A stretch of DNA of 64,000 bases, taken from contig CAJQLB010000010.1 of NCBI GenBank assembly GCA_905479065.1, forward strand, positions 1 to 64,000, given 5' to 3'. The translations under genes were made by a program, and so were the position numbers. Below are positions 1 to 64,000 of this stretch, piece by piece; the first letter of the stretch is position 1, and every line of letters starts with the position of its first letter. The notes beneath the pieces are model-generated. The model was not told the origin of the DNA, made no database searches, and saw only the letters and a program-made list of their open reading frames with translations. The stretch comes from an uncultured Flavobacteriaceae bacterium. GTDB lineage: Bacteria; Bacteroidota; Bacteroidia; Flavobacteriales; Flavobacteriaceae.

Positions 1-83
1 GTACTCAAGGTGGGAATCGAACCCACACTTCCGAAGAAACTGGATTTTGAATCCAGCGCGTCTACCAGTTCCGCCACTTGAGC
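1..83 (-). tRNA. tRNA-Leu (anticodon CAA)
   Basis: Read on the minus strand, the sequence folds as a class II tRNA. The acceptor stem is GCTCAAG against CTTGAGT, with a G-T first pair. The D arm contains TGGTAGAC, and the anticodon stem CTGGA/TCCAG encloses the loop TTCAAAA, giving anticodon CAA. A long variable arm (TTTCTTCGGAAG) and the T-arm GGTTCGATTCC follow. The long variable arm and the CAA anticodon together identify a leucine tRNA. The discriminator A lies at position 2, and the window edge cuts the gene just where a CCA end would be, so I cannot tell whether CCA is encoded. Confidence 0.95.
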
Positions 84-186
84 AATTTTGGATAGCAAAA
101 GTATAAAATAATTTTTGCTAAGCAACTAATTCATGATAAACAAACAAAATACTGACTTTAATTCTTTTTCAGTTCAAATAAATTCA

Positions 187-194
187 TAAATTTG
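187..194 (+). promoter_or_regulatory. Bacteroidota -7 box upstream of prs
   Basis: TAAATTTG is an exact match to the Bacteroidota -7 consensus TAnnTTTG and lies 49 bp before the prs start, in a gap between divergent tRNA-Leu and prs. No convincing -33 TTTG is visible at the usual distance. It is the likely promoter of the prs-rplY unit. Confidence 0.55.
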
Positions 195-243
195 CACACC
201 ATTTAAATAAAATGGTAAACACGTAATTTGAAGTTACAAACCA

Positions 244-1185
244 ATGTCAAACGCAGCAACTGAAGCCAAAATATTTGCATGTTCTCAAAGTGAAGAACTT
301 GCAACAAAGATAGCATCAAAATTTGGTGTTAGTCTCGGTAATGTTATTACGTCAAATTACAGTGACGGAGAGTTTCAACCATCATTTGAAGAATCAATTC
401 GTGGTGCAAGACTATTTATAATTGGTTCTACTAATCCTGGCCCAAGAAATTTGATGGAAATGTTATTGATGATTGACGCTGCAAAACGGGCATCAGCAAG
501 ACACATCACTGCGGTTCTTCCGTATTTTGGTTGGGCGAGACAAGATCGAAAAGATAAACCTCGAGTACCTATCGCTGCAAAGTTAGTGGCTAAAATGCTA
601 GAGGCTGCTGGAGCTACTAGAATCATTACCATGGACTTGCATGCTGATCAAATTCAAGGATTTTTTGAAAAACCAGTTGATCATTTATTTGCCTCGACCA
701 TATTTTTACCTTATTTACGGGACTTGAATTTGGAAAATTTAACGATTGCATCTCCAGACATGGGAGGTTCAAAACGTGCTTATGCATATTCAAAAGCTTT
801 GCAAAGTGATGTGGTGATATGTTACAAGCAACGTGCGAAGGCCAATGTAATTTCTCATATGGAACTTATTGGTGATGTGACAGGTAAAAATGTGGTGCTA
901 GTTGATGACATGGTAGACACAGCTGGCACACTTACAAAAGCAGCTGATTTGATGATGGAAAGAGGAGCATTGAGTGTTAGAGCAATTTGTACACACCCTA
1001 TTTTATCTGGGAATGCTTATGAGAGAATAGAAAATTCAAAGTTAGAAGAATTGATAGTTACAGACTCTATTCCAGTAATACAAAAAAGTTCAAAAATAAG
1101 AATTCTGAGCTGTGCTGATTTGTTCGCTGATGTCATGAAAAAAGTACATCACAATGAATCGATAAGTTCTCAATTTATAATGTAA
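244..1185 (+). CDS. prs: Ribose-phosphate pyrophosphokinase (PRPP synthetase)
   Basis: Makes phosphoribosyl pyrophosphate from ribose 5-phosphate and ATP in the cytoplasm, for purine, pyrimidine, histidine, tryptophan and NAD synthesis. The 313-aa length is normal for the family. Visible motifs are the ATP-binding segment FGWARQDRKDKPR (about residues 95-107), the metal/ribose-phosphate region DLHADQIQGFF (131-141) and the PRPP loop VVLVDDMVDTAGTL (217-230). The canonical Y before the ARQD segment is W here (FGWARQDRK), a small departure. The ATG at 244 starts a family-typical N-terminus with FACSQSEELA. rplY follows 27 bp downstream without a terminator, so the two are probably co-transcribed from the box at 187. 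Confidence 0.97.
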   Translation: MSNAATEAKIFACSQSEELATKIASKFGVSLGNVITSNYSDGEFQPSFEESIRGARLFIIGSTNPGPRNLMEMLLMIDAAKRASARHITAVLPYFGWARQDRKDKPRVPIAAKLVAKMLEAAGATRIITMDLHADQIQGFFEKPVDHLFASTIFLPYLRDLNLENLTIASPDMGGSKRAYAYSKALQSDVVICYKQRAKANVISHMELIGDVTGKNVVLVDDMVDTAGTLTKAADLMMERGALSVRAICTHPILSGNAYERIENSKLEELIVTDSIPVIQKSSKIRILSCADLFADVMKKVHHNESISSQFIM

Positions 1186-1212
1186 ATTAATATTTAACCA
1201 TAATTTTTTAAA

Positions 1213-1848
1213 ATGAAATCAATTACAATTAATGGATCGAAAAGAGAAAGCGTAGGCAAAAAAGCAACAAAGGCCTTACGTAATGCTGGAGAGGTTCCTT
1301 GCGTTTTATACGGAGGAGATCAGCCAGTACATTTCTCAGCAACTGAATTGGCATTTTCTCAACTTGTATACACGCCGAATGCGCATACAGTTGTAATTGC
1401 TTTAGATAGTGGAGAAACTTTGAATGCTGTATTACAAGATATTCAATTTCACCCTGTAACAGACAGAATTTTACATGTAGATTTTTATCAGCTATTTGAA
1501 GATAAAGAAATTGCAATGAATATTCCTGTTCGTTTAAATGGAAATTCAAGAGGAGTTAAAAATGGAGGGGTTCTTAGAAAAAATAACAGAAAACTTCGAG
1601 TGAAAGCATTGCCATCTAATTTACCAGATACCATAGAAATTGATATTACGCCTTTAAAGATTGGTGGAAAAGTCTATGTTGGCGATTTAGATCAAGAGAA
1701 CTACAGATTCTTACATACTGATAATACCGTGGTATGTCAAGTTAAGACGGCAAGAACTGCAATTGCTGAAGACGATGATGAAGATGAATTAGAAGAAGGT
1801 GAAGCAGAAGCTACAGAGGCAGCACCGGCGGCAGAATCTCAAGAGTAA
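1213..1848 (+). CDS. rplY: 50S ribosomal protein L25 / general stress protein Ctc
   Basis: Binds 5S rRNA in the large ribosomal subunit. At 211 aa it is the long Ctc/TL5 form: an N-terminal L25 beta-barrel domain (about 1-90, ending in [15 protein letters not shown]) and a C-terminal TL5 domain (about 98-180, with [16 protein letters not shown]). The last 25 or so residues are an acidic and alanine-rich tail, commonly seen in Bacteroidota members. It follows prs and is closed by a strong hairpin terminator at 1871, so prs-rplY looks like a two-gene unit. Confidence 0.95.
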
Positions 1849-1870
1849 GCTAAACTTATTATATAAAATG

Positions 1871-1902
1871 AAAAGCATTCTGTTAATTCAGGATGCTTTT
1901 TT
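1871..1902 (+). terminator. Rho-independent terminator after rplY
   Basis: An 11-12 bp stem (AAAAGCATTCTG pairing with CAGGATGCTTTT, one T-G pair) encloses a 6-nt TTAATT loop and runs into a T-tract. It lies 22 bp after the rplY stop and separates prs-rplY from pth. Confidence 0.85.
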
Positions 1903-1926
1903 ACTTTTACATAATAAAGATGTAAC

Positions 1927-2556
1927 ATGTTTAAAATTATAAGGAGTTTATTTAAGAAAGACACCAAACTCCTAGAAGAGAATATTAAAATGAAAAAATA
2001 TTTAATTGTTGGGCTTGGAAACATTGGTGAAAAGTATGAACATACAAGACATAATATTGGATTTAAAATTGTTGATTATTTCTGTTCCAAGGAAAAAATA
2101 AATTTTGTCAATGAGAAACTGGCATTTAAAGCAGAGTATAATTTAAAAGGACGAAAATTCATTTTTATCAAACCAAATACTTACATGAATTTAAGTGGTA
2201 AGGCGGTAAAGTATTGGCTTCAAAAAGAAAACGTACCGTTGGAGAATTTATTGATTATTACGGATGATTTAAATTTGCCTTTTGGACATTTTCGTGTTAA
2301 AGGGAAAGGGAGTGATGGTGGTCATAATGGCTTAAAGGATATTCAAGAAAAAATAAATACATCAGTTTATAATCGCTTGAGATTTGGAATTAGTGCAACG
2401 TTCAGTAAAGGCAAACAAGTTGACTACGTGTTAGGAGAGTGGTCTGTTGAAGAAAAAGCATCCTTGCAAGAACGTCTTGACAAATGCACTGAAATTATTA
2501 AGTCGTTTGTACTGTCTGGAGTGAACAACACAATGAATACGTTTAACGGAAAATAA
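1927..2556 (+). CDS. pth: Peptidyl-tRNA hydrolase
   Basis: Releases peptides from peptidyl-tRNA that drops off stalled ribosomes. The core shows the family motifs: LIVGLGNIGEKYEHTRHNIGF holds the catalytic-type Asn and His, then KPNTYMNLSGKAV, DDLNLPFGHFRVKGKG and GGHNGLKDI. The frame is open from ATG 1927 (209 aa), which gives a basic 21-residue leader before a second possible start at ATG 1990 (MKKYLIVG, 188 aa, the usual family length). I keep the long form because the leader reads as coding and, as I recall, similar leaders occur in flavobacterial homologues. Proteomics would settle it. ribF starts 9 bp after the stop. Confidence 0.93.
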   Translation: MFKIIRSLFKKDTKLLEENIKMKKYLIVGLGNIGEKYEHTRHNIGFKIVDYFCSKEKINFVNEKLAFKAEYNLKGRKFIFIKPNTYMNLSGKAVKYWLQKENVPLENLLIITDDLNLPFGHFRVKGKGSDGGHNGLKDIQEKINTSVYNRLRFGISATFSKGKQVDYVLGEWSVEEKASLQERLDKCTEIIKSFVLSGVNNTMNTFNGK

Positions 2557-2565
2557 AAATATTTT

Positions 2566-3498
2566 TTGAAGATAAAAGCTGCATCAGATTACAAATTACT
2601 TTCTAATTCAGTCGTTACAATTGGAACGTTTGATGGTGTCCATATCGGGCATAAAAAGATAATTAATCGCCTTGTTAATATTGCAAAGCAAGAGGGTCTA
2701 CAGGCGGTAGTTTTGACGTTTTTTCCGCATCCTAGAATGGTGGTGCAAAGTGATACTAAAATAAAAATGTTAAATACCATTGACGAAAAAAATAAGTTAC
2801 TCGAGCAACAAGGAATTGATCACTTAGTTATCAAAAAGTTTACAAAAGATTTTTCACGACTTTCTGCACAGGAGTATGTCAGAAAAGTATTGGTTGAAAC
2901 ACTTCATGTCAAGCATATAATTATTGGATATGACCATCATTTTGGAAGAAATAGAACAGCAAATATCCATGACTTAAAAGCATTTGGTGAAATTTATGAT
3001 TTTAAAGTTACCGAAATTTTAGCTCAAGAAATTGATGAAGTCACCATAAGTTCTACCAAAATAAGACAGGCGTTAAATAGCGGTGATGTCAAAACTGCAA
3101 ACACCTTTCTTGGATATAATTTTATGATTTCAGGGACAGTTGTAAAAGGCAAAGGTATAGGTAAGACTCTTAATTTCCCGACGGCTAATATTAGGATAAG
3201 TGAGTCCTATAAGTTAATTCCAAAACATGGTGTTTATGTGGTTAAAACAAGAATTCTGAACACCACTGTTTTTGGAATGATGAACATCGGTGTTAATCCC
3301 ACAGTTAATGGTAAATTAAGATCTATTGAAATTCATTTTTTTGATTTCTCACAAGATATTTATGGAGTCTATCTTGAGATTGAAATTTTAAAACGTCTTA
3401 GAGAAGAACAAAAGTTTGATTCATTAGCTGAACTCGAAAAACAGCTACTTAAAGATGCAGTTGTTTCCAAGCAATTTTTACAACAAATAAATGGTTAA
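2566..3498 (+). CDS. ribF: Bifunctional riboflavin kinase / FAD synthetase
   Basis: Phosphorylates riboflavin to FMN and adenylates FMN to FAD. It is 310 aa, normal length. The N-terminal nucleotidyltransferase half carries GTFDGVHIGHKKI (about 20-32) and the ISSTKIR segment; the C-terminal kinase half carries GKGIGKTLNFPTANI and the motif MNIGVNPTV. The start is TTG at 2566; no in-frame ATG precedes the conserved N-terminus, so a non-ATG start is needed. The gene overlaps the next one by 8 bp (3491-3498), which suggests translational coupling. Confidence 0.96.
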   Translation: MKIKAASDYKLLSNSVVTIGTFDGVHIGHKKIINRLVNIAKQEGLQAVVLTFFPHPRMVVQSDTKIKMLNTIDEKNKLLEQQGIDHLVIKKFTKDFSRLSAQEYVRKVLVETLHVKHIIIGYDHHFGRNRTANIHDLKAFGEIYDFKVTEILAQEIDEVTISSTKIRQALNSGDVKTANTFLGYNFMISGTVVKGKGIGKTLNFPTANIRISESYKLIPKHGVYVVKTRILNTTVFGMMNIGVNPTVNGKLRSIEIHFFDFSQDIYGVYLEIEILKRLREEQKFDSLAELEKQLLKDAVVSKQFLQQING

Positions 3499-4819
3499 CG
3501 ACTGGCTTTACAGACATATTGACAATTCTGCGCTTTGTGTGTTTAGAATATTTTTTGGGCTGTTAATCACTCTCGAATCCTTTGGGGCTATTTTAACAGG
3601 TTGGGTAAAACAAACCTTAGTACTGCCAAGCTTCACTTTTTCATTTATTAATTTTTCATGGTTACAACCTCTTCCGGGGAATGGGATGTATATCTACTTT
3701 ATTATAATGGGTGTTTGCGGTATCGCTGTTATGCTCGGCTACAGATATAGGTTGAGTATGATAGCCTTTACCGTTCTTTGGGCGGGTGTTTATTTTATGC
3801 AAAAATCATCGTACAACAATCATTATTACTTATTGGTTTTATTGAATTTATTCATGTGTTTTCTACCAGCTAATAGGTATTTTTCACTAGACGTAAAGCA
3901 AAACCCTTCGCTATTAAAACATAGTATGCCAAACTGGTGTCGTCTCATAATTATAGTTCAGTTAACCATTGTTTATGTGTATGCTTCAGCAGCAAAATTA
4001 TATCCTGATTGGTTGGATACAACCGTCATGGAAATACTGATGCGAAATAAAAAAGATTATGTTTTAATTGGTGGTCTTTTACAGCAACCTTGGATCCATA
4101 CTTTTTTAGCCTACGGAGGTATTTTGTTTGATTTGTTGATTATTCCATTATTACTCTGGAAACCAACTCGTAAATGGTCTTTTTGTATCGCAGTAGGTTT
4201 TCATTTATTTAATTCAATAGTCTTTCAAATAGGCATTTTTCCTTACATGTCTTTAGCGCTTTGCGTGTTCTTTTTTGACTCAAAGTTCATACAACAACTA
4301 TTTTTTAGAAATAAGACTTATTACACTGAATTAGAATTAGTAATTCCAAAATATAAATCACCAATGATTTTTGTGTTGAGTTTGTTTTTTTTGATTCAAA
4401 TTGGGCTGCCATTGCGACATTGGTTCATAGAAGATAATGTGTTATGGACAGAGGAAGCTCATCGATTATCTTGGCGTATGATGTTACGCTCTAAATATGG
4501 TGTAGCTCGCTACACGGTTGTTGATAAGAAAACACAAGAGAAAACAATCATAAATTTAGATGATTATTTGACAAAAAAACAAAAAAACTTAGCAAGTTCT
4601 CGACCAGATATTATTTGGCAATTTGCTCAGTATTTAAAAAACGAATTTAGTTTAAAGAATAAAGACATCGCTGTCTATGTCGACTGCCGTATTAGTGTTA
4701 ATGGTAGGCCTTTGGAAGTCTTTGTTGACAATACAATTGATTTGGCGTCTGTTCAATGGAACCCTTTAAAACACAATACATGGATTTTACCTTCAAATCA
4801 AGATTATTTTACTAAGTAA
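3491..4819 (+). CDS. HTTM / vitamin K-dependent gamma-carboxylase-like membrane protein
   Basis: A 442-aa polytopic membrane protein with about seven hydrophobic segments in the first 300 residues, one more near 380 and a soluble C-terminal end. From family knowledge it resembles the HTTM family that includes animal gamma-glutamyl carboxylase (GGCX). The segment SSYNNHYYLL (about 106-115) matches the GGCX KNNHSYL region. K169 in ASAAKLYPDWL sits where the catalytic lysine of GGCX lies (KKLDADW). Function in flavobacteria is not known to me; carboxylation of glutamate is only a hypothesis, and no candidate substrate protein is adjacent. It overlaps ribF by 8 bp and precedes serS, so it shares a housekeeping operon. 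Confidence 0.75.
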   Translation: MVNDWLYRHIDNSALCVFRIFFGLLITLESFGAILTGWVKQTLVLPSFTFSFINFSWLQPLPGNGMYIYFIIMGVCGIAVMLGYRYRLSMIAFTVLWAGVYFMQKSSYNNHYYLLVLLNLFMCFLPANRYFSLDVKQNPSLLKHSMPNWCRLIIIVQLTIVYVYASAAKLYPDWLDTTVMEILMRNKKDYVLIGGLLQQPWIHTFLAYGGILFDLLIIPLLLWKPTRKWSFCIAVGFHLFNSIVFQIGIFPYMSLALCVFFFDSKFIQQLFFRNKTYYTELELVIPKYKSPMIFVLSLFFLIQIGLPLRHWFIEDNVLWTEEAHRLSWRMMLRSKYGVARYTVVDKKTQEKTIINLDDYLTKKQKNLASSRPDIIWQFAQYLKNEFSLKNKDIAVYVDCRISVNGRPLEVFVDNTIDLASVQWNPLKHNTWILPSNQDYFTK

Positions 4820-4824
4820 TTCCT

Positions 4825-4832
4825 TAAGTTTG
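4825..4832 (+). promoter_or_regulatory. -7 box upstream of serS
   Basis: TAAGTTTG matches TAnnTTTG exactly and ends 19 bp before the serS ATG, which would give a leader of roughly 13-15 nt. It lies just after the stop of the preceding membrane-protein gene, so serS may have its own promoter. Confidence 0.5.
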
Positions 4833-4851
4833 TAACTTAAATAACCATTTA

Positions 4852-6129
4852 ATGCTACAAGTACCTTTTATCAGAGACCATCAAGAACTGATTGTTAATC
4901 GCTTGAAAAAGCGCAACATTGATGCTTCAAAAATGATTGCAAATGTTATCGAATTCGATGAAGAACGAAGACAGATCCAAACAGAACTAGATAATACTCT
5001 TGCAGAATCTAACACGTTGTCTAAAGAAATTGGTCTATTATACAAAACTGGTAATATTGATGAGGCCAACTTAATTAAGGAAAAGACTGTTGAATTAAAG
5101 GTTAAAAGTAAGCATTTAACAGAACGTTTAAACACGACATCAGAAGGGCTGAAGGAGCTTCTTTACATGATTCCAAATGTGCCAAATGAGATAGTTCCAA
5201 GTGGAAATACTGAAGAAGATAATGAAATAGTTTTTCAAGGGGGGAGTTCACCTGAGTTGTCTAAAAATGCCTTACCACATTGGGATTTAGCTAAGAAATA
5301 TGACATCATTGACTTTGAATTAGGGAATAAGATTGCTGGTGCAGGATTCCCAGTATACAAGGATAAAGGAGCAAGACTACAAAGAGCATTGATAAATTAT
5401 TTTTTAGATAAAAATGTGGCTGCTGGTTATAAAGAAGTACAAGTTCCACATTTAGTTAATGAAGAATCGGGGTATGGGACTGGACAATTACCCGACAAGG
5501 AAGGTCAAATGTATCACGTTAATAGTAATGGTGATAATCTTTATCTAATACCGACAGCCGAGGTCCCTGCAACCAATTTATTCCGTGATGATTTATTATC
5601 TGAAAAAGACCTACCTAAAGCCATCACAGCTTACACACCTTGTTTTAGAAGAGAAGCCGGGAGTTATGGTGCGCATGTTCGAGGATTAAATAGATTACAT
5701 CAATTTGATAAAGTAGAAATTCTTAGAATTGAACACCCTGAAACGTCCTATCAAGCACTTGATGCGATGGTATCTCATATCAAGGATATTTTAGAGGATT
5801 TAAAGCTTCCATACAGAATCTTAAAATTGTGTGGAGGAGATTTGGGTTTTACCTCGGCATTAACCTATGACTTTGAAGTGTTTTCAACGGCACAAGGAAG
5901 ATGGTTAGAAGTATCATCTGTTTCCAATTTTGAAACGTTTCAGGCAAACCGATTAAAATTACGTTTTAAAAATAGTAAAGGCAAAAGCGAGTTAGCTCAT
6001 ACATTGAATGGAAGTTCTTTAGCTTTGCCTCGAATTTTAGCTGGAATTTTAGAAAATTATCAAGTTGATGAGGGCGTAAAAATACCAGATGTTCTTATTC
6101 CTTACACAGGATTTTCAATGATTCAATAA
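4852..6129 (+). CDS. serS: Serine--tRNA ligase
   Basis: Charges tRNA-Ser (and tRNA-Sec where present) with serine. The 425-aa length fits the bacterial enzyme. The first ~110 residues form the tRNA-binding helical coiled-coil arm. The class II catalytic core then shows LIPTAEVPATN, motif 2 in TPCFRREAGSYG, and motif 3 in LNGSSLALPRILAGILENYQ. The start ATG 4852 is followed directly by a typical N-terminus (MLQVPFIRDH). It is preceded by a promoter box at 4825 and followed by a 137-bp gap. Confidence 0.97.
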   Translation: MLQVPFIRDHQELIVNRLKKRNIDASKMIANVIEFDEERRQIQTELDNTLAESNTLSKEIGLLYKTGNIDEANLIKEKTVELKVKSKHLTERLNTTSEGLKELLYMIPNVPNEIVPSGNTEEDNEIVFQGGSSPELSKNALPHWDLAKKYDIIDFELGNKIAGAGFPVYKDKGARLQRALINYFLDKNVAAGYKEVQVPHLVNEESGYGTGQLPDKEGQMYHVNSNGDNLYLIPTAEVPATNLFRDDLLSEKDLPKAITAYTPCFRREAGSYGAHVRGLNRLHQFDKVEILRIEHPETSYQALDAMVSHIKDILEDLKLPYRILKLCGGDLGFTSALTYDFEVFSTAQGRWLEVSSVSNFETFQANRLKLRFKNSKGKSELAHTLNGSSLALPRILAGILENYQVDEGVKIPDVLIPYTGFSMIQ

Positions 6130-6172
6130 GACGATCTTAAAGAAGCCATTTTCATTGATGGATATTTAAAGA

Positions 6173-6180
6173 TAAATTTG
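6173..6180 (+). promoter_or_regulatory. -7 box upstream of TPR gene
   Basis: TAAATTTG is an exact TAnnTTTG match 86 bp before the TPR gene, with a TTG at 6155 but only 15 bp between them. A closer near-match, TATATTTA at 6254-6261, would give an almost leaderless message. Either could be the real promoter. Confidence 0.4.
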
Positions 6181-6266
6181 TTTTTAGATACAGCTTCACA
6201 GTTCCAGAAAAATTTTGACTATCATCGAACGAATTTAAAAAATGTAGTTTACTTATATTTACAGTC

Positions 6267-8045
6267 ATGAAATACATTCTTTATCTATTTATCACATTAT
6301 TTGGATTCCAGTCTTTTTCGCAAAATGAAGAGTTGGCAAAGGAGTATTTTGATAGAGGAGAGTTTCAGAAAGCCTTATTGTCTTATGAAAAATTATACAA
6401 GGAAAAGAAGGGTAATTCTAACTACTTTAATAAGATTGTGGAGATTCATCAACAATTAGAAAATTATGATATTTCAGAGAAACTTCTTGTCGGTAAATCT
6501 AAGAAAAATTCGAATCCACAATACTTGGTTGATTTAGGGTATAATTTTTATTTAAAAGGGTTTCAAAATGAGGCAGAAAAGCATTACGAACGAGCGGTTT
6601 TAAAAATTGAAGATCGACCAGTTTATGGTTATTATGTTGCCAGACGTTTTGAAGCTTATGCACTAATCAATTTTGCAGCTCGTGCTTATGAAAGAACAAT
6701 GGAGCTACGCCCTGATGCCAATTATCATGCACAACTTGCTAGAATTTACGGAGAACAAGGTCTCCTTGAAAAAATGTTTGTGCATTACCTCGACTTTCTA
6801 GAGATAAAAAGTTCTTATGTGAGTCAGGTTAAACGGTCATTTAGTGATTACATCACTGAAAACGCTGATGGCAATAACAACATCATGTTGCGCAAAATTC
6901 TAATAAAGAAGATGCAATCACAACCAAATGTTTTATGGAATCAATTGTTGAGTTGGTTGTACATACAACAGCGAGATTATTCTAAAGCATTTGCACAAGA
7001 AAAAGCAATTTACTTAAGAGAACAGGGGTCATTAAGCGGTATTTTAGAATTGGGTAATGTAACTTTAAAAGAAAATTATCCAGATATCTCTCAGGTTATT
7101 TTAACCTACTTGATCGACAACGCTGATGATATTGAAACGATTATAGAAGCTCACAAAAAACGTTTAGAACTTCAAATACAATTTGCAGAACCAAAAGTAT
7201 ATGAGGAAATTAACCAGAAATATCATGACATTATAATTACCTACGAGTACTCACAAGAAGTAATTGATATCATGATTTCTCATGCTCATTTTAAAGCATT
7301 TTATTTAAACAAATCATTAGAAGCGATAACGTATCTCAAAAAGATGCTCAAAATGAATTTTAATGATTTTCAAAATGCCAGAATAAAGCTAGAATTAGGT
7401 GATATTTTAGTTTTTCAACAGAAGTTCAATGAAGCACTAATTTATTATTCTCAGATTCAAGCTAATTTAAAAAACAGTGTGTTGTCTCAGGAGGCTAGAT
7501 TTCGAGTAGCCAAGACGAGTTACTACAAGGGAGATTTTAAATGGGCAGAATCGCAATTAAAAGTACTGAAGGCCTCCACTTCACAGCTCATAGCAAATGA
7601 TGCATTAGATTTAAAATTACTAATATCGGACAACAAGTACGAAGATTCTACACAAACTGCTTTAAAATTATATGCAAAAGCAGACTTGTATGCATATCAA
7701 AATAAAACTATTGAGGCGATTGTATTGCTTGATGATATTTTAGAAAATCATAAAACTGAAACTATTGTTGATCAAGCTCTTTACAAACAAGCACAATTGT
7801 ACGAGAAACAAAAAGAGTATTTAAAAGCAGAGAAGAATTATAAAGCCATAATAGCCAATTATAAAGAGGATATTTTGGCTGATGACGCTTATTTTGCCCT
7901 TGCTGAGTTATACAACAATGTGTTGAGTAGGCCCATCGAGGCTCAAGGGTACTATGAGCAAATAATTTTTAATCATGCTGATAGTATTCATTTTATAGAG
8001 GCTAGGAGGAAATTTAGGGAATTACGTGGTGATGATTTAAACTAA
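6267..8045 (+). CDS. Exported tetratricopeptide-repeat protein
   Basis: A 592-aa protein with a clear signal peptide (MKYILYLFITLFGFQSFSQ, cut around residue 19). The rest is helical TPR-like repeats, for example EEYF-type units around residues 22-55 (YFDRGEFQKALLSYEKLY), 340-420 and 470-570 (KQAQLYEKQKEYLKAEKNYKAII). No enzymatic domain is visible. TPR proteins of this kind are scaffolds in the periplasm or at the outer membrane; the partner is unknown. It precedes DUF4286-rsmA-mgtE in the same direction with a 77-bp gap. Confidence 0.85.
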   Translation: MKYILYLFITLFGFQSFSQNEELAKEYFDRGEFQKALLSYEKLYKEKKGNSNYFNKIVEIHQQLENYDISEKLLVGKSKKNSNPQYLVDLGYNFYLKGFQNEAEKHYERAVLKIEDRPVYGYYVARRFEAYALINFAARAYERTMELRPDANYHAQLARIYGEQGLLEKMFVHYLDFLEIKSSYVSQVKRSFSDYITENADGNNNIMLRKILIKKMQSQPNVLWNQLLSWLYIQQRDYSKAFAQEKAIYLREQGSLSGILELGNVTLKENYPDISQVILTYLIDNADDIETIIEAHKKRLELQIQFAEPKVYEEINQKYHDIIITYEYSQEVIDIMISHAHFKAFYLNKSLEAITYLKKMLKMNFNDFQNARIKLELGDILVFQQKFNEALIYYSQIQANLKNSVLSQEARFRVAKTSYYKGDFKWAESQLKVLKASTSQLIANDALDLKLLISDNKYEDSTQTALKLYAKADLYAYQNKTIEAIVLLDDILENHKTETIVDQALYKQAQLYEKQKEYLKAEKNYKAIIANYKEDILADDAYFALAELYNNVLSRPIEAQGYYEQIIFNHADSIHFIEARRKFRELRGDDLN

Positions 8046-8122
8046 TGTTTAAATCTATAAGAAACTTTTTATGATTATATTGTTGACAAGATGTCTTTAA
8101 ATGAAGTTGATAACAAAGCAAA

Positions 8123-8449
8123 ATGAATCCTAAAATAATCTATAACGTTACCGTAAACATTGATGAAAGCATTCATGAAGAATGGAAGTTTTGGATAAAA
8201 AAGCATATTCTGGAGGTTTTGGCTACAGGAAAGTTTTTATCTGCTAAACTTACCCGAGTATTGATTGAGGAGGACCTTGGAGGTGTCACGTACTCCATTC
8301 AATACACAGCAAAATCTCGTCAGGCATTAACTTTGTACTACCAAGAAGATGCAGAGCGACTTCGTAAGGAGGCAGTGCTCAAATTTGCTGATAAAATGTT
8401 GGCATTCAGAACAGAGTTAGAAGTTATTGACGAATATTTAGATACTTAA
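8123..8449 (+). CDS. DUF4286 family protein
   Basis: A 108-aa soluble protein. The opening MNPKIIYNVTVNIDESIHEEWKFWIKKH pattern (quoted in part: YNVTVNIDESIHEEW) and the later YSIQYTAKS and FADKMLAFRTELEVIDE segments are what I associate with DUF4286, a small family common in Bacteroidota, of unknown function and possibly ferredoxin-like in fold. It ends 5 bp before rsmA, so it is almost certainly co-transcribed with it. That association hints at a translation-linked role, but this is inference only. Confidence 0.8.
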   Translation: MNPKIIYNVTVNIDESIHEEWKFWIKKHILEVLATGKFLSAKLTRVLIEEDLGGVTYSIQYTAKSRQALTLYYQEDAERLRKEAVLKFADKMLAFRTELEVIDEYLDT

Positions 8450-8454
8450 AATAA

Positions 8455-9234
8455 ATGTCAGTACGAGCAAAAAAACATTTAGGACAACATTTCTTAGAAG
8501 ATGAAACAATTGCAAAAAAAATAGCAGATACGCTACAAGGTTTTGGATACGATTTTATATTAGAAATTGGGCCAGGTATGGGTGTGCTAACAAAATATCT
8601 CCTTACAAAACAGCCAACAACCTATGTTATTGAAATAGATTCAGACTCTGTGGCTTATTTAAAGTTGAATTATGTAAACTTACATTCAAATATTATTGAG
8701 GAAAATTTTTTAACCTTTGATTTGAATCAAATTTTTAGAAATAAGCCTTTTGCAATTATTGGTAACTTTCCTTACAACATTTCCACACAAATTGTATTTA
8801 AAACTCTTGAAATGCGATTTCAAATCCCAGAGTTTGCAGGAATGTTTCAAAAAGAAGTTGCTCAACGAATTTGCGAAAAAGAAGGAAGTAAAGTTTATGG
8901 AATCCTTTCTGTTTTGACGCAAGCTTTTTATGATGCAGAATATTTATTTACAGTTCCCCCCGAGGTATTTAACCCTCCGCCAAAAGTAAATTCTGGTGTT
9001 CTTAGATTAACCAGAAAAGAGGATTTCCGTTTGTCTTGTGATGAGAACTTATTTTTTAAAGTGGTAAAAATAGGATTTCAGCAACGTCGTAAAACTCTTC
9101 GAAACAGTTTAAAAACCTTTAATCTATCTGATAATTTAAAAGCAAATGCTATATTTGGCAAACGGCCAGAACAATTGAGTGTAAATTCATTTGTGAAATT
9201 GACCAATTTAATTCAGAACGATACAGAAAAATAA
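8455..9234 (+). CDS. rsmA: 16S rRNA dimethyladenosine transferase (A1518/A1519)
   Basis: Dimethylates two adjacent adenines in the 3' hairpin of 16S rRNA using S-adenosylmethionine, late in small-subunit assembly. The 259-aa protein shows the family N-terminus [12 protein letters not shown] (about 6-17), SAM motif [11 protein letters not shown] (37-46), the acidic motif YVIEIDSD, and the adenine N6-methyltransferase motif NFPYNIS (104-110). The C-terminal [12 protein letters not shown] helix region is also typical. It is preceded by a DUF4286 gene at 5 bp and followed by mgtE after 32 bp. A resistance-type Erm is unlikely given the housekeeping context and motifs. Confidence 0.97.
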
Positions 9235-9266
9235 ATCATCTGCTGTCTTAACAGACTATCTGACCC

Positions 9267-10640
9267 ATGTTAGACGAGAAAGAAAACATACAGTTTCAAC
9301 TAACGGAACATCTCATTGAGCGTGTCGAGCATTTAATCGCTAATGAACGTGATAAGGAGTTGCAATTATTTTTGGATGATTATCACTACGCTGATATTGC
9401 CGAAATTCTTGACGAATTAAATGAAGATCAAGCGCTTTACATCATTAAATTATTAGATTCAGATACGACAGCCGATGTCTTAATGGAACTTGATGAGGAT
9501 ATTCGAGAGAAAGTTCTTGAAAATCTATCAGCTAAAGAAATTGCAGAGGAAATAGAAGAATTAGATACGGATGATGCCGCCGACATGATTTCAGAGTTGT
9601 CTGAAGAGCGTCAAGAGGAAGTGATTTCTAAAATAGAAGATGAAGAGCACAAGGCAGAAATTGAAGAATTACTTACTTATGATGAGAATACGGCGGGAGG
9701 GTTGATGGCTAAAGAACTTGTAAAGGTTTATGAAACTTGGACAGTTGCAGGTTGCATGAGAAGAATTCGAGGACAAGCGGAAGATGTGACAAGAGTTCAT
9801 TCCATATATGTGGTAGATAGAGAGGAAAAATTAATAGGTAGATTATCACTAAAAGACTTAATTGTTGCAAAAAGCGATACTAAAATTGCCGAAATTTCTA
9901 ATAGCAATGTTGATTATGTCAATGTTCAAGACGATGCCGAGGATGTTGCAAAAGTGATGCAAAAGTACGATTTAGAGGCCATTCCAGTAGTTGATAATCA
10001 ACAGACCTTATTGGGGAGAATTACCATTGATGATATTGTGGATGTTATAAAGGAGGAAGCTGAAAAAGATTATCAATTAGCAGCAGGTATTACCCAAGAT
10101 GTAGAAGCAGACGATAGCATTCTTGAACTTACAAAAGCGCGACTACCGTGGCTTTTTTTAGGACTTGTAGGTGGTATTGGAGCTTTTATTATTATGGATT
10201 TTTTTGAAGAGAAATTACATGGAGAAGCTGTCATTTTATTTTTGTTTACGCCATTAATAGCGGCGATGGCAGGTAATGTAGGGGTGCAATCAAGCGCCAT
10301 TATTGTTCAGGGTCTAGCGAATGATGATGTGAAAGGGAGCATTAATAATCGTTTAATTAAAGAGATGCTTTTAGCTACTTTAAATGGTGTCATTCTTTCT
10401 ATTGTTTTATTTCTATTTGTTTATGCTTGGCAGTTCGATGTAAAATTGGCTTTAGCAATTTCTGTATCTCTTGTGGCTGTTGTTATCATTGCCGGTTTAG
10501 TAGGGACATTTATTCCATTATTTTTAGACAGACGTGATATTGATCCAGCGATTGCTACGGGACCGTTTATTACAACGAGTAATGATATTTTTGGAATTGT
10601 AATCTACTTAATAATATCTAAATTCATTTTAGGGATTTAA
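9267..10640 (+). CDS. mgtE: Magnesium transporter MgtE
   Basis: A Mg2+ channel of the inner membrane that closes when cytoplasmic Mg2+ is high. The 457-aa protein has the full architecture: an acidic helical MgtE-N domain (about 20-130, many DELxxD repeats), two CBS domains (about 140-265), the plug helix, and five transmembrane helices (about 290-457). Conserved membrane motifs include PLIAAMAGNVGVQSS and DIDPAIATGPFITTSND, which holds the Asp that lines the Mg2+ pore. It is tandem with rsmA and a cupin gene (18 bp downstream). Confidence 0.96.
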   Translation: MLDEKENIQFQLTEHLIERVEHLIANERDKELQLFLDDYHYADIAEILDELNEDQALYIIKLLDSDTTADVLMELDEDIREKVLENLSAKEIAEEIEELDTDDAADMISELSEERQEEVISKIEDEEHKAEIEELLTYDENTAGGLMAKELVKVYETWTVAGCMRRIRGQAEDVTRVHSIYVVDREEKLIGRLSLKDLIVAKSDTKIAEISNSNVDYVNVQDDAEDVAKVMQKYDLEAIPVVDNQQTLLGRITIDDIVDVIKEEAEKDYQLAAGITQDVEADDSILELTKARLPWLFLGLVGGIGAFIIMDFFEEKLHGEAVILFLFTPLIAAMAGNVGVQSSAIIVQGLANDDVKGSINNRLIKEMLLATLNGVILSIVLFLFVYAWQFDVKLALAISVSLVAVVIIAGLVGTFIPLFLDRRDIDPAIATGPFITTSNDIFGIVIYLIISKFILGI

Positions 10641-10657
10641 TCTTATGTTGTTTATTC

Positions 10658-11023
10658 ATGAAAGCAATTAATATCTCAGAAAAATTCACAAAATTTGATG
10701 CATATTGGCATCCTCGTCAACTAGCTATTGTTGATGATATGCAGGTTATTTTAGCGAAACTTAAAGGAGAATTTGTATGGCATCACCACGAGCACGAAGA
10801 TGAGCTATTTCAAGTCATTAAAGGTACCTTGTATATGCAATTTAGAGATAGAACAGAAATTGTAAATGAAGGTGAAATTATTGTTGTTCCAAAAGGAGTT
10901 GAACACAATCCAAGCACAAAAAATGGTGATGAAGTACATGTGTTGTTGTTTGAAAAAGTAACAACGTCTCACACAGGTAATGTCACGCACGAGAAAACAA
11001 AATCATATTACCCTAAAATTTAG
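10658..11023 (+). CDS. Small cupin-domain protein
   Basis: A 121-aa single-domain cupin. Motif 1 is WHHHEHEDELFQVIKG (about 35-50) with histidines and a glutamate that would bind a metal. Motif 2 is PKGVEHNPS (about 80-88). The substrate is unknown. The TAG stop at 11021-11023 is followed immediately by the ATG of the dehydrogenase, so the two genes are almost certainly translated together. Such cupins are often sugar- or acid-binding or metal-dependent enzymes, but nothing here decides that. Confidence 0.85.
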   Translation: MKAINISEKFTKFDAYWHPRQLAIVDDMQVILAKLKGEFVWHHHEHEDELFQVIKGTLYMQFRDRTEIVNEGEIIVVPKGVEHNPSTKNGDEVHVLLFEKVTTSHTGNVTHEKTKSYYPKI

Positions 11024-11962
11024 ATGAGAATCCTTCATCTTGATACCAACCATCCATTACTAATCCAACAATTAGATGCCATTGGTTTTGTAAACCATGA
11101 AGATTACACATCATCAAAAGGTGAGATAGAAACGAAAATTTCTGAATATGATGGTCTTATTATAAGAAGTCGTTTCTCAATTGACAAACAATTTATAGAG
11201 AAAGCAACGAGACTAAAGTTTATTGGACGCGTGGGAGCTGGAATAGAGAATATTGATTCTAATTATGCTCAATTAAAAGACATCACGTTGTTGTCTGCCC
11301 CTGAAGGTAATCGTAATGCTGTCGCCGAGCACGCACTTGGAATGTTGTTGTCCTTATTCAATAATCTCAAAAAGGCGGATACTGAAGTTCGAATGGGATT
11401 ATGGAATCGAGAGTCAAATCGTGGCGTAGAACTCGATGGTAAAACAGTTGGAATCATTGGTTATGGGAACATGGGAAAATCCTTTGCTCAAAAATTAAAA
11501 GGGTTTAACGTCGAAGTGTTATGTTATGATATTGCACCTAATGTCGGAGATGATTATGCTCGTCAAGTGACGTTGAAAGAATTTAGGAGTAAAGTTGATG
11601 TTGTGAGTTTGCATACACCGCAAACAGTGCTAACTGTAAATATGATTAACACTGAATTTATAAAAGCATTCAAAAAATCTTTTTGGTTAATTAATACAGC
11701 AAGAGGTAAAAGTTTGGTCACCGAAGATTTAGTTGTTGCACTTAAAAATGGTAAAATTTTAGGAGTAGCTTTGGATGTGTTAGAATATGAAAAATCATCA
11801 TTTGAAAATTTATTTGTAAATCAAATGCCTGAGGCATTTCACTATCTAATTAACTCAGATAAAGTGTTGTTGACGCCACATATTGCAGGATGGACTCACC
11901 AAAGTAAGGAATCTTTAGCACAAATTTTAGTCGCAAAAATTAAAGATAAATTTTACTCTTAA
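11024..11962 (+). CDS. D-isomer-specific 2-hydroxyacid dehydrogenase (SerA-like)
   Basis: A 312-aa NAD-dependent dehydrogenase. The catalytic domain shows the Arg-containing GRVGAGIENID region (about 67-77). The Rossmann domain has GKTVGIIGYGNMGKSFAQKL (about 139-158), then NTARGKSLVTEDLVVAL and the catalytic His in LLTPHIAGWT. It resembles 3-phosphoglycerate dehydrogenase but lacks the C-terminal ACT/regulatory domains, and no serine-pathway gene is adjacent. It could equally act on another D-2-hydroxy acid. It starts directly after the cupin stop codon. Confidence 0.85.
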   Translation: MRILHLDTNHPLLIQQLDAIGFVNHEDYTSSKGEIETKISEYDGLIIRSRFSIDKQFIEKATRLKFIGRVGAGIENIDSNYAQLKDITLLSAPEGNRNAVAEHALGMLLSLFNNLKKADTEVRMGLWNRESNRGVELDGKTVGIIGYGNMGKSFAQKLKGFNVEVLCYDIAPNVGDDYARQVTLKEFRSKVDVVSLHTPQTVLTVNMINTEFIKAFKKSFWLINTARGKSLVTEDLVVALKNGKILGVALDVLEYEKSSFENLFVNQMPEAFHYLINSDKVLLTPHIAGWTHQSKESLAQILVAKIKDKFYS

Positions 11963-11986
11963 TGAACATGTTAAAACAATGTCATC

Positions 11987-12339
11987 ATGTTATTTAAAGA
12001 GGACTCCCCAAATAACTATATCAATTAGATTCCTGCAGGACTCAATGAAATATAATTAATATCTGTTTATAAGGCACTCAGTTTATTAAAAAAGTTGGGA
12101 AACTAAAATCATTTAATTTAGAATCAGAAATTAAATTTGAATTTGGCAACGTTACATTTAGAATAGCGTAATTGTTTGTTAACAATTATGAAACATTTGA
12201 GAATAATTTAATTCTTAAGTTCGGCGTTGTAAAAACTGATTGTAAGACAAAAAATATTTGTTGCATTCAGGATACTAATACCATTATAATTAAAAAAAAT
12301 ATGGCCTATAATTCATCGGACACTAACTACTGCCAATAA
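11987..12339 (+). pseudogene. Possible eroded gene in the 460-bp gap 11963-12422
   Basis: This is the only gap over 300 bp in the window. One reading begins at ATG 11987 (MLFKEDSPNNYIN) and continues as coherent, lysine- and leucine-rich sequence but with stops at 12026 and 12053. Near 12088 the open frame shifts by one, then runs to 12336 with a single stop at 12169 (segments such as NLESEIKFEFGNVTF and NNYETFENNLILKFGVV). This could be the relic of a 110-115 codon gene with one frameshift and three nonsense changes, or just AT-rich sequence open by chance. I do not recognise the family. No promoter, RNA gene or repeat is visible in the rest of the gap. Confidence 0.25.
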
Positions 12340-12422
12340 AATAAAATCAGGTTATTTGTCAAATAATCTTTTTAAAGTTTGTGACATCTATGAGTCCGAG
12401 GTAATTTTAAAAAAAATAGTCA

Positions 12423-12848
12423 ATGATGAAAAACATCCTAGTATTATGCACAGGGAATTCCTGTAGAAGTCAAATGGCACACGGTTATTTAAACCATCTT
12501 ACGGAAAGACAAAGAGTAAATGTATTTAGTGCTGGTATTGAAACGCATGGTTTAAACCCAGGAGCCGTATCTATCATGAAAGAGGATGGGATAGATATTT
12601 CAACACATACATCAAATCATGTTGATGAATATGCAACAATTAATTTTGATTACATAGTAACTGTATGCGACCATGCCAATGAGAACTGTCCCTACATACC
12701 AAGTAAAAATGCAGTTAGATTGCATCATAATTTTTTTGATCCTTCAAAAGTTAAGGGAACAGAAATCGAAAAACACGATGCGTTTTTAAAAGCGAGAAAT
12801 GAGATAAAAGAGTATTTTAAATACTTTGTAATTGAAAATTTAATCTGA
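12423..12848 (+). CDS. arsC: Arsenate reductase, thioredoxin-coupled LMW-phosphatase type
   Basis: Reduces arsenate to arsenite using thioredoxin. The 141-aa protein has the low-molecular-weight phosphatase P-loop with catalytic C9 and R15 (CTGNSCRS). It also has the redox pair C82 and C89 in VCDHANENCP, giving the three-cysteine relay known from Staphylococcus pI258 ArsC. The stop region overlaps the convergent acyltransferase gene by 9 bp. No arsR, arsenite pump or other ars gene is near, so it is either a stand-alone detoxification gene or the remnant of a larger locus. The start is ATG 12423, with a second ATG directly after. Confidence 0.9.
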   Translation: MMKNILVLCTGNSCRSQMAHGYLNHLTERQRVNVFSAGIETHGLNPGAVSIMKEDGIDISTHTSNHVDEYATINFDYIVTVCDHANENCPYIPSKNAVRLHHNFFDPSKVKGTEIEKHDAFLKARNEIKEYFKYFVIENLI

Positions 12849-14660
12849 TTCTTGTGTTGTAATATTTGAAAAATCACGCTCCAACTCTGCTTGAAATTCT
12901 TCCATTACAGGACGAACAGTACTGTCGGGTAAATCAGAAATTTTGATATACATAAGGCCATCAACGGCGTTGTTAAATAAGGGGTCTACATTAAAACCAA
13001 CCAATCGTGCGTTTTGTTTAATGTATTTTTTTAATAAAACGGGAAGTCTTAAGGCTCCTGGTTCAACCTCATCGATTATTTTATCAAATTTATTAAGGTC
13101 TGCAGCAGTTGCATCAAAAACAAAGTCTTTATCAGCATCTTTTAATTTGACTTTGAATTCTTTTTTTGGATGTACATATTGCGCGATGTAAGGATCGTAA
13201 TAGTGGGATTTCATAAATTCAATCATCAACGATTTAGAAAAATTGGAAAATTGATTACTAATACTTACGCCTCCAATGAGAAATTTATGCTGAGGAAATC
13301 GCAATGTCGTATGCACTATGCCCTTCCAAAGTAAAAATAAGGGCATGGGTTTTTGTTGGTATTCTTTAATGATAAACGCTCTGCCTAATTCAATTGATTG
13401 ACTCATCATATTATAAAGCTCCGGTTCAAATCGGAATAAATCTTGCAGATAAAAACCGTCAATTCCAAATTTTTTAAAAATTTCTGAACCTAACCCCATT
13501 CTGTAAGCACCCACTAATACTCTTGCTTTATTATCCCAGAGGAACATATGGTGGTAATGTGAATCAAATTTGTCCAAATCAATTGCCTCATTCGTGCCTT
13601 CTCCAACTTCACGAAATGTGATTTCTCTCAAACGACCTATTTCTCTCAAGGTATGTTCTATTTTATGTGCAGGTGCAAGGTACACCTCGTAGTTTTTACT
13701 TGTTAATAAGCGACAATTATGTTTATTGAGCTCGCTGATTTCTGAAATCATTAATGTTGTTTCTACCGGCGTTACAATTTTCTTTATTTTTTTTGGAACT
13801 TTTAAGGTAGACGAAATGTGCTCTAGACGGTTAGGTTTGTCCTCGAAGGCATGCGACAACATATATGTCTTTTTACGGATAAATTCTGAAAAACCTTGTA
13901 ATGTATCATGTTCCTCTTGATCAGTCACTGAAATTTGCTTTCCAATTCTCACTTTTATGACACGTCGCTTTTGTGTGAGTAATTCTGAGGGTAATTTGGC
14001 AGTTCTAAAGGTGTCGTTTATTTTAGATAATTGGTAAAATAATTGACTGTTTTTTGCGTGAAAATAAATTGGCACGATTGGGACTTTCGCTTTTTTAGCT
14101 AATTTCATTGCAGGTTCCTCCCACGGTTTATCAACCACTAGCTTGCCATCTTTGTAAGTAGATACCTCTCCAGCAGGAAAAATACCAAGAGGTTTACCGT
14201 CTTGCAAATGAAGTAATGAGTTTTTAAAACCTGTAATACTTGATTTCAAATCTTTTCTGTCTTCAAATGGGTTGACAGGAATGATATGCGGTTTTAATGG
14301 TTCAATCCGGTGTAATAAAAAATTTCCAATAATTTTAAAGTCACTCCGTTGTTCAAGCATTAACTTTAGTAAAAGTATGCCATCGATACCTCCAAGGGGA
14401 TGATTAGAAATAGTGATATACGCACCATTTTTAGGAAGTCTTTTTAGGTCTTCTTCAGGGATCTCAAATTTTATTTGAAAATCATTAATTAATGCATTTA
14501 AAAAAGAAGTGTCTTTTAGGTGTTTGTTCCTATTGTATATGTTATTTATTGCTGAGATATTTAGCAACTTCATTAATAACCATCCAAAGAAAGTTCCAAT
14601 AAATCCATATTTGTCAAAATGTATCGCTTTTGCGACTTCCTTAGCGGTAACGAGGCTCAT
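12840..14660 (-). CDS. olsF: Two-domain acyltransferase, OlsF-like (ornithine lipid synthesis)
   Basis: A 606-aa fusion. The N-terminal half is a PlsC-type lysophospholipid acyltransferase: NHPLGGID (86-93, an HX5D variant of the usual HX4D), FPAGEVS (161-167) and KVPIVPIYF. The C-terminal half (about 320-560) resembles the OlsB-type N-acyltransferase of the GNAT fold (APAHKIEHTLREIGRLREITF, quoted in part). This domain order matches OlsF, described in Flavobacterium and Serratia, which makes lyso-ornithine lipid and then acylates it. Ornithine lipids are phosphorus-free membrane lipids. It lies 35 bp after aspartate kinase in a minus-strand operon. The activity is inferred from architecture. 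Confidence 0.75.
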   Translation of the reverse strand: MSLVTAKEVAKAIHFDKYGFIGTFFGWLLMKLLNISAINNIYNRNKHLKDTSFLNALINDFQIKFEIPEEDLKRLPKNGAYITISNHPLGGIDGILLLKLMLEQRSDFKIIGNFLLHRIEPLKPHIIPVNPFEDRKDLKSSITGFKNSLLHLQDGKPLGIFPAGEVSTYKDGKLVVDKPWEEPAMKLAKKAKVPIVPIYFHAKNSQLFYQLSKINDTFRTAKLPSELLTQKRRVIKVRIGKQISVTDQEEHDTLQGFSEFIRKKTYMLSHAFEDKPNRLEHISSTLKVPKKIKKIVTPVETTLMISEISELNKHNCRLLTSKNYEVYLAPAHKIEHTLREIGRLREITFREVGEGTNEAIDLDKFDSHYHHMFLWDNKARVLVGAYRMGLGSEIFKKFGIDGFYLQDLFRFEPELYNMMSQSIELGRAFIIKEYQQKPMPLFLLWKGIVHTTLRFPQHKFLIGGVSISNQFSNFSKSLMIEFMKSHYYDPYIAQYVHPKKEFKVKLKDADKDFVFDATAADLNKFDKIIDEVEPGALRLPVLLKKYIKQNARLVGFNVDPLFNNAVDGLMYIKISDLPDSTVRPVMEEFQAELERDFSNITTQESD

Positions 14661-14695
14661 TTTATATGATTGAAAAGATTATCAAAACTACACAT

Positions 14696-15946
14696 TTATT
14701 TAGTTACAATTTGAACAGTTTCGTTATGAATTTGTTTTAGTAAAATTGTTTTTTGTTCTTCCAATTGTGTGATGGCATTATCATTATAATGGCGAATAGT
14801 ATAAAGATCGACATTTGTATTGCAGATGACTTTAAATTTTGCTTTTAAATGTAAGACAAGTTTGTTGAGATTGTTGTAATTATTTTCGATACAGACAGAA
14901 AAGCTAATGGCTGAATTTTGAATGACATCTACTTTCATTTTGTATAAATGTAACAATTGAAAAATTTCACTAATATTTTCTTCTAACATAAAACTAAAAT
15001 CTAACGAAGATAGTTCAATAAGTACTTGATTTTTTTTAACGATGAAGCATGGAATTAGGGGGTCTATTTTTTTGCTTTTACCAATGCAAGTGCCATCTTC
15101 TTTGGGATTTAAAAAGGATTTTACAAAAAATGGAATTTCCTTTTGTTGCAGAGGTTGTAATGTTTTGGGATGGATTACAGAAGCACCGTAAAAGGCAAGT
15201 TCTATTGCCTCACGATATGATATTTCCTTTAATAATTGAGGGTTTTGAAAATATCTGGGATCTGCATTTAACACTCCGGGAACATCTTTCCATATAGTGA
15301 CGCTATTAGCGTTTAAACAATAAGCAAGAATTGCAGCTGTATAATCACTTCCCTCTCTGCCTAAAGTTGTCGTAAAATTATTGGAATCACTTGCAATAAA
15401 ACCTTGTGTGATATTTAATGTATTCGTCTTAATTTGTTTTGAAATTAAAGCTTGTGTTGCTTTCCAATTTACTTTGGCATTTCGATAATAATTATCTGTT
15501 TTTATGAATTCTCTAATGTCTAACCATTGATTTTTAATGCCAATCTCATTTAAATAGGCACTTATAATTAAGGTGGAAATTAACTCTCCAAAACCAACAA
15601 CTTGATCATATACAAAATTATAGTCTGGCGATTTATTACTACTAAAAAAAGTCGTTAACTCAATAAATAGATTATTAATTTTGGAAAATATTGGATGACT
15701 TTCTGTCTTAAATAATTGAGATAAAATCTCATTATGACTTGTATGTATTTCTTGTAGGGAATTTTTAAATTCTGAATAATTATCAAAGTAGTTTTGAATC
15801 ACTCGTTCCAAAGTATTAGTGGTTTTTCCCATGGCAGAAACAACAATCAACATATCTTCATGGCCAGTTTCATTTAAAACCTTGACTAAATTTTTTACAC
15901 CCTCAGCATCTTTAACTGATGCTCCACCAAATTTAAAGACGCGCAT
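14696..15946 (-). CDS. lysC: Aspartate kinase (monofunctional)
   Basis: Phosphorylates aspartate, the first step to lysine, threonine, methionine and diaminopimelate. The 416-aa protein starts MRVFKFGGASVKD, the family KFGGTSV motif with Ala for Thr, and has TTLGREGSDYTAAIL (GRGGSD motif with Glu) and WKDVPGVLNADPR. The last ~120 residues form divergent ACT-like regulatory sequence, so feedback inhibition is likely but cannot be judged. The ATG overlaps the stop of the upstream acetyltransferase as TAATG (15944-15948), a sign of translational coupling. An OlsF-like gene follows. Confidence 0.92.
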   Translation of the reverse strand: MRVFKFGGASVKDAEGVKNLVKVLNETGHEDMLIVVSAMGKTTNTLERVIQNYFDNYSEFKNSLQEIHTSHNEILSQLFKTESHPIFSKINNLFIELTTFFSSNKSPDYNFVYDQVVGFGELISTLIISAYLNEIGIKNQWLDIREFIKTDNYYRNAKVNWKATQALISKQIKTNTLNITQGFIASDSNNFTTTLGREGSDYTAAILAYCLNANSVTIWKDVPGVLNADPRYFQNPQLLKEISYREAIELAFYGASVIHPKTLQPLQQKEIPFFVKSFLNPKEDGTCIGKSKKIDPLIPCFIVKKNQVLIELSSLDFSFMLEENISEIFQLLHLYKMKVDVIQNSAISFSVCIENNYNNLNKLVLHLKAKFKVICNTNVDLYTIRHYNDNAITQLEEQKTILLKQIHNETVQIVTK

Positions 15947-16428
15947 TAATTCAATTTTGTTATATAAGTTTCAATCCCTTTTTCATCTAAATGAACAACA
16001 TTCCAATTGCGTAAAACTTTAGCGCCTTGTCGCTCATATAATTTTATGGCACCATTATTCCAACTTATAACTTCCCAATTGATGCGCTTTACTTTTAAAT
16101 GATAACCATATTTAACGACTTCATCAAGTAATGCTGTACCAATACCATGGCCTCTCATTTTTTGAGTTACAATTAAGTCTTCAAGATGTAATATTTTCCC
16201 TTTCCAAGTTGAAAACCGGTTATATATTAAGGCAGTGCCAACAACCTTGTCATCAACTGTAGCGACAAAACATTTAAAGGCTGGGGTGCCTTGAAAACCG
16301 TCCTCTATGAGAGATTGTTCTGTAATTTCGACTGCGTTGGGCTCTTTTTCAAAAACAGCAAGTTCTACAATTAATTGCAAAACGGCGGACATGTCTTTTG
16401 AAGAGGCATTTCTAATCTTAAAATTCAT
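15946..16428 (-). CDS. GNAT N-acetyltransferase, spermidine/spermine acetyltransferase-like
   Basis: A 160-aa GNAT enzyme. It closely follows the layout of eukaryotic SSAT (diamine acetyltransferase): MNFKIRNASSKDMSAVLQLI, then VELAVFEKE, LIEDGFQGTPAFKCFVA, LHLEDLIVTQKMRGHGIGTALL with the acetyl-CoA-binding R/QxxGxG/A loop, and WNNGAIKLYERQGA. Polyamines or small thialysine-like amines are therefore likely substrates, though unproven. It heads the minus-strand operon with lysC and the OlsF-like gene and has a clear -7 box 18 bp upstream. Confidence 0.85.
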   Translation of the reverse strand: MNFKIRNASSKDMSAVLQLIVELAVFEKEPNAVEITEQSLIEDGFQGTPAFKCFVATVDDKVVGTALIYNRFSTWKGKILHLEDLIVTQKMRGHGIGTALLDEVVKYGYHLKVKRINWEVISWNNGAIKLYERQGAKVLRNWNVVHLDEKGIETYITKLN

Positions 16429-16445
16429 ATAACGAAAATCATATT

Positions 16446-16453
16446 CAAATATA
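16446..16453 (-). promoter_or_regulatory. -7 box for the GNAT-lysC-olsF operon
   Basis: On the minus strand this reads TATATTTG, an exact TAnnTTTG match 17 bp before the acetyltransferase ATG. It is the best promoter candidate for the three-gene minus-strand operon and is divergent to the fbp promoter. Confidence 0.55.
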
Positions 16454-16496
16454 ACGAAAGCGATTATTTTAGTTCAATTATATTTTTACGAAATCG

Positions 16497-16525
16497 TTGT
16501 AGTTGACCAAAAAAGACGATATTTG
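16497..16525 (+). promoter_or_regulatory. Probable fbp promoter
   Basis: TTG (16497-16499), 18 bp, then GATATTTG (16518-16525), a one-base departure from TAnnTTTG. The spacing fits Bacteroidota promoters and places the message start near 16530, between this box and ATG 16551. It argues against a translation start at TTG 16503. Confidence 0.45.
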
Positions 16526-16550
16526 CAGCATCTTAATTCATAATATTCAC

Positions 16551-17549
16551 ATGTCTCAAAGAAATCAAACTTTAGGAGAATTTATCATTGAAAATCAAAA
16601 TTCTTTTAAGTATACTTCAGGAGAATTATCTCGATTAATAAATGCCATAAGACTTGCAGCTAAAGTTGTCAATCATGAAGTTAATAAGGCTGGTTTAGTT
16701 GATATTATTGGAACATCGGGTGATACTAATATTCAGGGTGAGGACCAACAAAAACTTGATATTTACGCTAATAATTTATTTATAAAAGCCATGACTAGAC
16801 GAAATATCGTCTGTGGAATAGCGAGTGAGGAGGAAGACCATTTTGTTGCTATTAATAGTCAAGACGAAAATAATCAAAATAAATATGTTGTATTAATTGA
16901 TCCATTAGATGGATCATCTAATATCGATGTCAATGTTTCTGTTGGAACTATTTTTTCTATCTACAGACGTGTAACTGAAGTGGGAACGCCAGTAACTATT
17001 GATGACTTTTTACAAAAGGGACATAAACAGGTTGCAGCAGGCTATGTGATTTATGGTACTTCAACGATGTTGGTTTATACAACGGGAGATGGGGTTAACG
17101 GATTTACTCTGAACCCTGCGATTGGCACCTTTTATTTATCCCATCCAAACATGCAATTTCCACAAGACGGAAAAATTTATTCAGTTAATGAGGGTAATTA
17201 CATTCACTTTCCACTAGGGATTAAAAATTATATAAAATACTGTCAAATGGAAGAGGGTGACCGACCTTACACAAGTCGTTATATTGGATCATTAGTGTCC
17301 GATTTTCATAGGAATATGATTAAAGGGGGTATATATATGTATCCCAAAAGCTCTAAAAATTCAAATGGTAAATTACGACTGCTGTATGAGTGTAATCCAA
17401 TGGCATTTATAGCTGAACAAGCTAACGGTCTCGCAAGTAATGGTTATACTAGAATCATGGATATCCAACCAAAAGAATTACACCAGCGTGTTCCTTTTAT
17501 TTGTGGCAGTAAAAAGATGGTCTTAAAGGCAGAGGAGTTTATGACGTAA
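16551..17549 (+). CDS. fbp: Class I fructose-1,6-bisphosphatase
   Basis: Hydrolyses fructose 1,6-bisphosphate in gluconeogenesis, in the cytoplasm. From ATG 16551 the protein is 332 aa ([13 protein letters not shown]), the usual class I length. An in-frame TTG at 16503 would add 16 unconserved residues and lies inside the promoter, so I reject it. Visible motifs are ASEEEDHF, the metal-binding [20 protein letters not shown], and the substrate-binding [13 protein letters not shown], with [15 protein letters not shown] near the end. It converges on the TerB-like gene. Confidence 0.96.
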
Positions 17550-17639
17550 ATAGCGCCATGATGTCAAACCCCTTTCGAAACGATGGTGCTGTTTATCGCA
17601 CTATTTGAATCAAAAAGGTGTTTATGAACTTAATAGGGA

Positions 17640-18071
17640 CTATTGATTCATTGTTTTCATTTGTTCGATAAAATCATCTAAAGATATGTTGTTATGAACT
17701 AAATTGAGAGCCTTATCTACTATGTAATTTACGTTATCAGGATTGAATCCTAAACCAATAGATAATTTTTTCAACATTTTTAACTGATCATCACCTTCAA
17801 TATGATCTGCCCATACCATTCTAGTTAAATCAAATAGACGTTCAAGCCTGTTGTCATAGGAGGTTGGTGGATTTATAGGATGGGTTTTAAAGTCTTTCAG
17901 TATTTGAGTGTAATCATTTTCTGAAATATTTAGATTTCGTGCTAATCGATCTAGAAATGCTCTCTCGGAATCATTTATAATTTCATCGCTCATAGCAATT
18001 CTCACAATCGCAGCAAAATGATCTTCATTTCGCTTTTTAAACCCACTATCGAATAAATCTGAAATTGACAT
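17640..18071 (-). CDS. TerB-like protein
   Basis: A 143-aa all-helical, acidic soluble protein. The spacing of helices and the segments IVRIAMSDEIINDSERAFLDRLA and MVWADHIEGDDQLKMLKKLSIGLGF (both quoted only to locate about residues 22-44 and 88-112) resemble the TerB/DjlA-N family, which is linked to tellurite response and metal binding. No other ter gene is nearby, so tellurite resistance should not be assumed. It converges on fbp and has its own -7 box 24 bp upstream. Confidence 0.75.
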   Translation of the reverse strand: MSISDLFDSGFKKRNEDHFAAIVRIAMSDEIINDSERAFLDRLARNLNISENDYTQILKDFKTHPINPPTSYDNRLERLFDLTRMVWADHIEGDDQLKMLKKLSIGLGFNPDNVNYIVDKALNLVHNNISLDDFIEQMKTMNQ

Positions 18072-18095
18072 ATATTTTTGATTTTTTTACAAATA

Positions 18096-18103
18096 CAAAT
18101 ATA
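18096..18103 (-). promoter_or_regulatory. -7 box for the TerB-like gene
   Basis: On the minus strand this reads TATATTTG, an exact TAnnTTTG match 24 bp before the TerB-like ATG. It is divergent to the mfd box 55 bp away. Confidence 0.5.
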
Positions 18104-18158
18104 AGACTAATAACGTTTTTAAAAACATAAAAATTAGAATTCTAACAAACAATTATTT

Positions 18159-18166
18159 TATATTTG
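18159..18166 (+). promoter_or_regulatory. -7 box upstream of mfd
   Basis: TATATTTG is an exact consensus match ending 16 bp before the GTG start of mfd. The leader would be only about 10 nt, too short for a regulatory structure. Confidence 0.55.
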
Positions 18167-18182
18167 ACAAAATTTTTTCTGA

Positions 18183-21100
18183 GTGAGTAGAACTCTTATC
18201 TCTCAAAACTTTGAACAGTCTCTGCAGTTCCAGAAACTGAGGGAGTCTCTATGTCAAAATGATTCTGAGATTCTATTAAAAGGCCTTGTTGGCTCATCAC
18301 TGTCATTCGTTATTGCGAAGTTGTTCAAACAAAGTGAGACCCCATTTTTACTGGTTTTTAATGATAAAGAAGAAGCTGCATTTTTCTTAAATGATTTGGA
18401 AACATTAGTGTCTGAAAAGGATGTGATGTTTTATCCAGGAAGCTACAGGCGACCTTATCAAATTGAAGAAACCGAAAATGCGAATGTCCTTTTGAGAGCA
18501 GAAGTCCTAAATCGAATTAATTCACGTAAGAAGCCTGCGCTAATAGTTACCTATCCCGATGCGCTTTTTGAAAAAGTAGTTACCAGAAAAGAACTAGAAC
18601 GAAATACATTAAAAATTCGAATTGGTGATAAAATTTCAATTGATTTTGTAAATGAAATGCTTTTTGAATACAATTTTAAACGTGTTGATTTTGTAACTGA
18701 ACCTGGAGAATTTTCTGTTAGGGGAGGTATTGTTGATGTGTTTTCTTTCTCTCACGATGAACCGTATAGAATCGAGTTTTTTGGTGATGAGGTTGACAGT
18801 ATAAGAACTTTTGATGTTGAAACGCAACTCTCAATAGTCCATGTTAAAAAAATTGGAATTATTCCTAATGTAGCGAATAAATTTTTAGAGGAAAAAAGAC
18901 AAAGTTTTTTACGATACATACCCCAGAAAACGATGGTTTTTATTAAAAACAAGGGGTTGACTTTTTCTCGTATAGAGTCGTTTTTCGAGAAAGCTAAAGT
19001 AGCTTTTAAAAATTTAAGTACTGACATTAATCATGCAAAGCCTAATGAATTGTTTTGTGATGCCGCACTATTGAGGTCGCAATTAGATTTATTTAGTGTG
19101 ATAGAATATGGTAATAATGTCTCCTTGTCAAAGGATATTTCTGCAACAGAAATTGTGTTTAACACTTCTCCTCAGCCGGCTTTTAATAAACAATTTAATT
19201 TGTTGATAGAGAACTTGAAGCTAAATCACCAAAAAGGATATTGTAATTTTATTTCTTGTATTTCCGAACAGCAGGCAAAACGTTTCGATGATATTATAGC
19301 AGACGGAGGTCATGATGTTCATCATAAGACTATTGTACTTTCGTTATATAAAGGATTTATTGATCACGATAATAAAGTTATTTGTTATACAGACCATCAA
19401 ATTTTTGAGAGGTATCATAAATTTCATTTAAAAAATGGCTATGCAAAAAAACAAGCGATCACCCTAAAAGAGTTGACTAATTTAGATATTGGAGATTATG
19501 TCACTCATATTGATCATGGGATAGGTCGTTTTGGAGGTCTACAAAAAATTGATGTTGAAGGAAAAAAGCAAGAGGCAATAAAGTTAATTTATGGTGAGCG
19601 TGATGTATTATATCTAAGTATTCATTCTCTTCATAAAATCACCAAATTTAATGGAAAAGATGGAAAGCCTCCCAAACTTTACAAGTTGGGAAGTAAGGCA
19701 TGGAAAACCTTAAAACAAAAAACCAAATCACGAGTTAAGGAAATTGCATTTAATCTTATAAAGGTCTATGCAAAACGCAAGCTTGAAAAAGGATTTCAAT
19801 ATCAAGAAGATAGTTATATGCAACATGAATTAGAAGCTTCATTTGTATATGAAGACACTCCTGATCAGATATCGGCAACTGCTGATATTAAATCAGATAT
19901 GGAAAGTGAGCAACCCATGGATCGTCTCATATGTGGAGATGTCGGATTTGGTAAAACGGAAGTTGCTATTCGCGCAGCATTTAAAGCTGTAGATAATGGA
20001 AAACAAGTAGCTATTTTGGTCCCAACAACCATTTTAGCATACCAACATTTTCGAACGTTATCAAAACGTCTTAAAGACTTTCCTGTAACAATTGATTATT
20101 TGAATAGATTTAGGACCACAAAACAAAAGCGGGAAACATTAGAAGATTTAGAGAATGGTAAAGTTGATGTGATTATAGGGACTCATCAATTAGTCAACAA
20201 AACCGTTAAGTTTAAAGATTTAGGATTACTAATTGTAGATGAGGAGCAAAAATTTGGAGTTGCGGTTAAAGAAAAATTAAAAACAATAAAAGAAAATGTT
20301 GATGTTTTAACCCTAACAGCTACACCAATTCCTAGGACACTTCAATTTAGTTTAATGGCTGCTCGAGATTTATCTGTAATTACGACTCCACCTCCAAATA
20401 GATTTCCAATTGAAAGTCATGTTATTCGTTTTAATGAGGAAACTATACGAGATGCAATAAGTTATGAAATACAGCGTGGAGGACAGACCTTCTTTATTCA
20501 CAATCGAATTGAAAATATAAAGGAGGTTGCGGGTATGATTCAACGCCTAGTTCCAGACGCCAAAATAGGTATTGGTCATGGTAGAATGGAAGGAAAAAAA
20601 TTAGAACAGTTAATGCTCGCATTCATGAATGGTGAATTTGATGTTCTTGTGAGTACAACAATTGTTGAAAGTGGATTAGATGTGCCCAATGCCAATACAA
20701 TTTTTATCAATAATGCCAATAACTTTGGATTGAGTGATTTGCACCAAATGCGAGGACGTGTCGGGAGAAGTAATAAGAAGGCATTTTGCTATTTTATTAC
20801 CCCTGATTATTCGGCCATGACCAATGATGCAAGAAAACGAATAACAGCATTAGAGCAACATACAGAGTTGGGCAGTGGCTTTAATATTGCCATGAAAGAT
20901 TTAGAAATTCGTGGAGCGGGTGATTTATTAGGAGGAGAACAAAGTGGTTTTATTAATGAAATAGGGTTTGAAACATATCAAAAAATATTAAATGAAGCGA
21001 TTGAAGAATTGAAAGAGACAGAGTTTAAAGAGCTTTATGAAAACGACAGCAACGAAAAAAAATATGTGAACGACATTACCATTGATACAGATTTTGAATT

Positions 21101-21530
21101 GCTTTTTCCTGATGATTATGTCAATAATATTTCTGAACGACTCAACTTATACACTGCGTTAAACGGGTTGAAAACAGAAGAAGACTTAGAAGATTTTCAA
21201 TTAAAATTAATCGATCGTTTTGGAGAATTACCTGTTCAAGTTGAAGATTTACTCAATAGTGTAAGAATAAAATGGGTTGGTACACAACTAGGTTTTGAGA
21301 AATTAGTAATGAAACAAAACAAAACTATTGGTTATTTTATAAAAGATCAACAAAGTAGTTTCTATCAAAGTTCTAATTTTACTAAAATATTAAGCTATGT
21401 ACAAAGTCATTCAAGCACATGCAAAATGAAAGAGAAGGAAACACGTCAAGGGTTGAGGTTACTTCTTATTTTTGATAAAGTTAAATCTGTTGAAGAAGCG
21501 TTAAAAGTGCTACAGCCAATATTGGAATAA
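18183..21530 (+). CDS. mfd: Transcription-repair coupling factor
   Basis: Removes RNA polymerase stalled at DNA damage and recruits UvrA. The 1115-aa protein has the UvrB-like N-terminal part (FLLVFNDKEEAAF, FYPGSYRRPYQIEE), the RNA polymerase-interacting domain (GDYVTHIDHGIGRFGGL, about 435-452), and the RecG-like motor: Walker A GDVGFGKTEVA, DEEQ box LIVDEEQKFG, ATPIPRTLQFSL, and motif VI QMRGRVGRSNKKAFCYF. A C-terminal TRCF domain ends the protein. The start is GTG 18183; the next residues SRTLISQNF and the nearby promoter support it. It stands alone in its transcription unit. Confidence 0.97.
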   Translation: MSRTLISQNFEQSLQFQKLRESLCQNDSEILLKGLVGSSLSFVIAKLFKQSETPFLLVFNDKEEAAFFLNDLETLVSEKDVMFYPGSYRRPYQIEETENANVLLRAEVLNRINSRKKPALIVTYPDALFEKVVTRKELERNTLKIRIGDKISIDFVNEMLFEYNFKRVDFVTEPGEFSVRGGIVDVFSFSHDEPYRIEFFGDEVDSIRTFDVETQLSIVHVKKIGIIPNVANKFLEEKRQSFLRYIPQKTMVFIKNKGLTFSRIESFFEKAKVAFKNLSTDINHAKPNELFCDAALLRSQLDLFSVIEYGNNVSLSKDISATEIVFNTSPQPAFNKQFNLLIENLKLNHQKGYCNFISCISEQQAKRFDDIIADGGHDVHHKTIVLSLYKGFIDHDNKVICYTDHQIFERYHKFHLKNGYAKKQAITLKELTNLDIGDYVTHIDHGIGRFGGLQKIDVEGKKQEAIKLIYGERDVLYLSIHSLHKITKFNGKDGKPPKLYKLGSKAWKTLKQKTKSRVKEIAFNLIKVYAKRKLEKGFQYQEDSYMQHELEASFVYEDTPDQISATADIKSDMESEQPMDRLICGDVGFGKTEVAIRAAFKAVDNGKQVAILVPTTILAYQHFRTLSKRLKDFPVTIDYLNRFRTTKQKRETLEDLENGKVDVIIGTHQLVNKTVKFKDLGLLIVDEEQKFGVAVKEKLKTIKENVDVLTLTATPIPRTLQFSLMAARDLSVITTPPPNRFPIESHVIRFNEETIRDAISYEIQRGGQTFFIHNRIENIKEVAGMIQRLVPDAKIGIGHGRMEGKKLEQLMLAFMNGEFDVLVSTTIVESGLDVPNANTIFINNANNFGLSDLHQMRGRVGRSNKKAFCYFITPDYSAMTNDARKRITALEQHTELGSGFNIAMKDLEIRGAGDLLGGEQSGFINEIGFETYQKILNEAIEELKETEFKELYENDSNEKKYVNDITIDTDFELLFPDDYVNNISERLNLYTALNGLKTEEDLEDFQLKLIDRFGELPVQVEDLLNSVRIKWVGTQLGFEKLVMKQNKTIGYFIKDQQSSFYQSSNFTKILSYVQSHSSTCKMKEKETRQGLRLLLIFDKVKSVEEALKVLQPILE

Positions 21531-21579
21531 TCACCTCTTAAAGTTACAGGTTGTATGTTTATGTAAATTGGAACAAAGG

Positions 21580-22908
21580 ATGTTAAAAGAATTAATGATG
21601 TTTTTGTTTTTTGTACCGGTTACGATATCGGCGCAATTCTCTATTCAAGGTTTGTTTTCACCTGCAGAGTCCTACAATTACGTCTTGATCTATCAAGTAA
21701 CGCCAAATGCTCACAATTATGTTGGGAATGCAGAAATAAAGAATGGTAAATTTCATTTTGAATTAGACTCCACAAATCCAAAAGGCATTTATAAATTGGT
21801 TTATGCTTTACCGCAAGAGGACTATAATTTTGATATCATTTACAGTGCGGAAGAAGACATAGAATTTAGTTTTGATCAAGAAACAGGTGTTCGTTTTGTT
21901 AAGTCTTCTGAAAATATGTTAGTGAGCTCTTACACCCGAGATATGAATATGGTTAATCAGGAGATAGACGCTTATTTTTCTAAGTCAAAATCTCTAGATC
22001 GTGTTATTTTGAGGAATTTATTTTCAAAAAAAATAGAAATTCAAGATATTTATGAAAATAATGCAATTGAGACAATTGCACTGTCATTTATTAAATCGAG
22101 TAAATCTTATGTGCCTGACAGTTACACAACGCTTGATGATTATTATAAAAATCTCAAAAGAGATTATTTTATTCATGTAGATTTCAGTGATGTTTATTTA
22201 CAAAGTTCAAACTTTTTGATTGACCGAATCAGCCATTATATTTTTGAAAACGATGATGTAAAAACTAGTGACATGCTTAAGTATCAAAACCGTGTTGATG
22301 ATGTCTATGTGGCCTTGAAGAAAGCAAAAGTTAACACCAAAATAGCATTATTATTCCAATTATGGCAACAAATGGTAGACTTTGGGTTAGATGCTACGGC
22401 AAACTATATATCTAATCGATATTTATTAAATCTTTTAAATAATCATGGCAATTCAGAGCTAGCAGGTCTTCTTAAGAATTTTCAAAACATTTCTCTTGGT
22501 TCGATTGCTCCAGATTTTTTTTGGCAACAAAGTAATGAAGATACTAGTTCAAAAATAACCTTAAAATCCTTAAATGTTGCAAAAAGATATATTATTGTTT
22601 TTTGGAGTAGCAGTTGCAGTCATTGCCAGGAAGAGATACCAGAATTGAGAAGGTTTTTAGAGTCAAAAAGTGAAGAAAAAATTCAGGTTATCGCTGTAGG
22701 CTTAGAGGAGACCTCATTTAATTGGAGCAACTTAATTCTTGACTACCCTAACTTCATACATGTTTTAGGATTAGGAAAATGGACAAATGAAATTGCTTTA
22801 AAATATAACGTGAGTGGTACACCAACTTATTTTATTCTAAATGAGGATAAAGAAATCATATTAAAGCCTGATAGTCTTGACGAGCTCAAGGAGTATTTTA
22901 GGTATTAA
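21580..22908 (+). CDS. Exported TlpA/ResA-like thioredoxin-domain protein
   Basis: I take ATG 21580 (442 aa), since the upstream in-frame TTG 21568 would only add four residues before the signal peptide (MLKELMMFLFFVPVTISAQ). The N-terminal region (about 25-120) resembles the DUF4369 beta domain often found before redoxins in Bacteroidota, the middle is helical, and the C-terminal ~140 residues form a TlpA-like thioredoxin with active site WSSSCSHCQEEIPEL and the cis-Pro region SGTPTYFILN. It probably reduces disulfides in the periplasm; the target is unknown. Its stop overlaps the convergent yraN by 4 bp. Confidence 0.85.
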   Translation: MLKELMMFLFFVPVTISAQFSIQGLFSPAESYNYVLIYQVTPNAHNYVGNAEIKNGKFHFELDSTNPKGIYKLVYALPQEDYNFDIIYSAEEDIEFSFDQETGVRFVKSSENMLVSSYTRDMNMVNQEIDAYFSKSKSLDRVILRNLFSKKIEIQDIYENNAIETIALSFIKSSKSYVPDSYTTLDDYYKNLKRDYFIHVDFSDVYLQSSNFLIDRISHYIFENDDVKTSDMLKYQNRVDDVYVALKKAKVNTKIALLFQLWQQMVDFGLDATANYISNRYLLNLLNNHGNSELAGLLKNFQNISLGSIAPDFFWQQSNEDTSSKITLKSLNVAKRYIIVFWSSSCSHCQEEIPELRRFLESKSEEKIQVIAVGLEETSFNWSNLILDYPNFIHVLGLGKWTNEIALKYNVSGTPTYFILNEDKEIILKPDSLDELKEYFRY

Positions 22909-23264
22909 AAATAGTAGAAAGCATTTTCTATGTGGTTAATTTTAAAAGAGTCTTGAGTTTTTATAATTGCTACAATATCAAAACGAACCTCTTCATCCAA
23001 ATTATTTTTTAGCATAAATGCATTTGCAGCGTTAACTAGTCTTGAGATTTGTTTTGGTTTTACAAAATTTTGTGGCTCTCCAAATTTTGAAGTTGAGCGT
23101 GTTTTAACTTCTACTACAATAAGAACTTGTTTGTGTTTTGCAATGATATCAATTTCATGTTTTTCAAATCTGAAATTTTTCTCTAAAATAACATAACCTT
23201 TTTTAATTAAATATTCTACAGCCAATTGTTCACCAAGAATACCAAGGTCATTATGTCGTGCCAT
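22905..23264 (-). CDS. YraN family (UPF0102) endonuclease-like protein
   Basis: A 119-aa protein with the PD-(D/E)XK nuclease-like core of UPF0102. GEQLAVEYLIKKGYVILEKNFR (about 9-30) contains the conserved Glu. HEIDIIAKHKQVLIVVEVKTRS (about 36-57) contains the D and ExK residues. The biological role of YraN is unsettled. It lies 2 bp downstream of the ldcA stop on the same strand, so the two are co-transcribed. Confidence 0.9.
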   Translation of the reverse strand: MARHNDLGILGEQLAVEYLIKKGYVILEKNFRFEKHEIDIIAKHKQVLIVVEVKTRSTSKFGEPQNFVKPKQISRLVNAANAFMLKNNLDEEVRFDIVAIIKTQDSFKINHIENAFYYF

Positions 23265-23266
23265 CG

Positions 23267-24292
23267 TTAATTATGAAAAATCACTGATGAGGATTCTTCA
23301 TCAACGGTTAATTTAATCGTTCTACCTAAAATGAGAGCTCTGTTATCTTGCTCGTGACCTGCGGGGAAATTAAATAAAATCGGGAAGTCATATTCTTGTA
23401 AGACATCAAGGATGAGTTTTTCAATACTTGAGCCCCAGGATGTCGTATTTTTACGAATATTACTCATGTCTCCCACAATTAGACCTTTGCAGTCATCAAA
23501 ATATCCTGCACGTTTTAAACTATACAACATGCGATCAATATGATACTTATACTCGCCAACCTCTTCGATGAAAAGAATGTTTCCAGAAACGTTAAGACTT
23601 GTTTTTGACCCTAACATCGTGTGTAGTAAGGTTAGATTTCCACCCACCAGAGGTGCTGATGCTTCCCCAATTTTGTTGTATTCAGAGCTCGGTATTTCAT
23701 AATTTGGGACTATTCCAAACAATGTGGCTTTAAACGATTTAATAGTTTCATCAGTTTCTGATAAATCGTCAGTTAAGCTTGTACACATCATAGCATGAAT
23801 CGATTCACTTCCTAAATTGTTTAATTGATTGTGAATCGCTGTAATATCTGAATATCCAATAATCCATTTAGGGTTTTTTTTGTACTCAGTATAATCTAAT
23901 TGATCAAGTATTCTAACCGTGCCATAACCACCTCTAGCACACCAAATTGCTTTTATATTGGGATTATCTAAAGCATTTTGAAAATCTAACGTACGCTCAT
24001 AATCTGTTCCTGCAAAATGATTTGCTTGCTTATAAACGTTGTTTCCAATCATAACATTGAGACCCCAACTTTGGAGCAATCTTTTTGATTCATTTATTTC
24101 TTTTGTGCGATTATTTAAAACTCCAGATGGCGCAACTATAGCAATTGTGTCTCCAGTATTTAAATAAGGTGGTTGCAACAATGTTTCCGGTGTTTTGATT
24201 GAATTGGGATTATCTGAAGACTGCGCGAAAACTAAGTTTTGACAGCAGATTATCACACACGATGTTGTAATTAATAAGCTTTTAAAATTCAT
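23267..24292 (-). CDS. ldcA: LD-carboxypeptidase (S66 family), periplasmic
   Basis: Cleaves the L,D-bond to the terminal D-Ala of muropeptides for peptidoglycan recycling, or related bonds as in MccF. The 341-aa protein has an N-terminal signal peptide ending near FAQ (residue 24), unusual compared with the cytoplasmic E. coli enzyme but common in this phylum. Visible are GDTIAIVAPSG, CARGGYGTVRIL, the Ser nucleophile region WIIGYSDITAI, the Glu region FIEEVGEYKYHIDRML and the His in FPAGHEQDNRA, completing a Ser-Glu-His triad. It forms a pair with yraN. Confidence 0.88.
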   Translation of the reverse strand: MNFKSLLITTSCVIICCQNLVFAQSSDNPNSIKTPETLLQPPYLNTGDTIAIVAPSGVLNNRTKEINESKRLLQSWGLNVMIGNNVYKQANHFAGTDYERTLDFQNALDNPNIKAIWCARGGYGTVRILDQLDYTEYKKNPKWIIGYSDITAIHNQLNNLGSESIHAMMCTSLTDDLSETDETIKSFKATLFGIVPNYEIPSSEYNKIGEASAPLVGGNLTLLHTMLGSKTSLNVSGNILFIEEVGEYKYHIDRMLYSLKRAGYFDDCKGLIVGDMSNIRKNTTSWGSSIEKLILDVLQEYDFPILFNFPAGHEQDNRALILGRTIKLTVDEESSSVIFHN

Positions 24293-24360
24293 TTAAGAGG
24301 CTTTTTGTAAATATAACGAAGTTCTAATTAATTTGGTTTCTCAAAGGTTTACAAATTGTG

Positions 24361-24368
24361 TATTTTTG
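24361..24368 (+). promoter_or_regulatory. -7 box upstream of metG
   Basis: TATTTTTG is an exact TAnnTTTG match ending 20 bp before ATG 24389. An in-frame GTG near 24356 that would extend the protein overlaps this box, which supports the downstream ATG as the true start. Confidence 0.5.
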
Positions 24369-24388
24369 AATCTTCAAAAGAAATAATA

Positions 24389-26449
24389 ATGTCAAAAAGA
24401 TATACAATTACTGCAGCATTGCCTTACACCAATGGTCCAATTCATATTGGACATTTAGCTGGAGTATATGTTCCTGCAGATATTTATGCAAGGTATCAAA
24501 GATTGCAGGGTCGAGATGTTGCTTTCATTTGCGGTAGTGACGAGCACGGTGTACCCATTACAATTAAAGCAAAAAAAGAAGGAGTCAGTCCTCAAGACAT
24601 TGTTGATAAATATCACGCAATCATAAAGCAATCATTTAAAGATTTTGGAATTTCATTTGATAATTATTCAAGAACGTCTGCGAAAATTCACCATGAAACA
24701 GCTTCAGAATTTTTTAAAACTCTTTACGATAAAGATGAGTTTGTTGAGGAAGTTACCGAGCAATTTTATGATGTTGATGCAAATCAATTTTTGGCAGATA
24801 GATTTATTGTTGGGACCTGTCCAAAATGTGGTCATGAAGAAAGTTATGGCGATCAATGTGAAGCTTGCGGAACCAGCCATAATGCAACGGACTTGATTAA
24901 TCCAAAATCAGCTATCACGGGGGCTACGCCAACACTCAAGAAAACGAAACATTGGTTTTTGCCTTTGGATAAGCATGAATCATTTTTAAAGCAATGGATT
25001 TTAACAGATCATAAAAAAGACTGGAAGCCTAATGTCTATGGGCAGTGTAAATCTTGGATTGATGATGGCTTGAGGCCCAGAGCCGTAACTCGTGATTTGA
25101 ATTGGGGGATTCCAGTGCCGATAGAAGGGGCAGAGGGCAAAGTACTGTACGTTTGGTTTGATGCTCCCATAGGATATATTTCAGCGACAAAAGAGTGGGC
25201 TGAAAGAGAGGGGAAAGATTGGAAAACGTATTGGAAGCAAAAGGATTCAAAGTTATTACACTTTATTGGAAAAGACAATATTGTGTTTCATTGTATTATT
25301 TTCCCTGCCATGTTAAAAGCTGAGGGCAGTTATATTTTACCTGAAAATGTCCCAGCCAATGAATTTTTAAATTTAGAGGGAAATAAGTTGTCAACCTCTA
25401 AAAATTGGGCGGTTTGGTTACATGAATACTTACAAGATTTTCCAGATAAGCAAGACGTCTTACGCTATGTATTAACAGCGAATGCTCCTGAAAGTAAGGA
25501 TAACGATTTTACGTGGAAGGATTTTCAAGCTAGAAATAACAATGAGTTAGTCGCAGTTTTTGGAAATTTTATTAATCGAGTTGTGGTGTTAACTAATAAA
25601 TACTTTGAGGGTAAAGTTCCTAGCCCGAATCAGTTAATGTCCGTAGATATAGAAACACTTGCTAAGCTGAAAGCCTTTCCCGGGGTTATTTCAAGTTCAA
25701 TTGAGCGTTATCGATTTAGAGAAGCGAGCCAAGAATTAATAAATTTAGCACGACTGGGCAACAAGTATTTAGCAGATGAGGAACCTTGGAAAGTTATAAA
25801 ACTAGATGAGGATCGTGTAAAAACAGTGATGTTTGTGGCACTTCAAATTGCATCAGCTTTAGCAGTGTTAGGAGAACCATTTTTGCCATTTTCGTCAAGA
25901 AAGTTGAAAGACATCTTAAAAATGGGTGATAATAGTGACCATACTTGGGATAGAATTTCTCAAGGGTTAGAATTAGTGAGAGCTCCCCATGTAATAGGAG
26001 TACCGGAGTTGTTATTTTCAAAAATAGAGGATCAAGAAATACAGATTCAACTGGATAAACTTCAAGAAAGAAAAAATAAAAATACTGCTGAAGCTAAACA
26101 ACTTGACCCTCAAAAAGAAGCTATTAGTTATGAGGACTTTTCAAAACTTGACATCCGTGTTGGGACAATTTTAAGTGCTGAAAAAATGCCAAAAACTAAA
26201 AAGTTACTCGTGTTAAAAGTAGACACAGGTATCGATGTGAGGACGGTTGTTTCAGGTATTTCTGAAAGCTATTCACCTACCGAAGTTGTTGGTAAAAGGG
26301 TAACTATTTTGGTTAATCTTGCTCCGAGAACACTTCGTGGTGTTGAGAGTCAAGGAATGATTTTGATGACAGAAGACACGAACGGAAACCTAGTTTTTGT
26401 GAGTCCTGAGAATAGTGAGAAAGGTGTAAATGGTTTGAAAATTAGCTGA
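24389..26449 (+). CDS. metG: Methionine--tRNA ligase
   Basis: Charges tRNA-Met. From ATG 24389 it is 686 aa ([16 protein letters not shown]). The HIGH motif is HIGH (residues 19-22), a four-cysteine zinc knuckle follows ([18 protein letters not shown]), and the KMSKS loop is NKLSTSKNW, a variant with Leu and Thr. The C-terminal ~110 residues are a tRNA-binding OB domain ([27 protein letters not shown]), so this is the long dimeric form. A CYTH gene follows after 54 bp. Confidence 0.97.
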
Positions 26450-26503
26450 GGTACAGACAATTTATGATAGTGCCCCTAAAAAATAAACACCAAGAAATTA
26501 AAG

Positions 26504-26977
26504 ATGGCATTAGAAATTGAGCGAAAATATTTAGTAAAAAACGATGATTTTAAAAAAGAGTCTTTTAAAAAGGTTCATATAATTCAAGGATTTCTGTCAT
26601 CGGTTCCTGAGAGAACTGTTCGAATTAGAGTAGTTGAAGACAAAGGTTTTATTACTGTTAAAGGAATTGGTAACAATGAAGGAGTCACAAGATTTGAATG
26701 GGAAAAAGGAATATCATTGAATGACGCTAAAGACTTATTGAACATAAGTGAGCCTGGAGTAATTTCAAAAACAAGATATTATGTTAGGTATGCTGAGCAA
26801 TTATTTGAAGTAGACGAATTCCATGAAGGTAACTTAGGATTAATAGTTGCTGAAATTGAATTGAAACACGAAAATGACAATATCCAAAAACCAGATTGGT
26901 TGGGAGAGGAAGTGACAGGAATTAGTAAATATTACAATTCATCCTTAGTGAATACGCCTTTTTTAAAATGGTTTTAA
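26504..26977 (+). CDS. CYTH domain protein (triphosphate tunnel metalloenzyme)
   Basis: A 157-aa protein with the signature EIERKYLV (ExExK, residues 3-10) and alternating charged strands typical of the tunnel fold (TVRIRVVEDKGFITVKG; FEVDEFHEGNLGLIVAEIEL). Bacterial CYTH proteins of this size often hydrolyse inorganic triphosphate; some are adenylate cyclases or thiamine triphosphatases. The sequence alone does not choose. It follows metG and ends before a strong terminator at 27061. Confidence 0.88.
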   Translation: MALEIERKYLVKNDDFKKESFKKVHIIQGFLSSVPERTVRIRVVEDKGFITVKGIGNNEGVTRFEWEKGISLNDAKDLLNISEPGVISKTRYYVRYAEQLFEVDEFHEGNLGLIVAEIELKHENDNIQKPDWLGEEVTGISKYYNSSLVNTPFLKWF

Positions 26978-27060
26978 AGATTGTCTCAAATATAAAAATT
27001 AAATCACCCTAAGTTTGTTGTTATCAATACTTCTGCTATTGATGTGAGAACTGACAATTA

Positions 27061-27093
27061 AAAAAAAGCTTTGGAATTCCAAAGCTTTTTTTT
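27061..27093. terminator. Bidirectional terminator between CYTH gene and ssb
   Basis: A perfect stem, AAAGCTTTGG against CCAAAGCTTT, with loop AATT, flanked by A-tract and T-tract on both sides. It serves the convergent CYTH gene and ssb. Confidence 0.9.
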
Positions 27094-27103
27094 GTACCAT
27101 AAA

Positions 27104-27436
27104 TTACTTTCCAAACATTAATATTTCCGAGCAAACTATTTCAGTTTTATGACGTTCATTCCCATCTTTATCTTCATAACGTCTATGAGTTAGTTTACCT
27201 TCAAGAGCTATTTCCTTTCCCTTATGAACATATTTTTCTATAATTTCTGCGGTTTTCCCCCAGGCTACAATATTGTGCCATTGTGTGTCAGTTTGTTTTT
27301 CTCCCTCACTATTCTTAAATTTTTCATTTGTAGCCAACGTAAATTTAGCTAATGTCTTTCCTGATTCAAGATTGATTATCTCTGGATCACTTCCAAGGTT
27401 ACCAATCAACTGTACTTTGTTTTTAAGTGTGTTCAT
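27104..27436 (-). CDS. ssb: Short single-stranded DNA-binding protein
   Basis: A 110-aa OB-fold SSB: NKVQLIGNLGSDPEI (about 5-19), TNEKFKNSEGEKQTDTQWHNIVAWG (about 36-60), YVHKGKEIALEGKLTHRRYED, ending CSEILMFGK. It lacks the flexible linker and the acidic C-terminal tip (DDDIPF type) that recruits other replication proteins in canonical SSB. It may be an accessory SSB, for example for natural transformation or repair, with the canonical gene elsewhere in the genome; that is inference. comEC at 51966 shows competence genes exist here. It is divergent from the ureohydrolase. Confidence 0.92.
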   Translation of the reverse strand: MNTLKNKVQLIGNLGSDPEIINLESGKTLAKFTLATNEKFKNSEGEKQTDTQWHNIVAWGKTAEIIEKYVHKGKEIALEGKLTHRRYEDKDGNERHKTEIVCSEILMFGK

Positions 27437-27541
27437 AATATTATTTTTTGTGTTAAACAGTTAATACTATCGCATAGTTTATGTCGACGTTGCAAAGATT
27501 ATTAATGTCAATATTTAAAACCGGTTGTTACACATTTAATA

Positions 27542-27573
27542 TCGTTTGTAAACATTTGTAGTCGTTTGTAAAC
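27542..27573 (+). repeat. Phased TTTGTA repeats, possible operator
   Basis: TCGTTTGTAAAC occurs twice (27542-27553 and 27562-27573), exactly 20 bp apart, with a third TTTGTA at 27555. The three TTTGTA copies start at 27545, 27555 and 27565, one helical turn apart. The last copy continues as CGTTTGTAAACG, a near-palindrome. The array sits just upstream of the ureohydrolase promoter and about 105 bp upstream of ssb. Confidence 0.5.
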
Positions 27574-27584
27574 GATTAAAACAG

Positions 27585-27592
27585 TATCTTTG
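27585..27592 (+). promoter_or_regulatory. -7 box of the ureohydrolase operon
   Basis: TATCTTTG matches the consensus, with TTTG at 27565 16 bp upstream as a possible -33 element. Only four bases separate the box from ATG 27597, so the message may be leaderless. Confidence 0.6.
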
Positions 27593-27596
27593 TACC

Positions 27597-28400
27597 ATGC
27601 ATAAACTAAAGCTTATCGGTATTCCTCATGATAGTAATTCCTCTTTTTTGAGAGGGGCTGCTTTGGGACCTTCAAGGATTCGTCTCATGGAAAAAGAGGG
27701 TTCTGTCAATCGTTTTTCCGAAATAGGAAGAGAATTGGTTGATGGAATAAATTATCAAGACTGTGGCGATATCGAGTTGTCAACATCCGATTCATGTGCT
27801 GCGTTTAACACAATTAGAGATGCCATTTCGCAACTTTTAGAGAATGATAGTAAAATTATAAGTCTTGGTGGTGATCATTCAATTTCTTTCCCTGTATTAA
27901 GTGCATTTTCTAAGAAGTATCCTAACTTAAATGTTTTGCACTTTGATGCTCACGCCGATTTGTATGATAATTTTGAAGATAACCCCTATTCGCATGCTTC
28001 GCCGTTTGCCCGGATACTGGAAAAAGGAGTTTTAAACTCATTAACTCAAGTGGGTGTAAGAACTTTAAATACCCATCAAAAACAACAAGCGATTCGGTTT
28101 GATGTTAAGATCATAGAAATGAAAGATTTCAGTTTAGATTTTATAGCAGAGTTAAAAAATCCACTTTATATTTCACTCGATTTGGATGTTCTTGATCCGG
28201 CTTATGCGCCCGGTATTTCCCACCATGAACCAGGAGGTATGTCTACCCGACAACTCATCGATATTATTCAAAAGATTGAAACTCCCATTGTTGGTGCTGA
28301 TATTGTTGAATTAAATCCAAAACGGGATAATCATAACATGACCGCGATGTTGGCGTATAAATTATTTAAGGAACTCGCATCAAAAATGATATATTCATGA
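27597..28400 (+). CDS. Ureohydrolase family protein (agmatinase/arginase-like)
   Basis: A 267-aa binuclear manganese hydrolase. All metal ligands are visible: GGDHSIS (His94), FDAHADLYD (Asp117, His119, Asp121) and SLDLDVLDP (Asp195, Asp197). GIPHDSNSSFLRGAALGP and GISHHEPGGMS are also family motifs. The N-terminus is closer to agmatinase than to arginase as I read it, but formimidoylglutamase or guanidinobutyrase cannot be excluded. Its stop and the next start overlap as ATGA, giving an operon with a GNAT and a zinc-ribbon gene. Confidence 0.88.
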   Translation: MHKLKLIGIPHDSNSSFLRGAALGPSRIRLMEKEGSVNRFSEIGRELVDGINYQDCGDIELSTSDSCAAFNTIRDAISQLLENDSKIISLGGDHSISFPVLSAFSKKYPNLNVLHFDAHADLYDNFEDNPYSHASPFARILEKGVLNSLTQVGVRTLNTHQKQQAIRFDVKIIEMKDFSLDFIAELKNPLYISLDLDVLDPAYAPGISHHEPGGMSTRQLIDIIQKIETPIVGADIVELNPKRDNHNMTAMLAYKLFKELASKMIYS

Positions 28401-28948
28401 CCAATTATTATGAAACAGAACGGCTCATTTTAAGAGAAGTATTAGAATCAGATATTGAAACCATGTTTGAATTAGATTCAAACACATTAGTTCACAGATA
28501 CCTAGGAAATAATCCTATTCAAAAAAAAGAGGATGCCTTAAAGGCTATTCATTTTATTAGAAATCAATACCGTACTTATGGAGTTGGAAGACTTGCCACA
28601 ATAGAAAAATCTTCAGGCAGTTTTATTGGCTGGTCAGGGTTAAAATATAATGCAGGTAAAAAAGAAGCGTTAAATGGGATAGAAAATTTTTTTGATATTG
28701 GCTATCGATTTTTACCACGCTTTTGGGGTCTTGGGTTCGCTACTGAATCGTCTCATAAAATGTTGCGTGTGGCATTTGAGGAATTAAATATTGATACGGT
28801 TTTCGGAGCAGCCGACATTGATAATATTGGGTCAAACAAAGTATTGCGTAAAATAGGATTAAATTTTGTGGAAGAATTTTTCTTTAAAAAAGAAAGGATT
28901 AATTGGTATGAATTAAAAAAAGAAAATTATGAAAAGGACATGTTCTGA
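28397..28948 (+). CDS. GNAT acetyltransferase, RimJ/RimL-like
   Basis: A 183-aa protein beginning TERLILREVLESDIETMFEL, the Acetyltransf_3 pattern of RimJ/RimL-type enzymes that acetylate protein N-termini or small molecules. The acetyl-CoA loop lies in RFWGLGFATESSHKML, and a second conserved part is AADIDNIGSNKVLRKIGL. It overlaps the ureohydrolase by 4 bp and the zinc-ribbon gene by 20 bp. The substrate is unknown; the neighbour suggests an amine, but that is weak. Confidence 0.85.
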   Translation: MTNYYETERLILREVLESDIETMFELDSNTLVHRYLGNNPIQKKEDALKAIHFIRNQYRTYGVGRLATIEKSSGSFIGWSGLKYNAGKKEALNGIENFFDIGYRFLPRFWGLGFATESSHKMLRVAFEELNIDTVFGAADIDNIGSNKVLRKIGLNFVEEFFFKKERINWYELKKENYEKDMF

Positions 28949-29279
28949 ATGTGGTGATAACATTGTGGGCCGTATTGATAAAAAGTTTTGTTGTGATGCT
29001 TGTCGAAATTCTTTTAATAATAGGGTGAATAAAGATTCAAAAAATTTAATTCGAAATACAAATAATAGACTTCGAAAAAACTACAGGATATTAGAAGGGC
29101 TTAATCCAAATAAAAAAACTAAAACTTCAAGAGCAAAACTCATTGAGAAAGGATTTGATTTTAATTATTTCACAAGTATCTACAAAACAAAAATTGGAAC
29201 CATCTATTACTTCGTGTACGATCAAGGCTATTTACCACTCGAAAATGAGTATTATGCCCTTGTAAAAAGAGTGGAATAA
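28929..29279 (+). CDS. Zinc-ribbon protein of unknown function
   Basis: A 116-aa basic protein. The N-terminus has paired cysteines CSECGDNIVGRIDKKFCCDAC (Cys5, Cys8, then Cys22/23 and Cys26), a DUF2116-like zinc ribbon. A Lys/Arg/Asn-rich helix follows (NLIRNTNNRLRKNYRIL), and the C-terminal part GFDFNYFTSIYKTKIGTIYYFVYDQGYL looks globular (about residues 75-102). I recall similar hypothetical proteins across Bacteroidota. The basic helix after a zinc ribbon suggests nucleic acid binding. The start overlaps the GNAT gene by 20 bp. Confidence 0.75.
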   Translation: MKRTCSECGDNIVGRIDKKFCCDACRNSFNNRVNKDSKNLIRNTNNRLRKNYRILEGLNPNKKTKTSRAKLIEKGFDFNYFTSIYKTKIGTIYYFVYDQGYLPLENEYYALVKRVE

Positions 29280-29318
29280 TATTTCACCTATGATAGTTTA
29301 AAAAGTACTTTAATTTTT

Positions 29319-29326
29319 TAGATTTG
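29319..29326 (+). promoter_or_regulatory. -7 box of the TPR gene at 29351
   Basis: TAGATTTG is an exact TAnnTTTG match 24 bp before ATG 29351. An in-frame TTG at 29324 falls inside the box and is therefore unlikely to be a start. Confidence 0.5.
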
Positions 29327-29350
29327 TCATGTTACTATAAATATAAAACC

Positions 29351-30046
29351 ATGAAGAAATTAATTGGCCTAATAATTTTTGTTGTTGCATTTCAAGCAAA
29401 AGGGCAAAGTTTTGATGCCTTATCAACGCACTATGAAGCGTATTATAAACAAATGAAAAAACAAGGAGATGTTCAAGGAGTAATAGATGCGCTAACTCAT
29501 TTAAATGTCATAAAGCCAAATCAAAGTAGATTAGATACTTTAGCCGTTTTTTACATGAATGAAGGCCGCCACATTCAAGCTTTAAACACTATTGGTATTG
29601 AACTGAAAAGTGACGATAGTGATATGGCAGTCGAAGTTAAAGCTGTTTCATTACAAGCATTAAATCAACCTGAAAGGGCTTTGGAACAGTACGAAGTTTT
29701 ATTTAAAAGAAAACCAAATGCTCTAGTCGCATATGAATTGGCAGATTTAAAAGTTCAGATGAATGACTTGGTTGGAGCAAGTTTAAACATCACCTACGGT
29801 ATTGCAAATTCTAAGGATGACGTGTTGCGAACTTTTTATGAAGCACAACAACCTTATCAAGTTAAAATAAAAGCAGCTTTTTTGTATTTAAAGGCCTTGG
29901 CTAAGTATAAAGAAAATATGTCTCTAAATATTGATAAAGCCATTGCAATATTAGACGAGGCGATTGGCATTGAGCCGGGATTTAATTTAGCTACAATTAG
30001 CAAAAATGCTTTAATTTCCAAAAAGGCAGAAGACTTAAAAAATTAA
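29351..30046 (+). CDS. Exported TPR protein
   Basis: From ATG 29351 the protein is 231 aa with a signal peptide (MKKLIGLIIFVVAFQAKGQ). The mature part carries about four to five TPR-like helical pairs, such as TLAVFYMNEGRHIQALNTI, AVSLQALNQPERALEQYEVLF and NIDKAIAILDEAIGIEPGF. No catalytic site is visible. It has its own promoter and terminator and therefore stands alone. It may be periplasmic or attached to the outer membrane. Confidence 0.85.
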   Translation: MKKLIGLIIFVVAFQAKGQSFDALSTHYEAYYKQMKKQGDVQGVIDALTHLNVIKPNQSRLDTLAVFYMNEGRHIQALNTIGIELKSDDSDMAVEVKAVSLQALNQPERALEQYEVLFKRKPNALVAYELADLKVQMNDLVGASLNITYGIANSKDDVLRTFYEAQQPYQVKIKAAFLYLKALAKYKENMSLNIDKAIAILDEAIGIEPGFNLATISKNALISKKAEDLKN

Positions 30047-30063
30047 TTGTAAGGCATAAAAAT

Positions 30064-30094
30064 AAAAAAGCAGCTTTTAAGCTGCTTTTTTATT
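30064..30094. terminator. Bidirectional terminator between TPR gene and M13 peptidase
   Basis: AAAAAGCAGCTT pairs perfectly with AAGCTGCTTTTT around a two-base centre (TT), flanked by an A-tract on the left and T-tract on the right. It serves the convergent genes at 29351 and 30111. Confidence 0.9.
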
Positions 30095-30110
30095 TTAGTC
30101 TTATCAAAAA

Positions 30111-32168
30111 TTACCAAATTCTTACCCGTTTATCAGGAGATAAGTACATGGCATCACCCTCTGAAATATTAAAAGCTTCGTAAAAAGCATCAATATTTTT
30201 TAAAGGCTGAGTAGCTCTATAAATACCAGGAGAATGAGGATCTGTTTTGATTTGAGTTCTTAAGGCATCTGGTCTGGTTAAAGTTCTCCATACAGTAGCC
30301 CAAGACATGAAAAAACGTTGTTCGGCTGTGAAGCCATCAATATCCTCGGGACGTCCTTCTTCATCAAAGAAAAGTTGCAAACCATCATAAGCTCCAAGTA
30401 AACCTCCAAGGTCACCAATATTTTCTCCCAACGTGAATTTACCATTGATGTAAACACTGTCCATAACTTCAATAGCACTGTACTGCTCGGCTAAAGCATT
30501 TCCGCGGTTTTCAAATTCAATTAAATCTTCTGGAGTCCACCAATTATTCACATTACCATTGGCATCGAAGCGTGCTCCAGAGTCATCAAAAGCATGTGAA
30601 ATCTCATGACCAATTACAGCACCAATTCCACCGTAATTAACGGCCTCATCTGCAGTGTAATTGTAAAATGGAGGTTGTAATATAGCAGCTGGAAATACAA
30701 TTTCGTTATTAAGTGGGTTAAAATACGCATTTACAGTTTGAGGAGGCATTCCCCATTCTTTTTTATCTACTGGCTCACCAATTTCCGAAATATTTTTCTT
30801 TAAACTCCAGTCACTCACAGCCATCATATTTTCAGCGTATGTGTTTCCCTCTTTGACCATCAAAGAGGAATAATCTTCCCATTCATCTGGATATGCAATT
30901 TTAACGGTGAATTTATCTAATTTTTCAATGGCTTTTTTCTTGGTTTCATCACCCATCCAATCAAGATTATTTATTCTGTTTTGAAATGCAGCAATGACGT
31001 TAGCAATCATTTTTTCAGCTTTTGCTTTTGCTTCTGGCGGAAATTTAGCCTCAACATATAATTTACCAATAGCCTCGCCAACCGTCCCACTCACTGTGCC
31101 CATGGCGCGCTCATCAGCCGCACGCATTTTTTTGGACCCATTTAAAGTTTTTCCATAAAATTCCCAATTTGCTCGTTCAATGTCTGAGCTCAACCAACCT
31201 GAAGCGCCTCTCAAAGTACTCCACTTCATTAAAGTTTTAATATCTTCAATATTTGTAGAGGATAAAATACCCTCGAGTGCTATCATGTACTTTGGCTGCA
31301 ATACCATTATGGTGTCTAACTCTTTGGTAACACCATAATCTGAAATGAATTTGTTCCAATTAATCGAAGGGGTCATTTCAGCTAATTGATTAAGAGATCT
31401 TGGATTATTAAAATTTCTAACATCCCGACTTGCAACTTTATCAAGTCTTGGACTCGCCAACTTCGTTTCTAGTTTTAAAATCATTTCTGCAGCTTTTGCT
31501 GCATCCGCTTCATTATAGTCAATAAATTGAAGCATTGTCGTGATATGATCAGTGTACTGTTCTCTTCTTTCTTTAGATTTATCATCGCTGAGGAGATAGT
31601 AATCTCGATCTGGTAAGCCTAAACCCCCTGCGGTAATGTAAGCAGTATTCATACTGCTGTCATTCAAATCACCAAATGATGTAAGGCTGGCAAAAGGTGC
31701 TGCAATACCGATAGTGGTTGCGTAAACTGTTTGCATGTCAAAGAGATTAGTAATGCCGTTGATTCTCTTAAGCAGTGGTTTTAAGGGCTCAATCCCTGCC
31801 TTATTTCGTGCAAGAGTGTCGAGTTCAGACTCAAATATCAGTAAGGCTTTTCTTTGATCAGTACCAGCTTCGTATTTTCCTAATTCTTTTGACGTATTTA
31901 ATATTTCAAGGACATCTGCTCTTGTAGATTTACGAAGAACCCCAAAGCCTCCCCATCTTGATTCATCATCCGGAATGGTGTTTGATTTCACCCAATTCCC
32001 ATTGACATAACTGTAAAAATCATCTTTTGGATCTATGGAAACATCCATATTATCCAAAATGATGCCAGGGGACTTATTTGCATCTACTATTGTTTTTTCT
32101 TTACATGCTAAGAACCCTAGGAGACAAAAGGCACTAACAAATAATCGTGTACTTCGGTTAGTTTTCAT
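30111..32168 (-). CDS. M13 family zinc metallopeptidase, lipoprotein
   Basis: A 685-aa neprilysin/PepO-type endopeptidase that cuts oligopeptides. The N-terminus is a lipoprotein signal (LLGFLAC, Cys22), so it is membrane-anchored in the envelope. The M13 N-terminal domain starts at DFYSYVNGNWVKS. The zinc site is VIGHEISHAFDDSG with the third ligand in GENIGDLGG; NAYFNPLNNEIVFPA is the substrate-binding NAYY-type motif. The C-terminus RVRIW is family-typical. It belongs with the M24B and M1 peptidases nearby in a peptide-using region. No -7 box was found just upstream. Confidence 0.95.
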   Translation of the reverse strand: MKTNRSTRLFVSAFCLLGFLACKEKTIVDANKSPGIILDNMDVSIDPKDDFYSYVNGNWVKSNTIPDDESRWGGFGVLRKSTRADVLEILNTSKELGKYEAGTDQRKALLIFESELDTLARNKAGIEPLKPLLKRINGITNLFDMQTVYATTIGIAAPFASLTSFGDLNDSSMNTAYITAGGLGLPDRDYYLLSDDKSKERREQYTDHITTMLQFIDYNEADAAKAAEMILKLETKLASPRLDKVASRDVRNFNNPRSLNQLAEMTPSINWNKFISDYGVTKELDTIMVLQPKYMIALEGILSSTNIEDIKTLMKWSTLRGASGWLSSDIERANWEFYGKTLNGSKKMRAADERAMGTVSGTVGEAIGKLYVEAKFPPEAKAKAEKMIANVIAAFQNRINNLDWMGDETKKKAIEKLDKFTVKIAYPDEWEDYSSLMVKEGNTYAENMMAVSDWSLKKNISEIGEPVDKKEWGMPPQTVNAYFNPLNNEIVFPAAILQPPFYNYTADEAVNYGGIGAVIGHEISHAFDDSGARFDANGNVNNWWTPEDLIEFENRGNALAEQYSAIEVMDSVYINGKFTLGENIGDLGGLLGAYDGLQLFFDEEGRPEDIDGFTAEQRFFMSWATVWRTLTRPDALRTQIKTDPHSPGIYRATQPLKNIDAFYEAFNISEGDAMYLSPDKRVRIW

Positions 32169-32253
32169 TTTTTCTGATTTTACGGTAAAAATAATTTAAC
32201 GATTAAAAAATTGGTTATGTTATTAGTATTAGGGACGTGTAAATTTAATCTTA

Positions 32254-32796
32254 TTAATTAGGTTTTTTTATCTTTTGAGATTCTTTTTCAAACTTTTTAT
32301 TTAATTGCAAGATTAGATTCGAATGAGACACTAGAATGTCTTTAATACTCTGCAATAAATTATCTTTTTCGGTAGACTTTAATGAAATCATCCCTTCTAA
32401 TTTTAAAAATAAGGTTTCAATGACAGTTAAACGAACCAAGATTGAGGTAGATTTAATTGATTCAGGAATTTCATTTTTTAAATCAGTAAAAAATGAATCT
32501 AAAATCACTTTGTCATTGTTTAAAAATGATAAATTTCCTAGATGAACTTCTTCAATTATACCCATTAATTCATTAAACTTTTGCCAATCCCTTACCTTAG
32601 TTTTTGAAATGTCACTCAATACGTATTCAGTAAATTTTAAATTAGAAATGTTTTGGATTGTTACTTGTGAAGAATCAATAGAACTTATTTCAGGAATAGG
32701 ATTTAATTCAAGTTTCTCAGTGTTAAGGCATCCAAAAAGAAGTGATAGTAAGCAATAAACTACAGAATTTCTAATGACAATAAAAGATGAAATCAT
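32254..32796 (-). CDS. Putative lipoprotein, unknown function
   Basis: A 180-aa protein starting with a hydrophobic stretch ending LLSLLFGC, a lipobox, at about residue 22. The rest is mostly predicted helix, rich in Leu, Lys and Glu (KFNELMGIIEEVHLGNLSFL; QLNKKFEKESQKI at the end), suggesting a helical bundle or coiled coil. I do not recognise the family. It has an exact -7 box upstream and lies 85 bp from the M13 gene on the same strand. Confidence 0.7.
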   Translation of the reverse strand: MISSFIVIRNSVVYCLLSLLFGCLNTEKLELNPIPEISSIDSSQVTIQNISNLKFTEYVLSDISKTKVRDWQKFNELMGIIEEVHLGNLSFLNNDKVILDSFFTDLKNEIPESIKSTSILVRLTVIETLFLKLEGMISLKSTEKDNLLQSIKDILVSHSNLILQLNKKFEKESQKIKKPN

Positions 32797-32816
32797 GACA
32801 GATAGGATTATAAATA

Positions 32817-32824
32817 CAAATATA
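32817..32824 (-). promoter_or_regulatory. -7 box of the unknown lipoprotein gene
   Basis: The minus strand reads TATATTTG, an exact consensus match 20 bp before the ATG at 32796. Confidence 0.5.
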
Positions 32825-32923
32825 TTGTATCTACCATCTTTTCAAACTTATTCCACATTAATTTTCTGTGCATCATAAATATTTTTTTGATAAATAATTG
32901 CGAGTAGAACTATATTTTCTTTC

Positions 32924-32931
32924 TATTTTTG
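32924..32931 (+). promoter_or_regulatory. Promoter of threonine dehydrogenase gene
   Basis: TATTTTTG matches TAnnTTTG, with TTG at 32898-32900 and 23 bp between, within the range seen for flavobacterial promoters. It ends 23 bp before ATG 32955. Confidence 0.55.
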
Positions 32932-32954
32932 ACATTATAATTACGAAGATAGAC

Positions 32955-33917
32955 ATGAAATCAAAAACGCTTATTATTGGTGCTTGCGGACAAATAGGTT
33001 CTGAGTTAACCCATAAATTAAGGGCTAAACTAGGTGTCAACAACGTTATAGCAAGTGATATTAAAGCAAGAAATTTGGATTTAGTTACGTCTGGGCCATT
33101 TGAAATAATTGATGCAAAAAACAAGAAACAATTAAAAAATTGTATCGAAAAGCATGACATTGATACGGTATATCTAATGGCAGCTTTGTTAAGTGCAACT
33201 GGAGAAAAATTTCCACAAAAAGCCTGGAATTTAAACACGACCTCATTATTAAATATTCTTAATTTAGCGAAAGAGAAATACATTAAAAAAGTGTTTTGGC
33301 CTTCAAGTATTGCAGTTTTTGGACCATCTACCCCTAAAAAAAACACCCCACAGCAAACCGTTATGGAGCCAACCACCGTTTATGGAATTACAAAACAAGT
33401 TGGAGAACGTTGGTGCGCATATTATCATAAAAATTATGGTGTTGATGTGAGAAGTATTCGCTACCCAGGAATTATTAGCTGGAAAACATTACCCGGTGGA
33501 GGTACGACAGATTATGCCATTGACATCTTTCATAAGGCGCTCAAAGATGGTCATTATGAATGTTTTTTAACAGAAGATACTGCTTTACCAATGATGTACA
33601 TGGAGGATGCGGTAAAGGCAACATTAGATATTATGAAAGCTAAAAATAGCGATATCAAAATTAGATCATCCTACAATCTATCTGCTATCAGTTTTACGCC
33701 AAAACAATTAGCTTCAGAAATTATAAAAAATATACCCTCATTTACAATTGCTTATAAACCAGACTTTAGGCAACAAATAGCAAATTCATGGCCAAATTCC
33801 ATTGACGATACTGCAGCGAGACAGGATTGGAATTGGAAGCATTCCTATGACATTAGTATGATTTCACAAAATATGCTTCAACAATTGGAAAAAAGCGAAC
33901 GTCTTAATGTTCTGTAA
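32955..33917 (+). CDS. L-threonine 3-dehydrogenase, SDR (GalE-like) type
   Basis: From ATG 32955 it is 320 aa (MKSKTLIIGACGQIGSEL). The NAD motif is GACGQIG, the catalytic Tyr/Lys pair is YGITKQVGERWC, and Ser of the triad is in WPSSIAVFG. The segments RYPGIISWKTLPGGGTTDYA and the overall length fit the GalE-like threonine dehydrogenase first described from psychrophilic Flavobacterium and Cytophaga relatives, distinct from the zinc MDR enzyme. It oxidises threonine to 2-amino-3-ketobutyrate. The longer frame from 32898 adds 19 residues across the promoter and is rejected. The 3' end overlaps the convergent M24B gene by 14 bp. Confidence 0.88.
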   Translation: MKSKTLIIGACGQIGSELTHKLRAKLGVNNVIASDIKARNLDLVTSGPFEIIDAKNKKQLKNCIEKHDIDTVYLMAALLSATGEKFPQKAWNLNTTSLLNILNLAKEKYIKKVFWPSSIAVFGPSTPKKNTPQQTVMEPTTVYGITKQVGERWCAYYHKNYGVDVRSIRYPGIISWKTLPGGGTTDYAIDIFHKALKDGHYECFLTEDTALPMMYMEDAVKATLDIMKAKNSDIKIRSSYNLSAISFTPKQLASEIIKNIPSFTIAYKPDFRQQIANSWPNSIDDTAARQDWNWKHSYDISMISQNMLQQLEKSERLNVL

Positions 33918-35358
33918 CATGGATATTCTCAGCGGGTCTAAATTCAGTGAGTCCTTTTTCCTGAATTAACGCCTCTACATTTTTTAAATTTGATGGTACA
34001 AATTGGCTTAAGTTTTCAACACCGTTTTCAGTGACCACGGCTACATCTTCAATTCTAATATAAAGTTGCTCCTCAGGAATCCAAATCATTGGATCAATGG
34101 TGAAAACCATTCCTGGCTTTAGAGGTATTCCATGAACACGTCCAACATCATGTACAGCCATTCCAACAGGGTGTTGAAAATGTCCTCTAAATTTAACACC
34201 ATTTTGAACTGCTTTTAAATGTTCTGCTTTTTCAAATGGATTATTTTTTAAATAGACCTCCATTTCTCGAGCGGCATTGTCTAACACATTGTTAGAGGTC
34301 ACACCGGGTTTTATATATTTAAACAGAGCATCTCTGTAAGCAACAATGAAGTTGTATAAAGCAGCTTGATTTTTGTTAAAAGTCCCATTTACAGGCCAAA
34401 TTCTTGTCACATCACTTGTGTAGTTATGATAATCTGGGGCGTAATCCATAAGAACTAAATCATTGTTTTTTAAGAGATCAGTTTTTCTGAAGTAATGTCC
34501 CATGTAAGCGTTTGTTCCGCCACCTATAATGGATGGATATCCGTCACCTTGGGCACCATGTTGGTAAAATATGTATTTTGCCGCAGCATCTAACTGATAC
34601 TCATAAATTCCTGGTTTAGTAGATCTCATTGCTTCCATAATCCCGAGTCCAGCAATTCGGGTTGCCTTCCGAATAATTTCAATTTCTTGTTTACTTTTAA
34701 TGAGACGCATCGCATCTAAGTGTGGCGATAAATCTTTTATTTGAAATTCTGGAAAACGTTCTTCCAATAAGGTTTTAAATCTTGATTCTCGAGTACCATT
34801 TGAGTCCCACGGATCTGCAGCTGCTCTGGCATGACCATATAGTATTTCATCTCTACTGTCGTTGCCTATTTCAGCAGGACTTAAAGGGGTGTATAATTGA
34901 GGAGTCAGACCATTAATAAGACCAGTTCTAATCAGGTCGTTACCCAGTAATTCAATAGAACGAACTTGATTTATCCCCGTTAATTCAGTGACCAATTTTG
35001 CATCCTCTACTGATAATATTTTTCCTTGACTTAGTTCTCTTTCTTTGTCCCTGTGTGGTAAATAAAGTATACTAGATCGATTTTTCCCGTTCAATAACAA
35101 ATAGGCATGTGCTTCCTCAATGCCACATAAGTAATAAAACGTATTTGATTGCCGAAAGACTTTGAAGCCTGCAACACTAGGTGCACTTTGAATAAGCGCT
35201 ATCGCGTTTTCACCGATAGCATCGAAAATCATATTTCTGCGATTTTCAAATTCTAATATTGAGAAGTCAGTTTGAAAGTAGTGTTTTTCTTGTCCTGATA
35301 GAATAGGATTATTGAGTAGAGTTATTGTTATTAGAAATAAAATCTTTTTAACTAACAT
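33904..35358 (-). CDS. Exported M24B aminopeptidase (Xaa-Pro aminopeptidase-like)
   Basis: A 484-aa protein with a signal peptide (MLVKKILFLITITLLNN, cut near residue 23) and the N-terminal creatinase-like domain followed by the pita-bread fold. Metal-site regions are LMDYAPDYHNYTSDVTRIWP, FQHPVGMAVHDVG, FTIDPMIWIP and RIEDVAVVTENG. At the fourth ligand the usual Glu (TxEPG) is Asp (TIDPM), which I believe is shared with some Bacteroidota relatives. It would remove N-terminal residues before proline from imported or periplasmic peptides. It overlaps threonine dehydrogenase at the 3' end. Confidence 0.88.
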   Translation of the reverse strand: MLVKKILFLITITLLNNPILSGQEKHYFQTDFSILEFENRRNMIFDAIGENAIALIQSAPSVAGFKVFRQSNTFYYLCGIEEAHAYLLLNGKNRSSILYLPHRDKERELSQGKILSVEDAKLVTELTGINQVRSIELLGNDLIRTGLINGLTPQLYTPLSPAEIGNDSRDEILYGHARAAADPWDSNGTRESRFKTLLEERFPEFQIKDLSPHLDAMRLIKSKQEIEIIRKATRIAGLGIMEAMRSTKPGIYEYQLDAAAKYIFYQHGAQGDGYPSIIGGGTNAYMGHYFRKTDLLKNNDLVLMDYAPDYHNYTSDVTRIWPVNGTFNKNQAALYNFIVAYRDALFKYIKPGVTSNNVLDNAAREMEVYLKNNPFEKAEHLKAVQNGVKFRGHFQHPVGMAVHDVGRVHGIPLKPGMVFTIDPMIWIPEEQLYIRIEDVAVVTENGVENLSQFVPSNLKNVEALIQEKGLTEFRPAENIHVTEH

Positions 35359-35497
35359 AGATAGTGAATTTAGATATTTGACACGATAAATAACCTCGGT
35401 CTTTAAAATTACAATAATTTTTAATGTAACATAAAAGCATTATTTTAGAGTTGTAAAAATAGTCATTGTTACCAAAAAGCATAAATTAATCTTAAAC

Positions 35498-37147
35498 ATG
35501 AATTTTTTAAAAAACACGCTAATTATCATCGGTTTGTTGGTGATGCAATCAACAGTTTCTGCAGTAACTGACGGATACCCAAAAAACCCAAAAATCGATG
35601 TTCTTAATTATATCTTTAATCTTGAGTTATCAGATGTGACTGATGAGATTTTATGCGAAACAATAGTTGATGTTGAATTTTTAGATATTAATGTAACAAC
35701 CATACGCTTAGACCTTGTTAAACGTACAGACGAGTTGAACGGTAAGGGGATGGAGGTTAGTAATGTCTTGAGTAACGGTCAAGAATTAAAATACAGTCAT
35801 ACCAATGATGAATTAGTGATATCACTGCCTGAGCTATCACAACCCCATCAACGCTTGAAAATTGTTATTAAATATCGAGGAGTTCCCGTTACAGGATTAA
35901 AAATTGGAAATAATAAATATGGAGATAGAACATTTTTTAGTGACAATTGGCCCAATCGTGGCCGCCACTGGTTACCTATTATAGACCATCCTTACGATAA
36001 GGCAATGTGTGAATTTATTGTTACCGCACCAAGTCATTATCAAGTGGTTTCCAATGGGCTAAAGGTGGAGGAAACCAATCTTAATGATGATAAAAAGCTT
36101 ACACATTGGAGGCAGTCTGTGCCAATTGCGTCATGGTTATATGTCTTGGGTGTTGCAGATTTTGCAGTACAATACGTTGGTGATTTTGATGGTAAATCGA
36201 TTCAGACATGGGTGTTCAAACAAGACAGAGACGCAGGTTTTTTTGATTTTGCTGAACCTACTAAAAAGGTATTAGAATTTTACAGTAATTATATTGGTCC
36301 ATTTTCTTATGAAAAACTTGCAAACATACAATCAAATAGTGTAAGTGGTGGTATGGAGGCTGCCTCAGCTATATTATACAGTGATAATTCTGTGAAAGGT
36401 GATAGGAATATACGATGGCGAAATGTTGTTATTCATGAAATTGCTCATCAATGGTTTGGAAACTCAGTGACAGAGTATGATTGGGATGATGTATGGCTAA
36501 GTGAGGGCTTTGCTACTTATTTTACTTTACTTTTTATTGAACACCAATATGGTCGTGAAGAATTTGTTCGTGGACTCATGTCCAGTCAAAAAAGAGTTGA
36601 CACGTTTTATGACGAAAATCCTGAATACACGATTGTACACAATAACCTCAAGGATATGGAAGATGTTACGAGTTCTCAGACTTATCAAAAGGGAAGTTGG
36701 ATTTTACACATGTTACGGGGTGTTGTAGGTACAGATGTTTTTTGGAAAGGGATCCAAAAATATTACACTAAATATAAAGATTTATCAGCGTCAACAGATG
36801 ATTTTAAAAGGATAATGGAAGAGGTGTCGCATCAAAATTTAGACACTTTTTTTAGACAATGGCTATATGAGCCAGGTATTCTAACGTTGGAAGGGAGCTG
36901 GAATTATGTCAAGCAAGATGATGAAATTGTTATTAATTTGAATCAAGTTCAAACTGATGGTAGTCTTTTTGAAATGCCAATCGAAGTTAAAATTGACTAT
37001 GCCAATGGTGAGGAGCAAATAAAATTAATTCAAATTACTAGTTCTGAAACCAATGTGAGACTTAAAGTTGAAAGTGAACCGGTGCAAATTCACCTAGACC
37101 CTCATTATTGGGTTTTAATGAATGCAAGTTTTAAGAAACTAGAATGA
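35498..37147 (+). CDS. Exported M1 family aminopeptidase
   Basis: A 549-aa zinc aminopeptidase with a signal peptide (MNFLKNTLIIIGLLVMQSTVSA). The M1 beta-sandwich domain leads to the exopeptidase motif SGGMEAAS (GAMEN variant) and the zinc site HEIAHQWFGNSVTEYDWDDVWLSEG (HExxH then E, quoted around residues 312-336). The catalytic Tyr lies in SSQTYQKGSWILHML. The protein ends soon after the catalytic domain, so it is a short M1 form like leukotriene A4 hydrolase-type enzymes without the long C-terminal helical domain. Its TGA overlaps the start of the YxSQ gene (ATGA). Confidence 0.93.
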   Translation: MNFLKNTLIIIGLLVMQSTVSAVTDGYPKNPKIDVLNYIFNLELSDVTDEILCETIVDVEFLDINVTTIRLDLVKRTDELNGKGMEVSNVLSNGQELKYSHTNDELVISLPELSQPHQRLKIVIKYRGVPVTGLKIGNNKYGDRTFFSDNWPNRGRHWLPIIDHPYDKAMCEFIVTAPSHYQVVSNGLKVEETNLNDDKKLTHWRQSVPIASWLYVLGVADFAVQYVGDFDGKSIQTWVFKQDRDAGFFDFAEPTKKVLEFYSNYIGPFSYEKLANIQSNSVSGGMEAASAILYSDNSVKGDRNIRWRNVVIHEIAHQWFGNSVTEYDWDDVWLSEGFATYFTLLFIEHQYGREEFVRGLMSSQKRVDTFYDENPEYTIVHNNLKDMEDVTSSQTYQKGSWILHMLRGVVGTDVFWKGIQKYYTKYKDLSASTDDFKRIMEEVSHQNLDTFFRQWLYEPGILTLEGSWNYVKQDDEIVINLNQVQTDGSLFEMPIEVKIDYANGEEQIKLIQITSSETNVRLKVESEPVQIHLDPHYWVLMNASFKKLE

Positions 37148-37500
37148 AGCCCTCAGAAATGAATGTTAAAATAAAAATCATTGCAATTTTTATTTTTTTA
37201 TTGAGTTATCAAATACATGCACAAAAAATGCATGCTGTTGCTTATGAATCGCAGTCTGAAATAAAAATTTATGTGGTTGCGTATGAGTCACAGTGTGATC
37301 TTAAGGTCTATAAGGTTGATTACCAATCACAAGCTAAAGGAAATGAGGGGTTATGGTATTTTACAGAATATTCTAGCCAAGCAGATAAAAAAATCTTTGT
37401 TGTTGATTACGAGTCACAAGCAGATTTGAAAATTTATTTTGTCGAGTACAAGTCACAGGCTGGTTGGAGAAATAAACAATACATTCACCTGTTGTACTAA
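37144..37500 (+). CDS. Exported YxSQ-repeat protein (DUF6150-like)
   Basis: A 118-aa protein with a signal peptide (from Met1 or, more typical, Met6 at 37159, ending HAQ at about residue 27). The mature ~90 residues are six tandem units of about 13-17 residues built on K-[IV]-[YF]-x-V-x-Y-x-S-Q-[AS]-[DE]-L: YESQ, YESQ, YQSQ, YSSQ, YESQ, YKSQ. This pattern matches what I remember as DUF6150-type repeat proteins of unknown function. The strand-turn spacing suggests a small all-beta propeller or knot. It is coupled to the M1 aminopeptidase by a 4-bp overlap and followed by a terminator. Confidence 0.8.
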   Translation: MKPSEMNVKIKIIAIFIFLLSYQIHAQKMHAVAYESQSEIKIYVVAYESQCDLKVYKVDYQSQAKGNEGLWYFTEYSSQADKKIFVVDYESQADLKIYFVEYKSQAGWRNKQYIHLLY

Positions 37501-37501
37501 C

Positions 37502-37540
37502 AAAAAAACCCTTAACATTACAAGTATGTCAAGGGTTTTG
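37502..37540. terminator. Bidirectional terminator between YxSQ gene and tRNA-Phe
   Basis: AAAACCCTT pairs with AAGGGTTTT, and an inner ACAT/ATGT pair extends the stem around a TACAAGT loop. Runs of A and T flank both sides, so it can end both the plus-strand peptidase operon and the minus-strand tRNA-Phe transcript. Confidence 0.85.
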
Positions 37541-37613
<73 letters not shown>

Positions 37614-37792
37614 TCGCAAAGCGGATGCAAATATATGTGCATTTTTGTTATTCCCAAAAGAAAATTATAAAATTTACTGAATTCGTGAACTCAATTTTTA
37701 TAGATATGTTAAGCAATTCACAATTCTTTATTTTGATTGAATCATTATCTTATATTACCGCGCAGTTTTATTTTTCAAATTTTATTTAAATA

Positions 37793-38524
37793 ATGAATTT
37801 AGTCATTGACATAGGGAATACCCAAGCAAAGATAGCTGCATTTCAAAAAACTGAGCTTATTAGCAAAAAAGTAGTGTTGAACGATGAGATTTTAAAACAC
37901 GCGAAGGGCTTGTTAACTGAGTTTTCTGAAATTCAATGGATCATTCTCTCATCAGTTAGTATCCCATCTCAAAAGGTTGTAAAAAATTTAAAATCTCAAT
38001 GCAATCTCATAATTGTAGATAGTTGCATTAGAACGCCCTTTACAAATGACTACCGAACACCCAAGACATTAGGAACTGATCGCATTGCTTTAGTGAGTGC
38101 ATCAACACAGAAATTTTTAAATGAAAATGTCTTAATTATTGATGCTGGAACTTGCATTACCTTTGATTTCATTACAAATGACAATCGTTATTTAGGAGGA
38201 GCCATATCACCAGGTATTGAGATGCGATACAAGATGCTTCACGAACAAACAGCCAATCTACCTTTGTTAAACATGACTCAACCACACTATTTAATTGGAA
38301 ACTCGACCAATAATTCAATACATTCGGGTGTTGTTAACGGAGTTTTAAAGGAAATTGAAGGTGTTATTAATGCCTATGAAAAAAAATACAATGACTTAAA
38401 GGTGATTTTAACAGGCGGAGATGGTAATTTTTTGTCAAAGCAATTAAAAAGTAGCATATTTGCAAACTCAAATTTCCTTTTGGAGGGTTTGAATAATTTA
38501 TTAGAATTTAATAAGAACGAATGA
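37793..38524 (+). CDS. coaX: Type III pantothenate kinase
   Basis: Phosphorylates pantothenate, the first step of coenzyme A synthesis, without the feedback inhibition of CoaA. The 243-aa protein has the ASKHA phosphate motif LVIDIGNTQAK (3-13), TPKTLGTDRIALVSA, the catalytic region IDAGTCITFDFI, GGAISPGIEMRYKML and the C-terminal LTGGDG. Length is normal. It opens the envelope operon: its stop overlaps the next start as ATGA. The 179 bp before it, after tRNA-Phe, hold no exact TAnnTTTG box; TATATTACCG at about 37750 might be a weak one. Confidence 0.95.
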   Translation: MNLVIDIGNTQAKIAAFQKTELISKKVVLNDEILKHAKGLLTEFSEIQWIILSSVSIPSQKVVKNLKSQCNLIIVDSCIRTPFTNDYRTPKTLGTDRIALVSASTQKFLNENVLIIDAGTCITFDFITNDNRYLGGAISPGIEMRYKMLHEQTANLPLLNMTQPHYLIGNSTNNSIHSGVVNGVLKEIEGVINAYEKKYNDLKVILTGGDGNFLSKQLKSSIFANSNFLLEGLNNLLEFNKNE

Positions 38525-39828
38525 TAAAAAAGTTTTGCTTAGTGTTATTGGCTTTTGTTGCCTTGAACATTGAAGCCCAAGAAGGGACTACTTCACCGTA
38601 TTCTTTTTATGGAATTGGCAGTTTGAAATTTAAAGGAACCACCGAGAATATTAGTATGGGAGGATTGAGTATTTATACAGACAGCATCCATATGAATTTA
38701 CGTAACCCTGCGTCCTATGGCGGTTCCAACTTAAAAGTATACAACGAAGAAGGAAGGCCTATTAAATTTACAGTGGGAGGTTCCCACAGTAATACGAAGT
38801 TAGAAACATCCACAACTTCACAAGACGCAAGTGCGTCAACATTTGATTATTTAGCAATGGCCATGCCTATTGGCAAATTAGGAATTGGTTTTGGTTTAAT
38901 GCCTTTCACTTCAGTGGGGTATAATTTACAAGCATTAAACGATGATGATTTACTAACGAACAGATATTCGGGTGAAGGAGGTGTGAATAAGGCTTTTTTT
39001 GGAGCAGGATACCAATTGACAAAAAACTTGAGTATTGGCGTTGATGCAAGTTATAATTTTGGAAATATTCAAAATTCGGTAATTGAATTTCTCTATAATG
39101 CTGATGATGAATTACTGCAATATCAAAGTAAAGAATTTAATCGTTCCGATATTAGTGGATTAAATTTTAATTTTGGAATGACCTTCACTCCAATGATAAC
39201 ACAAAAATTACAATTAACAACGGCATTTACCCTAACCCCAAAAAGTGAACTGACTTCAAAAAATCAACGTACAATTTCTACGATAGTAATTAATCCAACT
39301 ACCGGTCAAGATTTTCCAGTTAATGAAATTCCAGAAGACTTAGAGTCTAGAGGGCTTAAAACAACGGTACTTACGCTTCCTGCAAAAATGGCATTTGGTG
39401 TTGGTATTGGACAACCAAGAAAGTGGTTTATTGGAGGTGAATATACAGCATTGAAAACAAGTCAATTTTCTAATCCAATATTTAGTATAGAAAACGCAAC
39501 CTTTGAAGATGCCTCAGAAATTGCTATTGGTGGTTTTGTAATTCCTCAATACACCTCCTTCAATAAGTATTGGAAACGAATGGTTTACCGTGCTGGGGTT
39601 CGTTTTGAAAAAACAGGTTTAAAAATTAATAATGAAACTATCAATGAGTTTGGCATATCTTTTGGAGTAGGAATTCCTGTAGGGCGTGTATTTTCCAATG
39701 CAAATCTTGGATTTGAAGTTGGACAGCGTGGAACAACCAAACAGAACTTAATACAAGAGAATTTTATCAAATTTCAAATAAGTTTATCCCTGAACGACAG
39801 ATGGTTTGAGAAAAGAAAATTTAACTAA
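38521..39828 (+). CDS. Outer-membrane beta-barrel protein (FadL/OmpP1-like)
   Basis: A 435-aa protein with a signal peptide (MIKKFCLVLLAFVALNIEAQ). The mature part starts TTSPYSFYGIGSLKFKGTT and MGGLSIYTDS, a pattern seen in Bacteroidota outer-membrane proteins related to FadL-type transporters, and then shows many amphipathic strands alternating with Gly/Asn turns (LGIGFGLMPFTSVGYNL; LSIGVDASYNFG; PAKMAFGVGIGQPRKWFIGGEYT). It ends with strands typical of a barrel (KFQISLSLNDRWF). The cargo is unknown. It overlaps coaX by 4 bp and precedes a TPR gene and lptC, suggesting a role in outer-membrane building or transport. Confidence 0.75.
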   Translation: MIKKFCLVLLAFVALNIEAQEGTTSPYSFYGIGSLKFKGTTENISMGGLSIYTDSIHMNLRNPASYGGSNLKVYNEEGRPIKFTVGGSHSNTKLETSTTSQDASASTFDYLAMAMPIGKLGIGFGLMPFTSVGYNLQALNDDDLLTNRYSGEGGVNKAFFGAGYQLTKNLSIGVDASYNFGNIQNSVIEFLYNADDELLQYQSKEFNRSDISGLNFNFGMTFTPMITQKLQLTTAFTLTPKSELTSKNQRTISTIVINPTTGQDFPVNEIPEDLESRGLKTTVLTLPAKMAFGVGIGQPRKWFIGGEYTALKTSQFSNPIFSIENATFEDASEIAIGGFVIPQYTSFNKYWKRMVYRAGVRFEKTGLKINNETINEFGISFGVGIPVGRVFSNANLGFEVGQRGTTKQNLIQENFIKFQISLSLNDRWFEKRKFN

Positions 39829-39839
39829 TTAACATAATT

Positions 39840-41228
39840 ATGAAAACGAAAATTACATTTTTGATAGCCTTTGTTTTTTTAGGTTCCAATGTTTTAAAAG
39901 CTCAAGGAAACGAGGAAGATTTAAATACGCTCTCTATTTTTAGTGAGTATGCCAAAGCTAAAAATTATGATGCGGCTTATGGGCCATGGATGGAAATTAG
40001 AAAGCGTAATCCCAAATTCAATAGAGCTATTTTTACGTATGGAGAAAAAATCTTAAAGTATAAAATCAAAAATTCTTCTGGTGTTGAACAAGTATCGTTT
40101 ATAGAAGATTTAGTATTAATGTGGGGTGAAAGAAGAACTTATTTTGCAAGTAAAACACCTGAAGGTAAGTTTTTGGCAATGGGTTGTCAATTGCAGTATG
40201 ATAACAGAAAGGTGTTAAACATGTCAGACAATGAGTTGTATGAATGCTATGATGATGCCTACAAAACGGATGAAAAGACATTTACAAATCCAAAATCTTT
40301 GTATACATACTTTAAATTAATGGTCAACCTTTATGATTCAGGAATCAAGCCGGCTGAGGAATTGTTTACTAAGTATGATGAGATTTCTGAAAAAGTAGAG
40401 TCAGAGGTTAAAAACTATACGCAATCCTTAAACCGATATGTATCAATTGAAGAAGGAGAACAAGGAAAAAGTTTAAGTTCCAAAGAACAAAAAGCTGTAA
40501 AATCTTATACAAGTTTTTTAAGGGCCTATGATCAAATTAGATCTGGAATGGATAAAGATTTAGGCGACAGGGCCAACTGTGAAAATTTGATACCGCTTTA
40601 CAACCGTAACTATGAGGAAAATAAAAATGATGGTCTATGGTTACAAAGAGCCATGAATAGAATGGCAAAAAAGGAGTGTACTGATGATCCTTTATTTGTG
40701 AAAATTGTAGAACAAAAAAATAGTTTGGATCCCAATGCAGATACCGCTTATTATCTTGGATTTTTGAAAGAAAAAAATGGCAATGACGATGAAGCATTGG
40801 CATATTATAACCAGGCTGTGGAGTTGCAGACAGATAATTACGAAAAGGGTAAGATTTTGTATAAAATTGGAGCAGGGTTTAAGAAAAAAGGGCGCTATGG
40901 TCAGGCTCGTTCTTATTATCAAAAAGCCTTATCAGCAAATCCATCAATGGGGAAGGCCTATTTAGCTATTTCTCAAATGTATGCGAGTAGTGCTAAAAAT
41001 TGTGGAACAGATAATTTTTCCAAAAGGGCTGTGTATTGGCTGGCCGCACAAGAAGCAAGAAAAGCTGGAAGAGTTGATTCAAATTTAAGAAAAGCGTCTA
41101 GTAATACCGCTGCCAATTACATGGCCAAAGCGCCAAGTAAAGGAGAGGTATTTGAATCTGGTCGTTCAGGAGAGACATTAAAAATTGGATGTTGGATTGG
41201 TAGAAGCGTGAAAGTACCAAAACTCTAA
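39840..41228 (+). CDS. Exported TPR protein in envelope operon
   Basis: A 462-aa protein with a signal peptide (MKTKITFLIAFVFLGSNVLKAQ). The middle is helical and charged; clear TPR units lie near the C-terminal third (AYYLGFLKEKNGNDDEALAYYNQAV and KIGAGFKKKGRYGQARSYYQKAL, around residues 300-365). Four conserved-looking cysteines (in GCQLQY, YECYDD, KKECTDD and KNCGTDN) may form disulfides in the periplasm. The stop overlaps the LptC start as TAATG. It lies between an outer-membrane protein and lptC, so a role in envelope assembly is likely but unproven. Confidence 0.82.
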   Translation: MKTKITFLIAFVFLGSNVLKAQGNEEDLNTLSIFSEYAKAKNYDAAYGPWMEIRKRNPKFNRAIFTYGEKILKYKIKNSSGVEQVSFIEDLVLMWGERRTYFASKTPEGKFLAMGCQLQYDNRKVLNMSDNELYECYDDAYKTDEKTFTNPKSLYTYFKLMVNLYDSGIKPAEELFTKYDEISEKVESEVKNYTQSLNRYVSIEEGEQGKSLSSKEQKAVKSYTSFLRAYDQIRSGMDKDLGDRANCENLIPLYNRNYEENKNDGLWLQRAMNRMAKKECTDDPLFVKIVEQKNSLDPNADTAYYLGFLKEKNGNDDEALAYYNQAVELQTDNYEKGKILYKIGAGFKKKGRYGQARSYYQKALSANPSMGKAYLAISQMYASSAKNCGTDNFSKRAVYWLAAQEARKAGRVDSNLRKASSNTAANYMAKAPSKGEVFESGRSGETLKIGCWIGRSVKVPKL

Positions 41229-41785
41229 TGACTTCAATTGCAGAAAAAAAAATAATCATAAACATAGTCACGGTATTTACTGTGACTATGTTTTTTTCAT
41301 GTAAAAATAATCTTAAACAAGTTCAAAATATGAGCTCAGTTGACGGCGAGCCATTGTCTATTGCTCATGATATCAACACGAAATACACCAATTTAGAAGG
41401 ACTTAAAATGAATCTAAAAAGTGATAAAATGCTTGACTTTTCTAATAGAGCATTTGCTTTTTTTGAGTTTCCTGATGGGGTAGATTTAGACTTTTTTGAT
41501 GAAGACAGCAATAAAAGCAACGTTATTGCAGATTACGGTTTAGTTTACAACAATACTAACCTTATTGATCTTCGAGGGAACGTAGTTTTGACAACACACA
41601 ATAACGATACACTGTTCGCAAAGCAATTATATTTTGATCAAAACCGTGAGTGGTTATTTACAAACCTGCCTGTGAGGTTTCGAACTAATAATGAAATAAT
41701 AAACGGTAATGGTTTTGATTCTAATAGTGATTTTACAAATGCTGAAGTTTTAGAAACTTTTGGAATCATATATATCGATGAATAA
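41228..41785 (+). CDS. lptC: LptC-like LPS export lipoprotein
   Basis: LptC links the inner-membrane LPS extractor LptBFG to the periplasmic bridge LptA. This 185-aa protein has an N-terminal hydrophobic segment ending with a lipobox-like MFFSC (Cys near 25). Beta-strand repeats typical of the OstA/LptC jelly-roll follow: ADYGLVYNNTNLIDLRGNVVLTTHNNDTLFAKQLYFDQ (quoted in two parts around residues 95-140), then EWLFTNLPVRFRTNNEIINGNGFDS. Divergence is normal for this family. It overlaps the TPR gene by 1 bp (TAATG). Confidence 0.8.
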   Translation: MTSIAEKKIIINIVTVFTVTMFFSCKNNLKQVQNMSSVDGEPLSIAHDINTKYTNLEGLKMNLKSDKMLDFSNRAFAFFEFPDGVDLDFFDEDSNKSNVIADYGLVYNNTNLIDLRGNVVLTTHNNDTLFAKQLYFDQNREWLFTNLPVRFRTNNEIINGNGFDSNSDFTNAEVLETFGIIYIDE

Positions 41786-41822
41786 GTTGTATATTTGTTT
41801 ATAATTATAGTTGTTTTTTTAA

Positions 41823-42014
41823 ATGAAATTACTTCAGTATTTCCAATACGTTTATTTAGTGTTTGCCTTACTTTTTTTATTTGATGCCGTTAATAGCTGG
41901 GGGAAAGATGGAAGCAGTCCTTACATATCTTTATTATTTGCTGCGTTAGCAACTTTTATGTTTTTCTTTCGAAAGAAATATAGAAAACGATTTAAGGATC
42001 GAGGAAAATTATAA
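41823..42014 (+). CDS. Small two-helix membrane protein
   Basis: A 63-aa protein with two transmembrane segments (LVFALLFLFDAV around 12-25 and YISLLFAALATFMFFF around 33-49) and a strongly basic tail (RKKYRKRFKDRGKL). The stop is 2 bp before the CorC-like gene, and lptC is 37 bp upstream, so it is probably a true gene of the operon. Its function is unknown; it may be a subunit or stabiliser of a neighbour. Confidence 0.75.
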   Translation: MKLLQYFQYVYLVFALLFLFDAVNSWGKDGSSPYISLLFAALATFMFFFRKKYRKRFKDRGKL

Positions 42015-42016
42015 CC

Positions 42017-43306
42017 ATGACCTATCAATGGCTCACGATTCTTGTGTCTTTGTTGTTCTCTGCTTTTTTCTCGGGTATGGAAATAGCTTATGTTTCGTCA
42101 AATAAAATTCATATTGAGCTTGAAAAAAAGCAAAATAACTTCCTAGCGAAAACGCTTTCTAAATTAACTGTAAAACCATCAAAGTTCATTGCGACAATGC
42201 TTATTGGCAATAATGTGGCACTTGTTATTTATGGTTTTTTTATGGGCGATGTGCTTTTAAACTGGTTTCAAACGCTGTTGCCATCAAATTATCAGGTGAT
42301 CAATCTTGCTTTAACAGATTTCACTTTACTTACTCAAACAATTATTTCGACTTTAATTATATTGGTAACAGCAGAGTTTCTGCCAAAAGTATTTTTTCAA
42401 ATATATTCAAATACATTACTCAGAATTTTTGCAATTCCAGCATATCTTTTTTACGTGTTGTTTTCATTTATTTCTGATTTTGTTATTTGGATGTCAGACC
42501 TCGTATTAAAGTATTTTTTTAAGACTGAAGGCGATCAAATACAACTTGCATTTACAAAAGTAGAACTAGGAAATTATATCAGTGAACAAATGGAATCTAT
42601 TGAAGAAATGGACCATGTTGATAGTGAAATACAGATTTTTCAAAATGCCTTGGAATTTTCAGACGTAAAAGCGCGTGAAGTCATGATTCCGAGAACAGAA
42701 CTAGTGTCTGTTGAAATTCATGACTCAATGCAGATGCTAAATCAATTGTTCACATCGACAGGATATTCTAAAATATTAGTTTATAAAACTACTGTTGATG
42801 ATATTTTGGGTTACGTGCATTCATTTGACATGTTTAAAAAGCCAAAAAGTATCAAATCTATGGTTATGCCAGTTGAATTAGTCCCAGAAACGATGCTCAT
42901 AAAAGATATTCTCAATACATTAACCAGAAAGCGTAAAAGTATTGCTGTTGTTGTAGATGAGTATGGAGGTACTTCAGGAATCATCACGGTTGAAGATATC
43001 GTCGAGGAGTTGGTAGGTGAAATTGAGGATGAGCACGATAGCAAAGCGTTGTTTGAAGAAAAAATTGACGAAAAGACCTATAAGTTATCTGCTCGAATTA
43101 AGGTCGATTACCTCAATGAAACCTACAAAATGAATCTTCCAGAAAATGAAACATATGAAACGCTTGGCGGTTTAATTGTGAATTTTAGGGAGGGAATACC
43201 AGAACAAAATGAGCAATTGAAATTTGAAAATTTTATATGTACAATTTTAGAAGTTTCAAACACAAAAATCGACCTTGTTTCCTTAGAATTACTAGATCAT
43301 GAGTAA
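42017..43306 (+). CDS. CNNM/CorC family transporter with CBS domains
   Basis: A 429-aa membrane protein of the HlyC/CorC or CNNM type: a DUF21 domain with four hydrophobic segments (about 1-185, with FFSGMEIAYVSSN and TMLIGNNVALVIYG), a CBS pair (about 205-340, with DVKAREVMIPRTELV and VVDEYGGTSGIITVEDIVEELVGEIEDEHD) and a C-terminal CorC_HlyC domain. The family is tied to Mg2+/Co2+ efflux or extrusion. The annotation 'hemolysin' is historical. It follows the 63-aa gene by 2 bp and precedes the ppiD-like gene. Confidence 0.9.
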   Translation: MTYQWLTILVSLLFSAFFSGMEIAYVSSNKIHIELEKKQNNFLAKTLSKLTVKPSKFIATMLIGNNVALVIYGFFMGDVLLNWFQTLLPSNYQVINLALTDFTLLTQTIISTLIILVTAEFLPKVFFQIYSNTLLRIFAIPAYLFYVLFSFISDFVIWMSDLVLKYFFKTEGDQIQLAFTKVELGNYISEQMESIEEMDHVDSEIQIFQNALEFSDVKAREVMIPRTELVSVEIHDSMQMLNQLFTSTGYSKILVYKTTVDDILGYVHSFDMFKKPKSIKSMVMPVELVPETMLIKDILNTLTRKRKSIAVVVDEYGGTSGIITVEDIVEELVGEIEDEHDSKALFEEKIDEKTYKLSARIKVDYLNETYKMNLPENETYETLGGLIVNFREGIPEQNEQLKFENFICTILEVSNTKIDLVSLELLDHE

Positions 43307-43365
43307 TTTTCCTACAAAGGATGAATTATTACGTTGAACTGCTTTTATAAGTTAATAGAAAATGG

Positions 43366-43373
43366 TATTTTCG
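43366..43373 (+). promoter_or_regulatory. Possible -7 box upstream of the PpiD-like gene
   Basis: TATTTTCG differs from TAnnTTTG by one base and lies 32 bp before ATG 43406 in the 99-bp gap after the CorC-like gene. No good -33 element is seen. Confidence 0.3.
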
Positions 43374-43405
43374 CCCACTATATTTAACAAAATTTTAAAG
43401 ACCCA

Positions 43406-45556
43406 ATGGCAATTTTAAATAAAATTAGACAGCGTTCATTATTCTTAATATTAGTTATTGCATTAGCACTTTTTTCATTTGTTTTAGCAGATTTGTTTAA
43501 AAACAGCAGTGGATTTTCAAGTAGCTCACAGAACATTGTTGCAACAATTAATGGCGTAGATATCAAGCGAGATGAATTCATGAATAAAGTGGAGAATGCG
43601 CAGAGGCAGTATGGCAATTCAATGTCTAGTACTCAAGCGATGAATAACGTTTGGGATCAAGAGGTAAGAAATGCCGTATTTGATACGCAATACAATGATC
43701 TCGGTTTGACAGTTGAAAGAGATTACATTAGAAGTCTCCTAGAAAAGAGTTTATCTGGATTTGAAGAATTTAAAAATGACCTTGGTCTTTTTGATGAAAA
43801 TAAATTAAATGAATTTATAGCAAATTTAAAAGCGATACAACCTGAAACGACTTTACTCAATGGTTCTCCAATTAATTATGCTGCATGGACAAACTTTGAG
43901 GCAAATGTTGCTGCGACGGGCAAGGAACAAATGTACACATCGATGGTAAAGGCGGGCTTAGTTGGCACCTTGGCTGATGGTGAGCAGAATTATAAATTAG
44001 AAAATGATAAGGTTGATATTAAGTTTATACAAATTCCTTTTAGCTCTATACCAGACAGTACTATTACCGTCACTAAAAGTGATGTCAAAAAATACATTAA
44101 TGAACACAAAGAGAAATACGAGGTTGAAGAATCTCGAGACATGTATTTTGTGAAATTTTCTGAAGAACCTTCTTTGGAAGATGAAGCTGCGGTTAAAGAT
44201 GAGTTATTGGCATTAATCGCAGGTAAAGAAGATAATCTTACCACTACCACAGTCGATGAAACTGAGATTGGATTCAAGGAAACAAATGATGAGCAGACTT
44301 TCCTAGCTGAAAACTCAGCGATGAAATTATTTGATAGTTATTTATTTAAGAGTGCGCTTCCTGCAACGGTCGCTGACAGTGTTTTCAAACTTCAAGTTGG
44401 AGATATTTATGGTCCTTACAAAGATGGTAATGCTTACATAGCAACTAAATTGATAGCTTCAAAACAAATTGCTGACTCAGCAAAAGTACGTCATATATTG
44501 ATTCCTTATGTCGGTGCAACGAGAGCAGATGCTTTAGTGACTAAATCTAATGAGGAAGCTAAAAAAACAGCTGATAGTATATATAAAGTAGTTAAAAGAA
44601 ATCGTTCTAAATTTGACCGTCTTTTAGATTTATCATCTGATAAAGTAAGCAACGAAAAGAAGGGTGTCATTGAATTTGCTTATTCAGATAGTTTTGCACC
44701 AGAATTCCGAGATTTTTCATTTGGTAATAGAGTTGGAGCTTTAGATGTAGTAAAGACATCTTTTGGTTATCATATTATCGAAATCTTAAGTCAAGGAACG
44801 TTACAGAAAGCGGTCAAGGTGGGTAATTTGGCTCTCCCAATTGAGCCCTCTGAGAAAACTATAGATGATGTTTACAGTAAAACGTCTAAATTTGAAATAG
44901 CGGTACTTGACGGTGTTTTTCAGGATGTAGCAAAGGAAAATGGATATTCAGTTAAACCAGTCAGTAATATTAAGGTGTTAGATGAGACGATACCTGGATT
45001 GGGTGCTCAACGTGCCATGATTCGTTGGGCCTTTGAAGACAATATTGAAGTTGGAAGTGTAAAAAGGTTTAATATTCAAGGAGGAGGATATGCTGTTGCT
45101 GTAATAACGTCAGTTAATGAGGCAGGTTTGATGACAACAGAAAAAGCATCTGTAACAGCGTTACCTGCTATTAGAAAGGAAAAAAAGGCAGCATTAATAA
45201 AAGAAAGAATTTCTGGAAGTACTCTTGAGGAAGTGACTGTAAGTGAGGGACAGCCTATTAAAACAGCACTTGCTGTAAATATGAAAAACCCGACGCTGTC
45301 CGGTGCTGGTAGAGAGCCATATATTATTGGTGCCGCTTTTGGATTAAAAGAGGGTGGTACGTCAGGTATTCTTACTGGAAACCTAGGGATGTACATGGTC
45401 AACGTTACCAAAATAACAAATGCTGCTGAACTACCAAGTTATCAAGCAGCAGCAAATAGAGTTGGTTCATCTAAAGTTAATGCTGTAAGTTCGACATTGT
45501 TTAGCGCTTTAAAGGACGCTGCAGAAATCAATGATAACCGCGCGACATTTTACTAG
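43406..45556 (+). CDS. PpiD/SurA-like peptidylprolyl isomerase, membrane-anchored
   Basis: A 716-aa foldase. The N-terminus MAILNKIRQRSLFLILVIALALFSFVLADLF is a single signal anchor (residues 10-31), as in PpiD, so the protein faces the periplasm. A SurA-N-like chaperone region follows (NGVDIKRDEFMNKVENAQRQYG). One parvulin domain lies about 345-465 (SAKVRHILIPY, GVIEFAYSDSFAPEF, VVKTSFGYHIIEIL). The C-terminal part has a second degenerate repeat (SSEKTIDDVYSK-like region and LKEGGTSGILTGNLGMYMV). It helps outer-membrane or secreted proteins fold. It ends the envelope cluster before a terminator. Confidence 0.9.
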   Translation: MAILNKIRQRSLFLILVIALALFSFVLADLFKNSSGFSSSSQNIVATINGVDIKRDEFMNKVENAQRQYGNSMSSTQAMNNVWDQEVRNAVFDTQYNDLGLTVERDYIRSLLEKSLSGFEEFKNDLGLFDENKLNEFIANLKAIQPETTLLNGSPINYAAWTNFEANVAATGKEQMYTSMVKAGLVGTLADGEQNYKLENDKVDIKFIQIPFSSIPDSTITVTKSDVKKYINEHKEKYEVEESRDMYFVKFSEEPSLEDEAAVKDELLALIAGKEDNLTTTTVDETEIGFKETNDEQTFLAENSAMKLFDSYLFKSALPATVADSVFKLQVGDIYGPYKDGNAYIATKLIASKQIADSAKVRHILIPYVGATRADALVTKSNEEAKKTADSIYKVVKRNRSKFDRLLDLSSDKVSNEKKGVIEFAYSDSFAPEFRDFSFGNRVGALDVVKTSFGYHIIEILSQGTLQKAVKVGNLALPIEPSEKTIDDVYSKTSKFEIAVLDGVFQDVAKENGYSVKPVSNIKVLDETIPGLGAQRAMIRWAFEDNIEVGSVKRFNIQGGGYAVAVITSVNEAGLMTTEKASVTALPAIRKEKKAALIKERISGSTLEEVTVSEGQPIKTALAVNMKNPTLSGAGREPYIIGAAFGLKEGGTSGILTGNLGMYMVNVTKITNAAELPSYQAAANRVGSSKVNAVSSTLFSALKDAAEINDNRATFY

Positions 45557-45572
45557 AAAAATAAAATTATAA

Positions 45573-45608
45573 TTAAAAAAGAGCTCTGGGGATACTAGGG
45601 CTTTTTTT
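45573..45608. terminator. Terminator between PpiD-like gene and GYDIA kinase
   Basis: AAAAAAGAGCTC pairs with GGGCTTTTTTT (two T-G pairs) around a loop of about 10 nt; A- and T-tracts flank it. The right arm reaches the stop codon of the convergent kinase gene. Confidence 0.7.
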
Positions 45609-46521
45609 ATAATATCATCTCCTTATAGGGAACAACGGTGTTATAACCTTTATCATGAAAATAGTTCATGCTAGTTGAGGAACCCGTAGCTAAGACAAAA
45701 TCTCCACCCCAGGCGCCGAGGCTTTTAATGGCTCTTGGATAATCATTAAATAATGACGACTTAACTGTGGGTAAATTAAGTAATTTTGACATCAGAGACT
45801 CGTGTTTCATTAGCAGTGCTTCAAACTCGGTAAGATTTTTACAATGTACCATATGATCCGAGATACTATTAACATCTGTAATAAAGGACGATAAATTTTG
45901 ACGACGAGTCTTGTAATATTCAATACCTTCTCGGCTATCTTGCTTTTTATTTAGATGAATAAAAAATAATTCCTCTTTAAAACAGGGATTAAATATAATA
46001 GATGTGGTAGAGACTGTGCCATCTGACGGCTGTATACAATAAGAAATAGGATGATTGTTTCTAGCACATGCAATGTCGTAGCCACTACCTCCAAATGTGT
46101 TTCTTAAAAGCGTATGAGGATTTACTTTGGCCCACTGTGCAATATTATTCACGAGTGTGGATGAGCTACCTAGTCCCCAATTATTTGGAAATTCTAAATT
46201 TGTCGAAACACAAAAACCATCACTTATATCTAGAAAATTTTTATTTAGTTGTTTTGCACAAATGAGGAGTTCTTTTAGTCGTTTTGAAACAATACTTTGA
46301 TGATTACTAAGTTTAGTTGACAGCAAGTCAATAGCATAAACATGTTCAAACCAAATGTCATTTTTGACATCAAAACTTTTCCAATGTATATGAGGTTCAT
46401 CAATTTTTTCTACAGTGAGGCTTTGTCCAAGTTTTGTAGGAAGAGCTATTGCTCGAGCACCGTCAAGAACAAGGTATTCTGCAGTTAATAATAATTTACC
46501 GTTACTGCGAAAAGTTGTCAT
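45607..46521 (-). CDS. GYDIA family GHMP kinase
   Basis: A 304-aa small-molecule kinase of the galactokinase/mevalonate kinase superfamily. It starts RSNGKLLLTAEYLVLDG, has the ATP loop NNWGLGSSSTLV (about 113-124) and the name-giving motif GGSGYDIACA (about 144-153). The C-terminal GSSTSM-type motif is AWGGDFVLATGSS. It overlaps HMG-CoA reductase by 4 bp, so it very probably phosphorylates a mevalonate pathway intermediate; which one (mevalonate or phosphomevalonate) cannot be told from sequence. Confidence 0.88.
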   Translation of the reverse strand: MTTFRSNGKLLLTAEYLVLDGARAIALPTKLGQSLTVEKIDEPHIHWKSFDVKNDIWFEHVYAIDLLSTKLSNHQSIVSKRLKELLICAKQLNKNFLDISDGFCVSTNLEFPNNWGLGSSSTLVNNIAQWAKVNPHTLLRNTFGGSGYDIACARNNHPISYCIQPSDGTVSTTSIIFNPCFKEELFFIHLNKKQDSREGIEYYKTRRQNLSSFITDVNSISDHMVHCKNLTEFEALLMKHESLMSKLLNLPTVKSSLFNDYPRAIKSLGAWGGDFVLATGSSTSMNYFHDKGYNTVVPYKEMIL

Positions 46522-47831
46522 ATTTCTCTGAGCTTTTTAAGAGCAATATTAACTGCAGTATGAGTGACATTAGTGGTTTTGAAATGATTTATGAGTGTCT
46601 TTTTTTCATAGTCATTTGCATGAAATTGATTTAATATATTCATTAAATGCATTTTCATGTGTCCTTTTTGAATTCCCGTTGTAGTAAGAGATTTTAAAGC
46701 AGCAAAATTCTGAGCTAATCCTGCGACCGCAACAATTTGCATTAATTCTTTAGCATTGGGTTTCCCTAAAAGTTCCAACGATAATTTCACTAAAGGGTGT
46801 AGATTGGTTAGTCCACCAACCGTACCGAGGGCCAAGGGGATATCCATCCAAAATCTAAAAACACCATTTTTAATTGTTGCTTTTGTCAAACTTTGATAGT
46901 GCCCTTCTTTTGATGCGTAAGCATGAACACCTGCTTCTACAGCTCTAAAATCATTTCCTGTAGCCAATACAACTGCATCAACTCCATTCATGATACCTTT
47001 ATTGTGTGTAACTGCCCTGTAAGGTTCAACCTCAGCAATGCGAATTGCTTGTAAAAATTTATTTGCAAAATCATGGGATTGTATGTCTTCGTCGTCATTT
47101 AATTCACTTACAAGACAACTAACTTCAGCCCGCACCAGGCAATTTGGAACATAATTAGATAGGATGCTCATAACGATATCTAATTTTTCAGAATCAATTT
47201 CAGTGAAAAGAATGGCGTGTTCCTCAAAAGTTTGTGCGAACTGCTCCAAGCACGAATTTATGAAGTTAGCTCCCATAGCATCTAACGTTTCAAATGTGGC
47301 ATGAAGTTGATAGTAGTTTTCTAAGACTGCGGTTTTATCAATAAGTTCAATATCTAAGATACCACCTCCACGCTGTTCCATATTGCGAGAAATGACATTT
47401 GTATCAGTTAGAAGCTGCGATTTAATATGTGTAAAATAGGTCTTTAAGTCCTTAAAATCCCCAGAGTACATCAAGTGTACTTGACCTATTTTGGTGGTCG
47501 AAATCACGTTGGTTTTAAAACCTCCTCGATGTAACCAGAATTTTGCTGATTTACTGGCTGCAGCTACAACAGAACTCTCTTCTATGGCCATTGGAATTGT
47601 ATAGTTTTTCCCATTTATAAGAAAGTTTGGAGCAACGCCTAGTGGTAGATAGTAATTGGTAATCGTATTTTCAATAAACTCGTCGTGTAATTGTTGCAAT
47701 TTTTTATCAGAATTCCAGTACTGCTCAATGATAGTTCTTGCTGAATTATGTTGTTTAAAATAGGTATCAATAACCCAATTAATTTTTTCAGATTTTGATT
47801 TTTTAGAAAAACCAGAAATGTTTTTGGACAT
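46518..47831 (-). CDS. Hydroxymethylglutaryl-CoA reductase
   Basis: Reduces HMG-CoA to mevalonate for isoprenoids; flavobacteria use this pathway. The 437-aa protein is of class II (soluble bacterial) size. Catalytic residues are visible: Glu in MAIEESSVVAAASK, Lys in THNKGIMNGVDAV, Asp soon after, and the C-terminal His in IQKGHMKMHL. The segment GGIL-type loop is RGGGILDIELI. Annotations as 'degradative' would be misleading, since the linked GYDIA kinase points to biosynthesis. It has an exact -7 box 21 bp upstream. Confidence 0.94.
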   Translation of the reverse strand: MSKNISGFSKKSKSEKINWVIDTYFKQHNSARTIIEQYWNSDKKLQQLHDEFIENTITNYYLPLGVAPNFLINGKNYTIPMAIEESSVVAAASKSAKFWLHRGGFKTNVISTTKIGQVHLMYSGDFKDLKTYFTHIKSQLLTDTNVISRNMEQRGGGILDIELIDKTAVLENYYQLHATFETLDAMGANFINSCLEQFAQTFEEHAILFTEIDSEKLDIVMSILSNYVPNCLVRAEVSCLVSELNDDEDIQSHDFANKFLQAIRIAEVEPYRAVTHNKGIMNGVDAVVLATGNDFRAVEAGVHAYASKEGHYQSLTKATIKNGVFRFWMDIPLALGTVGGLTNLHPLVKLSLELLGKPNAKELMQIVAVAGLAQNFAALKSLTTTGIQKGHMKMHLMNILNQFHANDYEKKTLINHFKTTNVTHTAVNIALKKLREI

Positions 47832-47851
47832 GTGCGATAGTTAATAAGAAA

Positions 47852-47859
47852 CAAAGATA
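47852..47859 (-). promoter_or_regulatory. -7 box of the HMG-CoA reductase/GYDIA operon
   Basis: The minus strand reads TATCTTTG, an exact TAnnTTTG match 20 bp before the reductase ATG. The rest of the 270-bp divergent gap up to the peptide transporter at 48102 shows no exact box on the plus strand. Confidence 0.55.
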
Positions 47860-48101
47860 CTATTCTTGAATGATAACACATGAAATTGTTAAAATCTTGC
47901 GAGATATCTCTAGTTTATTCATGGAATGCTATAAAATGGTTGTAATAATCAATGTGTTTTTTTACATTGCGTTAACAATAAGACGATCTTATTTAAATTT
48001 ATGAAACGAATATATCTCACATTTGATATTACTACAAGTTCCTTTGATTCGTTTCTTACTCACAAAAAAAATTAATTAAAATATAACTAACAACCCTAAT
48101 T

Positions 48102-49454
48102 ATGGCAAACGAAGCTACAATAAAACAAAAAGAAATCTTTGGACATCCTACAGGACTTTATGTCCTGTTTTTTACTGAAATGTGGGAACGCTTTTCTTAT
48201 TATGGTATGCGTGCAATTTTGGTCTTATACTTGGTTGCTGCCACCAATGATGGCAATGCGGGATTAGGTTGGACCAATGTTGAAGCACTGGCCTTGTATG
48301 GCTGGTATACGATGTTTGTTTATGTTGCATCTATACCAGGTGGTTGGATTGCAGATAAATTCTTGGGACAAAAGAAGTCTGTGCTTTATGGAGGAATATT
48401 ATTGGTTGCTGGTCATAGTATTTTAGCTGTTGAAGAAATGTGGGCTTTTTACACTGGTTTAGGATTAATTATTGGAGGAGTTGGTTTACTAAAGCCAAAT
48501 ATTTCTACGATGGTTGGAGGGCTTTATAAGCAAGGTGATATAAGAAGAGATGAAGGATTTACAATATTTTATATTGGAATTAATGTTGGAGCCTTTCTAT
48601 CTGCATTAATTGTAGGTTATGTTGGTGAAAACTATGGATGGCATTATGGATTTGGTTTAGCTGGAATTGGTATGGCTGCCGGACTGATTCAGTATGTGTT
48701 AGGTCAAAAACATCTGCAAAATGTTGGAAATTTTCTCGGTGCTTCAAATGATGTGTCAGATAAGGAGGCAATGAAAAAACCATTGACCAAAATCGAGAAA
48801 GATAGGATAGTTGTTTTATTTATTTCATTTTTACTCGTTATTGTGTTTTGGGGTGCATTTGAACAGGCGGGAGGATTAATGAATATTTATGCCTCCGAAA
48901 AAACAGATAGAATGCTTATGGGATGGCTTGTGCCAGCCTCATGGTTTCAATCATTAAATGCGATGTTTATTATTTTTCTAGGAACATCTGTTGCAGTATT
49001 CTGGGCAAAGCGAAAATTACAGGGAAAACTATCAACATCCTTGTTCAAAATGATTATTGGTTTAATTATTATGGGTTCAGGGTTCTTTTTTATGACAGCT
49101 GCTGCGGGACAATACGAAAGTGATGGGTCTTCTGCAATGTATTGGTTAGTTTTAGCCTATTTGTTTCATACGGTTGGTGAATTATGTATTTCTCCGGTTG
49201 CATTGTCTTATATCACAAAACTTGCTCCTGTAAAATATGCGTCTTTGATGATGGGAGTTTATTTTGCTATGACAGGCTTTGGGAATAAACTAGCAGGGGT
49301 TTTAGGTGAAGCCTCTGATAGCTTGGGCGAATACACGATTTTCACAGGAATCGCTGCATTTTGTATGATTTTTGGTGGTTTGGTTTTATTATTTCGTAAA
49401 AAATTAGAGGCATTAACACATGGAGCAGAAGACAATGAGCGTTCCATGCACTAG
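48102..49454 (+). CDS. POT family proton-dependent peptide transporter (short form)
   Basis: Imports di- and tripeptides with protons across the inner membrane. The 450-aa protein has the POT signature EMWERFSYYG (26-35), GGWIADKFLGQKK, the FTIFYIGINVGAFLSALIVGYVGE region (about 154-177), and the C-terminal GELCISPVALSYITKLAP. By my count it has about 12 membrane segments and lacks the extra loop/helix pairs of its downstream paralogue. The two genes lie 52 bp apart in tandem. Confidence 0.93.
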   Translation: MANEATIKQKEIFGHPTGLYVLFFTEMWERFSYYGMRAILVLYLVAATNDGNAGLGWTNVEALALYGWYTMFVYVASIPGGWIADKFLGQKKSVLYGGILLVAGHSILAVEEMWAFYTGLGLIIGGVGLLKPNISTMVGGLYKQGDIRRDEGFTIFYIGINVGAFLSALIVGYVGENYGWHYGFGLAGIGMAAGLIQYVLGQKHLQNVGNFLGASNDVSDKEAMKKPLTKIEKDRIVVLFISFLLVIVFWGAFEQAGGLMNIYASEKTDRMLMGWLVPASWFQSLNAMFIIFLGTSVAVFWAKRKLQGKLSTSLFKMIIGLIIMGSGFFFMTAAAGQYESDGSSAMYWLVLAYLFHTVGELCISPVALSYITKLAPVKYASLMMGVYFAMTGFGNKLAGVLGEASDSLGEYTIFTGIAAFCMIFGGLVLLFRKKLEALTHGAEDNERSMH

Positions 49455-49506
49455 GAAGCAGAAAGATTTAATCTTGCTAATAACCAAAAGCAATTATTAG
49501 GGTATT

Positions 49507-51318
49507 ATGACTGAAAATTCAACTGAACAGTTTTTTAAAAGTACAGTTTTAGGACATCCATCTGGATTATTTGTCCTGTTCTTTACTGAAATGTGGGAAC
49601 GTTTTTCTTATTATGGAATGCGTGCCTTACTGGTATTATTTTTTACTGCATCTATACTTGATGAGGGATGGGGCTGGCCAAGAGAATACGCCTTAGCTTT
49701 ATTTGGCACCTATACAGGACTTGTTTATCTATCAACCATGTTAGGTGGTTATTTTGCCGATAAAATTATTGGTTTCCGCTATGCGATTGCAGTTGGAGCT
49801 TTATTGATGACATTGGGCCATGCTTGTATGGCACTAGAAACACAGTTTTTTATTTATTTGGGGCTGACGTTATTAGTGTTTGGTAGTGGATTTTTTAAGC
49901 CAAATATGACTTCCATTATTTCGGAAATGTATAAGCATCATGAAAATAAAAAGGATGGTGCATTCACTATTTTTTATATGGGAGTTAATGCAGGTGCTTT
50001 TTTAGGCATATTACTCTGTGGTTATTTAGGTGAAAAAGTAGGGTGGAGTATCGGTTTTGGATTAGCGGGAATATTTATGTTATTTGGATTGCTTCAGTTT
50101 TGGTTTTCTCAAGATATATTTGGAAATATTGGGTTAAAACCCACTGCTGCATCGAAAGCAGCTCAATTACAAGAAGACACTGATAAAAGAAACCCTTTTA
50201 CGACATGGCAAATTGTTTTAGTAGGATTATCTTCTTTACTAGGTCTTTTATGGTTAATTAATTCTCCGGCTTCAAAAATATCTGGAGGAAGTTTCAATAT
50301 GTTTGATTTTGAAATTGCTGGATTGAGTGGGAACGATGTGGCCATTCTTTCAGCCTTTACAATCTTTATTTTTTTACTAGTTTATAGACTAACACAGTAC
50401 TCCAAAATCACAAGAGATAAAATGATCGCTATCGCTTTCTTTTGCTTCTTAATTATTTTTTTCTGGGGGATTTTTGAACAAGCTCCTGGGACTCTGACCA
50501 TTTTTGCTAGTGATTACACTAATCGAGTTTTAACGGGAAGTGCTAGTTTGACATTTTTAATAGTTAACACTCTAGTGGCCGTGGTACCTTTGGCCATTAT
50601 AAACTGGGTCTTGCTAAGATTATTTAAACAAACATTCAAAAAATATGGTCTAGCAAATATTATTTTAGCAATTAGTTTTGTTATTATTTGGATAATAACG
50701 CTCTGGATGCTTACAAACGAGTGGTACAAAGCAGGTTTTATTGAATTATCTGACGGCTACAGAGAATTCTTATTAATAGAAAAGAGTTTAGAGCCTTTAA
50801 CTGAAGTTCCTGCCTCGTGGTTTGGAGTATTGAACTCTTTATACATCATAACATTTGCACCATTGTTCTCTAAATGGTGGGAGAGTAAATACAATCCAAC
50901 AGCGAATGTCAAATACGGAATCGGCATGTTTTTATTGGCATTAGGGATGGCGTGTGTTGCTTTTGGAGCTGGAGGTATTGAAATAGGAGCTAAAACAGCA
51001 TCAGTAAGTATGATTTGGCTAGTTCTAGTTTATTTATTTCACACACTTGGTGAATTATGCATTTCTCCTGTAGCACTTTCATTGGTAAGTAAATTATCAC
51101 CGGCAAGAATGATTGCTTTTATGTTTGGAATTTATTATTTAGCCGTTGCTATTGGAATGAAGCTAGCGGGTATTTTTGGAGAAAATGTGGATAAAATAGC
51201 TGATGAGAAAGGAATTAGTTACTTTTTCTGGATGTTAACGTTAATTGCAGCAATTTTAGGAGTTTTTTCAATTGTAATGCAGCCCGTGATAAGAAAGCGC
51301 ATGCACGGAATTCGATAA
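49507..51318 (+). CDS. POT family proton-dependent peptide transporter (long form)
   Basis: A 603-aa paralogue of the preceding gene, with EMWERFSYYGMRA (28-40), YFADKIIGFRYA, FTIFYMGVNAGAFLGILLCGYLGE and GELCISPVALSLVSKLSP. Compared with its neighbour it carries two insertions, one around 220-295 (hydrophobic, with LVGLSSLLGLLWLI) and one of about 85 residues around 345-435 containing two more hydrophobic segments. These may be the additional helices of 14-helix bacterial POTs. A terminator follows at 51344. Confidence 0.93.
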   Translation: MTENSTEQFFKSTVLGHPSGLFVLFFTEMWERFSYYGMRALLVLFFTASILDEGWGWPREYALALFGTYTGLVYLSTMLGGYFADKIIGFRYAIAVGALLMTLGHACMALETQFFIYLGLTLLVFGSGFFKPNMTSIISEMYKHHENKKDGAFTIFYMGVNAGAFLGILLCGYLGEKVGWSIGFGLAGIFMLFGLLQFWFSQDIFGNIGLKPTAASKAAQLQEDTDKRNPFTTWQIVLVGLSSLLGLLWLINSPASKISGGSFNMFDFEIAGLSGNDVAILSAFTIFIFLLVYRLTQYSKITRDKMIAIAFFCFLIIFFWGIFEQAPGTLTIFASDYTNRVLTGSASLTFLIVNTLVAVVPLAIINWVLLRLFKQTFKKYGLANIILAISFVIIWIITLWMLTNEWYKAGFIELSDGYREFLLIEKSLEPLTEVPASWFGVLNSLYIITFAPLFSKWWESKYNPTANVKYGIGMFLLALGMACVAFGAGGIEIGAKTASVSMIWLVLVYLFHTLGELCISPVALSLVSKLSPARMIAFMFGIYYLAVAIGMKLAGIFGENVDKIADEKGISYFFWMLTLIAAILGVFSIVMQPVIRKRMHGIR

Positions 51319-51343
51319 TCTTAGAATGCGTTAAAATATATAC

Positions 51344-51370
51344 AAAACGCTTCAATTTGAAGCGTTTTTT
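51344..51370 (+). terminator. Terminator after the POT genes
   Basis: AAAACGCTTC pairs perfectly with GAAGCGTTTT around AATTT, followed by a T-tract. It closes the tandem POT operon 26 bp after the stop. Confidence 0.88.
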
Positions 51371-51417
51371 GTAATTTGGAACGCTAATTGCCCTATATTA
51401 AACCTAAATTTATAAAA

Positions 51418-51963
51418 ATGAAAAAGTTAATTATTTGTGTTTTAATAACGATGGTAGCTTTTGTCCAAGCTCAAGAAATTAATTGGATGTCATTAGAGAA
51501 TGCTGTAGAACTTCAAAAGAAAACCCCTAAAAAAATTATGATGGACGTTTACACTAATTGGTGTGGTCCATGTAAATTATTGGACAAGAATACCTTCAAA
51601 AATAAAAGTGTTGTCGATTATGTAAATGACAATTACTACGCTGTTAAATTTAATGCTGAAGGAAATGATATCATAAACTTTAATGGTAAAGAGTTTAAAA
51701 ACACTGGTTATAATCCTGCTTTAGCAAATAGAAGAAATAGCGCACATGAATTGACGCGGTATTTTAAGGTACAGGCATATCCAACAATGGTTTTTATCGA
51801 TGAAAACGGAGGGTTTATTTTTCCGCTTAGAGGTTATAAGACACCAAGGCAGTTAGAATTGTATTTGAAAATGTTCAGGAATGATGATCATAAAAACATG
51901 AAGACTCAAGAAGCGTTTAATGAATACTACAAAGCTTTTAAGCCAAAGTTTATTGAAAAATAA
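51418..51963 (+). CDS. Exported thioredoxin-fold protein (CGPC)
   Basis: I use ATG 51418 (181 aa, MKKLIICVLITMVAFVQAQ), which gives a clean signal peptide; the longer frame from 51388 begins in the upstream leader. The active site is MDVYTNWCGPCKLLD, with cis-Pro region KVQAYPTMVFIDENGG. It resembles DsbD-gamma/DUF255-like thioredoxins that keep periplasmic proteins reduced. An insertion after NAEGNDIINFNGKEFKNTGYNPA separates the usual strands. It converges on comEC with only 2 bp between the stops. Confidence 0.88.
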   Translation: MKKLIICVLITMVAFVQAQEINWMSLENAVELQKKTPKKIMMDVYTNWCGPCKLLDKNTFKNKSVVDYVNDNYYAVKFNAEGNDIINFNGKEFKNTGYNPALANRRNSAHELTRYFKVQAYPTMVFIDENGGFIFPLRGYKTPRQLELYLKMFRNDDHKNMKTQEAFNEYYKAFKPKFIEK

Positions 51964-51965
51964 AT

Positions 51966-54005
51966 TTAAAACTTTAAAACGATGTATCCTTTTTTAGTTG
52001 TTTTATGAAATAAGGTGTTTTGCGCTTTACACGTTGCTTCCCACCTAGTCTGATACGTTTTGTAATTACTGCCATCACTTATAATTACTTTAGGATGAAA
52101 TGAGTCGATTAGTCGTTCTAAATTAATTTTAGGAGAGTTTCGTAACAATATGTGTGTTGGCTTGAATGACGTTCCTTGGTAAATACCGAGGCTGTCAATG
52201 ACAAGTAGTAAATCCTCATTTATTTTATAGACATTTTTAATACCATCGTAGTGTATTCTATTCAACCCAGTCTCTCTGCTGTAATTTACAATGGTATTTT
52301 CTTTTTTTAATATTGAATCATGTAGATTATGATGTATAATTAATGATGAATTATTTCTTATTCCAATAAGTGTGTGTTTGGTTTTGTGGAAGATAATTAA
52401 TTCATGTGTTTGTCGTAGATGTGTATTATAAATAAGGTATAATTGCATCATAATGACAACAATCAATCCTAACAAGATATTTCGAAATGATTTGTTATGG
52501 ATAATGTAAATTCCAACCGATATTATAAGATAACTAAAGAGCACTTCCACTATATCAAATGGGATATTGTCCCATATAAATTGTTCATGGCTTGAAATCC
52601 ATTTTACGATCTGGTTAAGAGCTTTGATAATATACCTATAGGCAATGAGGAGACTATTGGGTAATGCATTTATGGACGCAAAAAAGATAACCGTAATACC
52701 CAAGGCTAAAATGATACCAAGAAATGGAATTATAATCATATTAGATATAAAAAATAATCCTGGAAACTGATGGAAATAAAAAATACTTAAAGGTAGAACA
52801 CCTATTTGCGCTGCGATACTGACTGTTAAAATATTCCATAGAAAACGATCTATTAAATACGTGGGATGATAAAGTTTAAATAATATTGGTTGAAATAAAA
52901 CGATAGAAATCACTGCTAAATAACTCAACTGAAAACCCACATCAAACAAGAAATTTGGATTTATAATGAGAAGTAATAACATTGATATTGCCAGTGTATT
53001 GTAGACGTTTGTGATACGTTTTAAGTGCATGACAAGTGCTATGATGCTAAACATGGTTACAGCTCTAACAACTGATGCAGATAGGCCAGCTATAATGGCA
53101 AAACCCCATAGTATAATTACAATTAACAATGTTTTTATGTAGCGTCCATTTTTGATATGGTTTAAAGGTTGGAATAATGTGTTTAGCAAAAGTAAAATAA
53201 TACCAACATGCAATCCAGAAACTGCTAGTATATGAATAACGCCTGCTTTTGAATAAGTTTGATATAGATTATTTGATACGTTTTGTCGTTGTCCTAAAAA
53301 TAGGGCTTCAATAATGGCAAATTCATCATCACCGAAAGAAGTGGTTTTTAATTTATTTTGAATGTGTTCTCTGATTCTTGCAGCATAACCCAATACAGTG
53401 TGTTTTTTTTTAGAAATCAAAAATAATTGAGAGGTTTTGACATGTAATTGATGGAAGACATAATTTCTTTTTAAGTAGGATTTATAATTAAATTGATTTG
53501 GATTTAAGGGGCTTTGAATAGCTTTAAATGGTGTTTTTACTGTAATAATATCATCAACTGTTAGCAATTCATTTGAAGTATTTTTTTCTACATTCAGCAA
53601 GACTTTACCAAACACCATGAATGAATCTACCTGTAGAACACGAATGAGGTATTTATCATAATAACGGCTAGGTTTTAAAACTTCACGAATTTTAAACGTT
53701 ATTATCTTTGATGCAGACTCATCAAGAACTATTTGATTCTTGTAATGGTTGTTTAGTTGTTTGTTTGTGTAAACTTTAGCATTGAAAACACCAATCGTGA
53801 ACATGCAGAGATAAATGGAAATTCCAAATACAATAGAATTATTTATAGTACTTTTTAATTTGAGAAATAACAGGGTTGGTACCAGAAAAGACAGTATGAA
53901 ACAAACGATCGTAGTTGTTAAGTCTATTGGGAAAAAATGTTCAAAGAGAATCCCAAATATGAGACACAGAGTCAAAATTATAATGGGGAAATTTAAAATT
54001 TTCAT
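51966..54005 (-). CDS. ComEC/Rec2 family DNA uptake channel, lacking a clear nuclease site
   Basis: The inner-membrane channel that carries single-stranded DNA into the cell in natural transformation. The 679-aa protein has an N-terminal membrane pair, a DUF4131-like OB region (about 90-190) and the Competence domain (about 235-500) with the motif AVSGLHVGIILLLL and ASVVRAVTMFSI. The C-terminal ~130 residues look like a remnant metallo-beta-lactamase domain (IIHHNLHDSIL, THILLRNSPKINLERL) without HxHxDH. Loss of that motif is, as far as I know, usual in Bacteroidota ComEC. Flanked by thioredoxin and an NlpC/P60 gene. Confidence 0.9.
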   Translation of the reverse strand: MKILNFPIIILTLCLIFGILFEHFFPIDLTTTIVCFILSFLVPTLLFLKLKSTINNSIVFGISIYLCMFTIGVFNAKVYTNKQLNNHYKNQIVLDESASKIITFKIREVLKPSRYYDKYLIRVLQVDSFMVFGKVLLNVEKNTSNELLTVDDIITVKTPFKAIQSPLNPNQFNYKSYLKRNYVFHQLHVKTSQLFLISKKKHTVLGYAARIREHIQNKLKTTSFGDDEFAIIEALFLGQRQNVSNNLYQTYSKAGVIHILAVSGLHVGIILLLLNTLFQPLNHIKNGRYIKTLLIVIILWGFAIIAGLSASVVRAVTMFSIIALVMHLKRITNVYNTLAISMLLLLIINPNFLFDVGFQLSYLAVISIVLFQPILFKLYHPTYLIDRFLWNILTVSIAAQIGVLPLSIFYFHQFPGLFFISNMIIIPFLGIILALGITVIFFASINALPNSLLIAYRYIIKALNQIVKWISSHEQFIWDNIPFDIVEVLFSYLIISVGIYIIHNKSFRNILLGLIVVIMMQLYLIYNTHLRQTHELIIFHKTKHTLIGIRNNSSLIIHHNLHDSILKKENTIVNYSRETGLNRIHYDGIKNVYKINEDLLLVIDSLGIYQGTSFKPTHILLRNSPKINLERLIDSFHPKVIISDGSNYKTYQTRWEATCKAQNTLFHKTTKKGYIVLKF

Positions 54006-54089
54006 AGAGTCTGAACGTATAGTCCTAGTTACTTATAACAAGATTTTTTGTATTAAAATACTGATTTACAGATAATTAATATACAAAAA

Positions 54090-54581
54090 TTAAAGAACTC
54101 GTCTTGCTTGGACAAATGCAAAATACCAATAGCGTTGCGATAAATTTGAAATCATGACACCCTTGCTTGAGGAAGCGTGTAAAAATGAAACATTTGTACC
54201 AGTAATTGTAGTCACTATGCCGACATGATTTACTTTTCGACTATTCTTGGATGTCGCAAAAAAAAGTAAATCACCCTTTTTAATATTTTTTATTGGTATC
54301 CATGATCCAGTTTTAACGAGATTTCCTGTAGTTCTGGGTAATTGTATTGACTCACTTTTGTAAGCGGTTTGTATGAGTCCTGAGCAGTCCATTCCTTTGC
54401 GAGTTGTTCCTCCGTATTTATATTTGACGCCTAGAAACTTTTTCGCATAATTGATAATTTTATCAGCTCTTGTATAACTGTGGTAAGGCTTGTTTTTTTT
54501 TGAAATTCCGTATGGGTTGTGAGCTGATTTACATGAGGAAGATAAAAGGATTACTATTAAACTAAAGAAAATAATTCTCAT
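54090..54581 (-). CDS. NlpC/P60 cell-wall peptidase, lipoprotein
   Basis: A 163-aa C40 peptidase. The signal peptide ends in a lipobox (LLSSSC, Cys17). The catalytic Cys is in RKGMDCSGLIQTAY, His in KVNHVGIVTT, and the polar third residue, His, in FLHASSSKGV. The family cuts gamma-D-Glu-diaminopimelate links in peptidoglycan stems. It may help remodel or recycle the wall. It has its own -7 box at the end of lpxB and lies 84 bp before comEC. Confidence 0.93.
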   Translation of the reverse strand: MRIIFFSLIVILLSSSCKSAHNPYGISKKNKPYHSYTRADKIINYAKKFLGVKYKYGGTTRKGMDCSGLIQTAYKSESIQLPRTTGNLVKTGSWIPIKNIKKGDLLFFATSKNSRKVNHVGIVTTITGTNVSFLHASSSKGVMISNLSQRYWYFAFVQARRVL

Positions 54582-54593
54582 AGAATCATACTA

Positions 54594-54601
54594 CAAATTT
54601 A
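54594..54601 (-). promoter_or_regulatory. -7 box of the NlpC/P60 gene
   Basis: The minus strand reads TAAATTTG, an exact match 12 bp before the ATG at 54581 and overlapping the lpxB stop codon. It would allow this gene to be transcribed apart from lpxB with a leader of about 8 nt. Confidence 0.5.
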
Positions 54602-55714
54602 CAATAAACTCTGATATATATGCTTTGCTACCGACTCACTAGCCCCTTTACCTCCTAATACTTTTTCTAAATCATAATAACTTATGAAAAATTTAGTACG
54701 CTGGTAATGATCTAGAATCTTGGTAAGTTCACGTTTTAGGTTTACTGTATTAAATTCATTTTGTATCAACTCTGTCACCACCTCTTTGTCCATGATTAAA
54801 TTAACAAGTGAAATGTATTTTATGTGTTTTACTAGACGCTTACCAATTTGATATGAAAGCCAACTACTTTTGTAACATACGACTTCAGGAACCTTGAATA
54901 ACGCAGCCTCTAATGTTGCTGTGCCGGAGGTCACTAATGCTGCGGTGGCAACACTTAATAAATCATAGGTTTTATTGCTAATAAAGTGAACATTACTGTT
55001 GTCGATATATTTTTTATAGAAATTCAAACCTTGACTTGGTGCTCCAGCGATTACAAATTGATACTCTTTAAAATCGTCAACGATACTTAGCATCGTATGA
55101 AGCATTTTATCGATTTCTTGTCTTCGGCTTCCAGGTAATAAAGCAATTATGGGCTTCTTTGATAGCTGGTGGAGTTCTCTAAATTCTAGTTCATCAATTG
55201 GATGACGATTAGCAATGGCATCAATGAGTGGATGACCTACAAAGTGGACTGGAAACTGATGTTTCTCTTCATAAAATTTTTTTTCAAAAGGGAGAATAAC
55301 ATACATGCTATCAACATCTCTTTTAATCGATTTGATTCTATTTTCTTTCCAAGCCCAAATTTGTGGTGAAATATAATAATGAGTTCGAAATCTTTGTTGT
55401 TTCGCCCATTTAGCTATTCTTAAATTAAATCCGGGATAATCAATAAATATAAGGACATCAGGATTGAATTTCAAAATATCCTTTTTGCAAAAACTGAGAT
55501 TTTTGGTTATGGTTCGAATATTTAACAACACTTCCAAAAACCCCATAAATGCTAAGCTGTTGTAATGCTTCACTAATGTGTTGCTTACATTTTGCATTAA
55601 ATCTCCTCCCCAAAATCTAAACTTGGCATTTAAGTCCTGTTTAACTAACGCCTTCATTAGGTTAGAGCCATGAAGATCTCCTGAGGCCTCACCAGCGATG
55701 ATATAATATTTCAC
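54599..55714 (-). CDS. lpxB: Lipid-A-disaccharide synthase
   Basis: Joins UDP-2,3-diacylglucosamine and lipid X to form the lipid A disaccharide on the inner face of the inner membrane. The 371-aa protein has the family opening YYIIAGEASGDLHGSNLM, IDYPGFNLRIAKWAK, YISPQIWAWKENRIK, GHPLID, LLPGSRRQEIDKML and TSGTATLEAALF. Normal length. It follows the 94-aa membrane gene by 3 bp in the surE operon. The nearby LptC-like gene (41228) belongs to the same LPS route. Confidence 0.96.
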   Translation of the reverse strand: MKYYIIAGEASGDLHGSNLMKALVKQDLNAKFRFWGGDLMQNVSNTLVKHYNSLAFMGFLEVLLNIRTITKNLSFCKKDILKFNPDVLIFIDYPGFNLRIAKWAKQQRFRTHYYISPQIWAWKENRIKSIKRDVDSMYVILPFEKKFYEEKHQFPVHFVGHPLIDAIANRHPIDELEFRELHQLSKKPIIALLPGSRRQEIDKMLHTMLSIVDDFKEYQFVIAGAPSQGLNFYKKYIDNSNVHFISNKTYDLLSVATAALVTSGTATLEAALFKVPEVVCYKSSWLSYQIGKRLVKHIKYISLVNLIMDKEVVTELIQNEFNTVNLKRELTKILDHYQRTKFFISYYDLEKVLGGKGASESVAKHIYQSLL

Positions 55715-55717
55715 GAT

Positions 55718-56002
55718 TTAATAGAAGTTTAAAATGAAGGTGATGATCGCTACAGTAACGGTTGCAAATAAAACACCCCGAGCTCGATAATCTTGTTTCT
55801 TTTGTATAAAGATAAAGAAAGCAATTAAATTAAGCACGGCACCAAGACTAATAAGTTTACCTAAAAAACCCTCTGAGAGTGCAGATTTTAAAAGGTCTGT
55901 GAAATTATCATTTCCTCCTAAGAGCATGGCTGAAAAATACAACCCTATAACGTTTGCCAAAAGACCCACAATAAAGCCGATAAATACTTGTTTTTTAATC
56001 AT
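55718..56002 (-). CDS. Small three-helix membrane protein
   Basis: A 94-aa protein with three hydrophobic segments: VFIGFIVGLLANVIGLYFSAML (6-27), LISLGAVLNLIAFFIFI (51-67), and VLFATVTVAIITFIL (77-91). I do not recognise a named family. Its start overlaps the surE stop by 8 bp (55995-56002) and its stop is 3 bp before lpxB, so it is translated within the surE-lpxB operon. The conserved-looking position suggests a membrane role with lipid A or surE, but this is inference. Confidence 0.8.
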   Translation of the reverse strand: MIKKQVFIGFIVGLLANVIGLYFSAMLLGGNDNFTDLLKSALSEGFLGKLISLGAVLNLIAFFIFIQKKQDYRARGVLFATVTVAIITFILNFY

Positions 56003-56774
56003 TTAGTGACCATGAATTTAATTCTTCAATTTGTTGATGATTTGTAAGATCAAATTGAATTGGGACAATGGAAATATATTGATTTTCTAAAGCCCATTCA
56101 TCCGTGTCTGTACCATTATCAAAATTCACAAACTCACCTGTTAGCCAATAATATTCTTGTCCCGCTGGACTGTGACGCTTATCAAATTTCTCAATCCAAT
56201 TACCTTTGGCTTGTCTGCAAATTTTTATGCCTTTTATTTGTTTTTTAGTGGTCACTTTTGGGAAGTTCACGTTTAAAACAATACTCTGAGATAATTCATG
56301 ATTTAGGACCTGAGTCGTTATCGTCTTAATTGAATCTTCAAACATGTCAAAATGTGCATCCCAACTGTAGTCCATTAAAGAAAATCCAATAGAAGGAATA
56401 CCTTCAATTCCGGCTTCAATTGCAGCACTCATTGTTCCTGAGTAAATTACATTTATTGAAGAGTTAGAGCCATGATTAATGCCAGAAACACAAAGATCTG
56501 GTTTTCGTTTTAAAATTTCATGTCGTGCAAGTTTGACACAATCGGCTGGTGTGCCTGAGGTGCTATATTCAGTTTGTGGCCCGTTGTCAATAAGCTCTTT
56601 TTTACATTGAATCGTGGCATTAACAGTGATGGCGTGTCCCATACCACTCTGAGGACTGTCTGGAGCGACAACTACAACATCACCAATCTCATTCATTACT
56701 TTAATGAGCATTCTTATTCCAGGGGCAGTTATTCCATCATCGTTAGTTACTAAAATTAAAGGTTTTTTTACCAT
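55995..56774 (-). CDS. surE: 5'/3'-nucleotidase SurE
   Basis: A nucleoside-monophosphate phosphatase linked to stationary-phase survival. The best start is ATG at 56774 (MVKKPLILVTNDDGITAPGI), giving 259 aa; the longer reading from 56819 adds 15 residues across a promoter box. Motifs are TNDDG (metal Asp pair), APDSPQSGMGHAIT, TSGTPADCVKLA, and SGINHGSNSSINVIYSGTMSAA (quoted around 92-113). It starts the minus-strand operon surE, 94-aa gene, lpxB. Confidence 0.96.
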   Translation of the reverse strand: MVKKPLILVTNDDGITAPGIRMLIKVMNEIGDVVVVAPDSPQSGMGHAITVNATIQCKKELIDNGPQTEYSTSGTPADCVKLARHEILKRKPDLCVSGINHGSNSSINVIYSGTMSAAIEAGIEGIPSIGFSLMDYSWDAHFDMFEDSIKTITTQVLNHELSQSIVLNVNFPKVTTKKQIKGIKICRQAKGNWIEKFDKRHSPAGQEYYWLTGEFVNFDNGTDTDEWALENQYISIVPIQFDLTNHQQIEELNSWSLND

Positions 56775-56794
56775 GTACAGTGAATTATCCGATA

Positions 56795-56802
56795 CAAAAG
56801 TA
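56795..56802 (-). promoter_or_regulatory. -7 box of the surE-lpxB operon
   Basis: The minus strand reads TACTTTTG, an exact TAnnTTTG match 20 bp before the surE ATG at 56774, supporting the shorter start. Confidence 0.55.
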
Positions 56803-56915
56803 ACCAAAATCAGATTCACATATAAATTTTATCTTGTTTAACAAAAAATTAGTAGACCCATCTCAATTTTGGCATGGAATTTTCTTTAATTTAGACAAAA
56901 ATTAGTGTTTAAATT

Positions 56916-59081
56916 ATGAAAAGAAATATCAATATATTTTTGATAACGTTGTTGTTAGCTTTCGCGTCCTGTAGTTTTACTACTAAAACTTTCGAAAATT
57001 CAGATGACAAGGATAAGCTGCTGATTCAGCTAGTCACTTATGTGCTGGAACAAGGGCATTTTGAGCCAAAAGACATGAATGACGAATTTTCAGTACATGT
57101 TTTTGATGATTATTTAAATCAACTAGATCCATTCAAACGCTATTTTTATGAAAGTGATATCAACGAGTTTTCAGTTTATAAAAATGAGTTAGACAATCAA
57201 TTAATGGACTATGATTTATCATTTTTTAATTTGACTCACGAGCGCTTATTAAAACGGATGGACGAATCTAAACTTATCTTTAAGGAGGTTTTAGATAAGC
57301 CTTTTGATTATAATAATGAAGACGAGTTCAAAGCGGACTATGAGAATCTGAGTTATGTCAAGACTAAAAAAGAAATGAAAGAAAGATGGCGTCAACAGTT
57401 AAAATTCTCAGCCATTGCTAACTTCCATGATTTAATGAGAACGCAAGAAATTGAAATTGAACAATTATCAGACGAAAATACATTATCGAAAAGTGCCGAG
57501 GAAGCGTTCCAAAAAAAATCACGATCTGAAATGGAAATTGAGTCAAGAGAATCAACGTTAACTTCATTAAATGAACTATATGATTTTATTGACGACAGAG
57601 AACGCAAAGATTGGTTTGCTGTTTTTATGAATGCCGTTGTTGTTGAATTTGATCCTCATACATATTATTTCGCACCCGAAGCTAAAGATCGATTTGATGT
57701 CGATATGTCGGGGAGTTATGAAGGTATTGGTGCTCGTTTGCAAAAAAAAATGGATTATATATCAATCGTTGAGATAATATCTGGAGGTTCGGCATGGAGG
57801 CAAAATAAATTAGAGGTAGGTGATAAAATTTTAAAAGTTAGACAAGAAAATGATCTGGAAGCTGTGAATGTGGTGGGTATGCGAACTGATGATGCTGTTA
57901 AACTTATAAAAGGTCCTAAGGGAACGAGTGTGATATTAACCTTAAAGAAAGTAGATGGAAGTGTTGTTGATTTATCGATTCCAAGAGACGTGATTGAATT
58001 AGAAGAAACGTATGCAAAATCAGCATATGTTGAAAAAGGTGGTGTCGTGTACGGTGTCATTAATTTACCTAAATTTTACGCTGATTTCGCAGATTATAAC
58101 AAACGAAATGCTGCTGGAGATATCAAAAAAGAAATTACTCGCCTTAAGAGTGAAGGTATGGAGGGCTTGGTGTTAGACCTTCGGAACAATGGTGGTGGCT
58201 CATTGAAGACAGTTGTTGATATGGCAGGTTTATTTATTAAGGAAGGGCCTGTGGTTCAAGTGAGATCTACAGGTGAACCTAGGGAGGTATTGCGAGATCG
58301 TGATCGATCAATTTCATGGGATGGACCTTTAGTAATTTTAGTGAATGAACTTTCAGCATCTGCCTCTGAAATTCTAGCTGCAGCTATACAAGACTACAAA
58401 CGAGGTATCGTCATAGGTAGTAAACAAACTTATGGGAAGGGGACAGTACAAATTGTCCTGGATCTCAATCGTATGGTTAGAAACAACACAAATGGCGATA
58501 TGGGTGCATTAAAATTTACCACTCAAAAATTTTATCGTATTGACGGAGGATCTACGCAGTTAGAAGGAGTGAAGAGTGATGTGGTTGTTCCTGACAGGTA
58601 CAGTTATATTGATATTGGTGAAAGAGATCAAGAAAATCCGTTAGCATGGGACAAAATTGCGCCCGCTGAATATGATTTATGGGATAGCTATTTTGATTAC
58701 GATGCGACTATAGCCAAGAGTAAGAAGCGAATGGATAGTAGTGAACAACTAAAGTTAATAAATGAAAATGCTAAGTGGATTAAAAATATAAGAGACCGAG
58801 ATGTTTTTTCTCTCAATTATGATGATTACCGTGCAAAGCTAGACGCTAATGAAAGGGAAGCAAAACGTTTCGAGAAAATATCTGAATATAAAACAGACTT
58901 GTCCTTTAATTCATTACCATATGAAATAACGCAAATGGCTCAAGATTCAGTCTTAGAGATGAAGCGTCAAAGATGGCATCAAAGTTTGGCAAAAGATGTT
59001 TATATCGAAGAAGCATTGAATGTTTTGAATGATCTTAAAAACACTTACAGTATAAAAAAAGTAGCCACTGTTAAAGATTAA
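56916..59081 (+). CDS. Carboxy-terminal processing (tail-specific) protease, lipoprotein
   Basis: A 721-aa S41 protease of the Prc type. The signal peptide has a lipobox-like LLLAFASC (Cys about 19). A long helical N-terminal domain leads to a PDZ domain (about 245-330, GSYEGIGARLQKK and VVGMRTDDAVKLIKGPKG). In the protease domain the nucleophile Ser is in NELSASASEILAAAI and the general-base Lys in GSKQTYGKGTVQ. The C-terminal DUF3340-like part ends the protein. It trims C-termini of envelope proteins or peptidoglycan hydrolases. It is divergent from surE. Confidence 0.95.
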   Translation: MKRNINIFLITLLLAFASCSFTTKTFENSDDKDKLLIQLVTYVLEQGHFEPKDMNDEFSVHVFDDYLNQLDPFKRYFYESDINEFSVYKNELDNQLMDYDLSFFNLTHERLLKRMDESKLIFKEVLDKPFDYNNEDEFKADYENLSYVKTKKEMKERWRQQLKFSAIANFHDLMRTQEIEIEQLSDENTLSKSAEEAFQKKSRSEMEIESRESTLTSLNELYDFIDDRERKDWFAVFMNAVVVEFDPHTYYFAPEAKDRFDVDMSGSYEGIGARLQKKMDYISIVEIISGGSAWRQNKLEVGDKILKVRQENDLEAVNVVGMRTDDAVKLIKGPKGTSVILTLKKVDGSVVDLSIPRDVIELEETYAKSAYVEKGGVVYGVINLPKFYADFADYNKRNAAGDIKKEITRLKSEGMEGLVLDLRNNGGGSLKTVVDMAGLFIKEGPVVQVRSTGEPREVLRDRDRSISWDGPLVILVNELSASASEILAAAIQDYKRGIVIGSKQTYGKGTVQIVLDLNRMVRNNTNGDMGALKFTTQKFYRIDGGSTQLEGVKSDVVVPDRYSYIDIGERDQENPLAWDKIAPAEYDLWDSYFDYDATIAKSKKRMDSSEQLKLINENAKWIKNIRDRDVFSLNYDDYRAKLDANEREAKRFEKISEYKTDLSFNSLPYEITQMAQDSVLEMKRQRWHQSLAKDVYIEEALNVLNDLKNTYSIKKVATVKD

Positions 59082-59166
59082 ACATAATTGTTATGTCAAT
59101 TAAAAAGATGGGGTAGGTTTATTCGCCTGTACAATAGTTACAACATCTCTTTTTTAGACAATAATT

Positions 59167-59709
59167 TTAATCATTGTTTTCAGGTGGATATTTTTCCATT
59201 ATTTTTGATACAAACTCCTTGATACGCTCTTCTTTATTTGACATGTTTTCACTAATGTAACCCCTGCCAATTCCCTGCCAAACGAGTTCCTTTTTGTTAG
59301 CATTTATGAGATCAATGTATAGAGACCCTTCTGTGGAGCTACTAGTATAGCTATTGTTATTCCAATACCATGGGCTCCATCCCCATCCATATCCATAAGG
59401 TCCAAATCCATTATTGCTGTAGACGTTAATTTTCTCTCTTGACTTTGTGAAAATACTAACCAATATATCAGGGTTTGATGATTTTGAAAAACCCTTCACC
59501 AATAATTCAGATTCAATTGCACGCATAATTCTTCTTTTATCCAAATCATTTATTTCTGCTTTGTCAATACCTGTCTTGTAAAAGGCAAATGTTTTAAACG
59601 TATCAAAATTGACATTTTTATCATAGTCTGAAGCAACTCTCACTGACGTACAAGAAGTTAAAAGAAAAATGATAATTAAAATTGGTGAAATTTTTACAAA
59701 ATGTTTCAT
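59167..59709 (-). CDS. DUF4136 family lipoprotein
   Basis: A 180-aa lipoprotein (lipobox LLTSC, Cys20). The mature part has the DUF4136 features: VRVASDYDKNVNFDTFKTFAFY near the start (residues 23-44), RRIMRAIESELLVKGF, then a Gly/Trp/Tyr-rich linker (GYGWGWSPWYWNNN) and a closing strand region ELVWQGIGRG. Function is unknown; the family sits in the outer membrane or periplasm. It follows hutU by 15 bp on the same strand. The C-terminal helix ERIKEFVSKIMEKYPP is typical. Confidence 0.85.
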   Translation of the reverse strand: MKHFVKISPILIIIFLLTSCTSVRVASDYDKNVNFDTFKTFAFYKTGIDKAEINDLDKRRIMRAIESELLVKGFSKSSNPDILVSIFTKSREKINVYSNNGFGPYGYGWGWSPWYWNNNSYTSSSTEGSLYIDLINANKKELVWQGIGRGYISENMSNKEERIKEFVSKIMEKYPPENND

Positions 59710-59724
59710 GGTTTTATTTTTTAC

Positions 59725-61710
59725 TTATAAATTATTCAATAGATTATCATCAACAATATTTGGTAATGTTACACACAAATCAGGTTCCGACTCCATAGCT
59801 CTTCTAATAGCAAAATTAGCTTCTTTGTTTCTTGCCCAACTTCTTCTTGCGATGCCATTGGTTACATCCCAAAAGAGCATTGACTGCAAACGGCGGTCTG
59901 CATCTAATGAACCATCAAGAATCATACCAAATCCTCCATTTATCACTTCACCCCAACCAACACCACCACCATTGTGTATACTCACCCACGTAGCGCCTCT
60001 AAAACTATCTCCAATGACATTTTGGATAGCCATATCTGCAGTAAAACGTGAACCGTCGTAAATATTACTTGTTTCTCTGTAAGGGGAGTCTGTTCCTGAA
60101 ACGTCATGGTGATCACGTCCTAGAATAATGGGTCCAAGACCTCCATTTCTTATTGCGGCATTAAAAGCTTTTGCAATCTCTAATCGACCTTGCGTATCAG
60201 CGTAAAGTATTCTTGCTTGTGAACCCACAACTAATTTATTTTTTTGAGCTCCTTTAATCCATTGAATATTATCAGCCATTTGCTGTTGGATTTCGTTAGG
60301 AGAATTACGTTTAAGTCTCTCTAAAACCTGACATGCAATAGCATCTGTTTTTTCTAAATCTTCTTCGTTCCCTGAAGCACAAACCCAACGAAATGGTCCA
60401 AAACCGTAATCAAAACACATTGGTCCCATAATATCTTGTACATAACTAGGATATTTAAAATCAACACCATTCTGAGTCATGATGTCTGCTCCTGCACGTG
60501 ATGCTTCCAATAAAAAAGCATTACCATAATCAAAAAAATAGGTGCCTTTATCCGTATGTTTTTTTATGGCGTTAACTTGACGACGTAAACTGGTTTGAAC
60601 TTTTTCTTTAAAAAGAGATGGATTATTCACCATCATTTTATTTGATTCATCAAATGTTAAGCCAGCAGGGTAGTAGCCTCCGGCCCATGGGTTGTGTAGT
60701 GATGTTTGGTCACTCCCTAGATCTATATGTATTTGTTCTTCATCAAATTTTTCCCAAATATCAACCACATTTCCTAAATATGCTAATGAGACAGTTTCTT
60801 TGTTTAATTGTGCTTTTTTAACCCGATTAACCAAGACGTTTAGGTCTAATATTTTCTCATCAATCCAACCTTGCTCATGTCGTACTTGGGTGATTTTTGG
60901 ATTAACTTCTGCACAAACTGTGATACACCCCGCTATATTCCCTGCTTTTGGTTGTGCACCTGACATGCCTCCTAATCCTGAGGTCACAAATAAGTGTCCT
61001 TTGGGGACTTTATTTATTTTTCTAAAACCGTTTAAAACTGTGATAGTGGTGCCATGAACAATTCCTTGAGGACCTATATACATGTAACTTCCTGCTGTCA
61101 TTTGTCCATATTGGGTAACTCCTAGCGCATTAAATTTTTCCCAATCGTTTGGTTTAGAATAATTAGGAATCATCATTCCATTGGTTACAACGACTCTGGG
61201 TGCATCAGTATGGCTTGGAAATAAGCCCATTGGATGACCGGAATACATAACCAATGTTTGCTCATTTGTCATTTCAGCCAAATATTTCATGGTCAGTCTG
61301 TACTGAGCCCAGTTTTGAAATACTGCACCATTACCGCCGTAAGTAATAAGCTCGTGAGGATGCTGTGCAACTGCCGGATCTAAATTATTTTGGATCATAA
61401 GCATTATGGCTGCTGCTTGTTTTGATCTTGCAGGATAATCATCAATTGGCCTGGCATACATATCGTAGTCAGGTCTAAAACGATACATGTAAATTCTACC
61501 ATAGGTTTGTAGTTCTTTTTGAAATTCTAATATTAATTCTGCATGGTGTTCAGATTTAAAGTAACGCAATGCATTTCTTAATGCTAATTTCACTTCCTCA
61601 TGTGTTAATATAGCTTTACGCTTTGGCGCATGATTAATTAAACGATTAAAAGGTTTGATTTTTGGAAGTTTCGTTGGAATACCCTCTAATATTTGATTTT
61701 GAAATGTCAT
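59725..61710 (-). CDS. hutU: Urocanate hydratase
   Basis: The second enzyme of histidine breakdown, converting urocanate to imidazolonepropionate with a tightly bound NAD as electrophile. The 661-aa protein is of the longer form (the Pseudomonas enzyme is about 560). Visible are TYGGNGAVFQNWAQYRL, SGHPMGLFPSH, the GLGGMSGAQPKA NAD-binding loop, the Cys-containing ASGNEEDLEKTDAIA region, and GRDHHDVSGTDSPYRETSNI plus HNGGGVGWGEVINGGFG near the end. No hutH, hutI or hutG is next to it. It is flanked closely by a DUF5522 gene (14 bp) and the DUF4136 gene. Confidence 0.96.
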   Translation of the reverse strand: MTFQNQILEGIPTKLPKIKPFNRLINHAPKRKAILTHEEVKLALRNALRYFKSEHHAELILEFQKELQTYGRIYMYRFRPDYDMYARPIDDYPARSKQAAAIMLMIQNNLDPAVAQHPHELITYGGNGAVFQNWAQYRLTMKYLAEMTNEQTLVMYSGHPMGLFPSHTDAPRVVVTNGMMIPNYSKPNDWEKFNALGVTQYGQMTAGSYMYIGPQGIVHGTTITVLNGFRKINKVPKGHLFVTSGLGGMSGAQPKAGNIAGCITVCAEVNPKITQVRHEQGWIDEKILDLNVLVNRVKKAQLNKETVSLAYLGNVVDIWEKFDEEQIHIDLGSDQTSLHNPWAGGYYPAGLTFDESNKMMVNNPSLFKEKVQTSLRRQVNAIKKHTDKGTYFFDYGNAFLLEASRAGADIMTQNGVDFKYPSYVQDIMGPMCFDYGFGPFRWVCASGNEEDLEKTDAIACQVLERLKRNSPNEIQQQMADNIQWIKGAQKNKLVVGSQARILYADTQGRLEIAKAFNAAIRNGGLGPIILGRDHHDVSGTDSPYRETSNIYDGSRFTADMAIQNVIGDSFRGATWVSIHNGGGVGWGEVINGGFGMILDGSLDADRRLQSMLFWDVTNGIARRSWARNKEANFAIRRAMESEPDLCVTLPNIVDDNLLNNL

Positions 61711-61724
61711 GGACTAAAATTACG

Positions 61725-61880
61725 TTATTTTGTGTGCTTCTTGTTAAATCCGAAAGGACAGTGTCTACAATTACTTTCGCAACAATAACCGCGTTTTGTA
61801 TGATACTGTTCTGTAAAAACTTTAAAACCCTTTGGAGACATATAATAATCTCCTTCTTCTATGGGGATAATCTTTTTCAT
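61725..61880 (-). CDS. DUF5522 cysteine-rich mini-protein
   Basis: A 51-aa protein from ATG at 61880 (MKKIIPIEEGDYYMSPKG). The core is GYCCESNCRHCPFGFNKK, with four cysteines, probably a metal site. I associate this with DUF5522 of unknown function. An in-frame upstream start at 61928 would add 16 residues across an exact promoter box and is rejected. It lies 14 bp upstream of hutU and is probably co-transcribed with it. Confidence 0.82.
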   Translation of the reverse strand: MKKIIPIEEGDYYMSPKGFKVFTEQYHTKRGYCCESNCRHCPFGFNKKHTK

Positions 61881-61886
61881 ATGATA

Positions 61887-61894
61887 CAAAGATA
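61887..61894 (-). promoter_or_regulatory. -7 box of the DUF5522-hutU operon
   Basis: The minus strand reads TATCTTTG, an exact match. Only 6 bases separate it from the DUF5522 ATG, so the message would have almost no leader. Confidence 0.6.
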
Positions 61895-61994
61895 AAGGAA
61901 AATAAAAAATGCTTAAAGAGACTAACAATCATTTTTGACTTTAAAAAACGAGTGTCATGAAAATAAATTCAAGAAGAAAAAACAACGATTTAAT

Positions 61995-64000
61995 TTAGTT
62001 AAAAACTACTTTTTTATTGTAGACTTGACCATTTTCTAAGATGATATTGACAAGGTAACTACTCGAATTCAAATTTAATATTTTCTTTTTAAAACTTAAT
62101 GAATTGATATTTGAGAAAGTTTGAACTAATCGCCCTTGAGTGTCATAGATAATAACCTTATTTATCAGAATGGTTTCAGATTCAACTTTGAGATTATTAT
62201 GATAAGCAAGGACATCGATTTGGGTCTTCGTATCGTAATCTTTTGTATTCAAGGTAGTATTAGTATACCTTAATACAAAACGATCATCGAAGGATCCACT
62301 TTCTGAATTAAAATTATAAGGTGTTAGCTTTAGGTTATGAATAATATCTAAATAAGTATCTTGTAGATAGATATTTTGATTTCCTTGTTCAAAAACTCCA
62401 TCTAACGTATTAATAGCAATGGTATAATTCCCGTTTTCAGGGAAATTAGCACCTAGTGTGACGTAATCTGAAATATTAAATGGTAAAGATTTACCTTGAA
62501 TTGACATTTTTTCAGAGTTGCTTAAAGAATAAAAACTAAACGCGGATCCTGCCATTTCGTAAGCGTCATACAAACGATCATTACTATCTGTTGCTCCTTC
62601 GACATACCCTATTAATATGGAAAGAGCTAAATTATCAGAATTGATGAGGTCTAGCCATATTCTTTGTTTTTCTAGAATATCATCAGTTTCAAAATTTGGT
62701 CCATAAAAATTGGAGTTGTCATATGTAGACTTACGCATTGTGTTACTAAATGTCACAACACCACTTTGAGGAGCAGTCTCTAACATAAGCACAAAGAATG
62801 CTTGTCCTGACGCAATGAATAAATCATCTGTTCCAGGTGGATTTGAACCTGTATTATTATGTTCGATGTAGTTGTTTTCATCATAATTATAAGTAAAATC
62901 ATCATAAAATGGGTCATCATTGTCTACGCTCGGTGATGAATTATAGTTCCACAAGTAAATAGTGCCATCAATACTTGTATTATCATTTGTGAATTTATTT
63001 GCGGATATTGACGAGGGATATGGATTTCCAATTAAATTCCAATTATCATCTGTGGCTAAAACCTCGACACCGTTTATAGGATTTATATAACCCTCGCCAT
63101 TATACAAACCTCTTTGGATAGGTGCTTCTATAATACCATTATTTGCTACACCTTGAAAAATTGCTGTATTAGCTGGTGATACAGTAGAAAGTCCTCTTAC
63201 AATGTAGCCTTTGCCAATATTCATAGTCCCCGACGCTGCTTGCCAATTTCCATAGGCATCTCCAATTGTTGGAATCCATTCATATATTGGTTCAGATGTG
63301 GCGTTGGATGAAATTTCTTCAACATTGAAGGCGTCAACAGATGAAGACCAATAGACATAGTCCAAGTTGTCAACATTTTCAACTTTTCTTTCCATTGTAA
63401 TAGTTCCTTCATTTTCATTGCTAGCTACATCTGTCACTTGTACTAAACTGGCATCATCTTTAACTATTAGTTCACCTCCAGAATCAATTTCAATCTGGTC
63501 AACTACCGTTAGAGTTTTACCCTCTGTAATTTCTAAATTGCCTGAGGATGTAATGGTAACACTTTTTGCAAATCCTGTTCTAACAGCAGTATCTGGAAGC
63601 TCAACGTTATTGTGAATAATGACACATGAGTAAATAGTTGGCTCTCCAGCAGGAATCCATTTGGAACCATCAAACCAGTCAACCTCTCCAGCGTCATTCC
63701 AAGTTTTGGTATTATTAATGATTGGAATATTTTCTTCAACTTCACATCCATTTGTCAATGTAGCATGTACGGTAAATGAAAAATTTGTTTCCATTAATTG
63801 AGTTGCACTTGGTTTTATATACAGCGTCTCTACCATTTCACCATCGATGTATTCTGTTTGTGCAGATGCGTCTGTATAAACATCAATATCTCCAGTCCAA
63901 GAGAACATTGGATTTAGAGGTTTTGTGCCAAATAACTCTACATTATCTATAGCAACTCCATCAGGGAGCCATCCGAGGCCATCATCATCAGTTGCCCAAG
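61995..64000 (-). CDS. Secreted protein with type IX sorting tail (5' end outside window)
   Basis: The frame is open from the stop at 61995 to the window edge: the ATG at 63908 is internal, since the 92 bp before it continue without a stop as coherent protein (VAIDNVELFGTKP). At least 667 residues are present, a secreted, Asp/Asn/Ser-rich beta protein. The visible part has a beta-helix-like stretch (SGNLEITEGKTLTVVDQIEI, IEIDSGGELIVKDDASLV). The C-terminal ~80 residues are a type A sorting domain: NKVIIYDTQGRLVQTF and SSYLVNIILENGQVYNKKVVF, removed on export by the type IX system. The cargo activity lies upstream or is only adhesive. Confidence 0.88.
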   Translation of the reverse strand, partial: WATDDDGLGWLPDGVAIDNVELFGTKPLNPMFSWTGDIDVYTDASAQTEYIDGEMVETLYIKPSATQLMETNFSFTVHATLTNGCEVEENIPIINNTKTWNDAGEVDWFDGSKWIPAGEPTIYSCVIIHNNVELPDTAVRTGFAKSVTITSSGNLEITEGKTLTVVDQIEIDSGGELIVKDDASLVQVTDVASNENEGTITMERKVENVDNLDYVYWSSSVDAFNVEEISSNATSEPIYEWIPTIGDAYGNWQAASGTMNIGKGYIVRGLSTVSPANTAIFQGVANNGIIEAPIQRGLYNGEGYINPINGVEVLATDDNWNLIGNPYPSSISANKFTNDNTSIDGTIYLWNYNSSPSVDNDDPFYDDFTYNYDENNYIEHNNTGSNPPGTDDLFIASGQAFFVLMLETAPQSGVVTFSNTMRKSTYDNSNFYGPNFETDDILEKQRIWLDLINSDNLALSILIGYVEGATDSNDRLYDAYEMAGSAFSFYSLSNSEKMSIQGKSLPFNISDYVTLGANFPENGNYTIAINTLDGVFEQGNQNIYLQDTYLDIIHNLKLTPYNFNSESGSFDDRFVLRYTNTTLNTKDYDTKTQIDVLAYHNNLKVESETILINKVIIYDTQGRLVQTFSNINSLSFKKKILNLNSSSYLVNIILENGQVYNKKVVFN

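Follow-up and report, generated by a model that had tools for sequence, protein, structure and literature searches.

An exported DUF6150 repeat protein encoded next to an M1 aminopeptidase gene: predicted Q9PR55-type fold, jointly changing turn residues and carriage on viral contigs

In a 64,000-nucleotide stretch of DNA from an uncultured Flavobacteriaceae bacterium, analysed here as a whole and referred to as the window, a gene for a small repeat protein directly follows an M1 aminopeptidase gene. This raises the question of whether the protein belongs to the peptidase or has a fold, a history and a role of its own.

The repeat protein and its gene

The open reading frame encodes 118 amino acids followed by a stop codon (Table 1). 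A signal peptide, recognised by eye, precedes six units of approximately 13 residues, each of which carries Y-x-S-Q at register positions 7-10. The protein is a full-length member of Pfam family DUF6150 (PF19647; profile positions 3-98 of 98, E-value 1.8e-21, 76.3 bits compared to a cut-off of 27), and a scan of genome contigs gave 72 homologous loci with 43-74% identity in the best segment. Due to this match and the number of homologous loci, a chance open reading frame can be excluded. The same profile matches all 69 members of the homologue alignment A1 (E-values up to 1). The mini-protein of six repeat units noted in a preliminary description of this DNA is thereby confirmed, and the export and DUF6150 kinship proposed there are supported. 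The further statement in that description that the protein contains nothing else proved slightly too strong, since the tail following the units (residues 109-118) is conserved among homologues. Likewise, the described overlap of the start codon at 37144 with the M1 stop codon (ATGA) is present, but the first methionine of most homologues aligns near Met6, and the true start may therefore be situated at 37159, 11 nt past the M1 stop.

Table 1. Features of the window around the DUF6150 gene
Feature	Position	Strand	Basis
M1 aminopeptidase gene, local neighbour, no conserved partner	35498..37147	+	Pfam Peptidase_M1
DUF6150 gene, alternative start Met6 at 37159	37144..37500	+	ORF, Pfam, homologue alignment
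Signal peptide coding part	37144..37221	+	by eye; Q27 would be first mature residue
Unit 1, residues 28-40	37225..37263	+	register alignment
Unit 2, residues 41-53	37264..37302	+	register alignment
Unit 3 with extra loop, residues 54-69	37303..37350	+	register alignment
Unit 4, residues 70-82	37351..37389	+	register alignment
Unit 5, residues 83-95	37390..37428	+	register alignment
Unit 6, residues 96-108	37429..37467	+	register alignment
C-terminal tail, residues 109-118, predicted helix 111-117	37468..37497	+	homologue alignment, model
Inverted repeat directly after DUF6150 gene, terminator-like on - strand only	37505..37539	.	pattern scan
tRNA-Phe (gaa)	37540..37613	-	tRNA search

On the DNA level, the copies of the units reported by a repeat search are merely 68-72% alike, which argues against a fresh tandem duplication; Tandem Repeats Finder gave 2.1 copies in the gene. 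Recent acquisition left no clear signal in the base composition: the GC content of 0.322 is the lowest of five genes compared (0.331-0.364), and the GC3 value of 0.305 lies within, or equals the top of, the range of the compared genes (0.255-0.305). Searches of NCBIfam and PHROGs with the window protein yielded no family. For the copy on viral contig L102, the sole PHROGs row, a weak match to a primase (E-value 0.0021), looks like chance. Pfam rows for EF1G in 56 of 69 DUF6150 proteins (best E-value 5.3e-5) and for Lysostaphin_N in nine of them (best E-value 3e-5) were, like the others, taken as chance matches of the repeats.

Gln27 directly follows the signal peptide, the end of which was set by eye, and 88 of the 89 aligned sequences have glutamine at the corresponding position. 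Glutamine at this position is the Q-rule of exported Bacteroidota proteins described in PMC5837995; according to PMC10653852, it is converted to pyroglutamate in Bacteroidota, presumably as a protection from aminopeptidases. The mature N terminus of the window protein would probably be capped as pyroglutamate.

Genomic context and distribution

The preliminary description coupled the protein to the M1 aminopeptidase and named an inhibitor of this enzyme as one possibility. On this reading, DUF6150 would represent a dedicated partner or inhibitor made from the same transcript, and the local arrangement is in agreement with this: the gene is located directly downstream on the same strand, its start overlaps the M1 stop or lies 11 nt behind it, and it sits between M1 and the inverted repeat, with no such repeat after M1 itself. 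This terminator-like element was one of two sites found in a pattern scan, compared to 1.2 in shuffled sequences. Repeated adjacency of homologues to M1 peptidases had been set beforehand as the test of the coupling. The 72 homologous loci, which are 3.3-12.4 kb long and amount to 711,017 bases, yielded no M1-like open reading frame by blastp at an E-value of 1e-5. Conversely, DUF6150 is absent from all 19 searched M1 loci of relatives (L108-L126). In the most telling case, the congener G001, an M1 gene with 73% identity and the divergent M24 gene with 82% identity are situated in the same place, again with no DUF6150 gene after M1, and a search of the whole G001 genome did not reveal one either; as this genome is 62% complete and the contig ends 113 bases past M1, only the immediate neighbourhood is certain. 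An inverted repeat is visible by eye within approximately 10 nt of the M1 stop of G001, where the pattern scan reports none. DUF6150 was thus either inserted in the window or lost in G001, and it has no long-standing tie to M1. Thus, a dedicated partner of the M1 aminopeptidase is highly improbable, and the proposed coupling was not borne out.

Immediate neighbours of DUF6150 genes were scanned against Pfam in 107 of 135 cases, the others being left aside chiefly because their loci were near-identical or their open reading frames very long. No family occurred more than three times among them; the commonest, Aminotran_1_2 and Por_Secre_tail, were found three times each. Nine families were met at least twice in these 107 neighbours, and M1 is none of them; the families met once are listed in part. 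Of the upstream neighbours 40 out of 67, and of the downstream neighbours 28 out of 68, are located on the same strand as DUF6150. M24-like open reading frames occur in two of the 72 loci (27-28% identity). A region similar to the window is found on L022, an uncultured Flavobacteriaceae contig, which contains relatives of the window's CoaX gene and of the next two genes, lacks M1, has other genes in between, and carries a tRNA-Phe gene approximately 3 kb from its DUF6150 gene. Integration linked to tRNA genes was considered, because the window gene adjoins tRNA-Phe, but a tRNA gene lies within 1 kb in just one of the 72 loci, and tRNA linkage is thus no rule. Apart from this, three peptidase genes lie close together at 30111-37147 of the window, namely an M13-like gene (30111-32168, by eye), the M24 aminopeptidase P gene and M1.

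The family is patchy. Among 395 genomes from the window's phylum, its own included, 20 gave a match, 19 of these above the cut-off, and among 60 genomes of relatives, again counting the window's own, there were five; a genome search revealed it in none of three congeners. Judged by the titles of the homologous records, the phylum is Bacteroidota, a few of these records bearing the names Patescibacteria, Ignavibacterium or Chlorobi.

DUF6150 genes are furthermore present on 18 viral contigs of IMG/VR, nine of them L130-L138, plus one contig with a match of 14 residues only (L139). The 18 contigs fall into approximately four groups, namely L102/L131 with L106, the pair L100/L101, L099, and L098; the proteins of four contigs (L102-L105) are identical. 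L100 and L101 are contigs of 344-348 kb with a primase and a deoxyribonucleotidase gene near DUF6150. On the 70 kb contig L099, a gene for a phage-type thymidylate synthase is situated two genes further on, and the 24 kb contig L098 contains an HNH endonuclease gene; L098 and L099 are regarded as phages chiefly because IMG/VR labels them so. In the L131 group, two genes have counterparts in immuto, an isolated Flavobacterium phage (37.6% and 63.3% identity), other genes of this group being without a clear family. In the corresponding immuto block, which comprises a phosphohydrolase gene and the genes following it, no DUF6150-like gene is annotated, and DUF6150 is therefore accessory in that phage group. 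A tblastn search of an isolated phage collection with two DUF6150 queries gave no match, and neither did a search of plasmids with one query, the SKYD copy of L018. On L131 (2992-3722, + strand), DUF6150 begins a few bases before its upstream neighbour ends, a gene of approximately 123 codons whose product is a possible partner; this overlap recurs in all eight contigs in which both genes are listed (L102-L104, L106, L131, L135, L136, and L138).

These observations would also fit a phage-borne envelope factor for superinfection exclusion or receptor masking, repeatedly captured by hosts, with turns that bind a repeated surface glycan. A signal peptide is recognisable by eye in the phage copies read, the gene is carried in about four viral groups, and its absence from the corresponding immuto block marks it as accessory there. 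Against this, most copies found sit on contigs without a viral label, and phage families are scattered among the 107 chromosomal neighbours, with two integrase families at one neighbour each. As a bolder form of the explanation preferred below, with which it overlaps, this origin is possible, although the odds are against it.

Predicted fold and known knotted proteins

An AlphaFold2 model based on alignment A1 reached a mean pLDDT of 90.0 and a pTM of 0.75, with residues 31-118 in blocks of 88-98. It comprises a predicted helix at the N terminus (residues 3-23), six strands of at least three residues, short helical turns after strands, and a C-terminal helix. The structure prediction thus favours the compact beta fold expected in the preliminary description over disorder. 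With the phage-only alignment of 11 rows, the pLDDT dropped to 34.7 and the model was unusable, so that a single good model is available, not two.

In a Foldseek search of the PDB, the four best rows all belong to Q9PR55, an 89-residue protein of Ureaplasma (8iwa_A, 8iwa_D, 8iwb_F, and 8jrm). The match to 8iwa_A has an E-value of 2.6e-3, a probability of 1.00, and a TM-score of 0.63 by target length; the NMR entry 8jrm is worse than the crystal entries (probability 0.51). The first unrelated row follows at E-value 2.4 and probability 0.01, and all other rows have E-values of at least 2.4 and probabilities of at most 0.03. VIA-align 2 compared 211 chains, four of which had a Z of at least 2. 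The rows displayed, a single one for each of three entries, again all belong to Q9PR55: 8iwa_A with Z 6.2 (62 residues at 2.3 A, 23% identity, model residues 25-108 on chain residues 23-84), 8iwb with Z 6.1, and 8jrm with Z 4.9. Foldseek E-values above 0.001 and Z values below 8 are middling by the grading of the tool. A search of a viral structure library gave a best E-value of 0.97 at probability 0.02. By sequence, Q9PR55 was not matched in phmmer and profile searches of the PDB, and no bridge to it was found via the copies of L094, L018, and L066.

Q9PR55 is a crystal-confirmed 7_1 knot according to PMC13352647, with a knot core at residues 27-83 of its AlphaFold model as given in PMC9278004. 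Provided that the entry is numbered without gaps, the 62 aligned residues over chain positions 23-84 cover this core completely. The window protein is therefore predicted to share the Q9PR55-type fold and, judged from the model, its backbone is probably knotted. The aligned span of the model contains 84 residues, 22 more than that of Q9PR55, and the crossings may differ accordingly. Polypeptides pass the Sec machinery in an unfolded state, hence the window protein would have to tie its fold outside the cytoplasm.

A less exotic possibility is that the units form an open beta-solenoid or some other unknotted repeat fold, in which case either the AlphaFold2 model itself or the Q9PR55 match would be misleading. 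AlphaFold2 is described to over-predict confident solenoids for perfect repeats (PMC11795689), and to ignore topological barriers and be confidently wrong on knots in some cases (PMC10672856). The Foldseek E-value of just 2.6e-3 and the failure of the phage-only alignment point in the same direction. Opposed to this are the facts that the crystal structure matched over its knot-core span became available only in 2024, and that the remaining Foldseek rows fall far behind. We consider an unknotted fold unlikely and retain a probably knotted, Q9PR55-type fold.

Among known systems, Q9PR55 (PDB 8IWA, 8IWB, and 8JRM) is the only solved fold that matches the model. The window protein differs from it by its signal peptide in addition to the 22 more residues in the aligned span, and identity in the structure alignments is low (19-24%). 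P73136, described in PMC9278004 as a predicted 5_1 homologue of Q9PR55, belongs to the same fold group with one winding different. Designed knotted tandem repeat proteins (PMC10598012) are also composed of equal units meant to close into torus knots, three for 3_1 and five for 5_1. As reported there, these are helical and the pentafoil design misfolded, whereas the window protein is natural and beta. The Knotted Solenoid proteins of PMC13123833 are likewise natural bacterial beta-repeat proteins with a knot, but are characterised there as dimeric shifted-coil solenoids with a 3_1 knot, and they are absent from the fold matches of the window model. From DUF6150 as defined in Pfam, whose match rows assign neither a function nor a fold, no difference of the window protein was found.

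In the literature searched, to which knot databases and the structure paper of Q9PR55 did not belong, there was no paper on DUF6150/PF19647; nor did that literature contain a paper on a 91 knot, while nine-crossing knots are contained, unnamed, in AlphaKnot as presented in PMC11184937. The 7_1-knot papers name Q9PR55 in the parts covered, and one of them also P73136. The link of DUF6150, itself a known Pfam family, to the Q9PR55 fold, its carriage by phages and the joint change of its turns hence appear to be new. As far as this literature and the fold search extend, the seven-crossing protein knot rests on one solved protein, Q9PR55, with no role stated for it there. If the knotted reading is true, many Bacteroidota and several phage groups would be added, with near-perfect repeats and natural variants in unit number, and such a family would allow tests of how a chain exported by Sec ties such a knot and of the purpose that it serves.

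Jointly changing turns and a proposed role

For a comparison of the units, alignment A1 (69 rows: the window protein and 68 of 74 open reading frames, L016, L019, L027, L031, L070, and L072 being excluded) was extended by 20 rows from other loci to 89 rows. Not added were matches weaker than 1e-28 (L077 and L090-L097), the duplicates L101 and L103-L105, and L130-L138. Removal of one gappy row, a short copy of L066, and of rows at least 85% identical over the units left 62 proteins, five of them from viral contigs, whose six units were aligned in register.

All six units share the same residue at register 9 in 52 and at register 10 in 50 of the 62 proteins, yet between proteins these turn residues vary (S, N, Y or H at register 9; Q, D, K or E at register 10). 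Pairwise agreement between units amounts to 0.914 at register 9 and 0.908 at register 10, compared to 0.486 (sd 0.011) and 0.675 (sd 0.007) after column shuffling. The excess is clear but smaller at registers 7 and 8, weak although still above the shuffles at registers 1, 3, 5, 6, and 11, and absent at registers 2, 4, 12, and 13 across these 62 proteins. Since shuffles ignore relatedness, the better control is given by the registers of equal ancestry that lack an excess; the smaller co-change at registers 1, 3, 5, 6, and 11 indicates that shared ancestry explains a part. Mixed states of S and N at register 9 are rare: of 49 proteins with only these two residues, 36 have no N, three have one, one has four, and nine have six. 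Mixed proteins are mainly those of phages and distant rows (L102, L106, L087, and L089). In a tree calculated without registers 7-11, rows with five or six equal units require at least 14 changes at register 9 and three at register 10, the figure of 14 being rough because this tree of 62 rows is weak (61 columns, seven starred of 59 inner branches). As an example, L061, which has N at register 9, groups with three rows of the S type, and this clade is starred (99/96).

Equal turn residues could be a by-product of DNA-level homogenisation by gene conversion or unequal crossing-over, rather than of selection. Indeed, identical codons for the same residue are slightly more frequent in register (0.537) than out of register (0.511), an excess present in 41 of 62 genes (p 0.0025 in a gene-wise Wilcoxon test). 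It is most pronounced for Ser (0.362 versus 0.211) and is also seen for Ile and Gln. This excess is small, however: Y, E, F, K, and N do not show it, and for D, V, and A it is slight. Of the 35 genes in which all six units have Ser at register 9, 13 use TCN as well as AGY codons for it. Moreover, copying of whole units would not result in co-change that is strong at registers 7-10, weak at five registers and missing at four. Homogenisation is accordingly quite unlikely as the source, and we favour turns that change together under a common requirement. The joint turn change provides a clear handle for mutagenesis. A side-by-side case is given by L018 (769-1460, + strand), where two adjacent DUF6150 genes have uniform cores that differ, SKYD throughout in one and Y-x-S-Q throughout in the other.

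Our preferred explanation, to which we assign a probability of roughly 0.6, is that DUF6150 is a mobile, Sec-exported, compact and probably knotted envelope protein with matched turns and without a tie to M1. The precursor would be exported by Sec and cleaved by signal peptidase I in front of Gln27, the new N terminus probably being capped as pyroglutamate. After export, the six units would assemble into a closed and compact Q9PR55-type beta fold, forming a torus knot with multiple crossings. The turns (Y-x-S/N-Q) of the six units would have to match, either because they contact each other in a ring or because they jointly read a repeated ligand, and this need is proposed to make the turn residues change together. 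The gene would be a mobile accessory gene that is carried by several phage lineages and patchily kept by hosts, which makes a role in the cell envelope most likely, e.g., against competing phages; mobility, envelope location and role are what we infer.

Going further, with chances well short of even, DUF6150 might constitute the first widespread, exported and phage-carried family of torus knots, in which the number of units sets the number of windings and thus generates a natural knot series. The ring of matched turns would then confer specificity, and pressure from the phage-host relation or from competitors would make its six copies switch jointly.

Several copies depart from the six-unit form. 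L066 contains, in tandem with a full copy, a short DUF6150 gene for 82 residues (6334-6579, + strand) with about two units fewer, i.e., approximately four; if the knot reading is true, this copy would be a naturally occurring form with a reduced number of windings. The 239-residue protein of L094 (985-1701, - strand) has no N-terminal signal peptide by eye and starts with five DUF6150-like units, accompanied by a Ser-rich linker, a hydrophobic stretch and, at the C terminus, an SH3_3-like match that stays below the cut-off (24.1 compared to 27 bits). In L091, two neighbouring DUF6150 genes (699-1100 and 1375-1794, + strand) have lost much of the regularity of the repeats.
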